From assembly GCA_014730275.1 (NCBI GenBank), contig WJIL01000148.1, positions 1 through 61,738 of the forward strand: 61,738 nucleotides of DNA, written 5' to 3'. Shown here one piece after another: positions 1-61,738 of this stretch. Under the pieces are notes generated by a model. It had not been told where the DNA came from and did no database searches. It saw only the letters and a program-made list of their open reading frames with translations. A program made the translations under genes and the position numbers. This DNA comes from Candidatus Lokiarchaeota archaeon (GTDB lineage Archaea; Asgardarchaeota; Thorarchaeia; Thorarchaeales; Thorarchaeaceae). Positions within the stretch are counted from its first letter, which is position 1; each line of letters starts with the position of its first letter.

Positions 1-1077
1 AGACTGAACCTCCGTCCGTTCATCGCTAGTAAGATTGTAGTCAGGACATACCAGTATGAGAATATCATACGACTCAAGCCGGTCTGATGTAAGATTTCCT
101 TCTGGTGAAGGATATAGCTTGTCAACAGTAAACGAGTGATTGACGAGCAAATTCCTGAAGCCAGGCAGCATACCAGGATGCCAAGGCTGTTCCTCCCAGG
201 CATCTAGTCCAAGTCTTGGATGATGAGAAAGATCGTAAGCGACCCGAGATTTTGGAACTGGGCACAGCCACTCTACAGCATCTATGCAGAGATTCATTAT
301 TCCTTGCACCATGGGTCTGCTTGGAGTAGTATTTGCTACGAAACCAGGCAGATGAACAACTTTGCCACCTCGAAGATAGGGATTGTATGCAAAGCCTGTA
401 ACGTTATTCGGTTGACCCTCTATGTTCAACAGCTTTGTATAATGAGAGTATTCTTTGGTTGTTGAGAGGGCAGACCAATTGAAAGTTGCCCAATTCCAGT
501 TCGTTGTGTTGATTGTATTTCCAACAGAGTACTTCTTTGTAACAGGATGTAGATTAGCTACAGTCTGAATCTCTGACCAATTGTAATACCAGTAAGTATC
601 GTGGCCATGATTCCCTTCGGACTCGTACGGAACCACTCCAGCATATCCTAAGAAGTTGACCGCGCTGTCGACAGTAAGAAGACCACCGCCAGCCAACCAG
701 AACTCCTTTGCCAGCATCGTGACGTTCTCTCGCGGGAGATTGTTTGGTAGTACGAACACATCAAAATCTGCTAGAATAAGCCTATGGTCAAGCAGATCTT
801 GAAATGTCAGAAGTTCTACTTGATAGCCAGCATCTTCCAGCACTTGAGCAATATCAGTTGAATCCTGTGTGAATGACCCACCATATGCCCAAGTTGGTTT
901 TGTAAAATTGGTTTCATTGTATATTGCTACTCGAATATTGCGCGGCGTGATTTCAGCCGGGGTTACTTGTTCCATCGGGTTACTCCGTGAAATCATATCA
1001 GGAGACGTTCCCAACGGAAACATACTCATGCCAATTAGCATTATGAGTGAAAGAAGTATGGCGTGCTTGTGATTCAT
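1..1077 (-). CDS. Secreted protein with GATase-like/DUF4350-like fold (partial)
   Basis: The frame opens at ATG 1077 and reads without a stop to base 1, so at least 359 residues are present and the C-terminus lies outside the window. An AGGTG ribosome-binding site sits just before the ATG. The first ~25 residues form a hydrophobic signal peptide (AILLSLIMLIGMSMF). From about residue 48 the protein alternates beta strands and helices (NIRVAIYNE, DIAQVLEDAGYQVELL, FDVFVLPNN, FWLAGGGLLTVDSA), a pattern seen in glutamine-amidotransferase-like and ThuA/DUF4350-like domains; a second such unit begins near the cut end. About ten N-x-S/T sequons suggest an exported, glycosylated protein. The family label is inference; export is well supported. 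Confidence 0.7.
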   Translation of the reverse strand, partial: MNHKHAILLSLIMLIGMSMFPLGTSPDMISRSNPMEQVTPAEITPRNIRVAIYNETNFTKPTWAYGGSFTQDSTDIAQVLEDAGYQVELLTFQDLLDHRLILADFDVFVLPNNLPRENVTMLAKEFWLAGGGLLTVDSAVNFLGYAGVVPYESEGNHGHDTYWYYNWSEIQTVANLHPVTKKYSVGNTINTTNWNWATFNWSALSTTKEYSHYTKLLNIEGQPNNVTGFAYNPYLRGGKVVHLPGFVANTTPSRPMVQGIMNLCIDAVEWLCPVPKSRVAYDLSHHPRLGLDAWEEQPWHPGMLPGFRNLLVNHSFTVDKLYPSPEGNLTSDRLESYDILILVCPDYNLTSDERTEVQS

Positions 1078-1299
1078 TACACCTAATCCTCGGTATGATT
1101 TTTTTTGAGCGAGTTAATAAGAGCTACGCAAAAATTATCAATTATAATAAGTTTTTTGTTAATTAAAGAAATAAATCATATGTTAGGCGGCTAATACATT
1201 AAATCAATAATAAATAGTTAAGATAGCGCGAAGGCAAAATAATGCGTCCTCCGTGCAGGTGGGGGAATTATATAGCAGAAAACAACACAGAAACACTGG

Positions 1300-1653
1300 T
1301 TGACAGCCTTGACATACCAAGATGTAGCGGGTAACAATCCAATAACTCAGACCCTAACAGAGAAAGCCAACCGTGTAATTGATTGCTTGGAAGGGAATAT
1401 CAACACAAATGAGCTTGTTCGATATGGCGAGAATCTGGTTGCTGCTGTCGAACAACTGTGGAGAGGAGTTCGAGAAGGCAATTGCAGAGTGGAATCAATC
1501 GCACTTCTGCGAGTGCTGCGTCAGACAACCTGTAGAGAAATATTATCGCCTCGCGAGCTTGCAAAGAAACCACCCGAGAAGCTGGCTAGTCAGTTGAAGT
1601 TGTTCGTAAATACTGTGAGATATGTACTCAAGCCAAAACCACTCCCAGCATAA
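1300..1653 (+). CDS. Small conserved-looking hypothetical protein
   Basis: This is a 117-residue alpha-helical soluble protein, not recognised. It begins at TTG 1300. A TATA-like AATTATATA (about 1266-1274) lies 25-30 bases before that codon, so translation may be nearly leaderless. There is no signal peptide or membrane segment. The middle is rich in Arg and Leu (VESIALLRVLRQT) and the C-terminal third is basic (LAKKPPEKLASQLKLFVNTV). It is divergent from the secreted protein at 1077; the 222-bp AT-rich gap (1078-1299) probably holds both promoters. The metallo-hydrolase that follows starts 59 bases downstream, so co-transcription is possible but not shown. Confidence 0.5.
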   Translation: MTALTYQDVAGNNPITQTLTEKANRVIDCLEGNINTNELVRYGENLVAAVEQLWRGVREGNCRVESIALLRVLRQTTCREILSPRELAKKPPEKLASQLKLFVNTVRYVLKPKPLPA

Positions 1654-1712
1654 CTAGTGTCAGCAATCAAATACGCTATCAGTTGTCGTTGAGACAAGAC
1701 TGATTAGCCAAC

Positions 1713-2492
1713 ATGCCATCACAGAATCCGATGGACATGCATGTCACGTTGCTTGGTACTGGTACTTCCTTCCCGGATCCAGAACGGGTTCAGTCTGGAG
1801 TGCTCTTGGAAACTGAAGACTTCACATTCCTTCTTGATAACGGATCAGGAACGCTCCATAGGCTTACTCAAACAGGGATAGAACTCACCGACCTTTCTGC
1901 AGTACTCTTTACCCATTTCCATGTTGACCATTGCTCAGACTTTCTTCCATTGTATCAAACGCTATGGCTTCAGGAGTATGATAAGACACTGGAGGTGTAC
2001 GGGTCTGCAGACATCCACGATTGGCTAAAGGGAATCAATGAGGTTTCATTCCCCTATCTTCTCGATAGAATCTCTACAAAGGTTATCGAACTGGCAGAAC
2101 ACGACAGATTAGAATTCGGTGGTGTGACAATCGAGGCCTATCCGACCTGTCATAGCGATCAGGACAGTAGAGCGTTCAAGGTAGAAGGAGATGGTGCTTC
2201 CCTGGTATACACGGGCGATACATCGGCGTGTGAAGAAGTCATCAAAATGGCCAAGGATGTAAACCTGCTAATTCATGAATGTAACTGGCTTGATGGCGAC
2301 CACCGTGAAGGTGTTCACACAAGCCCCAGTGATCTCAACCAAGTTGTCTTAGAAGCACAGCCAGAGAAGGTAATACTCGTCCATGTATCTCCGCCAGTTG
2401 TCCGTGAACGGGATTCAGTCATTGAAATCGTAGGTAAATCCAACAACGCAGAGGTCATCATGGGAGAAGATCTCCTTGAAATCCAGCTCTAG
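1713..2492 (+). CDS. Metallo-beta-lactamase-fold hydrolase, RNase Z-like
   Basis: A 259-residue single-domain enzyme of the metallo-beta-lactamase fold. The zinc-binding signature THFHVDH is near residue 68, followed downstream by YTGDTS (bridging Asp), IHECNW and LVHVSPP, the order found in RNase Z/ElaC and related hydrolases. The N-terminal VTLLGTGTSFP is also typical of that branch. RNase Z trims tRNA 3' ends, but many relatives of this size act on other phosphodiesters or small molecules, and I see no clear exosite arm, so the substrate is open. In-frame ATGs at 1713, 1731 and 1737 all precede the conserved core; no ribosome-binding site separates them. Confidence 0.8.
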   Translation: MPSQNPMDMHVTLLGTGTSFPDPERVQSGVLLETEDFTFLLDNGSGTLHRLTQTGIELTDLSAVLFTHFHVDHCSDFLPLYQTLWLQEYDKTLEVYGSADIHDWLKGINEVSFPYLLDRISTKVIELAEHDRLEFGGVTIEAYPTCHSDQDSRAFKVEGDGASLVYTGDTSACEEVIKMAKDVNLLIHECNWLDGDHREGVHTSPSDLNQVVLEAQPEKVILVHVSPPVVRERDSVIEIVGKSNNAEVIMGEDLLEIQL

Positions 2493-2524
2493 TTGAAAAT
2501 CGAGAACTGGAAGGGGCGGTTCAT

Positions 2525-2986
2525 CTATTTTTCAGTATCCTGACGCGCTTCCACCATCCCTCTGATGTTTCTCAGGCCGTACATAGCTGTCATCATCAGC
2601 ATGGGAGTGAGAAACGTAAGATTCCCTATCTGGGGTAGTATGGGAGGTGAAGAACCCCGAAAAATCGCAAGCCCATTGATGGCAAGAATTCCAAAATAGA
2701 ACAAGGTTAGACTGACATTCAGGTATGCTGCCTTTCGTAGAAAACCTCCTGAAATCCTCCCAAGAAGATCAACGGTCTCTTTTACGATTTGGACAACAAA
2801 GAACAGCATCGTTATTATCAGAACAGGATAACCGAATATGAAGAACAGAACGTAGCTAACAACGATTCCTGCTATTAATGTGAAGTAGTTGTTCATGGGA
2901 TTAAAGTAACGAAGCGTTTCACCTGTACTCGACTCTTCATTCTCTTCTTCTCCGCTATCTTCATTGGGTGCGTCTGCTAGTTCCAT
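2525..2986 (-). CDS. Small membrane protein with acidic N-terminus
   Basis: About 153 residues. An acidic, presumably cytosolic N-terminal tail (SGEEENEE) is followed by four hydrophobic segments: FTLIAGIVVSYVLFFIFGY, VLIITMLFFVVQIV, a stretch around YLNVSLTLFYFGILAI, and LTFLTPMLMMTAMYGL. I do not recognise the family. A GGGGAG ribosome-binding site at about 2999-3004 favours ATG 2986; an in-frame GTG at 2998 sits too close to it. The gene converges with the upstream hydrolase, leaving about 30 bases between the two stops. Confidence 0.6.
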   Translation of the reverse strand: MELADAPNEDSGEEENEESSTGETLRYFNPMNNYFTLIAGIVVSYVLFFIFGYPVLIITMLFFVVQIVKETVDLLGRISGGFLRKAAYLNVSLTLFYFGILAINGLAIFRGSSPPILPQIGNLTFLTPMLMMTAMYGLRNIRGMVEARQDTEK

Positions 2987-3344
2987 CAGAATTTCCACTC
3001 CCCAATTCGGATTTCCCCTAATAACTCAAAGCATGAATGCAGGCAGAAAGGCATCTCGGGGTGTAGAAAGCATCTCGACCCGCTCAAACTCGGACGCCAA
3101 CGAGTCATAGAAGAGGGGGACGCTATAGAATGGATCTCCAACCGTGAGCTTGAACATCTTCTATTTGGGCTCCAAAATCATCTTCAGCTTATTTCGACCA
3201 CATTAGAGGTTCCAATAAGGCCACGTAAGACCGGTTAAATTAAAGAACCGATACAGCGGATAGGCGGGTAATATAGCATGTCAATATTTAAATCGACACA
3301 AAATGACAAAGGGAATCAGAATCCAATATACGGAAGTATACAAT
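2987..3344. other. Intergenic region with promoter, 17-bp repeat and a doubtful 43-codon frame
   Basis: No established gene is visible here. A clean TATA element (TATTTAAAT, 3285-3293) serves the SPFH gene on the plus strand. A minus-strand frame of 43 codons (ATG 3157, stop at 3026-3028) lies upstream of and co-oriented with the small membrane protein; it has a protein-like composition but only a weak, distant GGAG. The 17-mer starting GGACGCTATAG occurs exactly at 3118-3134 and again at 3350-3366 inside the start of the SPFH gene; both copies can be read as D-A-I-E-W on the plus strand. Confidence 0.5.
3285..3293 (+). promoter_or_regulatory. TATA box of the SPFH gene
   Basis: TATTTAAAT at 3285-3293. 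Transcription would start near 3315, which is beyond the in-frame ATG at 3303. This supports ATG 3345 as the real start of the gene. Confidence 0.6.
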
Positions 3345-4226
3345 ATGGCGGACGCTATAGAATGGACTAATGCCGGGCCGGACCAAATAGTCTGGCGGTA
3401 CCCAGACAATCGATTGGACTGGGGTAGCCAACTCATTGTACATGAGAACCAAGCAGCAATCTTCTATCGGGATGGTAAAGCCCTTGATACCTTCCTGGCA
3501 GGACGACACAAATTGACAACGAGCAAAATGCCCAGTCTCGTTGGCTGGTTGCAGGAGAAAGTCAAGGGAGATATCTTCCAAGCAACATGCATTTTCATCT
3601 CACGCTCTCAGTTCCAGGGCAAATTCGGAGGGAGAGGACAGACAAGTGACCTCGCTCCGCTTATGTTCCATGGCAACTTCTGGTTCCGTATCAAGGAACC
3701 GAAGGTATTCGTCAGCGACGTAGTAGGAAATCAGAATGCCTTCACTACTAAGAAGGTCAATGATTACCTGCGATCTTTCCTTAACGAACGCATCATTGAC
3801 GAATTTGCACACTATGATCTCCAGACTGTGTTCACTCAACTCGATGAAACATCGATGAAGGTTAAGACAAAGGTCAGAATGTCATTCGAACGTATAGGCC
3901 TAGAGCTTGTCGATTTGAAGTTCGAAGGTATCGATACAACCGAGAAGTACAGAGAGAGACTATTCTGGTTGAAGACTGGCAAGGTCAGTGGTCAGCAGGT
4001 CATGGGCTCAGAAACAATGAAATCAGCTGCTGAATCGATTGGGAAGAGCGAAGGCGCCGGTTTCGGCGCTGGAGCTGCGATGATGGGTGCAATGGGTAAG
4101 CAGATGCAGGGAGGACAAGATAGTGGACAATCAAGTGCTCCTGCAGGTGCGAAATTCTGCCCCAATTGTGGACAGAAACTCAACGGCGCCAAGTTTTGCC
4201 CCAACTGTGGTACAAAAATCGGATGA
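3345..4226 (+). CDS. SPFH-domain protein with C-terminal double zinc ribbon (YdjI-like)
   Basis: A 293-residue protein of the prohibitin/stomatin (SPFH) superfamily, close in layout to the bacterial YdjI/virion-core-like group. The N-terminus (DAIEW, DQIVWRYP, LIVHENQAAIFYRDGKA, FLAGRH, LTTSKMPSL) is the usual beta-rich start; the SPFH core runs to about residue 215 and is followed by a Gly/Ala/Met-rich linker. The tail carries two short zinc ribbons with the repeat KFCPNCG, giving four CxxC-type half sites. Members are thought to scaffold membranes or large assemblies. No membrane anchor is evident. ATG 3345 is preferred over ATG 3303 because of family alignment and the TATA position. A hairpin terminator follows. 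Confidence 0.8.
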   Translation: MADAIEWTNAGPDQIVWRYPDNRLDWGSQLIVHENQAAIFYRDGKALDTFLAGRHKLTTSKMPSLVGWLQEKVKGDIFQATCIFISRSQFQGKFGGRGQTSDLAPLMFHGNFWFRIKEPKVFVSDVVGNQNAFTTKKVNDYLRSFLNERIIDEFAHYDLQTVFTQLDETSMKVKTKVRMSFERIGLELVDLKFEGIDTTEKYRERLFWLKTGKVSGQQVMGSETMKSAAESIGKSEGAGFGAGAAMMGAMGKQMQGGQDSGQSSAPAGAKFCPNCGQKLNGAKFCPNCGTKIG

Positions 4227-4243
4227 AGGATGAAAGACGAGCT

Positions 4244-4297
4244 CCCCAAGTGAGTGAATCATTTGGGGCCTCGCCTCTCATTCGTTTTTCTTTTTCG
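4244..4297 (+). terminator. Hairpin plus T-tract terminator after the SPFH gene
   Basis: CCCCAA (4244-4249) pairs with TTGGGG (4263-4268). The hairpin is followed by a T-rich run (GTTTTTCTTTTTC, 4284-4296). Confidence 0.6.
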
Positions 4298-4414
4298 TAG
4301 TCATGTATCTACTCGGATATATTAGGTGAGAATTCATCAGTCATTGCTTCATAGAGAAGCTAAGCATAGATTCAAATCAGAAACCATCCCCGAGAGCTTG
4401 GTGATGGATTCATA

Positions 4415-6229
4415 ATGCCCAAGCGGAGCAGGAGATTCCACTCCAGAAAATCGGGGGTATATTACACACCTGAGGAAATCGCAGAGTACATCACCAGAAA
4501 ATCGATAGACGCATGGATAAACGGGCAAAACCAAAGAGACTCTGAAATGCTCACCTCTGTAAGGGTGCTGGATCCTGCAGTTGGGGATGGAGTGTTTTTA
4601 CTCGTTGCAGCAGAATATCTTCTTCAAAAACGATGTGAACTCAACCAAGCTGAAGATACGGGTCACCTCAGGGCATCTATACTGTCCACCAATCTTTTTG
4701 GTGTGGATCTTCGAAAAGATGCAGTTCGGGAATGCAGAATGAAACTTGTGGAGTGGGCACAAAGAACCTCCCAAGAGCTTCCACCTAGCGCTCTCAAAGA
4801 AATCGTCGAAAGACAAATACGGAAAGGGAATAGTCTGGTCGGGAGTACTAATTCCAATAAGGAACGAGGGAATGCTCTCGATGGGAGTACCAATAAACAT
4901 GGTTCCAGTCATTCAGCAATGAAACGGAGTAGCTTCAAACCGTTCTCGTGGTGTGAGGAATTCCCGGATGTTTTCAGCAATCAAAAACCGGGTTTCGATA
5001 TCATTGTAGGCAACCCACCCTTTGGAAACCTACTCACAAGTTCTGAGAAGGAGTATATTGAAAGCACATACGACGTAGCGCTCTTTGGAGGAAGAGAGGG
5101 AACGTGGAATATCGCGGCACAATTCCTTGCAAGGGCGAGTTCACTCCTCAAACTGGATGGCGAAATTGCCTTTGTGGTACCAAACAGTATCATGCGAACA
5201 AAGCAATTCAGCAAAACTCGAGCGTTCTTGGCAGGAAGGCTAGGAGTATGGATGATAATAGATGAGGGGAGCCCCTTCCAAGATGTCACACTTGAAATGG
5301 TCAGCGTGTTTTGTTCTCCAAATAAACCAGGGGACTCAGGAATCATCGTGATGTCAAGGAGACCTGGAATTCCCACTAAGAACGTAGCGCCGAGAAAGAC
5401 TTTCCAAGATGGTGGAATAGCAGTTCTATATCATGATGATCTATTCAAGAAAATCGTTCCTAAAGGAACAACGGGGCAAATCTCTGCGACTCGAGGAAGA
5501 GATATCCCCAGCGAGTATGTCAGAGTAAACAAATCAGATGGTTTCTCAGTACCATACGCTTCGTCAGGAAGAAGCATAAGACGCTACGGATTTGATAGGA
5601 AGTACTTCAAGTACGCCAATGATTCCTATCTGGAAACACAGAATCTCCAGAAAACCAAAGACAGCCGATTCCTCCTTGCAACGAAGAACAAAGCCTATCC
5701 GCGATGCGTCCTCAAGCCGAAAGGAATGATTCATGGTGGAGGGGTTGTTAGTATAGTAATCCACAACCGAAAAATGGATTCGAGAGTTTTGGGTGTCATC
5801 CTCAATTCGCGAATGATTCGCTATCTTTGCGTAAGGTACCTCACCAATTACTCAAAGCTCACAACTTGTTTGAATACTGGTATCATCGAAGAGATCCCAA
5901 TCATTTATCCGGACATCCCGGAACCGTACGTATCGCTGTTTGAATCATTGCAAGAGCTGTACAGGATCGACTCACCCACCCTAGAAACACAAAGGAAAAT
6001 AGAATCACTTGACAGAATCGCAGATGCTCTTGTTTACGAACTCTATCTTGTAGAAGGGAAGTCTCTTGTTGAAAAGATAGATGAAAGGTTCAAACATATA
6101 GACAACCAAAGAAATCCGATTCGAACAGCAAATGACATAATTTCAGAAGAAATCAGCAAGTGTATGAAACAAGTGCTCAGCAATTCAGTGGTTCTTCAAA
6201 TAGAAAATTCTCCTAGAATGGATGCTTGA
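4415..6229 (+). CDS. Orphan N6-adenine DNA methyltransferase, Eco57I/TaqI-like
   Basis: A 604-residue class I AdoMet-dependent methylase. Motif I is VLDPAVGDGVFL (about residue 51) and the catalytic motif IV is NPPFGN (about residue 200), the signature of N6-adenine (N4-cytosine) methylases. The C-terminal half (from ~residue 330) has the spacing of a TaqI/Eco57I-type target-recognition region, including ETQNLQKTKDSRFLL and the IIEEIPIIYPDIP segment typical of specificity domains. There is no N-terminal PD-(D/E)XK nuclease motif and no restriction gene next to it, so it is either a solitary methylase or a type IIG relic that lost cleavage. GGTGAT at 4400-4405 gives a good ribosome-binding site for ATG 4415; a TATA-like GGATATATTA lies at 4313-4322. 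Confidence 0.8.
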   Translation: MPKRSRRFHSRKSGVYYTPEEIAEYITRKSIDAWINGQNQRDSEMLTSVRVLDPAVGDGVFLLVAAEYLLQKRCELNQAEDTGHLRASILSTNLFGVDLRKDAVRECRMKLVEWAQRTSQELPPSALKEIVERQIRKGNSLVGSTNSNKERGNALDGSTNKHGSSHSAMKRSSFKPFSWCEEFPDVFSNQKPGFDIIVGNPPFGNLLTSSEKEYIESTYDVALFGGREGTWNIAAQFLARASSLLKLDGEIAFVVPNSIMRTKQFSKTRAFLAGRLGVWMIIDEGSPFQDVTLEMVSVFCSPNKPGDSGIIVMSRRPGIPTKNVAPRKTFQDGGIAVLYHDDLFKKIVPKGTTGQISATRGRDIPSEYVRVNKSDGFSVPYASSGRSIRRYGFDRKYFKYANDSYLETQNLQKTKDSRFLLATKNKAYPRCVLKPKGMIHGGGVVSIVIHNRKMDSRVLGVILNSRMIRYLCVRYLTNYSKLTTCLNTGIIEEIPIIYPDIPEPYVSLFESLQELYRIDSPTLETQRKIESLDRIADALVYELYLVEGKSLVEKIDERFKHIDNQRNPIRTANDIISEEISKCMKQVLSNSVVLQIENSPRMDA

Positions 6230-6253
6230 TTCAGCTTGGCTGAGAAGCTGAGG

Positions 6254-6263
6254 CTTAAATAAA
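6254..6263 (+). promoter_or_regulatory. TATA box, probably leaderless transcript
   Basis: CTTAAATAAA lies about 30 bases before ATG 6291. Transcription should begin within a few bases of the ATG, and no ribosome-binding site is visible, which fits a leaderless mRNA. Confidence 0.55.
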
Positions 6264-6290
6264 GAGACGGGAAATACCACAAGAGTCACC

Positions 6291-6875
6291 ATGGGCAAGG
6301 AAAACAAGGATTCCAGTGAGATGGCATCCGAAATCGAAGAAGCCGTTAAAGAAGACAAAACCGAGGAGAAAGGATTGACCAAGTCTGAAGAGAAAATAGA
6401 GCGAGCCAAAGAACAGGAACGAAAGAAGAAGGCCGAAGAACTCAGAAAGAAACTGAGAAAGCGAGAACTTGGCCTTATGAAATACCGGTGGCCAGCTATG
6501 ATTCTCATGATTACGGGATTCTTGGGTATATGGTCACAATTCCTGCCAGTGATGAACCATCCACCGGAGATTGGCTTTGATACGTTCTTCGATGCTTATC
6601 TTATGACAGGTAGCCTATTCTTTCTCTTCCCAATGATAGCAGGAGTTCTTCTCTTGGCTATTGGATATTGGGCGTATACCGAACCACGAGCAACGTATCT
6701 GTCAGCGATTCCCGCCATGATGTTAGCTATGTCAGCAACGACCGTATACTTCCTCATCTCATTTGGTCTCAGTGTGGATCCAGAAGCCGATTTAGCAGCA
6801 ACAGGAATACCGTTGACGATGATAGTATACGCAATTGTAGCATTGTTCTCCATACCACTCCGAGAAAAGGAATAG
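6291..6875 (+). CDS. Membrane protein with charged coiled-coil N-terminus
   Basis: A 194-residue protein. Residues 1-60 are strongly charged and helical (Lys/Glu-rich, KTEEKG...KIERAKEQERKKKAEE) and probably form a cytosolic coiled coil. Four hydrophobic segments follow: WPAMILMITGFLGIW, LMTGSLFFLFPMIAGVLLLAIGYW, LSAIPAMMLAMSATTVYFLI and IPLTMIVYAIVALFSI. The family is not recognised. The gene stands alone between the methylase and a convergent kinase gene and has its own promoter. Confidence 0.65.
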   Translation: MGKENKDSSEMASEIEEAVKEDKTEEKGLTKSEEKIERAKEQERKKKAEELRKKLRKRELGLMKYRWPAMILMITGFLGIWSQFLPVMNHPPEIGFDTFFDAYLMTGSLFFLFPMIAGVLLLAIGYWAYTEPRATYLSAIPAMMLAMSATTVYFLISFGLSVDPEADLAATGIPLTMIVYAIVALFSIPLREKE

Positions 6876-6918
6876 TGCAACAATAAGCTACGTTTGCTAT
6901 AACTGATGACAGATTAGC

Positions 6919-7497
6919 CTATTCGAATTGCGGGGTAACGTAGTCGTCAAGGACGCCTTCCTTCTCTAGACGCTGCATCCAGTCTATTCGGGTAGGTTTC
7001 CCAGAGGCACGTAGGAGCTCGATTATTTTGTCATGAGTCTCTTCAGGAGTAAGACCTGTTGTATCTACCTCAAATACAAGTTCTTCTCCGAAGGAATGAA
7101 TGGCATCCATCTGGCAGACCCCAAAGACCTCGGCTTCAACATTTTCTCTAACCTTGATTTCAGGATAGTCACGTTCCATGAGCCGAGTTCGGAGGGCTTC
7201 CGGATGTACCCGAAGAATGATAACTTTCTCAACCTCTTTGTAAGGTACCAAATCCACATAGTGACCTTCTAGAATGATTTCATCGTCATGCTTGCGGATT
7301 ACGTTCCCAATGGCCTTAACCATACAATCCTCATCAATAACGAGTGTATCTCTCTTTAGGTCTTCTTCAGTTATGCAGTCCTTCTCGACAGCCAGCTTGC
7401 CAAGTGAAATGACAGCTCTATCCAAGCTTCTTCCAAGTAGAGATGCAACTGTGGTCTTTCCACATCCTGGACTCCCGCCGATAACAATCGCGTTCAT
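6919..7497 (-). CDS. AK6/Fap7-type adenylate kinase-like NTPase
   Basis: A 192-residue P-loop kinase. The Walker A loop GGSPGCGKTT is at residues 7-16, the lid/NMP region has LEGHYVD, and RLMERDY resembles the Arg-rich lid. Length and layout match the archaeal putative adenylate kinase related to eukaryotic Fap7/AK6, which has nucleotide kinase or ATPase activity and acts in small ribosomal subunit maturation with uS11. The C-terminal extension (TRIDWMQRLEKEG) is also typical of that group. It converges on the preceding membrane gene. The ribosome role is family knowledge, not visible here. Confidence 0.8.
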   Translation of the reverse strand: MNAIVIGGSPGCGKTTVASLLGRSLDRAVISLGKLAVEKDCITEEDLKRDTLVIDEDCMVKAIGNVIRKHDDEIILEGHYVDLVPYKEVEKVIILRVHPEALRTRLMERDYPEIKVRENVEAEVFGVCQMDAIHSFGEELVFEVDTTGLTPEETHDKIIELLRASGKPTRIDWMQRLEKEGVLDDYVTPQFE

Positions 7498-7664
7498 ACT
7501 AGAAGTGCAGAAACTGAGTAAATATTAGCTTAAGGGAATATGACTTTTGACAGAAATCGCCTACACACAACACAATTTAGCTGCTCAGAGGAATTCACTG
7601 TCAGCCGTTAGCATGAAAACGGTAATAAGTATGAAAAAGCGCTCGCACAATTAGGTCTGGCTCC

Positions 7665-8177
7665 ATGCAGTCAAAGGAAGTTGAAAAAGCGATGGATTCA
7701 GAATTTCAAATCCGTCAATTTACTGAAGACGATCTCGAATCCGTCGTTAATATCAACAGAGAGTGCTTACCCGAAAACTATCCAGAGCGTTTCTTTCTGG
7801 GCTTGTACAAACACGCACCCAAAGCGTTTCTTGTGGCCACTAGAGATGGAGAAGTTGTTGGCTATATCATGTGCCGTATTGAGCGTGGAATATCGAACTT
7901 TGGAATCAGACCGACAAAGAAAGGGCACATAGTTTCTGTCGCTGTCCTACCAGATCATCGAAGGATAGGAATTGGTAGAGCATTGGTTGATTCCGTAATG
8001 AAGTCCATGACTTCGTATGGTGCAGACGAATATTTCCTTGAGGTTCGAAAAACAAATGATGCTGCTGTATCTGTCTATCAAAGCCTTGGTTTCAGCATCA
8101 AAAAGACCCTTAACGGTTACTACAGGGATGGAGAAGACGCCTACTTGATGGTCAACAAGAAAGAAGAGGAAGAATGA
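7665..8177 (+). CDS. rimI: GNAT N-terminal acetyltransferase, RimI/Naa10-like
   Basis: A 170-residue GNAT enzyme. The acetyl-CoA-binding motif is RRIGIGRALV (about residue 105); the following EVRKTNDAAVSVYQSLGF and the NGYYRDGEDAYLMV ending are diagnostic of the archaeal RimI/Ard1 family, which acetylates protein N-termini. An in-frame ATG at 7692 is an alternative start; the family core begins near DSEFQIRQFTEDD, so the first nine residues may not be translated. The DUF89 gene begins four bases after its stop codon, making a likely two-gene operon. Confidence 0.85.
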   Translation: MQSKEVEKAMDSEFQIRQFTEDDLESVVNINRECLPENYPERFFLGLYKHAPKAFLVATRDGEVVGYIMCRIERGISNFGIRPTKKGHIVSVAVLPDHRRIGIGRALVDSVMKSMTSYGADEYFLEVRKTNDAAVSVYQSLGFSIKKTLNGYYRDGEDAYLMVNKKEEEE

Positions 8178-8181
8178 AGCA

Positions 8182-9090
8182 GTGACAGATGAGCCACTAG
8201 TTGTTCCACTAATTCCTGACTGTTCAGCATGCATGGTCAACTCACTCAAGACATTGATACCTTTGCTTACCGAAGACAAACAGAGACAGTTCGAATTGTT
8301 CTCTACCGCATTTGACATATTAGCCAAGGGTTTCCAAGAAAAGAAAGATCCTGCAACTCTTTCTATCGGGCTTTACAGGGAACTCTACTCCATGGAAGAC
8401 GCTGTAGATCCATATCATGATATCAAAAAAATGAGCAATGAAGCAGCGAAAAAAGGCATGAAGAAGGTACGGGAAAGGATCAATTCTCTGAAAGGTTATG
8501 AGAAACTGCGGGCTGCTTTGGCTTCAGCAGTCGCGGGCAATATGATTGACTTCAATACAGCGGGGCACAACCCCGATTTGAGTAGGCTTGTAGAAGCCTT
8601 TGTTTCAATCCAGGAACAAGGTTTCGCGCTTGATGACTCGCAAAAGCTGTGGCAACAACTGAAATCCAAGGAGGGTAAAATGGTATTCCTTGCCGATAAT
8701 GCCGGCGAAACATACTTCGATATGCCACTCGTTGAAATCGCCAATGCACAGAACTGGACTGTGACCTATGTGGTGAAGGATAGGCCAATGATGAATGATG
8801 TTGTCGTGGAAGATGTCAAGGAAACGGGGATTGAGGAAATAGCTGAGATCATCACATCGGGGGCATGGGCATTTGGGGTTCCCAAAAAAGGGGTAAGTCA
8901 AGAGTTCCTTGATGCGGTGGCACAAGCAGATGTAGTCATCTCAAAAGGGCAAGCGAATATTGAGACATTTCCAGAAATCCAGCGCGAATTATCTGTTGAA
9001 ACATACTATGTTTCAAGAGCAAAATGCCCACATATTGCAAGCGTATTGGGCGTTACGAAGGGAGAGAACGTTGTTCTTAGACGGAAATAG
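8182..9090 (+). CDS. DUF89/ARMT1-like damage-control metal phosphatase
   Basis: A 302-residue protein starting at GTG 8182, four bases after rimI. It has the hallmarks of the DUF89 family: an N-terminal CxxC (DCSACM, residues 13-18), the metal-binding ADNAGE (171-176) and KGQANIE (255-261). Family members are metal-dependent phosphatases that hydrolyse damaged or surplus phosphometabolites; the eukaryotic ARMT1 branch and archaeal relatives share this core. Coupling with an acetyltransferase is suggestive only. A T-tract (GGTTTTTTATT, about 9129) after the stop may terminate transcription. Confidence 0.8.
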   Translation: MTDEPLVVPLIPDCSACMVNSLKTLIPLLTEDKQRQFELFSTAFDILAKGFQEKKDPATLSIGLYRELYSMEDAVDPYHDIKKMSNEAAKKGMKKVRERINSLKGYEKLRAALASAVAGNMIDFNTAGHNPDLSRLVEAFVSIQEQGFALDDSQKLWQQLKSKEGKMVFLADNAGETYFDMPLVEIANAQNWTVTYVVKDRPMMNDVVVEDVKETGIEEIAEIITSGAWAFGVPKKGVSQEFLDAVAQADVVISKGQANIETFPEIQRELSVETYYVSRAKCPHIASVLGVTKGENVVLRRK

Positions 9091-9177
9091 AATCTTAGAT
9101 AGATTCGGAGACAATGTGGCTTAGAGAAGGTTTTTTATTGGGTTTGAAATCGAAGTTGATGTGTTCACAAAGTAATG

Positions 9178-9201
9178 CTTAAATGGATATCTTCGACGAA
9201 G
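9178..9201 (+). promoter_or_regulatory. Thermosome promoter with small dyad
   Basis: TATA-like CTTAAATG at 9178-9185 is followed by the perfect dyad CTTCG-A-CGAAG (9191-9201), between TATA and the predicted start near 9207. The dyad could be a regulator site, but it is unlike the hsp20 operator. Confidence 0.5.
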
Positions 9202-9259
9202 CGCATGTACAGTTTTGTTTTGCCAAAAAAGAGTGAAGAATGAAACTGGAGGAATAAGG

Positions 9260-10888
9260 ATGAGTCAACAACCGATTATCGTATTACGAGAGGATACCGA
9301 GAGACGTAGGGGCCGTGATGCCCAGAGAAACAACATCATGGCGGCAAAGGTGATTGCCGAGTCAGTTAGGTCTGCCCTAGGTCCAAAAGGTATGGACAAA
9401 ATGCTTGTAGACGGGTTTGGCGACATTACCGTTAGCAATGACGGTGCAACCATCCTCAAAGAGATGGACGTGTCCCACCCTGCTGCAAAGATGGTTATCG
9501 AAGTAGCCCGGACCGTGGACGACGAAGTGGGCGATGGTACTACCACAGCCGCAGTTCTGACAGGCGAACTTCTTAAGCAAGCAGAGGAACTGCTGGATCA
9601 GAAAATCCACCCCACTACTATAATCAGCGGTTATAGGAAAGCTTCACAGCATGCACTAGATATTATTGATAAGACTGCTGATGAAATCGATCCAGAAGAT
9701 GAGAATTATCGTGATATTCTCATTGACGTAGCAAAGACTGCCATGTCAAGCAAGTTCGTTTCAACTTCCAAGGAGGCATTGGCAGAAATTGTTGTCGATG
9801 CAGTTCTTGCAATCAGTAAGGAAAAAGAAGCTGGTGAGGATATTTCAATAAAGGACATACCACGACAGAAGCAGGAAGGTCTTCAAGTCGACCAGACTGA
9901 GCTGATTAACGGTTTGGTGCTTGACAAGGAAATCGTACATGCTGGAATGCCCAAGAAAATAGACAAGGCCAAAATAGCACTTCTCGAGGCACCTCTTGAA
10001 GTCTCTAAGACCGAATTTGACACCAAGATTTCCATATCAGACCCAACATCAATGCAATCATTCCTAGATGAAGAGCAGAATATGCTGAAGTCTATGGTAA
10101 ATAAGATTGTGGAGACTGGTGCAAATGTTGTCATTTGCCAGAAAGGTATCGATGACCTCGCACAACATTTCTTGGCGAAGAATGGTATTCTAGCTGTCAG
10201 GAGAATCAAGAAATCAGATATTGAGCGGCTGCACAAAGCCACAGGTGCAACCATTGTTTCACAGATAAACAATCTCACGAAGGATGACTTGGGTGAAGCG
10301 GACCTTGTTGAGCAGCGAAAAGTGGCTGATGACAAAATGCTCTTTGTTGAAGGCACACCAAAGACCTCAGCGGTCACAATAATTGTTCGTGGTGGTACAG
10401 ATCATATCGTAGACGAGGTGGATCGCGCTCTCAATGATGCACTCTACGTTGTCCGCGATGTTATCATGGAACCAAAAGTCACCTATGGTGGTGGAGCACT
10501 CGCTTGTGAAATCGCCCATAGTCTTCGCGAAGAAGCATCAAAGTTCGAAGGTAGAGAACAATACGCTGTCAACGCCTTCGCTGATGCTATAGAAGTTGTA
10601 CCAACTACCCTGTCCGAAAACGCTGGCCTCGACCCAATCGACATGCTTGTTGAGCTCCGTTCCGCACATTCGGAAGGCAAGAAGCACTTTGGAGTCGATA
10701 TCACCAGTAGCAAGATTGATGACATGAAGAAGAATCGTGTTATCGAATCGGCTGCTGTAAATAGGCAAATCGTTATGTCTGCTGCTGAAGCTGCACAGAT
10801 GCTCTTGAAGATCGATGACGTCATCAGCAGCAAAGGCGGCGGTATGGGTGGGGGTGGCGCACCCGGGCCGGATGAAGACCTAGATTAA
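9260..10888 (+). CDS. Thermosome subunit (group II chaperonin)
   Basis: A 542-residue CCT/thermosome subunit that forms the double-ring ATP-driven folding chamber. Visible motifs: [12 protein letters not shown] (residues 40-51), the DGATILK nucleotide loop, GDGTTTA (91-97) with the catalytic Asp, the apical domain, GGGAL in the C-terminal equatorial half, and a flexible Gly/Met-rich tail ([10 protein letters not shown]). GGAGGAATAAGG just before ATG 9260 fixes the start; the upstream TTG at 9215 would add an unconserved 15 residues. The HhH-RpoK gene follows after 37 bases. Confidence 0.97.
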
Positions 10889-10925
10889 TAAAGCGTCCCG
10901 AACGCCGATTAGATAGGTGTGGCAT

Positions 10926-11672
10926 ATGTCAGATGATTCGAAGGACGACAAGAATTCCAAGGAAGAATCCGAGGAACAGGAACCAGAAGAAGAACAAGAA
11001 GACGAAGAGAAGCAAGAAGACAAGGATGACGAAGATGACAGTGGACACACCGAGAAGGAACGACAACTCCTCGCTCTAGCAGAGATATCAGGCGTAGGCC
11101 CTCGTACTGCTGAGAAGCTGCACAGAGAGGGATACGGTGACCTGAAAAAACTGGAAGAGGCCAACTCAGCAGTTATTGCTGTGAGTATCAATGGTTTGAG
11201 TGTCAGAAAGGCCAAGAACGTGATTGAGGCCGCTAGTGAAGTAAGAAAAGCCATTGAAGCTGGTGAAATAGACCTCAGCCAAAAGAGACTCCGCAAACGG
11301 AAAAGACCAGAACCCGAGGAGCCCAACGAAGCTCACGAACTACCTAGTGCGGAAGAATTCGAACCGCCACCGGAAAGGGAGGACCTGACCACAGGCTTAG
11401 AGGAAGAGAAAGAGGACATGGGCATTCCAATTGGCCCCAAATGGCTAACCAAATTCGAGAAAGCCAGAATCATCGGAGCGCGAGCACTTCAGCTTTCCAT
11501 GGGGGCCCCTCTTCTCGTTAATCCCGATAACGTTGACGGTAACCTGTTTGCACTAGCAGAAGCCGAACTGAAGAGGGGAATGCTGCCTATGACGGTCAGA
11601 CGAAGACTGCCTACCGGGGAGCATCGTGACATACCGCTTTCGTTACTACTAGAGAATACGAGGTTGGATTGA
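10926..11672 (+). CDS. rpoK: RNA polymerase subunit K fused to an acidic HhH domain
   Basis: A 248-residue protein. Residues 170-248 are a complete RpoK/Rpb6/omega-like subunit ([22 protein letters not shown], then [16 protein letters not shown] and DIPLSLL), the part that clamps the largest RNA polymerase subunit. RpoK is normally only 60-100 residues long. Here it is preceded by an acidic tail (1-45), a helix-hairpin-helix segment (50-105, [17 protein letters not shown] and a second hairpin), a basic patch (KRLRKRKRP) and an acidic linker. The HhH unit suggests extra DNA contact. AGGTG at 10915-10919 supports ATG 10926. It lies 37 bases after the thermosome gene, and its own terminator overlaps the stop codon. 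Confidence 0.88.
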
Positions 11673-11701
11673 TTTACAATCCACCTCTTTCCCTCTTTTT
11701 T
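11662..11701 (+). terminator. Terminator after rpoK
   Basis: TGGATTG pairs with CAATCCA (stem extended by GG/CC with a bulge) at 11662-11685, followed by CTCTTTCCCTCTTTTTT. The stop codon lies inside the stem. Confidence 0.65.
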
Positions 11702-11769
11702 CTATTATCATAACAGTACTCCTTAATAGTGGGGGTATTCCATCATTCTCTTCCCCATGGTGATTATGG

Positions 11770-13098
11770 TTGCAGGAGATATTACTTGACACTACACTTG
11801 TACTCCGCTGCATAATCGGATTTGCTGTAGGAGCACTCATTGGTCTAGAACGACAGAAGCGAATGAGAGAAGATCTTACAGCAGGTGTAAGATCATTCGG
11901 CCTCCACAGTCTGATGGCAACTCTTGCAGCTTATTCATTCACAGTTTCAGGAAGCCCAACTCTGTTCATCTACGCCATTGTGATTTCAGCTATACTAACA
12001 AGCTCACAGATAGTATACAAAATGTTTCGTACCATGCGTAAAGGAACAACTACCAGCATCGTATTTGGCATCTCGTTTGTTTTGGGAGCACTTGTCGGGC
12101 TGGACGAGGCCCCACTTGAAGGGCAACTTGTTGGCCCCCTGCAGGTTCTCGCTATGACAATGTCCTTTTTCATATTTCTCGTGCTAGGATTCAAGGAGGA
12201 AGTAGCAAGTGCAGTAGGAGTGATTACGAAAGAAGAGATGATCAGTGCAGTCCAACTGGGTGTCCTGATATTCTTCCTGTGGCCGCTCTTGCCTGCCACC
12301 TGGGAAATCGGGCCCATAACCTTGCCAGTGCACCAGACGTATCTCCTTGTTGTTCTTCTTCTTAGCATCAGTTTTGCCAATTATATCCTTGTAAAGCAAT
12401 ACCGAACACGGGGAACATACTTTTTCGGATTCTTCGGGGGATTTGCAAATAGTGAAGCTACTGTAACGAGTCTAGCTGATTTTCATGTTCGAACGAAAAG
12501 GAGATTCACTGGCAGAATATCACTCTCAGTGATTTTCGCAAACATAGCCATGGTGTTGAGAAATGGTGTTCTTGTCATACTTATCGATCCATCTCTCAGT
12601 ATCTTCAGATTCTACATCATTCCTCTTGGTATTCTCACAATAGGTGGTCTGGTCCGTTTATTCCACGAGCGAACTGTCATACAAAAGCCAGATGAAGAGA
12701 AACTGGACACCAGGTTCGTTTCTCCGTTCGAATTGACAGCAGCACTGAAGTTCGCCCTGGTATTCACGGTAGTAACAGTGATTTCACTCTTTCTTCAAGA
12801 CACCTTCAGCAACTTCGGAATCCTCATAGCTGCGGTATTTGGGGGCTTTGTCTCGGCCGCAGCGCTTGTATCAACCGTCACTACAGGATATGCGGCTGGA
12901 AACATATCAATTGAGTCGGCTGTTTTTTCTGTCATCATAGCAACAACCATCGCGGTTTTGAACAAGATAATCTATGTGTATTCAACGGATCAAGAGCCAG
13001 AACTGACAAAGAAGGTAGGGCGTGATTCACTCCTTATGGCTATTGGAGTGGTTGTATACTTGGCCCTTTTAGCCTGGGGCATTTTCCCGTGGTTCTAA
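11770..13098 (+). CDS. MgtC/DUF4010 multi-pass membrane protein
   Basis: A 442-residue integral membrane protein with about 12 hydrophobic segments. The N-terminus has the MgtC/SapB signature (IIGFAVGALIGLERQ, then TAGVRSFGLHSLMATLAA), and the C-terminal two-thirds matches the DUF4010 layout (FGFFGGFANSEATVTSLADF, GILIAAVFGGFVSAAALVSTV). Such fused proteins are thought to move or sense divalent cations or protect against low magnesium, but activity is unproven. The start is TTG 11770 with GGTGAT about eight bases upstream; the ATG at 11766 is out of frame. It is not coupled to its neighbours. Confidence 0.82.
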   Translation: MQEILLDTTLVLRCIIGFAVGALIGLERQKRMREDLTAGVRSFGLHSLMATLAAYSFTVSGSPTLFIYAIVISAILTSSQIVYKMFRTMRKGTTTSIVFGISFVLGALVGLDEAPLEGQLVGPLQVLAMTMSFFIFLVLGFKEEVASAVGVITKEEMISAVQLGVLIFFLWPLLPATWEIGPITLPVHQTYLLVVLLLSISFANYILVKQYRTRGTYFFGFFGGFANSEATVTSLADFHVRTKRRFTGRISLSVIFANIAMVLRNGVLVILIDPSLSIFRFYIIPLGILTIGGLVRLFHERTVIQKPDEEKLDTRFVSPFELTAALKFALVFTVVTVISLFLQDTFSNFGILIAAVFGGFVSAAALVSTVTTGYAAGNISIESAVFSVIIATTIAVLNKIIYVYSTDQEPELTKKVGRDSLLMAIGVVVYLALLAWGIFPWF

Positions 13099-13120
13099 TG
13101 TAATCCGATTCAACATAACC

Positions 13121-13258
13121 CTTAAAATGGTCTCACGGCACCTCTTTGATGGTGAAGCATTTGAGCGTTGGTGGCTCCGTTCACAGGTCTGGAGATAGAT
13201 AGTCTCCTGGTGGAGGGAACCCCGTTTCGCTCAGTTCTTCTTGTTTTGGAGGTTTTCT
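13121..13258 (+). promoter_or_regulatory. hisS promoter and long leader with competing hairpins
   Basis: TATA-like CTTAAAATG (13121-13129) implies a leader of about 110 bases before hisS. In it GGAGA (13191-13195) can pair with TCTCC (13203-13207), or CTCC (13204-13207) can instead pair with GGAG (13212-13215). The two hairpins exclude each other. GGAGG at 13248-13252 is the ribosome-binding site. Confidence 0.45.
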
Positions 13259-14575
13259 ATGACTGAAATGCAGACAGTCCGCGGTATGCGAGACTTAATG
13301 GGCCCGGAAATGTATGTGCGCGACTATCTCATCCAAACAGCTGTTGATGTTTTCAAGCTATTTGGATACGAACCACTGGATTCTCCAGCTGTAGAATTGT
13401 GGGAGACCCTTTCTGCAAAAGGAGGAGAAGAAATTGAAGCAGACACTTTCAAGTTCAGGGACAAAGGGGATCGACAGGTTGGGCTCAGATTCGACCTCAC
13501 GGTGCCTTTGGCAAGGATTGTTTCGTCAAACCCAACTCTTCCAAAACCGTTCAAGCGATATGCTATAGGAAAAGCGTGGAGATATGACAGACCACAAGCA
13601 GGAAGATATAGAGAATTCACACAAGCCGATGTTGATGTGATAGGCAATACCACACCTGCAGCTGATGCGGAGGTAGTCATGGTCGCTCTTGAATTCATGA
13701 ATGCGATATTCGATGATAATCAATACGTCATCAAAATCAACAACAGAAAGGTGCTTCGTGGGTTAACAGAAAAAGCAGGTATACCAAAGGAACTCACACA
13801 TGAGTGCTTCAGAGCCATAGACAAACTCGACAAAATCGGGGTTGAAGGGGTGGTCGAAGAGCTTCGTGAAAGAGGTATGAACCAAAAACAGATTGAATTT
13901 CTAGCGAATAATGTCTTTGATGAAGAGAAGACCATCTCTAGCCTTGATGAATTCCGAGAGCTCTTATCCGGCTCAGATGTCGGAATAGAAGGCGTAGATG
14001 AGCTTGCCAGAATGGAGGATATCTTCACGGAAGCAGAACTCGGGAAATACACCCAATTTGACGTTTCTCTTGCTAGGGGATTGGACTACTACACCGGGCC
14101 AGTATTTGAGGGGAGATACTTGGGAGAACCCGATGTTGGATCCATTGCAGGAGGAGGCAGATATGACAACCTTATCGAGAAGTTTGGCGGGCCATCAATA
14201 GGTGCGACAGGTATATCACTTGGAATAGGAAGAATCATCGATATATTGATGGAAAAAGGATTAGGCGAGGAGCTCAGACCTAAGCTTGATGTGTTTGTAG
14301 CACCTGTCTCAAAGGATATGCAGAAGTATGCCATGAGTGTACAGAAAGAGATGATAAGAGCGGGCTTTTCTTGTGGTGTTGATTTGATGGATAGACCATT
14401 GGGCAGACTTCTTGAGCAAGCTGACGATGAAGGGGCCGCTTTGGCTATTATCGTGGGTGAAAGGGACCTGAGCGAAGGTAAGCTTAGTATCAGAGATATG
14501 AAGACTAAACAGACTGCCCAAGTTTCCAAAGAAGAAATAGTTCAGCACGTAAAGAATAGATTAGAAGGAACTTAA
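13259..14575 (+). CDS. hisS: Histidyl-tRNA synthetase
   Basis: A 438-residue class II synthetase that charges tRNA-His. It shows the N-terminal VRGMRDLMGPE, motif 2 (YAIGKAWRYDRPQAGRYREFTQADVDVIG region), the histidine-binding ARGLDYYTGPVFEG, motif 3 (GATGISLGIGRI) and a C-terminal anticodon-binding domain (DVFVAPVSKDMQKYA...DLMDRPLGRLLEQA). Length is standard for the archaeal enzyme. The start is ATG 13259 with GGAGG eight bases upstream; the upstream TTG 13241 lacks support. The long leader suggests post-transcriptional control. Confidence 0.95.
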   Translation: MTEMQTVRGMRDLMGPEMYVRDYLIQTAVDVFKLFGYEPLDSPAVELWETLSAKGGEEIEADTFKFRDKGDRQVGLRFDLTVPLARIVSSNPTLPKPFKRYAIGKAWRYDRPQAGRYREFTQADVDVIGNTTPAADAEVVMVALEFMNAIFDDNQYVIKINNRKVLRGLTEKAGIPKELTHECFRAIDKLDKIGVEGVVEELRERGMNQKQIEFLANNVFDEEKTISSLDEFRELLSGSDVGIEGVDELARMEDIFTEAELGKYTQFDVSLARGLDYYTGPVFEGRYLGEPDVGSIAGGGRYDNLIEKFGGPSIGATGISLGIGRIIDILMEKGLGEELRPKLDVFVAPVSKDMQKYAMSVQKEMIRAGFSCGVDLMDRPLGRLLEQADDEGAALAIIVGERDLSEGKLSIRDMKTKQTAQVSKEEIVQHVKNRLEGT

Positions 14576-14655
14576 GAGACTTAACAGGTGTCTAGCGACT
14601 GTGTAGGGAAAGCCTTTTCTCAATAGGCCAGCATGTATTAGGGTAGGGATTGGAA

Positions 14656-15495
14656 ATGACACGTCTTCCGGTAGTGGCAGGTAAATTCTACGAAGGACAG
14701 AAGGGACTTCTTCAGCAGAGGCTTGATGATTGTTTTTCCAAGAAAATGGGACCAGGAAGAACTCCAGAAGGTACACCTGGGGAGAAGAGGGACCTTAAGG
14801 CAGTAATTGCTCCTCATGCAGGCTATGTATATTCGGGTACGACCGCGGCTCATTCCTACCAGAAAATCTTCGAAGATGGAAGACCAGATCATATCATCAT
14901 ACTAGGTCCCAATCACTCGGGGCAAGGAGCACGGGTTGCTATATGTGAAGAGGACTGGGAGACACCACTTGGTGTAGTCACGTATGATACTGAGCTAGGA
15001 AACGGCATTCTTGATGAAAATGAATTTGCCGAAAGTGATTGCATTGCCCACGCTCAAGAGCATTCAATTGAAGTTCAGCTTCCCTTCTTACAGTACATAT
15101 TTGATGACGTTCCTCCATTTGTACCAATCTGTTTGAAAACGCAGTCATATGAAATCTGCAAATCCCTTGGCGAAACCTTCGCATCATTGGGAGAAGAAAT
15201 GGATATTCTAGTAATAGCCAGTTCCGATTTCACTCATTTTGAGCCAGCAGATACAGCTAGAAGAAAAGATAACCAGGCAATGGAGTATCTCGAATTCCTA
15301 GATTCGGAGGGTTTCATGAATTTCGTTCGTGAACACAGAATCAGTATTTGCGGCGCAGGGCCCATAGCATCAGCTGTCGTCTATGCCAATGAGCAAGGGG
15401 CTGAAGTATTCAGACTTCTTCAATACACAAATTCCGGTGATGTAACGGGAGACAAAGAAAGCGTTGTAGCATATGTTGCCGCTGAGATAGTGTGA
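14656..15495 (+). CDS. amrB: AmmeMemoRadiSam system protein B (Memo family)
   Basis: About 279 residues. The dioxygenase-like Memo fold is recognised from the start (RLPVVAGKFYEG), the metal/active-site region APHAGYVYSGTTAAHSY, GPNHSG, the central AHAQEHSIEVQLPFLQ with its conserved His, and SSDFTHFE near the C-terminus. Memo proteins occur with AMMECR1-domain and radical SAM partners; the radical SAM member is encoded at 47810-48853 in this window, far away, and no AMMECR1 gene was seen. ATG 14656 fits the family start better than TTG 14650. Confidence 0.9.
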   Translation: MTRLPVVAGKFYEGQKGLLQQRLDDCFSKKMGPGRTPEGTPGEKRDLKAVIAPHAGYVYSGTTAAHSYQKIFEDGRPDHIIILGPNHSGQGARVAICEEDWETPLGVVTYDTELGNGILDENEFAESDCIAHAQEHSIEVQLPFLQYIFDDVPPFVPICLKTQSYEICKSLGETFASLGEEMDILVIASSDFTHFEPADTARRKDNQAMEYLEFLDSEGFMNFVREHRISICGAGPIASAVVYANEQGAEVFRLLQYTNSGDVTGDKESVVAYVAAEIV

Positions 15496-15530
15496 ACTCA
15501 GACGACGACTGACTGACTCCAAGGTTTGTT

Positions 15531-16832
15531 TTAATCAGCATCGTCAGGTACTGAATCAGAAAGCTCTAGCGAAGTTGTGATAGCCCCAACAAGTGATATT
15601 GTTCCGGCCAATGCCAAACTTGACACACAATTACCAGTTGTGTCGTATAATCGCCCTCCAAGGATTGGTCCTACCACATAAGCACTATTACTCACTGCAC
15701 CGTATGCACCCATCACTTTTCCGTAAGCCTCATCATCGGTTAAATCGCCAATCAACGCTTGAATTGTTGGCCCACGCATTGACAGGCCAATTCCTAAGAC
15801 TGCCCCTCCGAGATAGAATCCAGTCACAGTTGATGATAGCATAAAAACGAACATAGCACAACTACTAATCACACAACCGAACACGATTAGCCATTTGCGG
15901 CCAATTCGATCTGACAAATGACCAAATCCAAGGTTTCCCAACAGCGTGATTATGCCAATTATGCCAAAGAACAACGATATCTGAATGGGTATCACCCCAA
16001 ATCGAGTTAACGCGTCGATCAGAAATGCAACTTCTAGTATCCTAATAGCAAACATGTTTCCAAAAAGAGCCACAGCTAAAGCAAAGTAAGAGTGCTTATG
16101 TCGGCCAAAGACTTCTCTGAGATTTACTTGGGGATTGGTTTCATGGAATTGATTTTCGCTTATCTTCGGTTCGGTTACCAGAACATAGAGAGCCACAAGG
16201 GTGCCAATAGTTGATACAGCAGCCACCAAAAATGGTAATCTGATTCCAAGGAACTGGGCCATAATCCCGCCAGCGGTCGGACCGATGATAAAACCAACCA
16301 TGTTTCCCATGCTGAGATAGCCCATGCCAGTACAGCGATTTGTTGGAATGGTTACATCTGACATGTAAGCATTTGCAGCAGGATAGAATCCAGCTGAAAC
16401 TGCCCCTTCGATTGCTCTAGCAAGAATCATAACCCAGATGTTGGGCGCAAATGCATACATCACATTAGCTGAAGCGAATCCCAGCAATGCTGCAAGCATC
16501 ACGGGTTTCCTTCCGCGACTATCAGAGAGACCCCCCAAAGGACCTGCAAATGCAATCCGCGATAGCGCAAAAGAAGCGGCGAGAACACCTAGTTCTGTTG
16601 CACCAACACCAAGAGCAGCAATGTAGTAGGGAAAAATCGGGGTGATAATCCCAAAACCGATTTGGAGCATACAAAGTGAAATCGCGAGCATCAAGACCTG
16701 TCGTAGCCTACCACTTTGCGGCATGGTTGAGGTCTGGTTGTCCAGTGATGGTTGCGCCGTCTTGATCGTCTTCATAAGAGAAATACTTTGGTGGTGTGGA
16801 GTATCATAGGATTTGAGTTTTAAGGATAGCAT
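15531..16832 (-). CDS. MFS transporter, drug-efflux-like
   Basis: A major facilitator superfamily permease of up to 433 residues with 12 predicted membrane helices. The signature loop between helices 2 and 3 (GGLSDSRGRKPVML) and its repeat in the second half (GHLSDRIGRKWLI) are clear, as is the motif-C-like GPTAGGIMAQ. It is most like the TetA/multidrug efflux branch; the substrate is unknown. ATG 16832 directly follows the TGA of the ACT-regulator gene, implying translational coupling; later in-frame ATGs (16775, 16724) precede the first helix and are also possible. The ACT-regulator partner could be its controller. Confidence 0.85.
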   Translation of the reverse strand: MLSLKLKSYDTPHHQSISLMKTIKTAQPSLDNQTSTMPQSGRLRQVLMLAISLCMLQIGFGIITPIFPYYIAALGVGATELGVLAASFALSRIAFAGPLGGLSDSRGRKPVMLAALLGFASANVMYAFAPNIWVMILARAIEGAVSAGFYPAANAYMSDVTIPTNRCTGMGYLSMGNMVGFIIGPTAGGIMAQFLGIRLPFLVAAVSTIGTLVALYVLVTEPKISENQFHETNPQVNLREVFGRHKHSYFALAVALFGNMFAIRILEVAFLIDALTRFGVIPIQISLFFGIIGIITLLGNLGFGHLSDRIGRKWLIVFGCVISSCAMFVFMLSSTVTGFYLGGAVLGIGLSMRGPTIQALIGDLTDDEAYGKVMGAYGAVSNSAYVVGPILGGRLYDTTGNCVSSLALAGTISLVGAITTSLELSDSVPDDAD

Positions 16833-17351
16833 TCAGTTTTCTATGATGACCCTAGTTACTCCTGTTATGTTTGACAAAGTCTCAATAATCGCACCGCGGA
16901 GGGGTTTCTGAGTGATAACCTTCAGGCACGGTTTTTGATAGATAGCTACATCTTCGGCCACTACCTGACGGATTGCCACTCCGTATCCCGCAATAGTCGC
17001 AGTCACTTCTGAAAGGATTCCAGGATTCTCTGGTGACTCCACGTAGATCTTGACAAAACCGTAACCAAAGACTTCGCAAACGTTCTCAAGCGATGGTCCC
17101 GCAGGTTGTAGGCGTGAGAAGAACTCGCAAAGCTCTTCATCGGCACACACATCTTCAGTCATGGAGCGCACTGTGCGCCTATCAACACCTACTGCTTCAC
17201 CTATAGCTGTCAACGAAATGCCAATGTCACCACACTTAACCACACCGGGCGCTTCAACTCTTAGACCGTGACGAACTATCTCCTGCGCAACAACCAACCG
17301 CTGAGGATAGGCTTCAAATTTGTCACATATCTTTTCCCACATTGTATACAC
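16833..17351 (-). CDS. HTH-ACT regulator (predicted regulator of amino-acid metabolism)
   Basis: 172 residues. A helix-turn-helix (SLTAIGEAVGVDRRTVRSM, about 46-65) is followed by a C-terminal ACT-like ligand domain (VKIYVESPENPGILSEVTATIAGYG). This matches the archaeal group described as predicted regulators of amino-acid metabolism with an ACT domain, in which small-molecule binding tunes DNA binding. The start may be ATG 17351 or ATG 17342 (MWEK), the latter closer to the family. The stop abuts the start of the MFS transporter, so the two are one operon; a transported amino acid or derivative is a reasonable inference, no more. Confidence 0.78.
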   Translation of the reverse strand: MYTMWEKICDKFEAYPQRLVVAQEIVRHGLRVEAPGVVKCGDIGISLTAIGEAVGVDRRTVRSMTEDVCADEELCEFFSRLQPAGPSLENVCEVFGYGFVKIYVESPENPGILSEVTATIAGYGVAIRQVVAEDVAIYQKPCLKVITQKPLRGAIIETLSNITGVTRVIIEN

Positions 17352-17473
17352 CTCGGGCGCACAGAAACTTCACCAATGATGCATGATGTATAGGATTATA
17401 CGGAGTTTCGAAAGGAACCGATTAAGAGTAACCAACCGGATATATGTTGCTTTCGTATATAGTATGAATGATG

Positions 17474-18004
17474 TCACTGAAGTAGTTTCTCAAAAAGTAC
17501 CTGATCTACGTACCCCTCGGGCATTTTGAAGTGATTTCCTCGAATCCCGATTTCTCGGTACTCCATGCTCCGATACAAAGCAATTGCTATATTGTTGTTA
17601 GAGAGTGTACTCAAAACAATTTTCTCAAATCCGGCGTCGTGAGCAGCTTCTTCAGAAGCAGTCATCAATGCTTTGCCGACACCTGTGTTCCGATAGGGCT
17701 TCCTTACAATGATACCAAGTCTACAAACATGTTCTGATGCATCCCATCGCTCAGGTCTCAACGTCAAGTGGCCTACATAGTGTCCGTCTCTCAAAGCTAC
17801 AAGTATAACATCATCTGTATCTTTGCTGCGTTCAATCCAGTCCAACCATTGACTTAGACTAGTTTTTATTTCCAGAGTAGGCAACCACTTCCCTTCTGCA
17901 ACAACTTCAGCGAATCCATCAAACATATTCCTTCCATCTGAAAGTCGTGCATGTCGAATGAATAGAGATCTACCATCTTTGCATTCGAAGTTCCATGTCT
18001 TCAT
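17474..18004 (-). CDS. GNAT acetyltransferase
   Basis: A 176-residue single-domain GNAT enzyme. The acetyl-CoA loop is RNTGVGKALM (about residue 107), followed by LSTLSNNNIAIALYRSMEYREIG, the usual last helix and strand. It resembles the RimJ/RimL-like and small-molecule acetyltransferases; the acceptor is unknown. Its ATG overlaps the stop of the glycyl-radical activase gene by four bases (ATGA), so both are translated from one message. Confidence 0.8.
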   Translation of the reverse strand: MKTWNFECKDGRSLFIRHARLSDGRNMFDGFAEVVAEGKWLPTLEIKTSLSQWLDWIERSKDTDDVILVALRDGHYVGHLTLRPERWDASEHVCRLGIIVRKPYRNTGVGKALMTASEEAAHDAGFEKIVLSTLSNNNIAIALYRSMEYREIGIRGNHFKMPEGYVDQVLFEKLLQ

Positions 18005-18945
18005 GATTTACCCCCATCTGAGTTGCTTCTTCGTGTCATTCCCGACCACTCAACAGTTTCGAGACCTTCATCTCGACCTATATCAGCCAGCTCCTCCATC
18101 CGATTCCTAGTCATCAGAGAGACCCCGTCAAGAGGATACTCTCTTCCAAGTAAATGGTATTTGTCAGTACACATCCGGTTGAATGCCAACAAATCATATC
18201 GTTGAACATTAGGCATGTCTTCTCGTATGAAACGGGCAATACGCTTGATGTTGTTATTTGAATCTGTATAGCCTGGAATTACAGGGGTACGAACCCAAGT
18301 TGGAATATCGGTCTCCCCAACAAGACGAGCGTTATGAATCACGGTGTCTAGAGTCATCCCTGTGTATTCTTTGTGTTTATGCGGATCCATGGTTTTGAGA
18401 TCGTATAGAATCAAGTCAACATTCTCTATTGCTCGCAACATGACCTCCTCACTACAGTATCCACAAGTATCGAGGGCCACGTGAATCCCTTCTTTCCTGA
18501 GGGCCTTAGCAACGGTTTCCAAGAATTCAATCTGTTGTGTGGGTTCGCCTCCTGAGAATGTTACTCCACCACCGGATTGTTCGAAGAATATAGAATCTCG
18601 AGCAATCTCGTTAACAAGTTCCATAGGTTCCCACTCTGTACCTATGATTTCTAGTGCGCCTGACGGGCATGTGTCCTCACACATCCTGCAAAGACAACAT
18701 CTTTCTCGATTGATAACCAAACCTGACTTGGTCATCTCTAAAGCGTTGTATTGACACACTTCGATACAAGCCAAATCACCTATGCACTTTGATTCATGCC
18801 ATACAAGATGGGGGTCGCTATCAATTGCTTCTACATTGTGACACCAGAGGCATCTCATTGGACACCCTTTCAGAAAAACTGTTGTCCGGATGCCTGGCCC
18901 ATCCTCTGTTGAGCATCTCTCTATTTTTGTTATCAGGCCTTTCAA
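18001..18945 (-). CDS. Glycyl-radical enzyme activase (radical SAM, PFL-AE family)
   Basis: A 314-residue radical SAM activase. It has the family opening EDGPGIRTTVFLKGC, the cluster motif CPMRCLWC (residues 28-35, CX3CX2C), and an inserted two-cluster ferredoxin-like segment (CIGDLACIEVCQYNA and CCLCRMCEDTCPSGA), which marks activases of larger glycyl-radical enzymes rather than PflA itself. The SGGEPTQQ motif binds AdoMet. Activases install a glycyl radical on a partner enzyme, but no glycyl-radical enzyme lies in this window. The gene overlaps the following acetyltransferase by four bases. A minus-strand TATA-like TTTATTTAC is near 19020-19032. Confidence 0.88.
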   Translation of the reverse strand: MKGLITKIERCSTEDGPGIRTTVFLKGCPMRCLWCHNVEAIDSDPHLVWHESKCIGDLACIEVCQYNALEMTKSGLVINRERCCLCRMCEDTCPSGALEIIGTEWEPMELVNEIARDSIFFEQSGGGVTFSGGEPTQQIEFLETVAKALRKEGIHVALDTCGYCSEEVMLRAIENVDLILYDLKTMDPHKHKEYTGMTLDTVIHNARLVGETDIPTWVRTPVIPGYTDSNNNIKRIARFIREDMPNVQRYDLLAFNRMCTDKYHLLGREYPLDGVSLMTRNRMEELADIGRDEGLETVEWSGMTRRSNSDGGKS

Positions 18946-19136
18946 GTCGAGGGCTCCGTTTTTTTATCGAGTTCCGCATAGATAGAACCTATCAGTCAGT
19001 AAATAAGCCATTGGCACCGGTAAATAAATCCCGAAGCATTGTACAGCAATGAAACTGGCGCTATCTTTAAAAACTCACCACGAACTCACCCAACAAGCGC
19101 CAAGCTCCGCTTCGTTAGTATCAGGAAGGGTACTTT

Positions 19137-20720
19137 ATGAGAAACAGGAAGATATTCGTGATAACCCTCGCAGCGTCAATGGTTCTCCTTGGAGCAATCC
19201 AGCCACAGCACAATGTCCAGACATTACCAGAAAATACGACCCCGGTTTTCAATGCCGATTCATATGTAACAACCGGGTTCGATTCTGAAAATATCACCAT
19301 CGACCTCATGTCCCCCGCAAACAATACTGAGATTTCGGGAGTTACTAATATCACTCTCAATATTACAAGCTTGGCTGGACCACTCAATGTGACGCTCTAT
19401 ACTGACGGAGAAGAGTATCCCGATTACAACAACACACCAATTGACACCGGAGAACAGAACATCACAGTTGACACAACGAATCTAGCAGAAGGAAATGTAA
19501 ACTTCACATTTCTATTCGTTAATCAGGATTTGGTGACACCAGAAAAAGAGAGTCTTCCACTCCTTTTCTTGGTCAACAATCACGGTCCTCCCATGATTGA
19601 AATCTTGGCTCCAGAAGAGAACGCCACATTCACAGGCTTTGATTCTGTAATCGTAAACATAACGGCGGACTATGATTCGGTGTTCTTGAACGTAAGTGTG
19701 GATGGGGAATTGGTGCCAAGCTATAATGCAACATCTGTACCTGTAACAGGCGGCAATTACACTATAATGATCAACGGCAGTGAATATGAGAATGGAATTC
19801 ACCAAATTGACGTGCTCGTCTACACTGAGGAGGGCCTCACAGATTCTGCAAGCATTCAACTCGAATTTCTAGACCACGTTAGATTCGCCATTTCTGGTCT
19901 GTCAATGTTCAATGAGATTTCAGGGAATCAGGAGATCTCAATCAAGGTATTCACACCCTACGATAATGTGACGTTCTCAGCGTATGTTGATGGCGAGCTT
20001 GCACCCGACGTGGACAATATTACCTTACCACAGGGGCGCAGTTCCTTCACACTAAACACGACACCATATCCTGAAGGTGAGGCGAATTTCACATTCAGAG
20101 CATATGATTTGTTCGGACATAAATGGTCATCCAGCATGATTCTGGTGATTGATAATTTTGGCGTACCTGAAGCCTCATTCAAATCTCCAACCACAGATAT
20201 AGTAGTAGGTATGGCGAGATTCACCATAACTATCGAGAGTGGCTGGGAGACAGTAAATATCACCGTTTACGTTGACGATGAACCTGTTGAAGGCCTAATC
20301 AACAAAACAGTACCTACGGGCGAATATACCTTCCAAATAGATACTAACATCTACAGCAAATGGGAACACGATGTGAAGGTAGTTGTTACTACACCGGAAG
20401 GAGAAACCACGGAAATAACCGAGATTTTTGGTTTCGCCAATCTCAAGATTGAGGAAATACTCAGCGCAATAGGATTGCTAGCCATAGCCATACTAATCCC
20501 ATTGTACAGAAAGAAGAAGGGACAACCACTAAGGCCAGTGCTGGTAGTTGATTTGATATTCGTCCTAATTGTTCTTGGCCTGTTTGTAGCTCTGGGAATC
20601 AATACGATTCCATTGCTAGTCTGGCACTTCAATCTGAGTAGCATATGGGCTGTAGGATCAGCTCTCGTGTTCACTAATTGGGTCATACCATTGGTAACTG
20701 GCACAATTGAATCTCAGTGA
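19137..20720 (+). CDS. Surface protein with four Ig-like repeats and C-terminal membrane anchor
   Basis: 527 residues. It starts with a signal peptide (IFVITLAASMVLLGAIQP) and continues with four repeats of about 95 residues, each with a pattern of the form P-x-N-x-T...V-N-I-T...V-x-V-D-G-E-x-V...N-x-T-x-P. The style is that of bacterial Ig-like/FN3-like modules. Some 25 N-x-S/T sites predict heavy N-glycosylation. Near the C-terminus come three hydrophobic helices separated by a basic loop (YRKKKGQPLRP), so the repeats face outside. A TATA-like CTTTAAAAA (19065-19073) and GGAAGGG support ATG 19137. A role in adhesion or the cell surface is inferred. Confidence 0.75.
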   Translation: MRNRKIFVITLAASMVLLGAIQPQHNVQTLPENTTPVFNADSYVTTGFDSENITIDLMSPANNTEISGVTNITLNITSLAGPLNVTLYTDGEEYPDYNNTPIDTGEQNITVDTTNLAEGNVNFTFLFVNQDLVTPEKESLPLLFLVNNHGPPMIEILAPEENATFTGFDSVIVNITADYDSVFLNVSVDGELVPSYNATSVPVTGGNYTIMINGSEYENGIHQIDVLVYTEEGLTDSASIQLEFLDHVRFAISGLSMFNEISGNQEISIKVFTPYDNVTFSAYVDGELAPDVDNITLPQGRSSFTLNTTPYPEGEANFTFRAYDLFGHKWSSSMILVIDNFGVPEASFKSPTTDIVVGMARFTITIESGWETVNITVYVDDEPVEGLINKTVPTGEYTFQIDTNIYSKWEHDVKVVVTTPEGETTEITEIFGFANLKIEEILSAIGLLAIAILIPLYRKKKGQPLRPVLVVDLIFVLIVLGLFVALGINTIPLLVWHFNLSSIWAVGSALVFTNWVIPLVTGTIESQ

Positions 20721-20723
20721 AAA

Positions 20724-21566
20724 CTAGAGAAGTTTAGTCACGGGGATATCACGTGCTTCCTTGATATCCCATGTGCCAGACCCGATATATTCTCCCAGTG
20801 AATCATCTGGAACGATACTGAATGCTGTTGTAGTGGTCCAACGATTTGCTGCTCTGGCAGTTCTACTCACAATTACAGGAAAGGAATCTAACCCATCAGG
20901 AACTACATCTGCAACGAATTCAGCCTTCTTAGCATCTTTCTTGACGACCACACCGGCTCCAATCGGTTTTCCTTCTCTTTGGAATTCCAGTACCCTACCA
21001 ACTTCATTTTTGTCAACAACATCACTGGCTGCTTTCGCCAATGAATCGGCAAGAGCAAGATGAGAAAACCGTAAAGAATCTGGCAAATCGTCGAACTCTC
21101 TGAGTCGATGGGTTGAGATACTTGAGGTTCGCATGACCGGGATGTTTTCAATTTCATCTTCGATCCACGTTAGTTTACCTCTTCCAAAGTAGCCAAGCTT
21201 CATCCAGAAGTTATATGCGGTAGGAGGAGAACGAATCAGTATTCGTTGGGCCTGCCTCTTCTTCAAAATACTCTCAGCTTCTGAAACGAGCTGACGACCC
21301 ACACCTTGCTTCTGAAAACGAATATCAACATCAATACTTCGTATTATCCCAACTAGTCCTTTGTTTGGAGTAGGTTCAACACGGAATATGATTTCTCCAA
21401 TGACCTGGTCATCCTTCTCAGCAACAAGCCATCCCCACCGCTCCAATCCAGCAAGGCGATGTTCTTCTTTGACCTCCTCAGTGGTATATTCTTCGGACCA
21501 TCGTGTCGTCTGATAAACGGTAAGCAAATCATTGCAATCCCACATCTTGCCTTTGCGGATTATCAT
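20724..21566 (-). CDS. GNAT acetyltransferase with divergent C-terminal half
   Basis: 280 residues. The N-terminal 150 form a GNAT domain: the segment ERWGWLVAEKDDQVIGEIIF, then DIRFQKQGVGRQLVSEAES with the acetyl-CoA loop, then PPTAYNFWMKLGY. The C-terminal 120 residues have a similar strand order (VLEFQREGKPIGAGVVVKK) but lack a clear Q/RxxGxG loop, so it is probably a degenerate second GNAT-like unit, as in tandem-GNAT proteins. The substrate is unknown. The gene is convergent with the surface protein and only three bases from its stop. Confidence 0.72.
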   Translation of the reverse strand: MIIRKGKMWDCNDLLTVYQTTRWSEEYTTEEVKEEHRLAGLERWGWLVAEKDDQVIGEIIFRVEPTPNKGLVGIIRSIDVDIRFQKQGVGRQLVSEAESILKKRQAQRILIRSPPTAYNFWMKLGYFGRGKLTWIEDEIENIPVMRTSSISTHRLREFDDLPDSLRFSHLALADSLAKAASDVVDKNEVGRVLEFQREGKPIGAGVVVKKDAKKAEFVADVVPDGLDSFPVIVSRTARAANRWTTTTAFSIVPDDSLGEYIGSGTWDIKEARDIPVTKLL

Positions 21567-21626
21567 TTTGGAACATCCTGTACAATTATGACGAAATGTA
21601 TTGAGATGTTAATTTTAGGATAAGTA

Positions 21627-22544
21627 TCACAAGGAATTTGCCATCTTCCTGCATTTATGTGCTAGTGGTATGGGCCCGGGTCCAAACAGGTACAATATTG
21701 GCTCTACACCCAGCCCCCCAGGAACATGAATGGCAGAATATTCTAAATCAAAACCGGAGGCACTAACAAGGGGTCGGGATTTTTTAACAATTTCCTCAGC
21801 ACTCCGAGCCGCCGTTTGTACTTCAATGATATCGAATCCAGTTGCTTCAGCTGCTTCTAGAACCACGGATTCCCCGCTCAAACACAAGCAAGAATGGATT
21901 TTGTCACGTACCTTATTCGCCCAGAGCAGAATCTTGGCAGTGTGTTCAGAAGAACCAAACTCGGGTGCTCCTACGGCATGAGCACGGTTCTTAAGCAAAG
22001 TTATCCTACCAGGTATACTAATAACATCACGAATAGATTTGGGAGATGCATCACACGAAGCCAAATTTGCCCGTACTTGGGGAATGAGAATGTCAAAATT
22101 TGGCATCGTTTCAATTATCCGCACGGCCTCTTCCATGTCTTGTAAAAGCTCAGCGCGATTTGAGAATTCCTTCTCTTTATCTCCAAGCAATTCAGAGCAT
22201 ATTCTACAGTCAGCTTCTTCAAGAACAGGAATGAGCTCTCGATGACGCTTGCATGTTGAAGATCCGATTCGCAAGTACATGCAGGTTCTACAGATGGCCT
22301 TTACCGTTTGATCCGGTCGGTTGGTCCCAGTCATAATCATATTTGAAATATTGTCTACGAGACTCTGCAGATTCTCATCAATCTCAGGAGTGTTACCAAG
22401 ATACTTGCTTACAGCAGCCTGCGTAATGCCCAGGGATTCTCCTATTTCGCTTTGTGACATGTCTTCTTCACTTAACCGTCGAGCCACGCCTGCCCTGATT
22501 TTTGGTAAGAGCTCGCGAATCACTATCTCGCATGGAGGCCGCAT
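21627..22544 (-). CDS. HTH-ThiN transcriptional regulator (ThiR-like)
   Basis: 305 residues. The N-terminal helix-turn-helix is MSQSEIGESLGITQAAVSKYL (about 29-49 from the start). A middle Cys-rich stretch (CRTCMYL...STCKRH...CRICSELL) could bind zinc or a cluster. The C-terminal ~170 residues match the ThiN (thiamine-phosphate synthase-like) domain: VRANLASCDASPKSIRDVISIPGRI, GAPEFGSSEHTAKILLWA and GGLGVEPILYLFG. In archaea, HTH-ThiN proteins act as thiamine-phosphate-responsive regulators of thiamine genes. It is divergent from a ThiB-ThiP-ThiQ-type importer, which fits that role well. GGTGAT six bases before ATG 22544 is its ribosome-binding site. Confidence 0.8.
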   Translation of the reverse strand: MRPPCEIVIRELLPKIRAGVARRLSEEDMSQSEIGESLGITQAAVSKYLGNTPEIDENLQSLVDNISNMIMTGTNRPDQTVKAICRTCMYLRIGSSTCKRHRELIPVLEEADCRICSELLGDKEKEFSNRAELLQDMEEAVRIIETMPNFDILIPQVRANLASCDASPKSIRDVISIPGRITLLKNRAHAVGAPEFGSSEHTAKILLWANKVRDKIHSCLCLSGESVVLEAAEATGFDIIEVQTAARSAEEIVKKSRPLVSASGFDLEYSAIHVPGGLGVEPILYLFGPGPIPLAHKCRKMANSL

Positions 22545-22628
22545 GTCATTATCACCAACAGAAACTATTTATTCAGCTTTCTTCCATAACTGAGTTGTAT
22601 AACAGACATATAAAGGTGATACTCTGGT
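22545..22628. promoter_or_regulatory. Divergent promoter between ThiR-like gene and thiamine importer
   Basis: An 84-bp divergent gap. A minus-strand TATA (TTTATATG, 22614-22607) fits the regulator gene and a plus-strand CTATTTAT (about 22565-22572) fits thiB, each with a leader of 35-40 bases. Any operator for the regulator must lie between or over these; I see no strong dyad apart from the two ribosome-binding sites. Confidence 0.5.
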
Positions 22629-23762
22629 ATGTCGCAAAGTGATTACAGCCCAAGGCAGGACCCAAAGAAGATAATCGCAGTTGTACTCATTGTAGTCGTC
22701 ATCGGTGTATCAGTATATGGGATTCTCACATGGCCGAAACCCAAATTCAGAGTTTATACATACGACAGTTTCATGGCGTGGGGGCCAAACCCCGACGAAA
22801 TCGACGATGAAGTGTTTTCGGCATTTGAAGAAGAGCACGGAATAGATGTACAAATCGAACGTCTTCAAACAGATGCGAGTGGCATTATTTCAAGATTAAT
22901 TGCTGAAAGAGAGAATCCAGTCGCTGATGTGGTTATTGGCATTGACAATATCCTCATCCTCCGAGAAGATGCAAAGACCGTTTTGGAGCCATATACTCCA
23001 CCCAACTTGGATGAGGCACTAGCAAACACATCCTTGGACCTGGTGGATGCACTTGATCCTGAGCATTATGTTGTGCCATTTGATTATGGTTTGGTCACCC
23101 TAATCTATGATATGCAGGAGATGAATGTCACAACGCATCCACAGCTCGAAAATCTAACATTTTCCAATCTTGCTGAGATGGCATCAAGTCTCGTTACCGA
23201 GAATCCACAGATGAGCAGCCCGGGTCTTAGTTTCCTTTTGAGTGAGATTGCTGTAGAAGAGAAGCTAAATGAAGAGGATTGGACCAATTGGTGGAATCAG
23301 GTTAGAAATGATATCGATGTGCAAGAGGGATGGTCAGAAGCGTGGAGTAAATGGGACAGTGATGAATCGAGGAGCCTTCTAGTTAGCTATGGAACGGATC
23401 CAGCCTATTCTGCATACATGTCAGGAAGCGAACCATCAACAGGGGTAGCACCAATCGTTCACAATAATCAAGAATATGCATGGGTGCAAATTGAAGGCAT
23501 GGGCATAGTCAAAGGTGGGCCTCATCCGGATTTAGCAAGGGAGTTCATCCAATACTGTCTTACAGGGAAAGTCCAGTCCCATGTTGCAGTCAATCAATGG
23601 ATGTACCCCGTCAATGGCTCTGTGGAATTAGATCCGGCTTTCCAGTATGCCCTTCATCCCAACGAAATAAATATGCTCAATAATCTGCTCAGCAAGAACG
23701 AGACTGCAACCAATCTTGAGTCATGGCTTGACGAATGGGAAAGCATTATGACAGCAGCCTAG
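22629..23762 (+). CDS. thiB: Thiamine-type ABC importer, substrate-binding protein (ThiB/TbpA-like)
   Basis: 377 residues with an N-terminal hydrophobic anchor (IIAVVLIVVVIGVSVYGIL). The mature part reads like TbpA/ThiB: FRVYTYDSFMAWGPNP, then DASGIISRLIAERENPVADVVIGIDN, then VPFDYGLVTLIYD. It captures a cation such as thiamine outside the cell and delivers it to the permease. A Trp-rich segment (EEDWTNWWNQVRND...EGWSEAWSKWD) corresponds to the part of ThiB that encloses the ligand. Its ribosome-binding site is GGTGAT eight bases before ATG 22629. Ligand assignment rests on sequence style plus the adjacent ThiN regulator; iron-binding relatives are the main alternative. Confidence 0.8.
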   Translation: MSQSDYSPRQDPKKIIAVVLIVVVIGVSVYGILTWPKPKFRVYTYDSFMAWGPNPDEIDDEVFSAFEEEHGIDVQIERLQTDASGIISRLIAERENPVADVVIGIDNILILREDAKTVLEPYTPPNLDEALANTSLDLVDALDPEHYVVPFDYGLVTLIYDMQEMNVTTHPQLENLTFSNLAEMASSLVTENPQMSSPGLSFLLSEIAVEEKLNEEDWTNWWNQVRNDIDVQEGWSEAWSKWDSDESRSLLVSYGTDPAYSAYMSGSEPSTGVAPIVHNNQEYAWVQIEGMGIVKGGPHPDLAREFIQYCLTGKVQSHVAVNQWMYPVNGSVELDPAFQYALHPNEINMLNNLLSKNETATNLESWLDEWESIMTAA

Positions 23763-23786
23763 ATTCGGCGAAAAGGAGTACGAACA

Positions 23787-25433
23787 ATGGACGTACGGGA
23801 AGTGAGGCAATATGCCACTATTGGGATTCCCGTCGCACTCCTGCTCGTATTCCTTGTCTATCCTGTTCTTTCAGTTCTTGCCAGAGGGCTTTTTGTTGGC
23901 CCCGGCTCTCCCTTCTTGGAGGTCTGGTCTTCACCAGTAACACATCGTGTCTTTAGGTTTACAATTGTCCAAGCAGTGGTTAGCACCATTGTTACAGTAC
24001 TTCTTGGACTTCCCGGTGGAATCATACTCGCAAAATTGGACTTTCGTGGAAAAGAACTGGTTCAAGCTGCTATGCTTATTCCGTTTGTATTGCCTCCAAT
24101 TGTCGTTGTAGTTGGTTTTCTCCGGATGTTCGGTCAGGGAGGCTTCATCGACTCTATTCTGATGTTCGTCCTTAGATCAGATACTTCAGTCTTGGATTTG
24201 GCCTCTGGCTTTACTGGAATAGTGCTCGCTCACGTCTTTTACAATATACCCCTAGTTGCTCTTATTGTATCAGCATCACTTGAAAGACTGAACCCTGAGA
24301 TTGAAGAAAGCGCTGATATTCTTGGAGCTAATCCACTACAGAAGTTCAGACGTATCGTCCTTCCACACATTCTGAAGTCGATTGTCGCTGCCAGCCTGTT
24401 GACGTTTCTATTTTGCTTCATGTCATTTCCAATCATTCTTGCTCTTGGGCAGGGTCGCTACGCTACAGTCGAAGTACGAATTTGGAGTGCTTTTCGTTTC
24501 GCGGACTACGGAGAAGCCAGCGCCTTGGCGTTAATTCAGTTGATAATCACATTGATTCTGTCATATTGGTATGTGACCATTGGTAGATCAGATACTAATG
24601 CTACAGGGCAAACGAGAGCTGTAAAAACAGTTCATTTTCGAGATCTCAGAGGAGTCTTTCAGTTCCTTGCCGCATTGTATACAGTCTTCGTATCCATCCT
24701 AATCGTGGGACCCATAGTTTCGGTATTTGGCTCCTCATTCTACAGTCCAATAACAGATGAGTTCACACTACGGGGTTTCGTCAATCTAGTGCAACTGGGT
24801 TCAGGGAAAGGACTTCGGCCACTTATCAACTCCCTTTTCTATGCTACTCTCTCAACTTTCTTTGCGGTTCTAATTGCTATACCACTAGCATATCGCCAAC
24901 GGTTTGATCATTCTCGGGTTGCTACTGTAACTTCAGCCATCACGCTCTTGCCCTTGGGAATATCATCCATCACGCTAGCTTATGGCCTTATGAGAGCAAT
25001 TGCTGTACCACTGGGCTTGAGTACAAATCCGTGGCCTCTCATCGTCATCGCTCAGACAATAATTGGCCTTCCGTTTACTGTTCGAGCAATTGAAATCGCA
25101 GTGAAAGACATAGATCGATCACTGATTGAACAAGCAGATTTGCTTGGTGCATCGAGGTTAGAAAGATTGTTTTTCATAGAGCTGCCGCTTATTGCTCCTG
25201 GAATACTAGTAGGTGCCACATTCTCTTTTGCCATGGCTATCGGAGAGATGTCCGCAACATTGTTCATAGCACTCCCGCAGAATACTACATTGGCAGTAGC
25301 GATATACCAATATCTAGCAGTCCGGAAGTTTGTTGAAGCAGGAGCAGCGGCTCTAGTTCTTACTCTTTGCTGTTCTGCGGCCTTTCTATCAATTGAACGT
25401 CTATCCGACAAAGCTGCCGGAGGTGCGCTTTAG
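23787..25433 (+). CDS. thiP: ABC importer permease, fused two-domain (ThiP-like)
   Basis: 548 residues made of two BPD-type permease halves, giving about 12 membrane helices, as in ThiP and FbpB/AfuB. Both halves carry the EAA coupling loop: EIEESADILGANPLQKFRRIVLP in the first and LIEQADLLGASRLERLFFIELP in the second. It lies 24 bases after thiB and one base-step before thiQ, so one operon is certain. ThiP-type proteins form the channel of thiamine importers; the same layout in iron importers is the main alternative. Confidence 0.83.
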   Translation: MDVREVRQYATIGIPVALLLVFLVYPVLSVLARGLFVGPGSPFLEVWSSPVTHRVFRFTIVQAVVSTIVTVLLGLPGGIILAKLDFRGKELVQAAMLIPFVLPPIVVVVGFLRMFGQGGFIDSILMFVLRSDTSVLDLASGFTGIVLAHVFYNIPLVALIVSASLERLNPEIEESADILGANPLQKFRRIVLPHILKSIVAASLLTFLFCFMSFPIILALGQGRYATVEVRIWSAFRFADYGEASALALIQLIITLILSYWYVTIGRSDTNATGQTRAVKTVHFRDLRGVFQFLAALYTVFVSILIVGPIVSVFGSSFYSPITDEFTLRGFVNLVQLGSGKGLRPLINSLFYATLSTFFAVLIAIPLAYRQRFDHSRVATVTSAITLLPLGISSITLAYGLMRAIAVPLGLSTNPWPLIVIAQTIIGLPFTVRAIEIAVKDIDRSLIEQADLLGASRLERLFFIELPLIAPGILVGATFSFAMAIGEMSATLFIALPQNTTLAVAIYQYLAVRKFVEAGAAALVLTLCCSAAFLSIERLSDKAAGGAL

Positions 25434-26498
25434 ATGGTGGAAGTCGAAATCGCCCAGATGAAGAGAGAATTCCGTGATGGTACCAAGGTGGGGCCAATCA
25501 GCTTGAAACTCGAAGACGGAGAGCTGATGGCCTTGCTAGGTCCCAGTGGTGCCGGAAAAACAACTACACTTAGGATGGTTGCAGGTTTCATCAAACCTGA
25601 CAGTGGCAGACTCCTATTTGATGGGAGGGATGTCACATACCTAAGCCCCACAAAGCGCCAGATTGGGATGGTCTTTCAATCGATAGCGTTGTTTCCAAAT
25701 ATGGATGTCTTTCATAATATCGCCTTTGGGCTCGAAATGGAAGGATGGGATAAGGACAGAATTATAGACAGAGTGAGAGAGCTGGCGGCTGTCTTCAGTA
25801 TAGAGAACCTGCTTTCACGGAACATTGACGAAGTCAGCGGAGGTGAAGCACAAAGGGTAGCGCTTGCCCGTGCGGTTGCCAAATCACCACGTCTCCTACT
25901 TCTCGATGAGCCGTTATCAGATTTGGATCCCATTCTTAGAGAACGTCTTCAGGTTGAAATTAGAAAGATTCAGAGCGAGCTAGGAATCACTACAATTTAT
26001 GTAACACATAGCCAGACAGAGGCTTTCTCCGTAGCAGACAGAGTTGCTATACTACAGAAAGGTACAGTAGCTCAGACGGGTACCGCAGAAGAGCTATACA
26101 GTGAACCAAAAAACGAGTTCGTGGCACGTTTTGTAGGAAGTGGTAATGTTTTTTCGGGCCTCGTCGAAAAGCAAACCGAAAAGATGTCAAGTATCAGAAT
26201 CGGAGATAGTCTACTTACAGTAAAGGGCGTTTATGAATCGGGAAGCAAGATTACGTTCACAGTGAAGCCTGCAGCAATCAGAATCACCGATGCCAAAGAA
26301 GGCGGTGGAACGGCAACTGTCCGATCGATAACACCACAGATTGGAGCGTATAAAGCGACAATGGAGTTCAACGGAGAACCGTTGGTCGTTCTCGTGACTG
26401 AATCGGAAACAGCAGCGAAACTCAGAAATAAAAGAGGGGAAAACGTGGGATTCGGCTTCGACCCTAGAGACGCAGTAGTCTTATCAGAAGAAAAATAG
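25434..26498 (+). CDS. thiQ: ABC importer ATPase (ThiQ-like)
   Basis: 354 residues. Walker A is GPSGAGKTTT (about 33-42), the Q-loop is MVFQSIALFPNMDVF, the signature is VSGGEAQRVALARA, and Walker B is LLLLDEPLSDLD, with the switch His in VTHSQTEAF. The C-terminal ~110 residues form a TOBE-type regulatory domain, absent from short bacterial ThiQ but usual in sugar, iron and spermidine importer ATPases. ATG 25434 follows directly on the permease stop. It powers the ThiB-ThiP importer. Confidence 0.85.
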   Translation: MVEVEIAQMKREFRDGTKVGPISLKLEDGELMALLGPSGAGKTTTLRMVAGFIKPDSGRLLFDGRDVTYLSPTKRQIGMVFQSIALFPNMDVFHNIAFGLEMEGWDKDRIIDRVRELAAVFSIENLLSRNIDEVSGGEAQRVALARAVAKSPRLLLLDEPLSDLDPILRERLQVEIRKIQSELGITTIYVTHSQTEAFSVADRVAILQKGTVAQTGTAEELYSEPKNEFVARFVGSGNVFSGLVEKQTEKMSSIRIGDSLLTVKGVYESGSKITFTVKPAAIRITDAKEGGGTATVRSITPQIGAYKATMEFNGEPLVVLVTESETAAKLRNKRGENVGFGFDPRDAVVLSEEK

Positions 26499-26548
26499 GA
26501 CTAAAAACTACACTCAATCGAAAGAAACAGGGGAATATAAGATAAACC

Positions 26549-26634
26549 AATAAATATCATATATGAGTTAGAACTGTTGAAGCTAAGAAATGGGGCCAAC
26601 CCATTCTTCAGCTCCTAAAAACAGGGAAAACCCC
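26549..26634 (+). promoter_or_regulatory. Promoter and 5' hairpins of the gelsolin-roadblock operon
   Basis: A TATA-like AATAAATAT (26549-26557) predicts a start near 26579. A 13-bp stem with two bulges begins there: AGCT/AAG/AATGGG (26581-26594) against CCCATT/CTT/AGCT (26600-26613), loop about five bases. A smaller GGG/CCC hairpin follows (26624-26634). Confidence 0.5.
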
Positions 26635-26653
26635 GGTTTGTGTAGGGATAACT

Positions 26654-27601
26654 ATGGTAACTGGTTACAAAGTTTCAGAAGATGGTACACTGCAAGAACA
26701 GGAAATAACAAAAGATTCGTTGGATTCAGGTGAAGTCTTCTGTGTTGTTGATGGTGAAACCAAGAGTATCTTCCTTTGGAAAGGAAGTCAGGCAGGAATA
26801 AGAAGGAAATTCATTGGCGCGCGAGTAGCTACAAATCTACGAAGTGAATATGGTTTCCATTTCAGTGTCAGACCACTTGATGAAGGAGAGGAACCGCCTC
26901 CGTTCTTCGTTGCCTTAGAGGGAGAAGGAGCAAAGAGAGTAAAGAAACCAGGTGTAAAAACCCCTCCAAAACCCAAAAAGAAACCGAAGGACTCGGCAAA
27001 GAAGGAACCGAAGAAAGAACCAGAAGTCCCATCTTCAAAACCAGCTCCGCCACCGAAAAAAGTTCCAGAAAAGAGGACTCATGAGAAACCACCAACACCG
27101 CCTCCAACCAGCAGCGGAGCAAGTACAACACAGACCAGCTCCCAACCAAAAGAACCTGCCCCGGTTGCTAAAACAGCAACTAAAGCGCCAGATGATGAAA
27201 TCCAGTCCATGATTGAACAGCTGAAGAATCAAAGCCCACCAGAAGGCTATGAACGTGAATTGGTCATCATATACAATGAGCTTTACACTGTAGCCGAAAA
27301 GAAGACCTCAATCTTCGGAAAGGAAAAGATTGAGCACGAAATAGAGAAGGTCAAGGATCCTCCAGAAGGAACATTCATGGCTGAGGGATTCATTCCACGC
27401 GTCATTGTCAAAGATGGTACCGTATTGGGAATCGAGCTCCTTAAGGGCACTCCAGACGCCATTCTAAGCCCCATAAAAGTAGAGATGAAAGAAAGACTGG
27501 GCGATCTGATTACCTTCTTCAAAGAAGAGGTAGAAGAGGAAACAGCCAAGAATAAAAAGGCAGGCAGTAACAAAGGCAAAAAGAAACTCGTTGCTAAATG
27601 A
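26654..27601 (+). CDS. Gelsolin-like domain protein with Pro/Lys-rich linker
   Basis: 315 residues. Residues 22-90 read as a gelsolin-like repeat: SGEVFCVVDGETKSIFLWKG, then RKFIGARVATNLRSEYG (long helix). Asgard gelsolin-like proteins can bind and remodel actin. Residues 95-180 are a disordered linker of Lys, Pro, Ser and Thr (KTPPKPKKKPK). Residues 181-300 are a separate folded alpha/beta domain that I do not recognise (EGYERELVIIYNELYTVAEKK, then FMAEGFIPRVIVKDG). The last codon overlaps the next gene's ATG (ATGA), so the protein is made together with a roadblock/LC7 protein. Only one gelsolin repeat is present, versus three to six in animal gelsolin. Confidence 0.72.
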   Translation: MVTGYKVSEDGTLQEQEITKDSLDSGEVFCVVDGETKSIFLWKGSQAGIRRKFIGARVATNLRSEYGFHFSVRPLDEGEEPPPFFVALEGEGAKRVKKPGVKTPPKPKKKPKDSAKKEPKKEPEVPSSKPAPPPKKVPEKRTHEKPPTPPPTSSGASTTQTSSQPKEPAPVAKTATKAPDDEIQSMIEQLKNQSPPEGYERELVIIYNELYTVAEKKTSIFGKEKIEHEIEKVKDPPEGTFMAEGFIPRVIVKDGTVLGIELLKGTPDAILSPIKVEMKERLGDLITFFKEEVEEETAKNKKAGSNKGKKKLVAK

Positions 27602-28020
27602 GTTTCAAAAAAATCTTGGAGGAGAAGAAAACGTCCGCGCAATTAGATCCCGAAAAAGAAGAAGAGCTTGTAGAACTGCTGATGGGACTCACCAACTATG
27701 CTGATATGGATGCGATTGCAGTAGTGAGCAAACAAGGAGTGAAGCTCGCCTACTTCGCCACAGAAGAATCTGACGCCGACCCCGATCTTATGGCAGCTGT
27801 AAGTGCAGCTCTCCTGGTACAGGGTGAGATGGCAACCGATAAACTAGCCCTGGATGAATTATACGAGGTCATCGTCCGAGGGAGGGATGGTTTTGTTGTC
27901 CTCTCTCATGCAGGTGATTTCCTCATCATGGGGTCTGCGAAAGACATAACCTCAATGGGGCTCGCAGTAACCCAGATGCGAAAGTACGCCAAGGAAATCG
28001 GACGCCTTTTAGGAAAATAG
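27598..28020 (+). CDS. Roadblock/LC7-domain protein
   Basis: 140 residues. The roadblock/LC7 fold is suggested by LVELLMGLTNYADMDAIAVVSKQGVKLAYF, the helix DLMAAVSAALLVQGEMATDKL, VIVRGRDGFVVLSHAG and the final helix AVTQMRKYAKEIGRLL. Such proteins partner small Ras-like GTPases in bacteria and are abundant in Asgard archaea. A short charged N-terminal helix (KKILEEKKTSA) precedes the fold. It overlaps the gelsolin-like gene by four bases, a strong hint that the two products work together. Confidence 0.85.
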   Translation: MSFKKILEEKKTSAQLDPEKEEELVELLMGLTNYADMDAIAVVSKQGVKLAYFATEESDADPDLMAAVSAALLVQGEMATDKLALDELYEVIVRGRDGFVVLSHAGDFLIMGSAKDITSMGLAVTQMRKYAKEIGRLLGK

Positions 28021-28160
28021 ATGGTTTCAACGGCCAGCATCATAGGAGCTACATAGAGGATAATGGGTAGCAAATTGGAATGATTTTTGATATCCAGATA
28101 GAGTATTCCAAAACCCGTATATACAAGGACATTTTCTCTGCATTCGCCGGGTAATGAATC

Positions 28161-29360
28161 ATGAAGATGAGTATTACTCCGCGAGCTGCAAATCTAGAAT
28201 ACGCAATTCGAGATATTGTAGTGGCGGCTCGAGCATATGAGAAACGTGAAAATAAGGCACCGCTTTACCTCAACATAGGCGACCCGCTCAAGTATGACTG
28301 GGAAACGCCAGATTTTATGGTAGAAGCGCTTTGTTCAGCAGCAGAAGAAGGTCACAATGGCTATGCACCATCCGAAGGTAAGGACGTTCTGAAGCAAGCT
28401 GCAGCAGACAAAGAAAAACGAGTAAATGACATCAACATAGACCCTGAAAGGATCATTGTCACTACTGGTGTTTCCGAAGCAATCCAATTCCTTGCAGGTG
28501 CACTTGTAGAGAATGGATCCGAATTTCTTGTGCCAGGACCGGCTTATCCGCCGTATATTTCATTCATCAGTTACTTCGGGGGCAAACCTGTAACATACTG
28601 TACAAACGAAGAGGACAACTGGAACCCAGATATTGATGATCTCCGCAGCAAAATCAATGAGAAAACAGCTGGAATCCTAGTCATCAACCCCAACAATCCA
28701 ACGGGGGCAGTCTATGATAAATCAGCTCTGGAAGAAATAGCTAATATTGCCGCTGAGTACAAACTCCCGCTCATCAGTGACGAAATCTATGATCAACTGA
28801 CCTATGACAAAAAACAAACACCTATGGTCAAAGCAGCCAAGGACGTGCCAGTGGTTGGATTCAATGGAATAAGCAAGGTTTACCTCGCCCCAGGTTGGCG
28901 AATTGGATATGTCTACTTCCATGACGATGACGGAGAACTAGAGCCCTTGCGAGATGCTATGGTTCGACAGGCGAGAATACGAATCTGTACAAATGGGCCA
29001 GCACAACATGGCGCAGTTGCGGCCCTGAAAAGCAACGGCAGTCATCTAGAAAGCGTGATGCAACGACTAAGAAAGCGAAGAGATTTCATTCATGAACGGC
29101 TCAATGCTATAGACTCCATTTCAACAACGCTCCCCCAAGCAGCATTCTACATCATGCCCAAAGTTGATCTTAAGGGCAGGTGGAAGAATGATAAGGAATT
29201 CGTCTTGGATGTACTGAATGAAACAGGCGTAGTATTCGTCCCTGGTTCAGGCTTTTGTCCGAAGTATGGGGCTAATCACTTTAGAAGTGTCTTTTTGCCA
29301 CCACTAGATACACTTGAGAAGGCCATGAACAGACTGGAAAGCTTCATGCAGAAGCATTAG
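28161..29360 (+). CDS. PLP-dependent class I aminotransferase (AlaT-like)
   Basis: 399 residues, fold type I. The opening (AIRDIVVAARAYE, LYLNIGDPLKYDWETP) and the catalytic lysine region GISKVYLAPGWRIGY, with NPNNPTGAVYDK and SDEIYDQLTYD (PLP-binding Asp/Tyr), place it in the AlaT/aspartate aminotransferase group. The nearest functional guess is alanine aminotransferase, coupling pyruvate and glutamate. ATG 28161 or 28167 may start it. A TATA-like GTATATAC is near 28118. It is not coupled to the roadblock gene. Confidence 0.88.
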   Translation: MKMSITPRAANLEYAIRDIVVAARAYEKRENKAPLYLNIGDPLKYDWETPDFMVEALCSAAEEGHNGYAPSEGKDVLKQAAADKEKRVNDINIDPERIIVTTGVSEAIQFLAGALVENGSEFLVPGPAYPPYISFISYFGGKPVTYCTNEEDNWNPDIDDLRSKINEKTAGILVINPNNPTGAVYDKSALEEIANIAAEYKLPLISDEIYDQLTYDKKQTPMVKAAKDVPVVGFNGISKVYLAPGWRIGYVYFHDDDGELEPLRDAMVRQARIRICTNGPAQHGAVAALKSNGSHLESVMQRLRKRRDFIHERLNAIDSISTTLPQAAFYIMPKVDLKGRWKNDKEFVLDVLNETGVVFVPGSGFCPKYGANHFRSVFLPPLDTLEKAMNRLESFMQKH

Positions 29361-29373
29361 CATTTTCGCTTAG

Positions 29374-31143
29374 CTAGTCGGGTACCAAATCAGTATCCTG
29401 TTCAAAGGCGTTGAGGATTTCTGTCTTCATAGACCGAATCTCAGCAAGACGTCGCTCCACATTGTCTGCGTTTTCTTGTGCCTTCTCACTAGCTTGTCTT
29501 TGACTCTCCGAGGCTTTGGCTAATTGTGTTTTGAGAACTTCAACCTCGGATAGCGCAGCTTGGATATTCTCAGTTGCATCTTCAGACGATGCCCTCATCA
29601 TGCCAGGCTCCTTCCCAGGGATTTCCCGTACAAGAGAAGCTGTTTCTGTAAGGGTGTTGGATATTCCGTCGATTTGCTGTGTCATAGCATCAAGTAGCTG
29701 CTTGGTTCCGCTTGATGAAGCCAAGTCCTGCATACGATTCACAGCAGGAACAAGCTCAGTATCAATGTCTGAGAAGTACTTCTCAATAATATCCAAAACA
29801 TCACCTTTCAGGGAGGTAATGGCGGATGAAACAGCACGACGTTTTGCTTCTTTCCGTTGTGTCTGAAGAGAATTCCTCAAAGCCTCATCGGCGAGTAGGT
29901 CGTCCAGTTTGTTAATGAGTTCGTTGACAATTTTCACTCTGGACTTCGCAATATCCAACTCACCAGACTCGAGTTTTTCTTGTGCTTTGTTCAGCGAAGA
30001 TTTCAGCTGCTTCAGAATTCGTTCTAGAGGCTCTTGGTCAAAGGGGAATTGTTCAAGAGAAGTACTAAGGAGCCCGATTCTGCCCTCAGTAATATCCAAA
30101 TCCTGAGCAATCTTCTCGCTTTCCTTGTAGTCTTTGAGAGTAAGAATACCAGGTCCAATCTGGAGAGAGTATTCAGTTTTGAGTCGATCCGAATAGGAAC
30201 CCCGGAGCAGGATTTCATAATCGCGAGATCCCATCATTTCTTCAGCTGCCTTTGCGGTAATCTGAAGCTCAACTGAATCATCAGCCCCGATAGTTTGGAA
30301 TTGTTTCCTTACATCTCCAGAAACGAGTTTAAGACCATCGTCTAGATGCCACTCCACAATCACATTATGGGCAGCTCCCTCACCAACATTGTTTACTACA
30401 GCAACCAGTCCCAATTCCTCTGAGAAGGTCATGTCAATAGGTAGTTGGAGACGACCTGTCAACTTGGGAGTCTGAAGCTTGCCACGGAGGATCTCCCGAA
30501 CCATCTCGAGACCCTTGTCCACATATTTCGCGAAGTATGATGCTTTTGCGCTGGAAAGGGCTGGCTTGAGTTCGGATATAGCCATTGTTTCAGCCTCCGA
30601 AAAAGCCTCAATATTGATATTGGCAATGGCTTGTTCCAGTTTGTTAATGAGACCTGACAGCCGCTGAACAGCGGGAAAACTCAGTTTCGAACCGTACTGA
30701 TTTTGAAATTCACGAGCTTTCTTGAAGGCCTTATCTTCCTGTCCAATCATCACGTACATCAGACACGATGTCATAGCCAAGGCTGTACCATTTTTCGTTT
30801 CTGCTGGTTCGTCCCACATCAGATGTTCAGATGCTGCTGCATAGAGATCATCTGCCGCACTCTCATAAGCACGAATTGCTTCGCCTGCTTCTGCAAGGTG
30901 GGAGTAAACATCACCTGCTTCTGACGAATTGCGCGCAGCAATTTTGTAGCCTTTTGAACTTCGATATTCTGTTGCAGACTCGATATAGGCTCTTGCAGCC
31001 TGAACGAAAAGCTCCCTCGCCTTTGAGCTGTTTCCGCTAGACTCAAGCTCCTTTGCTTGCCGGAGGAGGTTGCCTCCTCCCGATTGTCGACTAGCATCTT
31101 TCCGTGATTCTTCAATTATCCTAGATTTCCTCTCTTCAGACAT
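29374..31143 (-). CDS. TPR/SNAP-like helical protein with Ig-like domain and coiled coil
   Basis: 589 residues from ATG 31143, which GGAGGT (about 31150-31155) supports; ATG 31185 would add 14 unsupported residues. Residues ~20-190 are helical hairpins of the TPR/alpha-SNAP kind (AKELESSGNSSKARELFVQAARAYIE, then AGEAIRAYESAADDLYAAA). Residues ~205-325 look like a beta sandwich (VVNNVGEGAAHNVIVEWHLDDGLKL). The rest is long coiled coil (ILKQLKSSLNKAQEKLESGELD and onward). No signal or membrane segment. It could be a scaffold or adaptor; homology to SNAP is by pattern only. The aminotransferase gene converges on it. Confidence 0.6.
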   Translation of the reverse strand: MSEERKSRIIEESRKDASRQSGGGNLLRQAKELESSGNSSKARELFVQAARAYIESATEYRSSKGYKIAARNSSEAGDVYSHLAEAGEAIRAYESAADDLYAAASEHLMWDEPAETKNGTALAMTSCLMYVMIGQEDKAFKKAREFQNQYGSKLSFPAVQRLSGLINKLEQAIANINIEAFSEAETMAISELKPALSSAKASYFAKYVDKGLEMVREILRGKLQTPKLTGRLQLPIDMTFSEELGLVAVVNNVGEGAAHNVIVEWHLDDGLKLVSGDVRKQFQTIGADDSVELQITAKAAEEMMGSRDYEILLRGSYSDRLKTEYSLQIGPGILTLKDYKESEKIAQDLDITEGRIGLLSTSLEQFPFDQEPLERILKQLKSSLNKAQEKLESGELDIAKSRVKIVNELINKLDDLLADEALRNSLQTQRKEAKRRAVSSAITSLKGDVLDIIEKYFSDIDTELVPAVNRMQDLASSSGTKQLLDAMTQQIDGISNTLTETASLVREIPGKEPGMMRASSEDATENIQAALSEVEVLKTQLAKASESQRQASEKAQENADNVERRLAEIRSMKTEILNAFEQDTDLVPD

Positions 31144-31240
31144 CCGATTATACCTCCCAAGTGCCGTTTGGTATCCTATAGGCATCTCCTATAGCATATG
31201 CACTTATTCTAGGGACCTATTGATTTACTCGAAAATCAAC

Positions 31241-31531
31241 CTAATAGACTTCACGTGGTGATTTCTTCAGTCGGTCAGGCAATCCCCCGCCGTGGCCTTG
31301 GATTTCCAAATCATATCCTCGTCCAATTCGTCCGCGATTGCTTGTTTGGAATCCAGACTTCTGAATGGAACGGGCATTTCGTTCTGCTGCACGTCGCTGA
31401 ATCATACTTGCACCAGTTGGTATAGATAGAATCAGTTTTTTCTGTCTATCATCGATTTCCAAAGTTATTGGAGCAGTTGCTTCGCCAGCGCATTCATGAA
31501 ATTTGCTGTCTCGATACTCAAGAGTCGTCAT
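31241..31531 (-). CDS. Small conserved-looking hypothetical protein
   Basis: 96 residues from ATG 31531, which has GGTG nine bases upstream; ATG 31573 would add 14 residues with no site. The first half forms strands (TTLEYRDSKFHEC, APITLEIDDRQKKLILSIP) and the second a basic, Gly-rich tail (QRRAAERNARSIQKSG, RIGRGYDLEI). Unrecognised; a nucleic-acid role is possible from the charge alone. Confidence 0.5.
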   Translation of the reverse strand: MTTLEYRDSKFHECAGEATAPITLEIDDRQKKLILSIPTGASMIQRRAAERNARSIQKSGFQTSNRGRIGRGYDLEIQGHGGGLPDRLKKSPREVY

Positions 31532-31628
31532 TGTATAGCACCATTTTATGGTTGATGATTCTGTGTTTGTCATTCTAGCATATTAGGGTTATCGCGATAA
31601 AGGCCGTAATTAAGCCAGAAAATCCAAA

Positions 31629-31663
31629 AAAGATGAGCAATGGGGACCATTATTGCAGTCCCC
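31629..31663 (-). terminator. Hairpin terminator for the 31703-31978 gene
   Basis: On the minus strand GGGGAC/GTCCCC (31663-31642) forms a six-bp stem; a T-run (TTTTTT, about 31631-31626) follows some 10 bases later. Confidence 0.5.
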
Positions 31664-31702
31664 AAGCTGATTGGTAGTGTTCAGTATTTCATGTAGCCGT
31701 GA

Positions 31703-31978
31703 TCAGTCCGGAGGTGGAGGTGCAGGAGGAGTGTCTCCTTCATCAGTATCTATTGGTCGCAGGACTGAATCTCTTTTCTTACTTGTTAGGAAGAAACCAG
31801 CAACTATCAACAGAAGGCCTACAATGGCTATGACTGCACCAATTATCATGGTATAGCCTTCAACCAATGTAATACCAAATGAGGGCAGTAGCGCTATGAT
31901 CGAGCCCGCGATAACAAGTAGGGCACCAAAGCAGACTGGGCCACTTCTAACATACTCTCTAATTGTGAGATATGACAT
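31703..31978 (-). CDS. Small two-helix membrane protein
   Basis: 91 residues with two transmembrane helices (PVCFGALLVIAGSIIALLPSF and YTMIIGAVIAIVGLLLIVAGFFL) joined by a short loop, and a Pro/Asp-rich cytosolic tail. It belongs to no family I can name; the layout resembles small DUF-type membrane proteins common in archaea. GAAGGGAG stands just before the ATG. Confidence 0.6.
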   Translation of the reverse strand: MSYLTIREYVRSGPVCFGALLVIAGSIIALLPSFGITLVEGYTMIIGAVIAIVGLLLIVAGFFLTSKKRDSVLRPIDTDEGDTPPAPPPPD

Positions 31979-32059
31979 GTTCGTAATCTCCCTTCATAAT
32001 AACCCAAATGGTTATCTCTAACTCAGTGCTAATATCTTCACGATTTAAGATTATCTCAG

Positions 32060-32914
32060 CTATTCAGGGGAGTTCAACGACACTGTAAGGCGGCACCCTT
32101 CATCTTCGAGTTCGATTTTTGTCCCACAATCAACAGCTTCAGCCACATGCTCTGCAATAAGCTTATGAAAAATGCATGGATATCTGGCAGGAAAAGCTCC
32201 TTCAATAGCCTCATAGTTGTTCGATTCCTGGAGGAGAGCGCATTTGTCGACTGTTACTCTCAGAGAATTTTCATCGGAGTCTACAACCTGACTCTGGTGC
32301 GAACATGCAAGTATGAGATAGGCCAGCTTGGCCACAGGTGAGGTAGGATTTCCCCTGTTTTTCCAGGACCGAACGATTCCTAGAGATGCTTGTCGGAACA
32401 TGAGATCGAGATGACCTTCTGGCAGGGAATTGCCATAAGCGGCCATTTCAGAAAGTATGAAAGCGTGACTCTCTATGATAGTTCTGATTTCTTCCTCAGG
32501 TTGTTTTTCAGAAATAATTGGAAGTTTCTCAACCGTAACTGTCTCAAGAATTGGTTCTTCCACAACCGGTTCCTCTTGAACTTGGGTAGTTCCTGTATGT
32601 GAACCGTCTTCATAAACTAAATCTGGCACTTCGTAATCAGGACTAAGACCTGACTGTTGATATCGTCGCGCAAACTGCATGAGTCTTCCGGCAGCTCTAG
32701 CAACTGTGTGGCGACTCAGACCTTCAAGGCGGATATGCCCGTAGATCACGCCAACAACGTTTTCAAGCATCAGTTCGGGGATTTCTTTCTCAGCAAGGAT
32801 TTTCTTTCCGCGAACAACCCTTACAGCCCAGTAGTCCCCCAATACACCCATCTGGCCTGCATATGAGCTATTTGGGATGCCAACTAAGGGCGAGATAGGA
32901 TAGAAGTCAGACAT
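32060..32914 (-). CDS. Unknown two-domain protein
   Basis: 284 residues, not recognised. The N-terminal part (to ~100) is helical with a possible helix-turn-helix-like stretch (GLSRHTVARAAGRLMQFARRY); the middle is an acidic Glu/Val-rich linker; the C-terminal ~150 residues form a compact domain ending in strands (VTVDKCALLQ...GTKIELEDEGCRLTVSL). Cysteines in the C-terminal part (KCALL, YPCIF, VDCG, EGCRL) are spaced roughly as in V4R- or ATC-hydrolase-like ligand-binding domains, but this is weak. Divergence from other known genes gives no context; the mannosidase gene on the same strand is upstream. Confidence 0.5.
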   Translation of the reverse strand: MSDFYPISPLVGIPNSSYAGQMGVLGDYWAVRVVRGKKILAEKEIPELMLENVVGVIYGHIRLEGLSRHTVARAAGRLMQFARRYQQSGLSPDYEVPDLVYEDGSHTGTTQVQEEPVVEEPILETVTVEKLPIISEKQPEEEIRTIIESHAFILSEMAAYGNSLPEGHLDLMFRQASLGIVRSWKNRGNPTSPVAKLAYLILACSHQSQVVDSDENSLRVTVDKCALLQESNNYEAIEGAFPARYPCIFHKLIAEHVAEAVDCGTKIELEDEGCRLTVSLNSPE

Positions 32915-33002
32915 GTCGTATCATCTCACCGAATTCCATTCATCCAATCCTTCACAGACAACAAGAAAAGGGTATCGCCAACAGATACAGGTTCACGTCC
33001 CA

Positions 33003-35486
33003 TTAAGCAAACTCAACGCGGAGAGTAAGTATGGTATGTGGATCTACATGGATTTCGGCCTTCTTTCCATCAAAACTCACACTACCAATAGTCTCTTCGC
33101 ACATATCGGTCAATTCTATGCTGTTGAGTTCTCTATGAAATTGTAATTCTGAAGTTCCCTCATTTCCGCAAGGCTCATACAGCCTGAGAACATATTCGTG
33201 GGGATTCTCAGTGGGTTTTAGACATGATAGGCACAAATCACAGCCTTCAATTTTCAACCATGATAGCTCCCTGTTGGCATCAGACGCCAACGAGCCGTCA
33301 ATAAGGGAGCATAGTAGCGGGATTCTATGCTCGGTTGAACGTCTCCAGACCTTGGCTTCTCGCCAGTCACCATTATGAGGGATAATTGAGCCTCGAAAGG
33401 TATGCATACCTTCTTCTTTTGCTAAAGGCGTGGCCACTTGGTCGTCATACTTGCCGTGAGAAAGCCAATCCACACTTCGAAGAAGCGTTACTTCAAGGAT
33501 ACCATCTTGGTAGCTGTATTCATGTAAACCGACATTTGAGAAGCACACACCAGTATTTGGACCTGAACAGTCTACCCAGTCCAATGCTGGAAAGTCCTTT
33601 GATGTCCTTTGACTGCCACAATCAGGATTTCCCAGAAATCGCGTTTCACTTCCAAACTGGGCTCCAACAACAACACGATCCGAATAGGTGTTGGTTGGGA
33701 ATCTGAGGCGAACTCGTCTATGTACGCCTTTGAAATTCAGATTCGTTTCTGTGTCAACCCGTCGTATAGATTTGTAAAGAGTAAACCGCTGCGTGAAAGG
33801 GCTTTCAGAAATCGTGCTATGAATTTCCGCAATTGCTGCTACCGGCCCGCTTTCTATGACTGCCATGTCACCCTCGTTGCGAGATGAATCCAGTTTCTGT
33901 TTTTCAGAAGCAAGCTGCGAAGAATCGTGAGCATATAGATCACCAACCTCGTTTTCAACTGATATAGTGTGCGCCATTCCATTGAAAACCTCCGCTCCAT
34001 TGGTCTTATCGAACAATCGGCATAATGATCCGCTGTACTCATCGAACTCAATAACAAGCTCGTTGGACTCCATCCAGCTATCACCACATTCGAGGGGATC
34101 ATCAAATTCAGACTCCTCAGCACCTTCTCTAACATTGTATATTCTGAATCCTGTACTCGGCATGTTTTCAGCTATGAAAAGTAATTCCTCAAAACCATTC
34201 TCAGTCTCAATAATTTGGTGGGGTACAATTTCTCCCTCTGAATCCACGATTTCAATATTCTTACCCAGCTTAGCATCATCGAGATGGACTCGTGCTACGT
34301 CGGTTCGAACCCAAGATAACGGATTTACAACCAGAATCGAACCCAGACCTTCTTTCGTCATGAGTTCTGTTGCCAATGTCTGTAGCTCGTTCTCCAGTAT
34401 CATATCTGCTTTTTCGACAGCATTGGTGTATCTTCTCAAAGCCATTCGATATGGTTTGTCTCCACAAATTCCCCGTATGATGTTATGATCTTGATTGAAT
34501 AACAGCATTTTCCAAACATTATCGAGAGCTTTGCTTCTGTTATGGTTCTGTGAAAGTGCAAGACAAACTTCGGTCACATACAGAAGGCTTTCCAGTCTCC
34601 TGTTAAGCAGCTTCAATTCAACACGAGAACTCAGGCCCCCAGAAGCTATATGGCGAAAACGATTCGAAAGCAAAGGACCACTGATTTTTGGCAATCTCGC
34701 CTGAACGGACTTCATCTTTTCGACATACTCTAATGGTGTGACAATGGTGCTCGCCATATCACCGAAGAACTCATTCCAAGCTTCAATTACCTCTGAAAGT
34801 TGCATTGGAGGTGCCACCAACTCTCCCCCCATAGCCAGAAACAGATTTCCGGATATATTTCGTGCCATCTTCTTTTCAATGGCAAGCATGACTTGCGAGA
34901 AAGCTTCTCGTTTGGATTCCGAGAGCCAAGCAGCAAGGTCATATCCCTCTGATAACCAGACTGCAAATACTCTGCTTCCGTCAGGGGCAACTAAAGAGAA
35001 TTCACTAGGGCCATCATATGGCATGCCTCTTGAGAAAAACAATGAATCAATACCGGACAACCGAAGTATTTGTGGAATTTGACTGCAAAAGCCAGCAGAA
35101 TCGATTGCCCAGCCGGTTTGGATGTCTACGCCAAGTTTTTGTTTTGCATATCTCTTACCGAATAGAAACTGTCTTGCGATTGATTCTCCATCAGGGATAA
35201 CGAAGTCGGGCATTACATAAGTTCCACCAACCAGTTCCAAGCTTCCTTCTAGAATTCGCTCCTGTAGCGCATCCCAGTAGTTTGGAAAAAGCTTCTGGAA
35301 GCCTTCAAGAAGTGTAGTTTGACCGATGCAAAATCGATGCGTATCATCTCGATCTAGGAAATCAAGGGCAGCTTTGAGATTCCAAGCTGCCATGCTCATA
35401 TTGTGTTCGTATGTCTCAACATCAGCATTATCAAAATGAGAAAAAGGACAAATATTGAGAACCGAACGCTCCGATGAATCCACCAT
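33003..35486 (-). CDS. Glycoside hydrolase family 38 alpha-mannosidase
   Basis: 827 residues. The zinc ligands appear at once in FSHFDNADV (His17, Asp19) and the catalytic nucleophile is Asp129 in GWAIDSAGF; QIPQILRLSGIDSLFFSRG follows as in GH38. A central helical bundle (LFNQDHNIIRG contains the second metal His) and C-terminal beta domains (QRFTLYKSIRRVDTETNLNF; HRVRLRFPTN) complete the fold. There is no signal peptide, so it likely works in the cytosol on mannose-containing glycans or glycoconjugates. It is somewhat shorter than lysosomal enzymes, as in prokaryotic members. Confidence 0.85.
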   Translation of the reverse strand: MVDSSERSVLNICPFSHFDNADVETYEHNMSMAAWNLKAALDFLDRDDTHRFCIGQTTLLEGFQKLFPNYWDALQERILEGSLELVGGTYVMPDFVIPDGESIARQFLFGKRYAKQKLGVDIQTGWAIDSAGFCSQIPQILRLSGIDSLFFSRGMPYDGPSEFSLVAPDGSRVFAVWLSEGYDLAAWLSESKREAFSQVMLAIEKKMARNISGNLFLAMGGELVAPPMQLSEVIEAWNEFFGDMASTIVTPLEYVEKMKSVQARLPKISGPLLSNRFRHIASGGLSSRVELKLLNRRLESLLYVTEVCLALSQNHNRSKALDNVWKMLLFNQDHNIIRGICGDKPYRMALRRYTNAVEKADMILENELQTLATELMTKEGLGSILVVNPLSWVRTDVARVHLDDAKLGKNIEIVDSEGEIVPHQIIETENGFEELLFIAENMPSTGFRIYNVREGAEESEFDDPLECGDSWMESNELVIEFDEYSGSLCRLFDKTNGAEVFNGMAHTISVENEVGDLYAHDSSQLASEKQKLDSSRNEGDMAVIESGPVAAIAEIHSTISESPFTQRFTLYKSIRRVDTETNLNFKGVHRRVRLRFPTNTYSDRVVVGAQFGSETRFLGNPDCGSQRTSKDFPALDWVDCSGPNTGVCFSNVGLHEYSYQDGILEVTLLRSVDWLSHGKYDDQVATPLAKEEGMHTFRGSIIPHNGDWREAKVWRRSTEHRIPLLCSLIDGSLASDANRELSWLKIEGCDLCLSCLKPTENPHEYVLRLYEPCGNEGTSELQFHRELNSIELTDMCEETIGSVSFDGKKAEIHVDPHTILTLRVEFA

Positions 35487-35633
35487 TAAGACCTCGATTT
35501 CTGTGTTGAATACTGAGGCCTACAGACTGCCTTATAGAGGTATTCGGTCTCTTCTTTTGGATAATCGAGATAGCAGATTCATTTGTAACAGAATAATGGC
35601 ATCAATACTCAGATACTAAGCAAAGTGACATCA

Positions 35634-35669
35634 AAAAAGAAGAAGAAAAGGGACGAAATAAATCGTCCC
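35634..35669 (-). terminator. Strong intrinsic terminator of the hsp20-cdc48 operon
   Basis: A perfect seven-bp stem GGGACGA/TCGTCCC (35669-35650) with a six-base loop is followed on the minus strand by CTTTTCTTCTTCTTTTTT. It lies 15 bases after the cdc48 stop. Confidence 0.75.
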
Positions 35670-35684
35670 CATTCCAAGGTGGCT

Positions 35685-37871
35685 TTAGACATAGCCAGAA
35701 AGTTGTTCATCATGGCTTGGTGCTCTACGACGCACACGTTCAGCCTGAGACTTGTACCGTTCCTTGTCTTCTGCTGATATACTTGGCCTAACCTCATCCA
35801 TGGCGCTCTTGAAATGCTTCATTTCTACAGGTTTGGCCTTCCAGTCTTTTCTCACAGCCGTCATCGCCGCTTCTCTGCAGAGACCTTCGATATCCGCACC
35901 GGAGAATCCTTTAGTCATTTTGGCAAGTTCTCGTAGGTCAACATCGTCAGTCAATGGCATATCCCTGGTATGAACCTCGAATATCTCAACTCGGGCATCC
36001 TCATCAGGTGGAGGAACAAATATTACCGAATCGAATCTTCCGGGCCTCAATACAGCAGGATCGAGGATATCTGCTCGGTTCGTTGCACCAACAACCAGCA
36101 CATTCTGAAGTGACTGCATGCCATCAAGCTCTGCAAGGAACTGATTTACAATCCGCTTGCTCACACCAGTTTCATCCCGCATGCTTCTATGACCCATGAC
36201 GGCATCTATCTCGTCAAAGAACAGTACACATGGTGCGGTTTGTCTTGCCTTTTTGAAAATCTCTCGAACAGCCTTTTCAGATTCTCCAACATACTTGTTG
36301 AAGATTTCTGGACCTTTGATGGAAATGAAGTTGGCCTCGCTTTCAGTAGCAACAGCCTTCGCAAGAAGGGTCTTACCAGTTCCAGGAGGTCCAAATAGAA
36401 GGACACCCTTTGGGGTGCGAATGCCCATCTCTTCAAAGACATCAGGATGCTTCAAGGGAGCCTCAACAGCTTCTCTTAGTCTGCTCTTGACCTCGTCTAG
36501 ACCACCAACATCATTCCATTGAACGTTTGGTGATTCAACCATAACCTCACGCAGTGCAGAAGGTGAAACTTCCGACATCGCGGCCTCAAAGTCCTCGTGC
36601 GTGACGTAAAGATCATTTAAGATATCTGCAGGAATGTCACCCGTTTCTGGGTCAACATGAGGTAGCACCCGTCTTAGAGCGTGCATTGCAGCTTCTCGAG
36701 CAAGAGACTCCAAATCAGCTCCGACAAAGCCATGTGTGACATCAGCAAGGCGACCCAACTCAAGATCTTCCTCAAGAGGCATACCTCGAGTATGAATCTG
36801 AAGAATCTCCAATCTACCTTGTCTGTCAGGTATACCAATGTGGATTTCTCGGTCAAACCTGCCAGGTCGTCTCAGAGCTTCGTCGACGTCATCGGGACGA
36901 TTCGTAGCTCCGATCACGATTACTTGTCCACGGCCTTCTAGGCCATCCATGAGTGACAAGAGCTGAGCAACTACCCGTCTCTCAACTTCACCAGTGACCT
37001 CAGCCCGCTTGGGCGCGATACTATCGATCTCGTCAATGAAGATGATACTCGGAGCGTTTTTCTCGGCTTGCTCAAATACTTCGCGAAGCTTCTGCTCAGA
37101 TTCTCCATAGAACTTGGACATGATTTCAGGGCCATTGATAGCTTGGAAATTGGCACCAGACTCATTTGCTACAGCTTTCGCAATGAGCGTCTTTCCTGTT
37201 CCAGGGGGTCCTCTGAGGAAAACACCCTTTGGCGGCTCAATCCCGAGTCTCTTGAACAGATCAGGAGACTTCATGGGGAGCTCTACCATTTCGCGTATTT
37301 TCTGCAATTCCTTGGAAAGCCCACCAATATCCTCGTATGTGACCTGTGGGACTTGGGTATCCTCTGGCTGGACCGGCTTGGTTCTGATTTCAACCTTCGT
37401 CTGACGGTTTACTTTAACATGTTTACTAGGTGATACGGCGGTCACATGGAATTTCAAACCGGAACCAATGGAGGCAACCATAAGTACGTCTCCACGCGTA
37501 AGCGGCTTATTGAGAATCTGTTTCTTCAGATAGGTCTCGAAACCACCGCGAAAGCGAATTGGCTGACTTGGAGCTAGTACGACGCGGGTTGCGTCAGGAG
37601 GATCTACTTTCTGTAGTTCAATAACCTCACCCAGCTTAGCTCCGGCATTCTTTCGAATCAACCCGTCCATCCGAATCATATCGAGTACTTCATCTTCTTG
37701 TAGGGCTGGCCAAGCAACTGCAACCGTTTCCTTGTCTCCTTTGATAAGCACGTAGTCTCCTGACCGGAGACCAAGATCTCGTCTTATCTTGGAATTCAAT
37801 CTAACTATACCGCGGCCTTGGTCTTTTGGCATCGCCGCTGCTACCTTCAATTTCACTGTATCTTCTGACAT
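35685..37871 (-). CDS. cdc48: Cdc48/VCP/VAT-type AAA+ unfoldase
   Basis: 728 residues. The N domain (1-180, double-psi barrel start [21 protein letters not shown]) binds adaptors or substrates. D1 has Walker A GPPGTGKT (221-228) and Walker B IIFIDEID (276-283); D2 has Walker A GPPGTGKT (494-501) and Walker B VLFFDEID (549-556). Both carry the second-region Arg motifs (RRPGRFD, LRPGRFD). The hexamer extracts and unfolds proteins for degradation or disassembly. The C-terminal -GYV is reminiscent of the HbYX tail that docks on proteasomes, but the first residue is Gly. It follows hsp20 by 17 bases and shares its promoter. Confidence 0.96.
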
Positions 37872-37888
37872 TCTCTCTCACATCTCCC

Positions 37889-38341
37889 TCATTCTGGTTT
37901 AAGGAGACCTTCATTGAAGTCCGAAGAAGCATCTTCCTTCTCGGATTTGACTAGGGTGATCTCAACTACTCCATTTCTGAATGTCATCTTTGATTCTTCG
38001 ACGTCAACCGCAAATGGAACTTCGAAATCATGACCGTGTGAAGCAGCTTCACCCAGTGTGACTTCAACTTCTCTCCCTTCAATATGAGCTTCAGGATTAT
38101 CGCTATTCTTACAATTGTCAATTACAATAATAACTCTATCATCAAGGTCAATGCGCTCTATCCGGTGTTCTTGCTCATCAGATTCGCCCATTCTGGGAGT
38201 CGTTCCCTGTTCAGCCTGGGGACCGATTCTACGCGTTTCGCCCATCATACCACCAAACGCAGGCGAACCAGAGAAGAACTGGCGAAGCATTTTGCGAAAT
38301 AGAGCGTCAAATTCATCGAAATTATCATCAATATTTGTCAT
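37889..38341 (-). CDS. hsp20: Small heat shock protein, Hsp20/alpha-crystallin family
   Basis: 150 residues. The N-terminal arm is Met/Phe-rich (FRKMLRQFFSG), the alpha-crystallin-like beta sandwich runs from about residue 60 (DDRVIIVIDNCKN, REVEVTL, HDFEVPFAVDVEESKMTFRNGVVEITL), and the ending is charged. In place of the usual C-terminal I-x-I, the sequence ends in NEGLLKPE. Such proteins hold unfolding clients for Cdc48 or chaperonins. GGGAGGT eight bases upstream fixes ATG 38341. It is the first gene of the hsp20-cdc48 operon. Confidence 0.85.
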   Translation of the reverse strand: MTNIDDNFDEFDALFRKMLRQFFSGSPAFGGMMGETRRIGPQAEQGTTPRMGESDEQEHRIERIDLDDRVIIVIDNCKNSDNPEAHIEGREVEVTLGEAASHGHDFEVPFAVDVEESKMTFRNGVVEITLVKSEKEDASSDFNEGLLKPE

Positions 38342-38363
38342 AATATCCTACCTCCCATCCAGT

Positions 38364-38412
38364 GAAGTCCCGGGCGGCTTTATGCCGCCCTGAGAGTCAC
38401 AAATGGGACTCC
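38364..38412 (-). promoter_or_regulatory. Folded 5' leader element of hsp20
   Basis: In the transcript, GGAGUCCC (38412-38405) pairs with GGGACUUC (38371-38364), closing over a seven-bp GC hairpin GGGCGGC/GCCGCCC (38390-38372, loop AUAAA). The ribosome-binding site (38356-38350) is eight bases beyond. A further GTGCA/TGCAC hairpin lies at 38418-38431. The leader is about 118 bases long; it could be a temperature or ligand sensor. Confidence 0.5.
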
Positions 38413-38440
38413 GTTTTGTGCATGTTTGCACGTTGGTCAA

Positions 38441-38490
38441 CTAGGGACCAACTGTTACTATAGTACCAAGTAGTCCCTAGATATATAAAT
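38441..38490 (-). promoter_or_regulatory. hsp20-cdc48 promoter with 40-bp operator-like dyad
   Basis: TATA box ATTTATATAT (minus strand, 38490-38481) touches a 40-bp dyad (38441-38480). The dyad has arms CTAGGGAC/GTCCCTAG and a palindromic core TACTATAGTA (38456-38465), both centred at 38460.5, right where transcription is expected to start. A repressor bound here would block initiation. A second, overlapping pair GTTGGTC/GACCAAC (38432-38452) competes with it. Confidence 0.65.
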
Positions 38491-38580
38491 GTTAGGAAGG
38501 GTACGTGCTATCCATCATTTCTCTAATGGTAAGTACAAGTCATATATCGAAGAAAGAGAATGCAGGCATACCCAAAACAA

Positions 38581-39978
38581 TCAAGGAACATCTACTCCTT
38601 CTTTGGTGAGGATATCTCTTGCTGTAACGACGCCAGATACCGATGATTGCATCAAGCCTCTTGTTATACCGGCTCCGTCTCCAATCGCATATAGATTCTC
38701 GACTTCCGTCTCAAGTGAGGCATCAACCCCGATTCGCGAAGAATAGAATTTCACCTCTACTCCGTATAGTAGAGTACCATCGCTCGCCACACCCGGACAG
38801 AGTTCATCCAAAGCCTCCAGCATTTCCATTATCGAGCTAAGATGGCGGTATGGGAGAGCAAAACTAAGATCTCCAGGACAAGCTGCAGGGAGGGTTGGCT
38901 CCACTGGGCTTCTAGAAAGCCGTTTCTCCGTGCTTCTCTTTCCTCTACGAAGATCGGATAAACGCTGGACGAGGACACCATCTCCCAGCATGTTCGCCAG
39001 TCTAGCTATTGATCTACCATACTCAATTGGTTCATTGAATGGTGCCGTGAATTTCGTTGAAACAAGAAGAGCAAAATTCGAGCTTCTGGTTTTCTTGCTT
39101 GCAAAGGATTGACCATTTACGGTGAGAATCTCATCATAGTATTCTGTCGTGACATAGCCCTGCGGATTAAAACAGAAGAGCCTAACCTTGTCATCAAATT
39201 GCTTGCTGTAGTATATCAATTTGGGCTCGTAGAGTGCCTCTGCTATATCTGCCATGACAGGAGCAGGTATCTCCACACGCACACCGATGTCAACATAGTT
39301 GCTTTCGGTTTGTAATGATGGAAACCTTTCAGCTTGGTTTGATAGCCATTCGTTGCCTACCCTCCCAGGAGCAGCCACTACATATTTGGCCCGGACAGAT
39401 TCTTCTCCGTTGTTTGCTTCGACTCCTACTACTTTGGAATCCTCGACAAGTAGCTCTTTAGCCCCAGTATTGAAATTGATTTCAGCATGTTCGGATATTT
39501 CATCATACATGCTGGTCATAACACTGATGCAGCCCTCTCTCCCCATATGGCGTATCTGCTGAGGAATTAGTTCCATTCCCGCCAAAGCTGCTTTTCGAGA
39601 GTATTCCTCAATCTCGTCTTGATCGCAGCCATAGGTTTTCTCTGGAGCACCATGTTCAAGGTAAATATCGTCCACGTATCCTATGAGTTCGCTCAGACGA
39701 TCCATACCGATTATTTCATCGAGCCAGCCACCTACTCGGGGTGAAATCGTTAGTTTACCGTCAGAGAATGCTCCTGCACCACCCCACCCTGCTAAGATTT
39801 GGCAGGGTTGGCATTTCTTGCATCCTCGTGCTGCCTTTGAATTGGGACAGTGTCGTTCTTCAATAGGCTTGCCGCGCTCCAGTATTTTCACCCGGAGTTC
39901 TGGTTTATTCCTCAGAAGCTCCAAAGCACAGAATATACCGGCAGGACCACTGCCCACAATAGCAACATCAAAGTCCAT
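38581..39978 (-). CDS. FAD-dependent dehydrogenase (GidA/HI0933-like, COG2509 type)
   Basis: 465 residues from ATG 39978. The dinucleotide-binding loop is DVAIVGSGPAGIFCA near the N-terminus, followed by a Cys cluster (CPNSKAARGCKKCQPC) and GWGGAGAFSDGKL. The C-terminal YAIGDGAGITRG is the second FAD contact. This pattern is that of the uncharacterised FAD-dependent dehydrogenase family (COG2509). The Cys cluster may hold an iron-sulfur centre. The substrate is unknown. A GGAG ten bases upstream supports this ATG over the one at 40032. It lies on the same strand as and upstream of hsp20, with an independent promoter between. Confidence 0.8.
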   Translation of the reverse strand: MDFDVAIVGSGPAGIFCALELLRNKPELRVKILERGKPIEERHCPNSKAARGCKKCQPCQILAGWGGAGAFSDGKLTISPRVGGWLDEIIGMDRLSELIGYVDDIYLEHGAPEKTYGCDQDEIEEYSRKAALAGMELIPQQIRHMGREGCISVMTSMYDEISEHAEINFNTGAKELLVEDSKVVGVEANNGEESVRAKYVVAAPGRVGNEWLSNQAERFPSLQTESNYVDIGVRVEIPAPVMADIAEALYEPKLIYYSKQFDDKVRLFCFNPQGYVTTEYYDEILTVNGQSFASKKTRSSNFALLVSTKFTAPFNEPIEYGRSIARLANMLGDGVLVQRLSDLRRGKRSTEKRLSRSPVEPTLPAACPGDLSFALPYRHLSSIMEMLEALDELCPGVASDGTLLYGVEVKFYSSRIGVDASLETEVENLYAIGDGAGITRGLMQSSVSGVVTARDILTKEGVDVP

Positions 39979-40130
39979 CAGGGTCTGACTCCAATAGGAG
40001 GTACTTGACAACCGCACGCGACGCACGAGCACTCCAACTTAAGGCTTTTCGTAAAGGAGACTCACAGAATATGGTCGCCACAATGCATACGTAAATATGA
40101 AGAGAGAATATCTGCAACTTGAAGCCAACT

Positions 40131-41000
40131 ATGACTCGTTGCTCTCTTTGCGGAAAAGAAGACCTTTGTTTCACGTGTCCATACTGCAATATGCCGTACT
40201 GCGCAGATCATAGACTGCCTGAAAACCACAATTGTCCAGCTATGAAAGAGGTGCATGAACGAGCTCGAGAGAAGCGATTGAGGCCGCAGGCACCAAGAAA
40301 GGTGGAACCCGAACAGAGCAAGGGGTTATCCATTTCACTGCTTCCCGAACTAACATCACAACCGAAGAGAAGAAGGAAGCAGAAGCGGTTTTCACAAAGA
40401 GAAATCAAGGATTTGCTCATCGCTTCAGTATTGGTAGTTCTTGTTGGTTTATCACTAACCGGGAACCCACCTATTATCGGGGGGTTGGCTTGGTTGTTTT
40501 CACCACTATGGTGGTACCCAGTAGCAACCATCAGCCTGTTTCTTACTGCTTTCATGGTACACGAGTTGGCACACAAATTCACATCACAAAGCTTTGGACT
40601 GTGGAGTGAATTCCGCATGACGCTCCAGGGCTACATACTTTCCGCAATGGCCATTTTGTTCAGGTTTCCAGTGTTTGGTACCGGAGCCGTCATGACCAGA
40701 GGAAGAGCAACACTTGAACAACATGGTAAAGCCAACTTGGCGGGACCATTATCCAATTTCATTATGGGTTTGATTCTGTCAGGAGTAGCAATCATCTTGT
40801 CTGTTTTGGGAATCTTTGTTTTTCCAGCCAACTTCATCATTACATATGGCATACAACTGAACGGCATCCTTGGCCTGTTCAACATGATACCGGTTCAACC
40901 ATTTGATGGGGGTACGGTGCTGCAATGGAACAAGAAAATATGGGCAATCCAAGCAGCTGGACTAGCCGCGCTTCTCATATTCGCATTCTTCGTCCTCTAG
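40131..41000 (+). CDS. AN1-type zinc finger fused to site-2 protease (M50)
   Basis: 289 residues from ATG 40131. Residues 4-35 form an exact AN1-type finger: C4, C7, C16, C19, C24, H27, H33, C35. A basic, disordered linker (RRRKQKRF) follows. From ~residue 92 there are about five membrane helices. The zinc-protease motif HELAH (144-148) and the second metal motif PVQPFDGG are in the order expected of S2P/M50 intramembrane proteases. Such enzymes cut transmembrane regulators or nascent peptides. The AN1 finger is a ubiquitin-pathway-linked module in eukaryotes. A TATA-like GTAAATATG at 40091-40099 suggests a short or absent leader. Confidence 0.83.
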   Translation: MTRCSLCGKEDLCFTCPYCNMPYCADHRLPENHNCPAMKEVHERAREKRLRPQAPRKVEPEQSKGLSISLLPELTSQPKRRRKQKRFSQREIKDLLIASVLVVLVGLSLTGNPPIIGGLAWLFSPLWWYPVATISLFLTAFMVHELAHKFTSQSFGLWSEFRMTLQGYILSAMAILFRFPVFGTGAVMTRGRATLEQHGKANLAGPLSNFIMGLILSGVAIILSVLGIFVFPANFIITYGIQLNGILGLFNMIPVQPFDGGTVLQWNKKIWAIQAAGLAALLIFAFFVL

Positions 41001-41080
41001 CTATTGTGATGTTGGGATAACACTACGCTTCATAGGTAATCAGTATCACATGGGAGCTGTAGGCTAGGTGAAAGAATACT

Positions 41081-42619
41081 ATGCTATCAGCTGGCGGCGC
41101 AGATTCCAGTTTGAAGGAGTTATCAGTCTCCGCTTGGTTCTATCGGAACCGTACCATCGCCGGGTTTGACAATCCGGCCCGATCCCTGTATGTTTCAGTA
41201 AGGGAATTAGTGGAGAATGCTCTTGATGCCTGTGAAGAGGCCAAGGTACTACCTGAAATATCGGTATCACTTCAGAGAGAAAGCTCGCTGGATGATGGCG
41301 AAGATCTTTTTGCGGCTGGACCTCAGCTTTACTGTCTGACCGTTGAGGATAATGGAACCGGTATATGCCCAGAGAATGCACCTAAGTTGTTAGGCAAGAT
41401 GCTAACGGGTACAAAATATGCCCAGAAACAGAGCCGGGGAACATTCGGTCTCGGTGGGGCTTTAGCCCTCCTTTATGGACAAATTACAACGCAGAACCCC
41501 ATAGAAATCAAAACAAGAGAACATGGGGAACCCGTGGGGCATAAACTTGTTCTACAGCTTGATATTGAGGCGAATGAACCAATAATCCTTGAAGAAACAG
41601 ATTTCCCGAAGAATCAGGCAGGTCACGGCACTACAGTTTCTTACCATCTCAAAGGTGACTGGCTGAGAAGCAAACGAAGAATCATTGACTATTTCAGGCA
41701 AACCAGTATCATCGCTCCCTACGCGTCTCTTAGATTTGAAAATCCAGATGACGAGCATCTCCTATTCAAACGTGTAACAAGCTCCCTGCCCGATGTGCCT
41801 TCTGAAATGAAACCCCACCCAGAGGGAATAGATCTAGAGATGCTCAAGAAGATGTTAAGTGTAGCGGACAATTGGACATTGGCCGGATTCTTAAGAAGCG
41901 CATTTCATCGAGTGGGAGAAGTAACCGCCGAAAACCTTCTGGAACACTGTGGACTCGATGCAGAGAAAAATCCAAGTGACCTGACAAAAGCCGAACTAAA
42001 GCAGCTCATGAGGGGTATAGACACCTTTGAAGAGTTCCTTCCCCCTTCAGCTTCTGCTCTGTCCCCAGCTGGCGAAGAAGTTCTTTCAGCAGGAATCAAA
42101 AGGCTCGAACCACAATTTTTTGCCGTGTGTCGGAGAAAACCAAGCGTATACGAAGGGCATCCATTTATCGTCGAAGTGGGTGTGGCCTACGGTGGAGAAA
42201 TCAAAGAGGGTTTGGACCTCTATCGTTTTGCAAACCGAATTCCCTTGCTATACGACGAAGGCTCGGACGTATCAAACAAAGTTATGCGGGAGTTGAATCT
42301 TGGAAACTATGATTTGGATGAACAAGATAAACTCGCTTTCTTTACACACATATGTTCAACCCAGATTCCTTACAAGACAGTCGGTAAGGAGTATATCGGT
42401 AATGTGGACAGCATCAGACGTGAAATTGACCTGGGTTTCAAACAGTGTCTTCGAGATATTGCAACTAACGTGAGAAGAAAACATAGAGCGCGAAGAAAAC
42501 GGCGAAAGAAGAACAAATTGCAACAGTATTACAGATTCATATCGAGTACGCTTTCAGAATCCACAGGTCAAAAAGTCTCGATTGAAGCTCTTTTTCCTCA
42601 AGGGGGATGTAATCAGTGA
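41081..42619 (+). CDS. top6B: DNA topoisomerase VI subunit B
   Basis: 512 residues. The GHKL ATPase fold shows RELVENALDACEEA (N46 on the metal-binding helix), VEDNGTGI (about 88-95) and GTFGLGG (120-126). The H2TH-containing middle and the transducer domain follow, with RFANRIPLL and the switch-lysine motif PYKTVGKEYI near residue 435. A basic C-terminal tail (KHRARRKRRKKNK) ends it. The GTFGLGG and EGHPFIVE segments resemble plant TOP6B as I remember it more than most archaeal ones. AGGTGA before ATG 41081 fixes the start. It overlaps top6A by four bases (GTGA). Confidence 0.93.
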   Translation: MLSAGGADSSLKELSVSAWFYRNRTIAGFDNPARSLYVSVRELVENALDACEEAKVLPEISVSLQRESSLDDGEDLFAAGPQLYCLTVEDNGTGICPENAPKLLGKMLTGTKYAQKQSRGTFGLGGALALLYGQITTQNPIEIKTREHGEPVGHKLVLQLDIEANEPIILEETDFPKNQAGHGTTVSYHLKGDWLRSKRRIIDYFRQTSIIAPYASLRFENPDDEHLLFKRVTSSLPDVPSEMKPHPEGIDLEMLKKMLSVADNWTLAGFLRSAFHRVGEVTAENLLEHCGLDAEKNPSDLTKAELKQLMRGIDTFEEFLPPSASALSPAGEEVLSAGIKRLEPQFFAVCRRKPSVYEGHPFIVEVGVAYGGEIKEGLDLYRFANRIPLLYDEGSDVSNKVMRELNLGNYDLDEQDKLAFFTHICSTQIPYKTVGKEYIGNVDSIRREIDLGFKQCLRDIATNVRRKHRARRKRRKKNKLQQYYRFISSTLSESTGQKVSIEALFPQGGCNQ

Positions 42620-43764
42620 CCGAACGTAGGACAGAGATTCGAGCTGACGACGAAGTAGTTCCGCTCATCAATAACGTGCTAGACACACTTGCAGATACTC
42701 TTAATGACGGTTACTTCCCAGAAATTGGCTATTACGCTTCTTCCAAGTCAAATGTTGAATACGAGCCCGAATCGGGGTATACACACGTGGATGATTCCCC
42801 CTCGTACATGGATGGGCGCAAGGTGAAAAGCGCCAAAATGATTGCTGGGCTTACATACGGCCTATCTAGATTCAAAGAGCATCTTGAGCAAGGTATGTCG
42901 ATGTCATTGCGTGACTTCTACTACATGCATAAAGTCAAGGACGTAAAACAGGTCCTGAAAATCGGTAGCCAGAATGAGACTAACCGGATTATCAAGTTGT
43001 GTGAAAGGATTCTACGGAAAAATGGTCATTCGGTGCCTCGTGAGGAATTCGGCGTTGTAAGCTCTCCAAAAGGCACCTTCTATGGCGATGTCACTCTCTC
43101 TGATTTGTCAGGTAAAAGAATCACATGTGATGCAGCCGGCGAGTATGGCTGGTTCATTTCGTCAAGGCCCTCAGAAGTTGAAATTCATGATTTGAATATT
43201 GAGGCTGCAGTTTTTGTAGAGAAGGAAGCTATGGCGCGAAACCTGATTGAATTGGAAATCCCCGAGGAAATTGATATTGGAGTCGGTGCTCTTTTTGGAC
43301 AACCCGGTCGCAATATGCGAGCATGGATTCGTAAGCTATCACAGGAAGAGATCCCGATATTGGTTCTTGTGGACATGTCTCCGTGGTCTCTGAGAATATT
43401 CTCGACAATCCAAAGCAATAGTATAGAGCTAGCCAACATCCAGGGTCTAGCAGCTCCAGATGCCAATCTCATTGGCCTTACAACAGATGATTTCTGGACA
43501 AGTAACGGGCTACTTGCATCTATTGAACATACGCTTGAGCCTATGTCGAAATCTGATATGAGATGCGCTCGTCAGAACAAGGACATACCGGCAATCAAGG
43601 AAAACGAGATTCTCAAGCGAGAAAATGATGTTCTCATTCAAAAACGACGAAAAGGAGAACTCGAAGCTTTCAAGGCCTTTGGAATGCCTCTTGCTGAACT
43701 GAAAGAATTCTACATTCATTACATCCGAGAGAAGGCCCGTCAATATGATGTGAAACTGATATAA
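42616..43764 (+). CDS. top6A: Topoisomerase VI subunit A, with altered Toprim motif
   Basis: 382 residues, GTG start overlapping top6B by four bases. The catalytic 5Y-CAP domain has LRDFYYMHK, with Tyr103 as the likely nucleophile that attaches to DNA. In the Toprim fold, the acidic VEKEAMARNL (E202) is present, but the following metal motif that is D-x-D-P-[WY]-G in Top6A/Spo11 reads D253-M-S255-P-W-S: the second Asp is Ser and the Gly is Ser. The GKGxPD region is also changed (GQPGRNMRAW). It may cleave poorly or with altered metal use. B and A subunits together would pass one DNA duplex through another. Confidence 0.85.
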   Translation: MTERRTEIRADDEVVPLINNVLDTLADTLNDGYFPEIGYYASSKSNVEYEPESGYTHVDDSPSYMDGRKVKSAKMIAGLTYGLSRFKEHLEQGMSMSLRDFYYMHKVKDVKQVLKIGSQNETNRIIKLCERILRKNGHSVPREEFGVVSSPKGTFYGDVTLSDLSGKRITCDAAGEYGWFISSRPSEVEIHDLNIEAAVFVEKEAMARNLIELEIPEEIDIGVGALFGQPGRNMRAWIRKLSQEEIPILVLVDMSPWSLRIFSTIQSNSIELANIQGLAAPDANLIGLTTDDFWTSNGLLASIEHTLEPMSKSDMRCARQNKDIPAIKENEILKRENDVLIQKRRKGELEAFKAFGMPLAELKEFYIHYIREKARQYDVKLI

Positions 43765-43800
43765 GTCGCGAATGGCTTTGATGAGTCGAGGATGGCTGTG

Positions 43801-44472
43801 ATGTCCCAAAAGAGGGAAGAATTGCTTGGATTGTTTGACGAGTTCAAAAACGAGCTCGTAAAAGTGATGGATGACCGGGATGCATTCGAAGAGAAGAATG
43901 AAGAGCTCCGGAGTGCACGTAGAGAAGCTGAAGAGAAAGCTTGGGCTGCAGAGGAGAAACTTGAGTCCCTAGAAGAAAGACTCAGTAAACTTGAAGCCGA
44001 AAACGACAGGCTGGAAAAGGAATTAACCGAGAAAACAGAGAAACTTGAAGAACTGAAAAGTCAGCTTGAAAGTGCAGAAACAACTAGAGATCAAGAACTG
44101 GAAACTCTGCGGACAGAACGCGATGAGCTTAAAGCTGAGATGGGACAAATCACTCAGAAACTGGAAAGGGTTTCGGAGTTGTATCGTGAAACATCAGCAG
44201 AGAAAGAAGCATTACAAGAGAAGGTTGATGTCAGTGATTTACTAGGCGTTTACGTGTTGCTTCTGGAAACAGTGTTCTATGGTAAACCACATGCCCGAAT
44301 ACTTTATACTCTTCATGATACGCAAACCGCAATAAACAGAAAACACTTAGCAGACAGCACGGGGATTCAACCTGCACAAGTTCTCAAGGCCATTCATGAC
44401 TTGGCAAATGCCAATCTCATTGAATATGATGAACAAACGCAGGAAGCGAGATTGATAAAAGACATCCTTTAG
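43801..44472 (+). CDS. Coiled-coil protein with C-terminal winged helix
   Basis: 223 residues from ATG 43801 (GAGG nine bases upstream; ATG 43792 is too close to it). Residues ~10-145 are one long parallel coiled coil (heptads such as EEKLESLEERLSKLEAEND, EELKSQLESAE). The C-terminal ~75 residues form a winged helix (ARILYTLHDTQTAINRKHLADSTG, VLKAIHDLANANLIEYD). The DNA-binding end is likely. It lies 36 bases after top6A and 47 before a nuclease gene, so it may be a subunit or regulator of the topoisomerase complex. A similar layout recurs at 49444-50898. Confidence 0.7.
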   Translation: MSQKREELLGLFDEFKNELVKVMDDRDAFEEKNEELRSARREAEEKAWAAEEKLESLEERLSKLEAENDRLEKELTEKTEKLEELKSQLESAETTRDQELETLRTERDELKAEMGQITQKLERVSELYRETSAEKEALQEKVDVSDLLGVYVLLLETVFYGKPHARILYTLHDTQTAINRKHLADSTGIQPAQVLKAIHDLANANLIEYDEQTQEARLIKDIL

Positions 44473-44519
44473 GGATTGGTAAGTGTAGCTTCCGAAACGA
44501 AGGTACAGGTTGAGAAATA

Positions 44520-45521
44520 TTGAGTGATCGCAGCATCATAGGACAGCCCATAAAGAAGCATGTGAAAAGATACAATTTATGGAGGAAAATTGATTCCATT
44601 CTTGGTTTGCTGGGGGACGATGCTAAGAACGTGGTATCTTGGGCATATAGAGAAGCAAAACGGCAGCTTGAAGAAGAAGGAAAGAACGAGAAGAAAATTG
44701 GTTCAAATGCGTACAATCTCCTCGCCAAAGAAGCAGCCATTCGACTTGTACAACAAAACCACGAATATGGAAAAATGACAACGAAAAGCGAGGTGCGCAA
44801 AAAAACAGGCTATAACGCGATGATGCCCAAGCTTTTCAGAGATGCAGGCGTCAGACATCCTCAAGAAGCTAGAAATCTCAGACACAATCTATTTCATCAT
44901 GCCTTTTCGCTACTGATTGAGAAGATTCTACCCGATACCACCAAGAGCATCCCCTCAACAGGAGGCAAACTATCTCCTGATTTGCTTGTTAGAGGGGGCA
45001 ATCCGGAATGGTCTATGTCTGTAGAATACAAGGGATACAGATCGATAACGCTAGTTAGTGAATCAGAATTGTTGAAAGCTATGAGATATCAGGCAGAATA
45101 TGGTTCCTCGTGGCTTGTAACGACCAGTACAAAAAGTGTGAGGGATTTGTATGGGTCTGAGATTACATCGAAAGAACTGATTGAAAGGGGACTTCCTCGG
45201 CTTAGAAGAATCAGCAGAAAACGGACATACACACAGGAACAGAGAGAGAAGCGAGGTATAGCTCTCAAGGGAATCAGGCATCTGAAGAAACAGAGAGGAA
45301 TCAACCTAAAGACGAAACTGGTATCAGCTGAGAAACTAATAGAATCTTGCCAGAAGGGAGAACCAATCAAAGGTGTGGCAATAACAACAGGCCTAGAGAT
45401 GAAGGAGATGTTGCAGAAAGAAGGGCTTGAAGAAGCCGCTAACGATGTTCTTCGAGTGATGAAACTACCCGCCCAGTTATTGCACAGTGATAAAGTCACT
45501 TCCTTGCGATTAATTGGGTAG
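44520..45521 (+). CDS. PD-(D/E)XK nuclease-like protein next to topoisomerase VI
   Basis: 333 residues, TTG start with AGGTTGAG upstream. The N-terminal ~120 residues are helical and basic (SNAYNLLAKEAAIRL, TKSEVRKKTGYNAMMPKLFRDAGV). The nuclease signature follows: SPDLLV (P153-D154), then VEYKGYR (E169-Y-K171), spaced 14 residues, the classic PD-X-EXK active site. A helix, LKAMRYQAEYGSSWLVTT, then completes the fold. The C-terminal third is basic (RRISRKRTYTQEQREKR). The protein family is not one I can name. As the fourth gene in the top6B-top6A-coiled-coil run it may process ends made by, or act in place of, the altered Top6A. Confidence 0.72.
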   Translation: MSDRSIIGQPIKKHVKRYNLWRKIDSILGLLGDDAKNVVSWAYREAKRQLEEEGKNEKKIGSNAYNLLAKEAAIRLVQQNHEYGKMTTKSEVRKKTGYNAMMPKLFRDAGVRHPQEARNLRHNLFHHAFSLLIEKILPDTTKSIPSTGGKLSPDLLVRGGNPEWSMSVEYKGYRSITLVSESELLKAMRYQAEYGSSWLVTTSTKSVRDLYGSEITSKELIERGLPRLRRISRKRTYTQEQREKRGIALKGIRHLKKQRGINLKTKLVSAEKLIESCQKGEPIKGVAITTGLEMKEMLQKEGLEEAANDVLRVMKLPAQLLHSDKVTSLRLIG

Positions 45522-45619
45522 AAAAGGCAATCTAAGAGGTAGGCTGAAGTTTTATTTGCCCCCAAATCATCAAGAAGGTAGTATCTGCATCACATATCAC
45601 ACATTCGGAGGAAAAAGAT

Positions 45620-46009
45620 TTGCAGCATCAGAGGAAAGAGGTCCTTGAACCCCTCAAGGAATTGCTTGTAGAGCTATCCAATAAATCTCCCATACTCGGA
45701 GCTGCTCTCTTCTCGGTGGAGGGATTGCCCTTAGTCAGTCACATCCATTCAGGTGTCGAAGAAGTATCCATTGCTGCAATCGTTGGAGGCATACAGTCAG
45801 CAGGAGAAATGGCTGTAACAGAATTGAAACAGGGGGAACTAAAATCAATCATTGTAGAAGGAACACTCGGAACAACACTAGTGATTTCTATTCCTGGTGA
45901 TTATCTGCTCACAGTAACTGCCCCAGACAATGCCAAATTAGGCCTCATATTCAATGATGCAAAGAAAGCGGGTCGCAAAGCCGCACGAATACTCAAGGGC
46001 ATATTATAA
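45620..46009 (+). CDS. Roadblock/LC7-domain protein
   Basis: 129 residues, TTG start with GGAGG eight bases upstream. Fold markers: EPLKELLVELSNKSPILGAALFSVEGLPLV, then a helix SIAAIVGGIQSAGEMAVTEL, IIVEGTLGTTLVISIPGDYLLTVTA, and the final helix with KAARIL. This is the usual Asgard/bacterial MglB-like roadblock core that modulates small GTPases. The NifB-like gene begins five bases after its stop, so they form an operon. It is distinct from the roadblock protein at 27598. Confidence 0.85.
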   Translation: MQHQRKEVLEPLKELLVELSNKSPILGAALFSVEGLPLVSHIHSGVEEVSIAAIVGGIQSAGEMAVTELKQGELKSIIVEGTLGTTLVISIPGDYLLTVTAPDNAKLGLIFNDAKKAGRKAARILKGIL

Positions 46010-46014
46010 GATGG

Positions 46015-46845
46015 TTGAATGCTTTGCAAGAGTACCCATTTGAGCATCATCCCTGTTGGTCGAATGAAAGAAGGCAACTCTGGGAAAGAATCCACCTTCC
46101 TGTTGCCCGCAGATGCAATCTCAAGTGCGGATTTTGTGATCACAAATTTGGAGCCAATTGTCATCAATCTAAGCCTGGTCTATCCACAAAATTATTCTCT
46201 GTAGATGAAGCACTAACTTCACTGGCTAAGGAAATACAACACAGGGAGAATCTGCAAATAGCTGCCATTTCTGGACCAGGGGAGCCACTGGCAAATCCAG
46301 AGACACTCGAGCTGTTCTCACGGGCACGGAAAAAATACGAGCAGCTGGAATTTTGTCTTAGCACAAATGGAACGCTCCTGGAAGAGAAACTTTTCAGTCT
46401 TGTCGAATTCGGAGTTCGCACGATTACCGTTTCAATGAGTGCCTACAATCCCTCCACAGCTGAGAGAATCTATGAATGGGCCAGATTTGACGGTAACAGG
46501 GTTACAGGGCTTTCAATGGCCGAGGAGATTGTGAATCGACAAATCCGCGGTATATTCGAAGCAGTCTCTGCTGGAATTCATGTCAAGGTAAATACAATCC
46601 TCATACCCAGTATCAACAAAGATGAGATGCAAGGCCTTTCCAAGGTATTGGCAGATATTGGAGTGGATATGCAGAACATAATCCCGTTGGTTCCGTTGGA
46701 CAATATGTCTGATCTTCGTCCACCTAGTGAAAGCGAATTACAGGCTGCGAGAGAAGCTGGATCAAAATATCTCCCTCAGTTTCTCCATTGCAAGCAATGC
46801 AGGAGCGACGTGGTAGGCATACCAGGGAACGATACTATTCTATAG
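46015..46845 (+). CDS. NifB-like radical SAM protein
   Basis: 276 residues, TTG start (46015; TTG 46024 also possible). HPC (12-14), RIHLPVARRCNLKCGFC (CX3CX2C, C34, C38, C41) with a further Cys at 49 and SKPG, GPGEPLAN, CLSTNG, RTITVSMSAYNPSTAERIYEW, KVNTILIPSINK and the final HCKQCRSDVVG together follow NifB, which builds the carbide-containing precursor of the nitrogenase cofactor. No NifX-like tail and no nifHDK genes are seen, so nitrogen fixation is not implied. It is coupled to a roadblock gene; its stop overlaps the end of the convergent longin-like gene by 11 bases. Confidence 0.7.
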   Translation: MNALQEYPFEHHPCWSNERRQLWERIHLPVARRCNLKCGFCDHKFGANCHQSKPGLSTKLFSVDEALTSLAKEIQHRENLQIAAISGPGEPLANPETLELFSRARKKYEQLEFCLSTNGTLLEEKLFSLVEFGVRTITVSMSAYNPSTAERIYEWARFDGNRVTGLSMAEEIVNRQIRGIFEAVSAGIHVKVNTILIPSINKDEMQGLSKVLADIGVDMQNIIPLVPLDNMSDLRPPSESELQAAREAGSKYLPQFLHCKQCRSDVVGIPGNDTIL

Positions 46846-47686
46846 AGCCTTCAACAAGTTGCAGACATCCTGCATCCACGATTTTCTTGATGACAAACCA
46901 TAGAGCACTTTCATCATAGTCAACGCTTTCATCCGCCTGAAGCTTTGAAATTACCTCATCAATAGTTTTTTTTCCATCCGTAGAAGCCATGATTTTTTCT
47001 GCAATCCCATACATTCCAGATATTTTTCGTAGTGCTATTTCTGGACAATCGGATTTTTCTAGTACATCACTACCTTCCAGACGTCGGTGAAATTCCAAGC
47101 AATCATATTTTGCAAGTGCAGAAATAAGGGCAATGACTTCTTCTTCAGAAAGTGCAATTTGATCCATGATTTCTGCCACAGTTCTTTTCCCGTTTATGTA
47201 ATTTTCAAGCTGTTCCAGTTTTCTGTCCACCAAGCCAACCCTGAACGGAATGCCTTCCTTAGTAGACTTCATAACGGGAATACGCATTAAATTCGGACGA
47301 TAAAAGGGAAACTCCTTCAGTATTTCAAGGGAAAATTCTCTGAATCGGCGTATGTCTCCTTCGAAATGCTCCAGTTTCTCGGCATGTTTCTCCTCAAGGT
47401 TTTCTAGGATGCGTCTGAGTTTCTTTCGGTAGGGTTCTTCATTTTCCACGGGATCAATTACCATAAGAACAAGAACATACTCACCTACTTCAATCAAGAT
47501 ATCGTAATTTGCCTTCCGAATAGTTCGAATTGGTGTTTTGGCGAAAATAATCACAGCTGTAACGAAACCAGCTATCAAATCAGAGTCAACAGCCATTTCT
47601 CCATAAGGAATATTGACGATAGATTCCCCTCCTTCGAGACGTATGACTGAGATGTATCGGACGTTAGAAACATCAGCTTTTTCCAT
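46835..47686 (-). CDS. Longin/roadblock-like N-terminus with two winged-helix-like units
   Basis: 283 residues from ATG 47686 (GAGGAG ten bases upstream); TTG 47740 and ATGs 47710 and 47704 are upstream alternatives. The first ~120 residues have longin-like topology (YISVIRLEGGESIVNIPYG, ...DLIAGFVTAVIIFAK, YDILIEVGEYVLVLMVID, then a long helix), seen in many Asgard small-GTPase-associated proteins. Two related ~60-residue units of helix-turn-helix type follow (YINGKRTVAEIMDQIALSEEE and TDGKKTIDEVISKLQ). It converges with the NifB-like gene. Function unknown; a sensor-adaptor is plausible. Confidence 0.55.
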   Translation of the reverse strand: MEKADVSNVRYISVIRLEGGESIVNIPYGEMAVDSDLIAGFVTAVIIFAKTPIRTIRKANYDILIEVGEYVLVLMVIDPVENEEPYRKKLRRILENLEEKHAEKLEHFEGDIRRFREFSLEILKEFPFYRPNLMRIPVMKSTKEGIPFRVGLVDRKLEQLENYINGKRTVAEIMDQIALSEEEVIALISALAKYDCLEFHRRLEGSDVLEKSDCPEIALRKISGMYGIAEKIMASTDGKKTIDEVISKLQADESVDYDESALWFVIKKIVDAGCLQLVEGSIE

Positions 47687-47809
47687 ACCTAATCTGCTCC
47701 TCATATCCATGACCCCGGGGGCGGATGGTGTCCAATTCAACGGATAAGGTTATCGCTTAGGAATACGACTCTTCTTTCTTTGATTGTTGAAGCCAGCTCC
47801 AAGACGTCT

Positions 47810-48853
47810 CTAGAACAATCTTCGCCTGCTGCCTTTGCCCATCCATTTTATGCCTTGCATGTTTAAATCAGTACCGCAGGTTGGACAAGTACCGTCTTCT
47901 GACAGGTTATTCTCTTTCAGATATACTGACCATCTTCCAACTGCTTTCTCGCCACACTCCGGACAATATGTATTTTCATGGTCATCACCAGCCAGATTTC
48001 CAGAGTAGACAAAAATCAATCCTGCATCCTCTGCGATCTTGATATGACGTCGTAGCATATCGGGAGGAGTACGTGGAATGTCGGTCATTTTGTAGGTTGG
48101 TCCGAAAGCGGTTATGTGAACCGGGGTTCGCTCGCCGAGATTCTCCACTATCCATTCCGCCATATGTTGCGTATCTTCTTCTTTGTCCCCCACTTCAGGA
48201 ATGATGAGATCCGTAACTTCGATATGCACACCGTGCTTCTTGAAGTCCGAAAGGGAATCATAGATGGGTTTGACTCGAGGAACACTCATGTATTCATCAT
48301 AAAATTCCTTGTTGCCGCTGCCTTTGAAATCAACAGTCACAGCGTCTAGATACGGAGCGATGTAGTCTATGGCTTCACGGGTCATGTAACCATTTGTTAC
48401 GAAAGTATTGTACATATCATTGTCCTTTGCAATCTTAGCGGTATCGTGTGCAATCTCCATGAAAATGGTAGGCTCTGTGTAGGTGTAGCTTATTCCACTG
48501 CAATCTTGTTTCTTAGCGAATTCTACTATCTCTTCGGGTTTCATTTCTGTACCTACCGGCTCTTGTCTCTGCGAAGAATGATAATTGAGACAGAATTGAC
48601 ACCTGAAATTGCACGATGAAGTACTGATGGAGAACGTACTTGAGCCAGGGGCAAAATGAAAGAGCGGTTTCTTCTCTATTGGATCAGCTGCACGCCCGTC
48701 TATGAGACCATATACTTTTGTGTAGAGTTTTCCGTCTCGCACAGCTCTAACTCTACAGAAGCCAGTCTCACCTTCTTTGATGACGCATCTCCTAGCACAC
48801 AGATCGCAGCGTACGCCATCGTCGAGCTTTGTATACAGCACCGCTTCCTTCAT
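47810..48853 (-). CDS. amrS: AmmeMemoRadiSam system radical SAM enzyme
   Basis: 347 residues from ATG 48853; the family starts there (KEAVLYTKLDDGVRCDLCARRC), so the ORF's earlier residues are not likely. Cys at 16, 19, 23 and 33 may bind a first cluster; the radical SAM cluster is CNFRCQFC (81-88). The core continues with TYTEPTIF and VTVDFKG. The C-terminus ends in two CxxC knuckles (CPECG, CPTCG), a zinc-ribbon tail. This is the radical SAM component of the Ammecr1-Memo-radical SAM system, whose Memo member amrB is at 14656 here. Substrate unknown. Confidence 0.88.
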   Translation of the reverse strand: MKEAVLYTKLDDGVRCDLCARRCVIKEGETGFCRVRAVRDGKLYTKVYGLIDGRAADPIEKKPLFHFAPGSSTFSISTSSCNFRCQFCLNYHSSQRQEPVGTEMKPEEIVEFAKKQDCSGISYTYTEPTIFMEIAHDTAKIAKDNDMYNTFVTNGYMTREAIDYIAPYLDAVTVDFKGSGNKEFYDEYMSVPRVKPIYDSLSDFKKHGVHIEVTDLIIPEVGDKEEDTQHMAEWIVENLGERTPVHITAFGPTYKMTDIPRTPPDMLRRHIKIAEDAGLIFVYSGNLAGDDHENTYCPECGEKAVGRWSVYLKENNLSEDGTCPTCGTDLNMQGIKWMGKGSRRRLF

Positions 48854-48995
48854 TGCAGCTAAGACGTAGACATCGGTTCTTATGCCTGTTATGGTGCCGC
48901 ATCCTGTTTTGGAATCTAGCCATAACCCTAGCATTTCGCTGAACGCCAGACAGAATTAAAAGGAGATTTGCCATACCTTTGGATGGGTAACGCAT

Positions 48996-49433
48996 ATGGG
49001 TAAGTCCTTTGACAGAATTGGCGGCCTGCTAGAAAAAATAGCCAAGTCAAGACGCCCCGTTCTAGATGAATGTGCCGAAACGAAGTATATGGCAGTCCAG
49101 AATCCTGAGGGTGCTCAGCACACCTATATGCAACTTCTAAGAACGAATTTGCTATCCTCAGATGTTCTTGATTCAGCCAAGTCCACATGTCCGGATGAAA
49201 TTGAGAAACTAGACAAGCTAGCAAAAGGAAATCGAATAAAACAGGGCCTAGTCTCAACGCTTCAATCTCTCAGATCACGATATCTTGATACTGTTCTCCG
49301 TCCCGCTGTAAAACAATATATCAATGGGAATAAGGAGTCTGAGAGAGATGTAGAGCGTCTCTATGATAGCGCTCTCTTGCTAGATGAGCTACTAGAAATC
49401 GGCCATTTTATTGAACGGGTCGCCGGAGTGTAA
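48996..49433 (+). CDS. Small helical hypothetical protein
   Basis: 145 residues, almost wholly alpha-helical (FDRIGGLLEKIAKSRRPVLDE, VLDSAKSTCPDEIEKLDKLAKG, LVSTLQSLRSRYLDTVLRPAVKQYI, LYDSALLLDELLEIGHFIERV). No known motif. It is divergent from amrS (60-base-pair gap with an AT-rich TATA-like AATTAAAAGG) and convergent with the coiled-coil gene after it. Confidence 0.55.
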   Translation: MGKSFDRIGGLLEKIAKSRRPVLDECAETKYMAVQNPEGAQHTYMQLLRTNLLSSDVLDSAKSTCPDEIEKLDKLAKGNRIKQGLVSTLQSLRSRYLDTVLRPAVKQYINGNKESERDVERLYDSALLLDELLEIGHFIERVAGV

Positions 49434-49443
49434 CGTAACTGAA

Positions 49444-50898
49444 TCAGTTATTCTTAACGGGTTCCTGCATTTTTTCTCCAAGCACTAGTTTCTGATCATC
49501 CACTATTTTTGCTATTTCCATATCCTCGAACTCCTCAGCCCATTGCCTAACAACCGCGGGTGCAACACCCAAAGAACGAGCTATTTCTCTTAGTGACATC
49601 TCGCCATGTTCCTCGACCATCAGAAAGGCTTTGGTCTTCTCTGTACGATTCATCAGGCCAAGATAGCCCTCCAGTCTCTGAGTCGTGACAGCTAGCTGGT
49701 CCTTGGTAACTTCATGGTCTTTCGATAATCGCTCAAGATTCGCTGATACCCGTTCCAGTTCGCTTCTTGTTCTTTCAAGCTCCCGCGCTTTGTCGCCAGA
49801 TTCGAAAGAGCGAAGCCGAGCACGGAGATCATCAACCGTTTCAGTCTTCTCCTTCATCTGCTCTATAGTATCATTCAACTGATTGATTTTCGTATTCAAT
49901 TCTTCAATCTCAAGTTTCCGTTCGACCAACTTGTTCTTATACTCGCTATTTTGAGCAGCAAGCTCTTCATTCTGTTGACGAGATTCCTCAAGTTTCCGTT
50001 CCACCACATCTTTGGAAGCCTCAAGTGACTTCACTGTTTGTCGCAAATCAGCCACTACCTCTGCTTCTGCACCAGGAGTAGCTTCCATCTTCGCAATGCG
50101 GTTTTCCAGTTTCTCTTTGGTTTCAGTAGCAGATTGAAGTCTTTCTTTCAGTGTTTCAATTTCTGCCTCTCTATTCTGTAGTTTCTCTCTTGCTACACCA
50201 ATTTCCCGCTCCAGACTGTCCACACGGGACTGAAGCTGTTTCATCTCATTCTTTACTTCTTTTGGCACGGTCGCCTCAGGCTTCATCGTAAGTTCTTTTG
50301 ATAAGAACTCGAGTTCAGTAGAGGCTTTTTGGACGTAATCATCAATACTCGTCTTGAGGTCACTGAATTCCTCATAGGTTGTCTTCATAGTCTTTTGTAG
50401 GCTGTCTGTTAAATCCCGAACCTTCCCCAAGATAGGAGTAGACATACCCGAGGTGAGGGTTTCCTCGACTTCGCTGAATTCCTCCTCTACAATGCTCTTC
50501 ACTTCGCTTTCAACATATTCTGCCTGAAGATTTGTTTTCGCCCTTCGTTTGCTTCTTCCGACTATTGACCCACGAAGGTTCACCAAGTCACCTTTCAATC
50601 CTACAAGAAAAGATAGCACTACGGGAATCAAATCCCGTTCAATTCGGTCTATGGAATTATCAACTCGGTTAAGGTTCCGTTCGACCTTCTTCAAATTATC
50701 TCGAAATCTATCCATGCTCTTTTCAATTTCGATTCTTCTGCGAACTTGATCTGCTGAAGCAACTCTGAAGACATCTACGGATATCCGTCCTGATTCGATT
50801 AGCTCTTGTTTCATCTCCTCATCGACACCCAAATCGTCGAGCATTTCGTCAACGACATCGTCAGAGTCCCCAATTTTTCTTCTCTGATCATCAGACAT
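49444..50898 (-). CDS. Long coiled-coil protein with C-terminal HTH
   Basis: 484 residues. The N-terminus is acidic (DDVVDEMLDDLGVDEEMKQEL). A helical region includes a hydrophobic stretch (DLIPVVLSFLVGLKGDLVNL), then coiled coil fills ~180-410 (EVVADLRQTVKSLEASKDVVERKLEESR, KTETVDDLRARLRSFESGD). Residues ~415-470 form a winged helix/HTH (MSLREIARSLGVAPAVVRQWAEEFEDMEI). The same coiled-coil-then-HTH plan is seen in the gene after top6A (43801), but no direct sequence relation was established. It may be a chromosome-organising or regulatory protein. Confidence 0.6.
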   Translation of the reverse strand: MSDDQRRKIGDSDDVVDEMLDDLGVDEEMKQELIESGRISVDVFRVASADQVRRRIEIEKSMDRFRDNLKKVERNLNRVDNSIDRIERDLIPVVLSFLVGLKGDLVNLRGSIVGRSKRRAKTNLQAEYVESEVKSIVEEEFSEVEETLTSGMSTPILGKVRDLTDSLQKTMKTTYEEFSDLKTSIDDYVQKASTELEFLSKELTMKPEATVPKEVKNEMKQLQSRVDSLEREIGVAREKLQNREAEIETLKERLQSATETKEKLENRIAKMEATPGAEAEVVADLRQTVKSLEASKDVVERKLEESRQQNEELAAQNSEYKNKLVERKLEIEELNTKINQLNDTIEQMKEKTETVDDLRARLRSFESGDKARELERTRSELERVSANLERLSKDHEVTKDQLAVTTQRLEGYLGLMNRTEKTKAFLMVEEHGEMSLREIARSLGVAPAVVRQWAEEFEDMEIAKIVDDQKLVLGEKMQEPVKNN

Positions 50899-51008
50899 TG
50901 GTGGAAGACCTCATTTCTTGAGTAGTACATGCAAGCATGGCTAGGTACTGTCCACGTGGATAACACATAAATCTATTCAGGGTTTTTGTTGTTCTATATT
51001 CAGGGGAT

Positions 51009-51842
51009 GTGGTTTTGCGATTTCTCATTGAGATGAAAGGAAGAATCCAAAACATCGGTGAGAAAGCAATTGAAGAGGGGAGGCTTACCTGGCATCTCTA
51101 CACAGACATGGAGAATCAGTTTGTTGATAGCTTTGATGTTTTTCCCCCAGCTCGTATAACGGAAGAGCTGGAAAAGAACATGATTGCCATTATGAACCTG
51201 CCCGAAATAAGTCCTGGAGAGAGCTTCAACCCGACAGTCATTCTCCGTCTCGATACTACAACTAGAGATTGGCTTATGGAGAAAAATGACGGCAATTACA
51301 ATTCTCTGAAGAGATTCCAGCAAAAATACTGTAATCCTGACAGATACTGGGAAACCGAGGATCCGCTCATTTCTAGAATAGCCGAACGCATAAGGACTGC
51401 TGCACACGAACACGAGTCACTATCTCGTCTGGCGTTCGAAATTGCAAAGCAGCGAATCAAATTACGGAGGCACCTGACGGAAAGGAAAGGTGCTGCAAGG
51501 GCTCTTCGGGAGGAGGAAGGAGATTGCGATGAGTGTGCAGATATATTTGTAGCTCTTGCCCGGTCTGTGGGAGTTCCAGCTAGACGGGTAGTCGGTCACC
51601 TCTTTAAGGGGAGCTCCGAGCCTGAACCTCATGCATGGTGTGAAGTTTTCATTCAAAATAGAGGATGGATTCCAATCGATGCCTCCCTGGGTAGTTTTGG
51701 AGTTCTCAATGAGCGATACTTCTCAAGGATACGTGAGGGGCTTGTTTCTGAGAGGCCTAGCTTTAGTGTCAAGCTTAATGGTAACGGCTCTAGCAGAGTG
51801 GCAATCTCCGAACAGATTCAGATGTCGATAGTAGATATTTGA
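51009..51842 (+). CDS. Transglutaminase-like protein
   Basis: 277 residues, GTG start at 51009 (ATG 51033 is an alternative; neither has a clear ribosome-binding site). The papain-like transglutaminase core has a complete triad: Cys173 in GDCDECADIFVALARSVGVPAR, His208 in PHAWCEVF and Asp224 in IPIDASLG. The N-terminal ~170 residues are helical and unassigned. Prokaryotic members are often peptidases or peptide-modifying enzymes; no signal peptide is evident, so it is likely intracellular. It is divergent from the coiled-coil gene. Confidence 0.8.
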   Translation: MVLRFLIEMKGRIQNIGEKAIEEGRLTWHLYTDMENQFVDSFDVFPPARITEELEKNMIAIMNLPEISPGESFNPTVILRLDTTTRDWLMEKNDGNYNSLKRFQQKYCNPDRYWETEDPLISRIAERIRTAAHEHESLSRLAFEIAKQRIKLRRHLTERKGAARALREEEGDCDECADIFVALARSVGVPARRVVGHLFKGSSEPEPHAWCEVFIQNRGWIPIDASLGSFGVLNERYFSRIREGLVSERPSFSVKLNGNGSSRVAISEQIQMSIVDI

Positions 51843-51847
51843 AGTAT

Positions 51848-52576
51848 CTACACGCCCGAAATCATATTTGCTGCTAGCAGGTTCACATAAAGCTCCGCTC
51901 CAAATTTCCAACAAGAATGTGTATCAAATATGCAACACTCAATTGCAGGGAGCTTTGCTGCATCCAAAGCTTCTCGAAGGGGAACGGCAAGGCGTTGGGC
52001 CATCATTTCGCCATAGGCTGCTACCTGAGGGATTGATTTCGTGAAACGTTGAGCGGTCTTATGCAACGGACCAGGCTTATAGTCACAGACCTGGATTACT
52101 TCATCACCAAAGCGGATTAAATCGATATGGCCAGAAAGAGAATGCTTCATTGACCATACTGGTACCTCGATTGCAATTGAATTACAATCTTGTTTCAGAA
52201 ACTCCTCGAGAATAGAATGATCCGCACGATACGAATGGTCACCAAGCTCTCTATGGTAATCACGGATTTGCCCTACAAGCTTACTCTTCAAATCGCGAAC
52301 AAGTTGGCCATTTTTCATAAGACGCTTTCTTAATCCAACCAATCGTGCCTTGGACATCTTCTCGAAACCTAGAGAGGACGCTCGAGCAAAAAACGGACTG
52401 GTAAATGGTTCAGTCGGAATGGTGCCATCACGAACGGCCTCCAGATGTGCCCATAAAGCGGCCAAATCACCCTTTGTATTGCCCAGTTTCTGATGATTGG
52501 CAACACTCCACTGGAACTGATATGGAACGCTTGCATGAGTATACTCACGTGCCACAATCCTGTGATTGCGCTCCAC
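51848..52576 (-). CDS. RecB/Cas4-like PD-(D/E)XK nuclease
   Basis: 242 residues. Active site: E137, GHID (D152), VCDYKPG (D165-Y-K167) and the RecB-family Q-x-x-x-Y motif (Q184 VAAY Y188). No Cys cluster of the Cas4 type and no helicase domain is present, and no CRISPR or helicase gene is nearby. The N-terminal ~110 residues are basic and helical. It probably trims DNA ends in repair. The end converges on the transglutaminase-like gene; the start is 75 bases from the divergent small gene at 52652. Confidence 0.75.
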   Translation of the reverse strand: MERNHRIVAREYTHASVPYQFQWSVANHQKLGNTKGDLAALWAHLEAVRDGTIPTEPFTSPFFARASSLGFEKMSKARLVGLRKRLMKNGQLVRDLKSKLVGQIRDYHRELGDHSYRADHSILEEFLKQDCNSIAIEVPVWSMKHSLSGHIDLIRFGDEVIQVCDYKPGPLHKTAQRFTKSIPQVAAYGEMMAQRLAVPLREALDAAKLPAIECCIFDTHSCWKFGAELYVNLLAANMISGV

Positions 52577-52651
52577 GGTCCAACCTCACCTCTGGCTTCA
52601 GCGCTAATCTTTTTAATGCATCGCATTCTTATGTTTCTCGGTTACAATCAG

Positions 52652-52954
52652 ATGACCTATGCGTTTGTCGTGTTCTACAGGTTCAAGCTGCTCAGTCCGG
52701 AGGAGTCCAAAAAGGCGAGGGAATTCTGGCTACAATTCACTGAAGAGGAATGGCCAGAGGATATTGAAATTGTTGGCGATTTCAGCTATGCATGGGGATC
52801 AGAATGGAATGGGTTCCTTATGCTTCAAACTGAAGAGGCCGAACGTTTCTTCCAGTTCTGGCCAAAATTCCGTGATAAGACCCGATGGTATGTCGACAAT
52901 ACTCGTACGATTATAGGCTTGAAAAGAACAGGCGAACTCATGAAGGAACAATAA
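52652..52954 (+). CDS. Small DUF3303-like protein
   Basis: 100 residues from ATG 52652; two earlier in-frame ATGs (52493, 52631) run into the neighbour's promoter or coding strand. The pattern TYAFVVFYRFKLLSPEESKKAREFW, IEIVGDFSYAWGSEWNGFLML, ERFFQFWPKFRD matches DUF3303-like ferredoxin-fold proteins of about 100 residues. No function is known. CTTTTTAATG at 52608-52617 could be its TATA region, giving a leaderless start. Confidence 0.55.
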   Translation: MTYAFVVFYRFKLLSPEESKKAREFWLQFTEEEWPEDIEIVGDFSYAWGSEWNGFLMLQTEEAERFFQFWPKFRDKTRWYVDNTRTIIGLKRTGELMKEQ

Positions 52955-52989
52955 GAGTTCTCAAAGCCGATTGAGTTTGAAGGCACAAT

Positions 52990-53032
52990 AAAAAAGGTGT
53001 ATACCGGGGAAGGACAGCCAGTCCAGCCCGGT
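52990..53032 (-). terminator. Terminator of the 53035-53766 gene
   Basis: On the minus strand, nested stems ACCGGG/CCCGGT (53032-53003) and GGAC/GTCC (53024-53012) precede the T-run TTTTTT (52995-52990). Confidence 0.65.
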
Positions 53033-53034
53033 GT

Positions 53035-53766
53035 TTACATCGCTTCGAGTGCTGATTCTTCCATCAGTTCAACTAACCAGTTCAAGTCTTCTTCGTTGAT
53101 GCCTTTACCCCGTCTATACATGACGAAGCTTCCCTCAGGTGCATTGATGTAGGTTGTATACATTGTCCTGCTGGGGTAGTCGAACTTCCCTCTGAATCTG
53201 CTGATATGTGCATTGTATCGTCTCGTGTAAAGACCGATTTCTTCTTCTGTTTCGATTCCATCCCCGCTGAATTCAGCTTGCTTGAGATTACCTTTCTCAA
53301 CACCGCTCAGAATCACAGAAGAGATTTCAGATGCTCGGTCGAAAAGCTTGCGTGTGCCACCGTCAAGATTCAGGGGAGACACAACAGCATCTGTCACATT
53401 CATAAAGGTCCTGAGGAATTTTCCAGCAACTCTTGAGGATCCCCTAAGCTCTATTGTACCACGGTCGACTTTGATAATGACATCAGCATTATCAACACTA
53501 ACATGATCTTCGAAGACCATGTTTCCATCTTCGTCGTAGCGAGAGACAGATACCGTGAATCCAGCTGCAAACTCAGCGTTTACGGAATCGCCACTTTTGC
53601 GAGCCGATACGAACCCAGATGTGATATCTCTATCATTTTCGGGTGAATATTCATGATCTCTCAAAAGCGCAGCCAGCTTCGTTGCAGTCATATTAAGACC
53701 TGAAATCTTATACAGCTTGACTGCTAGGCCAACGCCTCGTACTTCTAATTGTTTTCCACTTGCCAT
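53035..53766 (-). CDS. Hypothetical protein, beta-rich
   Basis: 243 residues, not recognised. The N-terminal half has alternating strands (LEVRGVGLAVKLYKISG, AEFAAGFTVSVSRYDEDGN, ADVIIKVDRGTIELRGSS), the rest is mixed with a helix near the C-terminus. No motif or membrane segment. A minus-strand TATA (TTTATATT, about 53847-53840) lies upstream; a hairpin terminator follows. It stands alone between the DUF3303-like gene and the glycosyltransferase pair. Confidence 0.55.
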   Translation of the reverse strand: MASGKQLEVRGVGLAVKLYKISGLNMTATKLAALLRDHEYSPENDRDITSGFVSARKSGDSVNAEFAAGFTVSVSRYDEDGNMVFEDHVSVDNADVIIKVDRGTIELRGSSRVAGKFLRTFMNVTDAVVSPLNLDGGTRKLFDRASEISSVILSGVEKGNLKQAEFSGDGIETEEEIGLYTRRYNAHISRFRGKFDYPSRTMYTTYINAPEGSFVMYRRGKGINEEDLNWLVELMEESALEAM

Positions 53767-54025
53767 GGTTGTCTCTTCCTGGTCGAAATCAGAGAACTGA
53801 GTATTACTAGCCTCTGTTTCCAGTGGAATAAGGCGTGAGAGAATATAAAGAGAGCATCAAATCAGCGCAATACGGAAAGATAAGCTGGGTATTATCCGGA
53901 TATGTATCTGGGTAAGAAGAACGCGCGATTTGATGAATTTGTTGTCTCTTAGACGGTGCTATTTCGCGCGAAATAGAAAGGAGACTGGAAATCCACGAAA
54001 AATAAATCTACAAACAAGTGTTGGC
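53767..54025. repeat. Intergenic region with 18-bp palindrome and inverted repeat
   Basis: The 259-bp gap between the end of alg13-like and the start of the 53766 gene holds a perfect 18-bp palindrome, CTATTTCGC/GCGAAATAG (53958-53975). It also holds a spaced inverted repeat of CATCAAATC (53855-53863, plus AGCGC) against GATTTGATG (53927-53935, preceded by GCGC). The promoter of the minus gene lies in between. Neither looks like a terminator, because no T-tract follows. Confidence 0.5.
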
Positions 54026-54478
54026 CTAGTTCTTCAACATCTGGAGGATGTACAAGTGGGCCGTGGGTTCATCGCTTACGAAAGGTTCAAAGCTCGTTTC
54101 TTTCGCTTCGTTAATCTGCATGGGCAAATTCTCCAAGTCCCTACACCATAGCAGATGCCCACGTCGAGCCATTTCTCCAATTAACTGAGATTGATGTCCT
54201 TCCATAAGGCTTGTATTCTCAACAACCACAAGTTTCAGGCCTTTCTGGACACATTCCATAGTTGTCCCTGCACCACCCGTACTTACGATAACATCAGCAG
54301 CTTTGTATGCTGATTCTAATGATGAAATGAACCGAAAATACCGAAAACTGGAGGGTTCATAGCGGCCCCGCCCGATTTGGGCAATAACACAATCGTCTAT
54401 TCTTCCATCCCGCACATATCTATCCATAGCAATAATCAGGGGGTCATAATGTGCAGTTCCAACGGTTACGAAAATCAT
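54026..54478 (-). CDS. alg13: Alg13-like UDP-GlcNAc transferase catalytic subunit
   Basis: 150 residues from ATG 54478. Glycosyltransferase family 28 C-terminal-like half: MIFVTVGTAHYDPLI at the start, and a nucleotide-sugar site STGGAGTTMECVQKGLKLVVVENTSLMEGHQ. In eukaryotes Alg13 binds UDP-GlcNAc and Alg14 anchors it to the membrane and the lipid. Its ATG overlaps the Alg14-like stop by four bases (ATGA). The route would add the second GlcNAc to a dolichol-type lipid, which is likely here by analogy. Codons upstream of 54478 to 54532 are excluded for lack of homology. Confidence 0.85.
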   Translation of the reverse strand: MIFVTVGTAHYDPLIIAMDRYVRDGRIDDCVIAQIGRGRYEPSSFRYFRFISSLESAYKAADVIVSTGGAGTTMECVQKGLKLVVVENTSLMEGHQSQLIGEMARRGHLLWCRDLENLPMQINEAKETSFEPFVSDEPTAHLYILQMLKN

Positions 54479-54957
54479 AACAGCTGTCCTCCGTATACTA
54501 CTCCTTCCAGTTTGTCTGCAAGTTGTGGCCATTGAACCATGAACAAATCCGTCCGGTTCAGGAGGAATCGTCCCGTTATTGAAAGATTCTCCACTCGAGA
54601 CATGCTCTCAATAAAGACAGTCGGGATACCAAGCATCCGCGCCGCTAGAAAGATGGGAACAGTCATCCCCGTGCCACAGCTTATAGCAGCAACAGGTCTT
54701 AACACGAGAAAGTAGAGGAAACTCAAGAACAGAGTTACAACTGTCCGAACAGCCGAAAGAATCTTGGAATCCTGTGGTAGAAGACGCGGGGGTAGAACAG
54801 GTAAGATGGATCCGTCTATCTGAATCTTTTTGGGTGTCAAAGAATCGAGCAGGCCAATCAAGTAGACATACTGAAATCTATCTCCCAGCAGATCAACCAA
54901 TGCAAAGGTCTGAGCGGTATGACCACCACGACCCAAGACAACCGCGATTCGGGACAT
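54475..54957 (-). CDS. alg14: Alg14-like membrane subunit
   Basis: 160 residues. LGRGGHTAQTFALVDLL opens the Rossmann half, a membrane helix (VRTVVTLFLSFLYFLVL) lies near residues 68-84, and CGTGMTVPIFLAARMLGIPTVFIESMSRV follows, the segment that Alg14 shares with MurG-type proteins. It recruits the Alg13 half to lipid-linked sugar. It is first in a two-gene operon, overlapping alg13 by four bases. The FAD oxidase on the other strand starts 124 bases away. Confidence 0.88.
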   Translation of the reverse strand: MSRIAVVLGRGGHTAQTFALVDLLGDRFQYVYLIGLLDSLTPKKIQIDGSILPVLPPRLLPQDSKILSAVRTVVTLFLSFLYFLVLRPVAAISCGTGMTVPIFLAARMLGIPTVFIESMSRVENLSITGRFLLNRTDLFMVQWPQLADKLEGVVYGGQLL

Positions 54958-55080
54958 TCGAAATCCTCACCACAAAGAACAGGCACACCAAGATAAAGCT
55001 TCTATTATTATTGGCAGTCAGCTTTCCCATATCGTTTAGTACATATATCCGGACTGCAACGCCCTAGAAGAGGTTCTGAT

Positions 55081-56505
55081 TTGAGCATAGTAAAGGCTGC
55101 GGGGGACCACCCCCTTTACCAGCAACTGGTTGACATCGTTGGAGAAAAGAAAGTAAGCGATAATCAGGTAATCATCTCATCGTACAGCAAAGATGCCAGC
55201 CATTTGCAGGCAGAACGGCCAGGCATAGTAGTGATGCCGGGTTCAGTGGAAGAAGTACAGGACATCGTCCGACTCTGTAACAACACCAAAACACCCATCA
55301 TTCCTGCTGGTGGTAGGAACGGCATCTGTGGTTCATGTTTGCCACGAGTTGAGGGGGCGGTAATGCTCGACATGGTGAATATGGATGAAGTTGTCAATCT
55401 TGATGAAGATGTGATGACTGTTACTGTCGGAGCAGGGTTACGATGGGCAGAACTTATCCATCGGCTCCATGAAAAAGGCTACAAGCTTGGTTTCAGAGGG
55501 CCATATGGAGGCAATGTCGGAACTGTTGGCGGCTCCACGAGCATCAACAGCATCGGTTACGCAGCTTCGAAATTCGGACCTTCTGACGAAGGTGTTGTTT
55601 CACTTGAGGTTGTACTCCCAAACGGCGATGTTATACACACAGGAACAGGCTGGAATAAAGATGCCAAGCTCTTCGGTCGGTATTCCTCGTACAATGATAT
55701 GACCGGCATCTTTCTGGGAGACCATGGGACACTTGGTGTCAAAACCAAGGTAACTCTGAAAATCTACCCAGCAGCAGAGCACAAACTGTATGGTGATTTC
55801 GGATTTGAAAACCTGCAGAAGGCCACAGATGCATTTCTGGAGGTTCAGAAGCGCGGTCTTACAGAAGAGCTTAATCTTCTTGCCGATCGCCAATCCACGG
55901 ATACATTCTTCCCAGGATTCCTTGACAGTCACCCCGAGATTCATGCTATGTTTGCCTCAGTAGTCCAGGAATCTGATGAACAGCTTGCAAAGCGGAAAAT
56001 GGAGATAGTCAGAGAAATAGCGCTTAATCACGGAGGCAAAGATCTTGGAAATTTCGCCTCACAGATGCACTGGGGCGAAATGTTCAATCTGGTCCAACCG
56101 CTCTATAACAACGGTTTCTGGCTCAATACATGTCATTTGCGGCCAATTCCGACCATTCCCAAGATGATGGAACAGATGTGGAACATTTTTGAGAAATATG
56201 ACCTTCTTGATAAGGGCATAAAATGGATAGCCAGTTGTCTGGGTGCCGAAAGAACCTACGCAACAGGATGGGTCACGCTATTTCCTCCAAACGAAGAGAA
56301 AATGGAGCTTGGTCTTGAGGCTTGGAATGAAATGCTCGATGTTATCATGGATACAGGAGGCTGTCCATACTGGAACGGGCTGCTGTGGGAGGATCGAGTT
56401 CTAGAGAATACAGAGAAACCTTTCATCGAAACATACTGGAAGGTAAAGAACGCCATCGACCCGAATGGCATAATGGCGCCTCATGTGTTCAGGGGGACTG
56501 ACTAG
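55081..56505 (+). CDS. FAD-linked oxidase, GlcD/D-lactate dehydrogenase-like
   Basis: 474 residues, TTG start with GAGGT upstream. The VAO/PCMH FAD-binding fold: GIVVMPGSVEEVQDIVRLCN, TPIIPAGGRNG, LDEDVMTVTVGAGLRWAELI, then GPYGGNVGTVGGST and GDHGTLGVKTKVTLKIYP. The C-terminal domain resembles GlcD/alkylglycerone-phosphate synthase/D-lactate dehydrogenase. It probably oxidises a 2-hydroxy acid and passes electrons to its partner Fe-S protein, whose gene starts two bases after the stop. Confidence 0.87.
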   Translation: MSIVKAAGDHPLYQQLVDIVGEKKVSDNQVIISSYSKDASHLQAERPGIVVMPGSVEEVQDIVRLCNNTKTPIIPAGGRNGICGSCLPRVEGAVMLDMVNMDEVVNLDEDVMTVTVGAGLRWAELIHRLHEKGYKLGFRGPYGGNVGTVGGSTSINSIGYAASKFGPSDEGVVSLEVVLPNGDVIHTGTGWNKDAKLFGRYSSYNDMTGIFLGDHGTLGVKTKVTLKIYPAAEHKLYGDFGFENLQKATDAFLEVQKRGLTEELNLLADRQSTDTFFPGFLDSHPEIHAMFASVVQESDEQLAKRKMEIVREIALNHGGKDLGNFASQMHWGEMFNLVQPLYNNGFWLNTCHLRPIPTIPKMMEQMWNIFEKYDLLDKGIKWIASCLGAERTYATGWVTLFPPNEEKMELGLEAWNEMLDVIMDTGGCPYWNGLLWEDRVLENTEKPFIETYWKVKNAIDPNGIMAPHVFRGTD

Positions 56506-56506
56506 A

Positions 56507-58078
56507 ATGGAATTCGATCATCTTTCAAAATACCAAGAAGACCTTTGGTTATGTGCTCGTTGCGGAGATTGTTCTCTAGCTGATAAGACAGTTGCTTCAG
56601 ACAGAGATGTCTACATGCCATGTGCTGTGAAGAATGTTCTTGGATTCGAAGCATACTCCTGTCGTGGAAGAATCATGGTTATGAACGACCTCATCGAGGG
56701 GAAAATCGAACCAAGCGAGGATTTGGTTGACTGGGCTTTTACCTGTACAACTTGCAAGAGCTGCCAAGAGACCTGCACGGCAACTGCGGATGGCATAAGA
56801 CTTCCCGAAATGACAGAAGCCCTTAGGCAGGACTTGGTTGAGCAAGGATTCGATATGGAAAAGCATCACATAATCGAAGACTCCATCGTGAGCAAAGGTA
56901 ACCCGTACAAAGAAGCCAGAAATGAGAGACTTGACGTTTTTGGTGATAGAGAATTTCCTGAGAAGGCAGACGTAGTCTATTTCGTCGGTTGTACCAGTGC
57001 GTACAGGGAGAAAGAGATCGCAAGAACAACCGTAGAACTTCTTGACCGCGCAGGAGTAGATTTCACCATTCTGCAAGATGAGAAATGCTGCGGTTCTGTT
57101 CTCCTAAGGCTCGGACGTATCGATGCCTTTGATGAGCTCACAACAGCCAACATCGAAGCAATCAAGGAAACAGGAGCAAGCAAAGTGATTACTTCCTGTG
57201 CTGGCTGCTACAGAACCTGGAAGGTTGACGCAGTTGAAAACGGATATGAGTATCCCTTTGAGATTCTTCACATAACCGAGTTTCTAGACCAGCTTATACA
57301 GGATGAACAGATTAGTTTTGAATCTCCGGAAGAAATCACCATAACCTATCACGATCCCTGTCATCTAGGAAGACATGCTGAGGTCTACGAAGCACCTCGT
57401 CGTGTCATCCAGGCTGTTGATAATGTGAATCTGGTTGAGATGGAAACCAATAAGCGCTATGCTCACTGCTGTGGCTCTGGAGGCGGTGTGAAAGGTAGTT
57501 TCGGGGATCTTGCTAATGATGTTGCAGGAGATAGGATTGAAGAGGCTGAACGGACTGGAGCTCAAACTTTGGTTACAGCCTGCCCATTCTGCCACCGCGG
57601 TTTGGTAGACGGAGCTGATTACAATAAGAGTGATATGGTAGTAACCGATCTGCCTACATTCCTTCTGCCATACCTGAAAGGAGAGAAAGGCAAGAAGGCT
57701 GAGGAAGAAGACCCATTGAAGAAACAATTCATGGAATACCTTCGGGAACACCCCATGATTTTCGACGGTCTCAAGAAGGATGCGGTCATAGACTACGAAA
57801 TAGAAGGAGACAGGTTCCACGTTAGATTGGTGGACAAGGGCGAAATCGAGGTAAATCCAAGACGTGCTGAGAATCCAGATGTTGAGTTAATGTTCTCTGA
57901 AGATGCAGTCGAGGAGCTTTTTACAAAAGAATCTGAGGACGAATACGCGGCTCGCTTCGGAGAATTCTTCAAGGATCCGACTGATGAGAAGTGGATAAAA
58001 TTCAATCTCAGAAGGAACATCGTGAAGCTTCTCATGAAGGGCTATAGGAAATTCGCCCAGAAAGCAGGGCTGATTTAA
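56507..58078 (+). CDS. Fe-S oxidoreductase (CCG domains) with C-terminal SCP2-like domain
   Basis: 523 residues from ATG 56507. N-terminal iron-sulfur segments: CARCGDCSL and CTTCKSCQETC. Two CCG domains follow: CCGSVLLRLG...SCAGCYR and CCGSGGGVKG...ACPFCHRG, as in GlpC, GlcF and heterodisulfide reductase HdrD. The final ~115 residues are different: RLVDKGEIEVNPRRAENPDVELMFSEDAVEELF resembles an SCP2 sterol-carrier fold, so a lipid- or quinone-binding module may be fused. It is co-transcribed with the GlcD-like oxidase and would carry its electrons. Confidence 0.85.
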   Translation: MEFDHLSKYQEDLWLCARCGDCSLADKTVASDRDVYMPCAVKNVLGFEAYSCRGRIMVMNDLIEGKIEPSEDLVDWAFTCTTCKSCQETCTATADGIRLPEMTEALRQDLVEQGFDMEKHHIIEDSIVSKGNPYKEARNERLDVFGDREFPEKADVVYFVGCTSAYREKEIARTTVELLDRAGVDFTILQDEKCCGSVLLRLGRIDAFDELTTANIEAIKETGASKVITSCAGCYRTWKVDAVENGYEYPFEILHITEFLDQLIQDEQISFESPEEITITYHDPCHLGRHAEVYEAPRRVIQAVDNVNLVEMETNKRYAHCCGSGGGVKGSFGDLANDVAGDRIEEAERTGAQTLVTACPFCHRGLVDGADYNKSDMVVTDLPTFLLPYLKGEKGKKAEEEDPLKKQFMEYLREHPMIFDGLKKDAVIDYEIEGDRFHVRLVDKGEIEVNPRRAENPDVELMFSEDAVEELFTKESEDEYAARFGEFFKDPTDEKWIKFNLRRNIVKLLMKGYRKFAQKAGLI

Positions 58079-58241
58079 ATCGATTTCAGCGGCTCATAGG
58101 CTAAAGAAAGAATATGAACCGAAACGTAAGGATACCCCATCTTTATTTGACATGCAGAATGCAATGCAAACCTAGGTGCAGAAGCTAAGCACTGATCCGA
58201 ACTGACCGTTTCACCACAATACCAGCAGTAGACAGGCGAGT

Positions 58242-59201
58242 GTGCAGCAAATGAACACGGACATGGGTCAAAGACAGGTTGAAACAGTAGCATTGATATT
58301 ATTGGCGGTCATAACCGCTTTGGCATGCCTTGTGAGATTCAGTTTCCAGTACCCAGACAGCCATTACTATATGGAAATGATTGGATTCTTTCGCGGGGAA
58401 GTATCAGCTTCCGAGCTGAATGCTCCATTTGCGTATCGTCCATTGTTGCCCTTTGTTGCTGCTATTCTACCATTTGTCCCTCAAATCACAATTTCATTTT
58501 TGAATCTCTGTTTCATAGTACTACTTAGCTGGGTCTATTTCTATATTGCAAAGGAATACGAAGTTTCAATCCCAATTGCATTTCTAACTTCAACAATCTA
58601 CTCGGTATCGTGGGTTGTGATGTACTATGGAGCGGTAGTACTCGTAGATCCAGGGGCGATTCTGTGCTTGTCTCTGGCATTCCTAATGATGATCAGAAAC
58701 AAAGCAAGGTGGAAAATCGGATTGGTGTTACTCATCGGTGTCTTTCTCAAAGAGATCGCATTGATTGGTATAGCTTCGTATTTGCTTTTGGAAAGGGATT
58801 TCTCTCCCGCTGTGTTGGTACCAGCACCTTTGGGATACGCTGTTATTCGCTTGGTCACACCAGTTTCAAACCCCGGCTTCTTATGGCATTTTCATCTTCG
58901 TGCTTTTACAGACCTTTTCAGCTCGACGATGAAGACCCTCCTCGTTGCTATGGTGCCATACCTAGTGGTTATAGCGATAGGATTGCTGTACCAGAGGAAG
59001 AACAATGGTCAGTCTTAAGAAAATCAACAGTATTTGATTTCAACTGCAGTACCAGCGCTGGGCTTCGTGGGTATCGGACTGTTCTTCGCTCATTTCGATG
59101 CCAGATTTGTTTGGGCGCTATATCCAGCTCTGGTTCCAACTACGGCATATGCAGTAGACTCTATGGTGAAACTACTCAAGAAACATCTGAGACCTGAATA
59201 G
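58242..59201 (+). pseudogene. Multi-pass membrane protein split by an in-frame TAA
   Basis: The frame from GTG 58242 (ATGs 58251 and 58263 also possible) runs to TAA 59016-59018 (258 codons), then continues open in the same frame for 60 codons to TAG 59199-59201. The first part has about seven hydrophobic helices (TVALILLAVITALACLV, ITISFLNLCFIVLLSWVYFYI, SWVVMYYGAVVLV, LLIGVFLKEIALIGIASYLLL, LLVAMVPYLVVIAIGLLY). The second (STAVPALGFVGIGLFFA, DARFVWALYPALVPTTAYA) is the missing last pair, as in polyprenol-sugar transferase-like or DUF2029-like proteins. It may be a decayed gene, a sequencing error, or a readthrough case. Confidence 0.6.
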
Positions 59202-59439
59202 CCCAAGTGATTGTTAAAGAAGCACCACTACCCAGTTGCAAGAGAGAAATGACTGATTCCACCGTATAGTCAATGTGAGAAAACAGAAGCTCATCATATC
59301 AAGAGGAAACCATAAAACATGAATCCTGGCCTCTATAGTACAACACGATTCGTTCCGATGTGTCCAGCAGTGTTTGATATTACATCTAGAAACTACGAAT
59401 GGGTAGCGTCGAATTGTCGCAGGGGATTGTGAAGCCGGT

Positions 59440-60327
59440 ATGACTTCGGAATACATTCTAGTAACGAAATACTACAACGAACGGAAACTGCTTCCACAAC
59501 TCATAGAAAATATTGCAAATCAAACTCTAGAACCGTATTGCATTGTTTTGATAGATGATGGTTCTACAGATGACAGTACGGAAGTAGGAGTTAAAACAGC
59601 TAGAAAAGAAGACCTTGAGGTGAAAGTTGTCTCTATGCCCCAGAAGGATAGAGGGAACTTGGATACTCTTGGGGTTGCATGGAACAAGGCACAACCACTT
59701 CTGAAGAAATTGGCAAGAAAAGTCGATTATGTCGGGACAGCTGATGTTGACACCCACTTTCCCCACGAGTATTTTGAGAAAGGCATCGAGTTTCTAGACT
59801 CTCATCCCTTGGTAGGTGTTGTGTCGGGCCAAATTGCAGGGAAGGAAAAGCGACATTTTCCGATGTTCACAGGAAAGATTGTTCGTTCCCAAGTCATACA
59901 GTCCATCGAAAAGTATTGGGATATATCTGTAGATTCGTTCATCAACATCAAAGCCATCAAAATGGGTTTTGATGTAGAGATTATGGATGATTTAGAGGTT
60001 GAGTCTAAACCGTCTCATCTTGTCAGCTCAGAAGGTAGGTTCAGAGCCGGACGCATTGCTTACTACGCGGGTGTGCGCCCGAGATATGCAATCGTCAAGG
60101 CTCTGACAAAGCGAGACTCGGATTTCCTCCGAGGATACTGGCAGGAATATCACCGAGGGACATGGAGATGTCAAGATGAGGATATCCGTGAGTACTATGA
60201 CAAAGAGCTATATCGAAAGATCATGTCAGCTCTCAACAAGTTTCTGGGGTTGAATCTAAATAAAAGGGGAGTATCTCCCAAAGAAAGCTCACGAATCGTA
60301 ACTAATAGCCTCAAGGAGGGCGGATAG
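59440..60327 (+). CDS. Family 2 glycosyltransferase
   Basis: 295 residues. The GT-A core: ILVTKYYNERKLLPQLIENI, VLIDDGSTDDST, then a DxD-type site YVGTADVDTHFPHEYF and a catalytic-type stretch MDDLEVESKPSHL. The C-terminus lacks membrane helices. It shares order and motifs with the next gene, so the two are tandem paralogs that probably act one after the other in making a surface glycan. GGTATG: the start is ATG 59440, with GTGAAGCC just ahead. TATA-like CATAAAAC lies about 130 bases upstream. Confidence 0.85.
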   Translation: MTSEYILVTKYYNERKLLPQLIENIANQTLEPYCIVLIDDGSTDDSTEVGVKTARKEDLEVKVVSMPQKDRGNLDTLGVAWNKAQPLLKKLARKVDYVGTADVDTHFPHEYFEKGIEFLDSHPLVGVVSGQIAGKEKRHFPMFTGKIVRSQVIQSIEKYWDISVDSFINIKAIKMGFDVEIMDDLEVESKPSHLVSSEGRFRAGRIAYYAGVRPRYAIVKALTKRDSDFLRGYWQEYHRGTWRCQDEDIREYYDKELYRKIMSALNKFLGLNLNKRGVSPKESSRIVTNSLKEGG

Positions 60328-61277
60328 TGACCGCAAAAATCATCGCGATTACTGAATATTACAATGAACGTGACAATATCGAGTCACTAGTAGTAAATAT
60401 GGCAAGTCAGAGTATGGTTCCTGATTTATGGTTGTTAATAGATGACGGTAGTACAGATGATTCCACAGACCTGTTTCTGGACATGCTCAGTGAATATCCA
60501 ATTCCCTATCAACTAGTGAAAATGCCACCAAAAGAATCCCCAGATGCAAATAGGAAAGGAGTCGCCTTCCAACATGTCGATATGCTTAATCCCGCAAAAG
60601 ATGATGAAATAGGATTTGACTATCTGCTCAAAGTCGATGCCGATACCAAAATGCCTGAGCGGTATATCGAGTTTTGCGTTAGACTGTTGGAACGACTTCC
60701 AGAGGTGGGGGTGATGGCAGGGAGAATCAGAGGGGAAGAAGGAAGTGAAACTCCCATGGGAACCGGGAAATTCGTGAGGAGAGAAGTTGCTAGAAGAACA
60801 GCAGGTCAGTACTGGGATCTGGATCCTGATTCATTATGGAATCTGAAAGCCCTAAGCGCTGGATACGAGCTTCTTGTGCTAGAGGACGTCCTTGTAGAAG
60901 TAACCAGACCCACCAGAATGGTTTCTTCCTTGGGGCAGTTCAACTATGGCCGAAGAACGTACTATCTAGGATGGGGGCTGCCCGAAGCACTGATCTACGC
61001 GATTGTACTGTTCTTGAAGGATTACTACCCGTTAGCGTTCCTGAAAGGCTATATCGAAGAATGGACGAGGGGAAATTGGCATTGCCATAATTCAGTGGTT
61101 ATTCATTTCTATAGCATGAGAAGAATGCTTATGAGGAAGGCCGGATTGATTCGCTCAAGAGATACAGGTGTTTGTGTTTCGGCAGATGTGAATCTTTCTA
61201 ATCCTTCATGCATTGAGTCTTCGAAGCTTGACAGAATTGCTAGTAGAATAAGACGGAAACTAGAAGAAGAAGAGTGA
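60327..61277 (+). CDS. Family 2 glycosyltransferase, tandem paralog
   Basis: 316 residues, GTG start that shares its first base with the preceding gene's TAG. The GT-A core: IAITEYYNERDNIESLVVNM, LIDDGSTDDSTDLF, YLLKVDADTKMPERYI (DxD), then VLEDVLVEVTRPTRM. No membrane helix is evident. It differs from its neighbour in the C-terminal third but keeps the RGNWHCH/RGTWRCQ-type helix. Translational coupling ties the two together. Confidence 0.86.
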   Translation: MTAKIIAITEYYNERDNIESLVVNMASQSMVPDLWLLIDDGSTDDSTDLFLDMLSEYPIPYQLVKMPPKESPDANRKGVAFQHVDMLNPAKDDEIGFDYLLKVDADTKMPERYIEFCVRLLERLPEVGVMAGRIRGEEGSETPMGTGKFVRREVARRTAGQYWDLDPDSLWNLKALSAGYELLVLEDVLVEVTRPTRMVSSLGQFNYGRRTYYLGWGLPEALIYAIVLFLKDYYPLAFLKGYIEEWTRGNWHCHNSVVIHFYSMRRMLMRKAGLIRSRDTGVCVSADVNLSNPSCIESSKLDRIASRIRRKLEEEE

Positions 61278-61350
61278 ACCAATTTTCGAATTGTATTTGA
61301 AGAAGGTGTTTTAAGTCCACTAGACACACTCTCAGAAGAAGGTCACGGAA

Positions 61351-61738
61351 ATGCAAGTGGATAGACATGCACTTGAAATCGTCTTCCGGACTCTTGGGGA
61401 ACGATTTCAAGAACACCCATTTGAATCGTCGCTCTATCCAAGAGGAATGCCAAACTATCCATTCGATGTAAGATGGAATGGTATTGCTGAAGAAAAAGAA
61501 CCCAATTTCCAAGAAATTAACAGAATCTTTTCAGCGGCCATTCACGACTCCGTTGATGACTACGCCTCAGATAGCATCGGAGTGATGCTTTCAGGAGGTA
61601 TCGACTCAGCCCTTCTTCTATATCTACTTAGAAGAGAATATCCGAATGCGGACATAACTGCCTATCATACTCATTGGGGGGAATCATTCGAAGAGGGAAT
61701 CGAACTTGGAGGAGCTAAACGATCTGCCCGATTCGCCG
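61351..61738 (+). CDS. Asparagine-synthase-like ATP-pyrophosphatase (partial)
   Basis: The frame opens at ATG 61351 and runs off the window after 129 codons. The PP-loop VMLSGGIDSALLLYLL (about residue 79) is the ATP-binding motif of asparagine synthase B and related N-type ATP pyrophosphatases; ITAYHTHWGESFEEGIELGGAKRSA follows as in AsnB. There is no N-terminal Cys2 glutaminase domain, only ~70 unrelated residues, so it is probably an asparagine-synthase-like amidotransferase acting in glycan or peptide modification. A TATA-like TTTTAAG is near 61309. Confidence 0.78.
   Translation, partial: MQVDRHALEIVFRTLGERFQEHPFESSLYPRGMPNYPFDVRWNGIAEEKEPNFQEINRIFSAAIHDSVDDYASDSIGVMLSGGIDSALLLYLLRREYPNADITAYHTHWGESFEEGIELGGAKRSARFA

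Follow-up and report, generated by a model that had tools for sequence, protein, structure and literature searches.

The locus and its topoisomerase VI genes

The window analysed here, a stretch of 61,738 nucleotides from a thorarchaeotal genome (contig WJIL01000148.1), carries four tandem, co-oriented genes on the forward strand, as the first-pass annotation had described and direct reading of the sequence confirms. The first, top6B (positions 41081-42619), encodes a protein with a GHKL ATPase, an H2TH region, a transducer and a switch lysine, and overlaps by 4 bases with top6A (42616-43764); the two are the third copies, B3 and A3, of their genes in this genome. They are followed by the gene for a coiled-coil/winged-helix protein, termed CC (43792-44472), which lies 27 bases from top6A when counted from its first ATG and 36 bases when counted from its second, and, after a gap of 47 bases, by that for a PD-(D/E)XK-like protein, termed NUC (44520-45521). 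The neighbouring genes are also encoded on the forward strand: a protein that combines an AN1 zinc finger and an M50 peptidase (40119-41000) is encoded directly upstream, a position that is conserved across Thorarchaeota, while a Roadblock/LC7 protein (45620-46009) and a radical SAM protein (46015-46845) follow downstream within a conserved gene order.

Top6B matches the Pfam families Topo-VIb_trans (PF09239, E=5e-52) and HATPase_c (E=9e-8), as well as the Saccharolobus shibatae Top6B structure 2ZBK (E=8e-109). Its motifs, located at residues 41, 90, 120, 182 and 430, include the ATPase motifs and the switch-lysine sequence PYKTVGKE, all read directly, in agreement with the earlier description of these motifs as intact; the ATPase, transducer and switch lysine expected of topoisomerase VI are therefore all present. 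Top6A matches TOP6A-Spo11_Toprim (PF21180, E=3.4e-21, or about 3e-21) and TP6A_N (PF04406, E=1.5e-6), and possesses both the catalytic tyrosine of the winged-helix domain (Y103) and the Toprim glutamate (E202). When 22 diverse Top6A sequences are aligned, R99, Y103, Q119, R142, E202, D253 and E348 are invariant, whereas the column of the second DxD aspartate is occupied in the window by S255, within the sequence D253-M-S255-P-W-S (codons 253-255, positions 43372-43380, forward strand). Direct reading and alignment thus uphold the motif as it had first been reported, with Y103 and E202 retained.

The first-pass annotation had pointed to changes in the metal motif and in the GKGxPD region, of which only the aspartate-to-serine change at 255 is a real departure, because the active and well-studied Top6A of Methanosarcina mazei reads DGDPWS and GQPARS, so that neither W-S in place of W-G nor the changed GKGxPD region is anomalous. 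The M. mazei enzyme (2Q2E, 9O8P, 9O0G) shares with the window the Top6A/Top6B pair, the catalytic tyrosine, the glutamate, the first aspartate, the D-P-W-S and GQP sequences and an arginine-glutamate clasp; this clasp, R102-E342 in M. mazei, has been shown to restrain cleavage (PMC13040014) and is intact in the window as R99 and E348. On the other hand, M. mazei has DGD where the window protein has DMS followed by a longer loop after D292, and a glutamine two residues past the clasp glutamate where the window protein has a glutamate (E350). With the first DxD aspartate kept and the second replaced by a residue at a site reported as non-essential in Spo11, the enzyme is best filed as a variant rather than a canonical topoisomerase VI. 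Judged by its sequence, the pair is an intact, third DNA topoisomerase VI with a serine-altered metal site.

The usual picture is that of one topoisomerase VI per archaeon. The source genome (3.64 Mb, 99.5% complete) encodes three Top6A and three Top6B proteins, which bears out the suggestion that the window holds an additional copy beside canonical top6BA. The two further pairs have a normal DxD: the Top6A on contig 68 reads DGDPWG and has its Top6B just upstream, and that on contig 38 reads DSDPYG and is joined to many consecutive helix-hairpin-helix repeats. The latter protein (contig 38, 54500-62500; 1656-4508 of the extracted locus, reverse strand) is encoded by an open frame of 950 amino acids in which Top6A lies behind approximately seven such repeats, with a partner Top6B about 2 kb away, and fusions of this kind are also found in other Thorarchaeota. 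Of the 47 genomes in the family, which its named relatives place in Thorarchaeota, most have three Top6B genes, three topoisomerase VI sets being usual, and no type IIA topoisomerase was detected in 46 of these 47, the exception being a metagenome-assembled genome with 7% contamination.

The DxS clade of Top6A

Top6A proteins with the DxS motif occur in more than 30 Thorarchaeota genomes, are 67-94% identical and all read D-[ML]-S-P-W-S. Together with more distant relatives they group in a single clade (support 100/100), which is recovered again once the longest branches are taken out, although its joining of M. mazei in the tree is possibly a long-branch effect. S255 is fixed in every sequence of the clade that is read through the site, down to 37% identity. 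In the set of 22 sequences, which does not contain M. mazei or S. shibatae, 26 positions separate the clade from canonical Top6A, including S255, S258, R260, N268 and E350; not all of these are unique to it, since S258 and R260 are also found in M. mazei and a glutamate at position 350 in S. shibatae.

Outside Asgard archaea, a scan of named genomes returned a single match, labelled Thermoproteota archaeon B8_G17 (L119, also G228; QMVU01000042), which led to a second archaeal phylum, possibly Korarchaeota. In that phylum the DxS protein is the sole Top6A in 25 of the 27 genomes that encode any, the remaining two having a DSDPYG Top6A, and a type IIA topoisomerase was found in none of 29 genomes, while control genomes were positive as expected; the completeness of these genomes is not stated, so that one gene may have been missed in any single genome, which is unlikely in 25. 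The second-phylum proteins resemble that of the window in their D-[LF]-S-P-W-S motif, their 37-42% identity to it and their clade, and differ in being the sole Top6A and in having no CC or NUC beside them; in B8_G17 the genes lie in a housekeeping, translation-factor operon (aIF1A-RIO1-KH-Top6B-Top6A). A comparable case is found within Asgard archaea, where the Top6A of one genome (G001, 94% complete) is solely of the DxS type and no type IIA enzyme was detected. A further genome of this type (G167) was discounted because of 12% contamination, a gene split over two contig ends and a sequence that nearly matches the one in G001, a genome of another family.

Published work on the second Toprim aspartate suggests that its loss can be tolerated. 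In yeast Spo11, E233 and D288 have been shown to be essential and D290, the equivalent of S255, to be dispensable: D290N has little effect and D290A a partial one, a pattern that the authors attribute to this residue acting at the non-catalytic metal site B alone (PMC11746154). The counterpart of S255 in M. mazei is D256; in the cleavage complex of that enzyme it lies, as does E202, about 4 Å from the metal, a distance too great for inner-sphere contact, although D256 is nonetheless listed among the residues around it (PMC13040014). According to a 2024 survey, the conserved residues are kept throughout the Top6A/Spo11 family with the sole exception of the DxN of SPO11-2, the plant proteins having an aspartate-to-asparagine change at the site equivalent to S255; the same survey cites work in which Escherichia coli topoisomerase I was harmed by loss of the second aspartate (PMC11302465). 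Like the window protein, SPO11-2 of plants and protists has lost this aspartate and remained an enzyme, but it carries asparagine rather than serine and works with a Top6B-like partner instead of a full Top6B. Our literature search returned no published description of a DxS Top6A, the archaeal proteins described so far all having aspartate at this site, and DxS is a variant new to the literature found, an exception to a near-invariant DxD for which the established mechanism leaves room.

Independent fates of the topoisomerase genes and their neighbours

CC is conserved in Thorarchaeota and, according to an AlphaFold2 model (pTM 0.36; used for secondary structure), consists of a 143-residue helix, predicted as a coiled coil, and a C-terminal winged-helix-like domain. 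NUC has been seen solely in Thorarchaeota among the genomes searched. Its residues P153-D154 and E169-Y-K171, already singled out by the first-pass annotation, are invariant in 27 homologues, and in its AlphaFold2 model (pLDDT 88.9) strands are predicted at 155-159 and 164-171, which would place a conserved P-D...(D/E)-x-K motif on a core sheet. The best eight Foldseek matches are all PD-(D/E)XK restriction enzymes, albeit weak ones (best E=0.02, TM about 0.2). NUC thus shares with restriction-type nucleases such as AspBHI, MspJI and Hjc the P-D..E-x-K strand pattern and a weak fold match, and differs from them in its long helical N- and C-terminal parts and in matching no sequence family; its sequence motif is that of a PD-(D/E)XK-like putative nuclease.

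A rival reading, which enlarges on the partner nuclease suggested by the first-pass annotation, is that DxS weakens cleavage or religation and that NUC, bridged by CC, provides or finishes the cutting of DNA within a four-protein machine. The close spacing and shared orientation of the genes, kept in about 30 Thorarchaeota, and the retention of the PD..ExK residues by NUC would agree with this reading. However, the gene order from the M50/AN1 gene through Top6B, Top6A, CC, NUC and Roadblock to the radical SAM gene is conserved across Thorarchaeota, and the genes further out on both sides likewise, so that the order expected among relatives was indeed found but extends to unrelated flanking genes; as it reaches well past the four genes, order alone is no proof of joint function. 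Moreover, in five genomes from four genera (G185, G190, G193, G194 and G215) Top6AB is cleanly missing between the M50/AN1 gene, which then adjoins CC, and CC itself, while CC and NUC remain. Two of these genera also hold a genome with Top6AB, and tblastn revealed no remnants of top6BA at the three such loci examined. A further genome (G189) is also devoid of a DxS top6A gene. When mapped onto the NUC tree, the presence of Top6AB requires six parsimony changes, a figure that takes in two uncertain cases at contig edges; the well-supported branches by themselves force only two. Conversely, DxS Top6AB occurs without CC and NUC in G001 and in B8_G17. Since each persists without the other, CC and NUC are not obligate partners of Top6AB, but neighbours of independent fate.

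Separate retention, with CC and NUC kept in at least five genomes lacking Top6AB, largely refutes a nuclease that supplements cleavage. The weakened cleavage that such a nuclease would make good is argued against by the 25 genomes in which DxS is the only Top6A and no type IIA enzyme was detected, and by strong purifying selection on top6A (dN/dS 0.039 between two genomes of the genus of the window). The first-pass annotation had itself named the same D-x-S in active homologues as an argument against weakened cleavage, and the sole enzyme of the second phylum very probably is such a homologue. A joint machine is accordingly considered improbable.

Probable activity and role of the variant enzyme

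With a probability of about 0.8, the top6B and top6A genes of the window appear to encode a complete and catalytically competent topoisomerase VI of the DxS clade, an accessory third enzyme in Thorarchaeota. DxS Top6A is very probably, and indeed almost surely, active, because DNA cutting is indispensable where it is the only type II topoisomerase. An accessory role is suggested by the two canonical Top6AB pairs in the genome and by relatives from which the third pair is repeatedly and cleanly missing, and we infer that its role in Thorarchaeota is specialised and non-essential. Two Top6A and two Top6B subunits would assemble as usual, and ATP-driven closure of Top6B would place Y103 of one Top6A at the metal that the second Top6A binds through E202 and D253, whereupon DNA would be cut, passed and resealed. 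S255 would stand in for an outer, non-catalytic ligand only, and part of the lost charge may be offset by E350, which is close to E348 of the clasp; canonical rows of the alignment have a glutamine at this position, but S. shibatae combines a glutamate there with DxD, and such compensation is therefore put forward only as a hypothesis. More broadly, it seems reasonably probable that the whole DxS clade, to which the second phylum's only type II topoisomerase belongs, performs cleavage and strand passage without the second aspartate, with a fixed serine and possibly E350, and that in gyrase-less Thorarchaeota it provides the specialised third of three enzymes.

The Spo11-like use that had also been envisaged would mean an enzyme that introduces programmed double-strand breaks to serve recombination but passes no strand, and the accessory status of the window copy as well as the aspartate-to-asparagine change at the same site of plant SPO11-2 (PMC11302465) could be read in this way. 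Such a use is nevertheless doubtful, given that Top6A is paired with a full ATPase/transducer Top6B retaining all motifs, not with a degenerate Top6B-like partner, and that the clade contains sole type II topoisomerases, which need strand passage. Neither is the window Top6A closer to Spo11 than the canonical copies: among PDB sequences it has no Spo11 match at E<=1, whereas a canonical paralogue matches at 0.005. The branch of yeast Spo11 is too long to be placed in the Top6A tree.

That the paralogue is decaying or catalytically dead and serves a structural purpose at best, as repeated absence in Thorarchaeota and the loss of one acidic ligand might suggest, is the least credible reading in view of the low dN/dS, the 67-94% identity across the family with every other active-site residue fixed, and the presence of the protein as sole copy in the second phylum.

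Other identities were discarded. Topo VIII and Mini-A, which are fused or lone A-type proteins on mobile elements, do not fit separate A and B genes in a stable chromosomal place; a viral or mobile-element origin was dismissed, A3 and NUC having no relatives in viral contigs; and a defence system was rejected, since PADLOC matched none of Top6A, Top6B and NUC, and its matches for CC are essentially to coiled coils only.

A serine fixed in a sole and presumably essential topoisomerase represents a natural experiment on how many acidic ligands are required for type II cleavage, and DxS proteins offer ready-made material for testing one- versus two-metal models. In addition, three complete topoisomerase VI sets in mostly gyrase-less archaea bear on how topological work is divided in archaea.

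Two minor observations concern the diversity of these genes. Comparison of positions 41081-43764 with the other genome of the genus (G219, locus L064) gave a synonymous divergence of 0.84 for top6A and 0.33 for the adjacent top6B, a gap that hints at recombination or gene conversion. In other Asgard families (L165, L178 and L180), Top6A reads DADIYG, DADVYG or DSDIYG, the normally fixed proline of D-x-D-P being replaced by valine or isoleucine with both aspartates kept.
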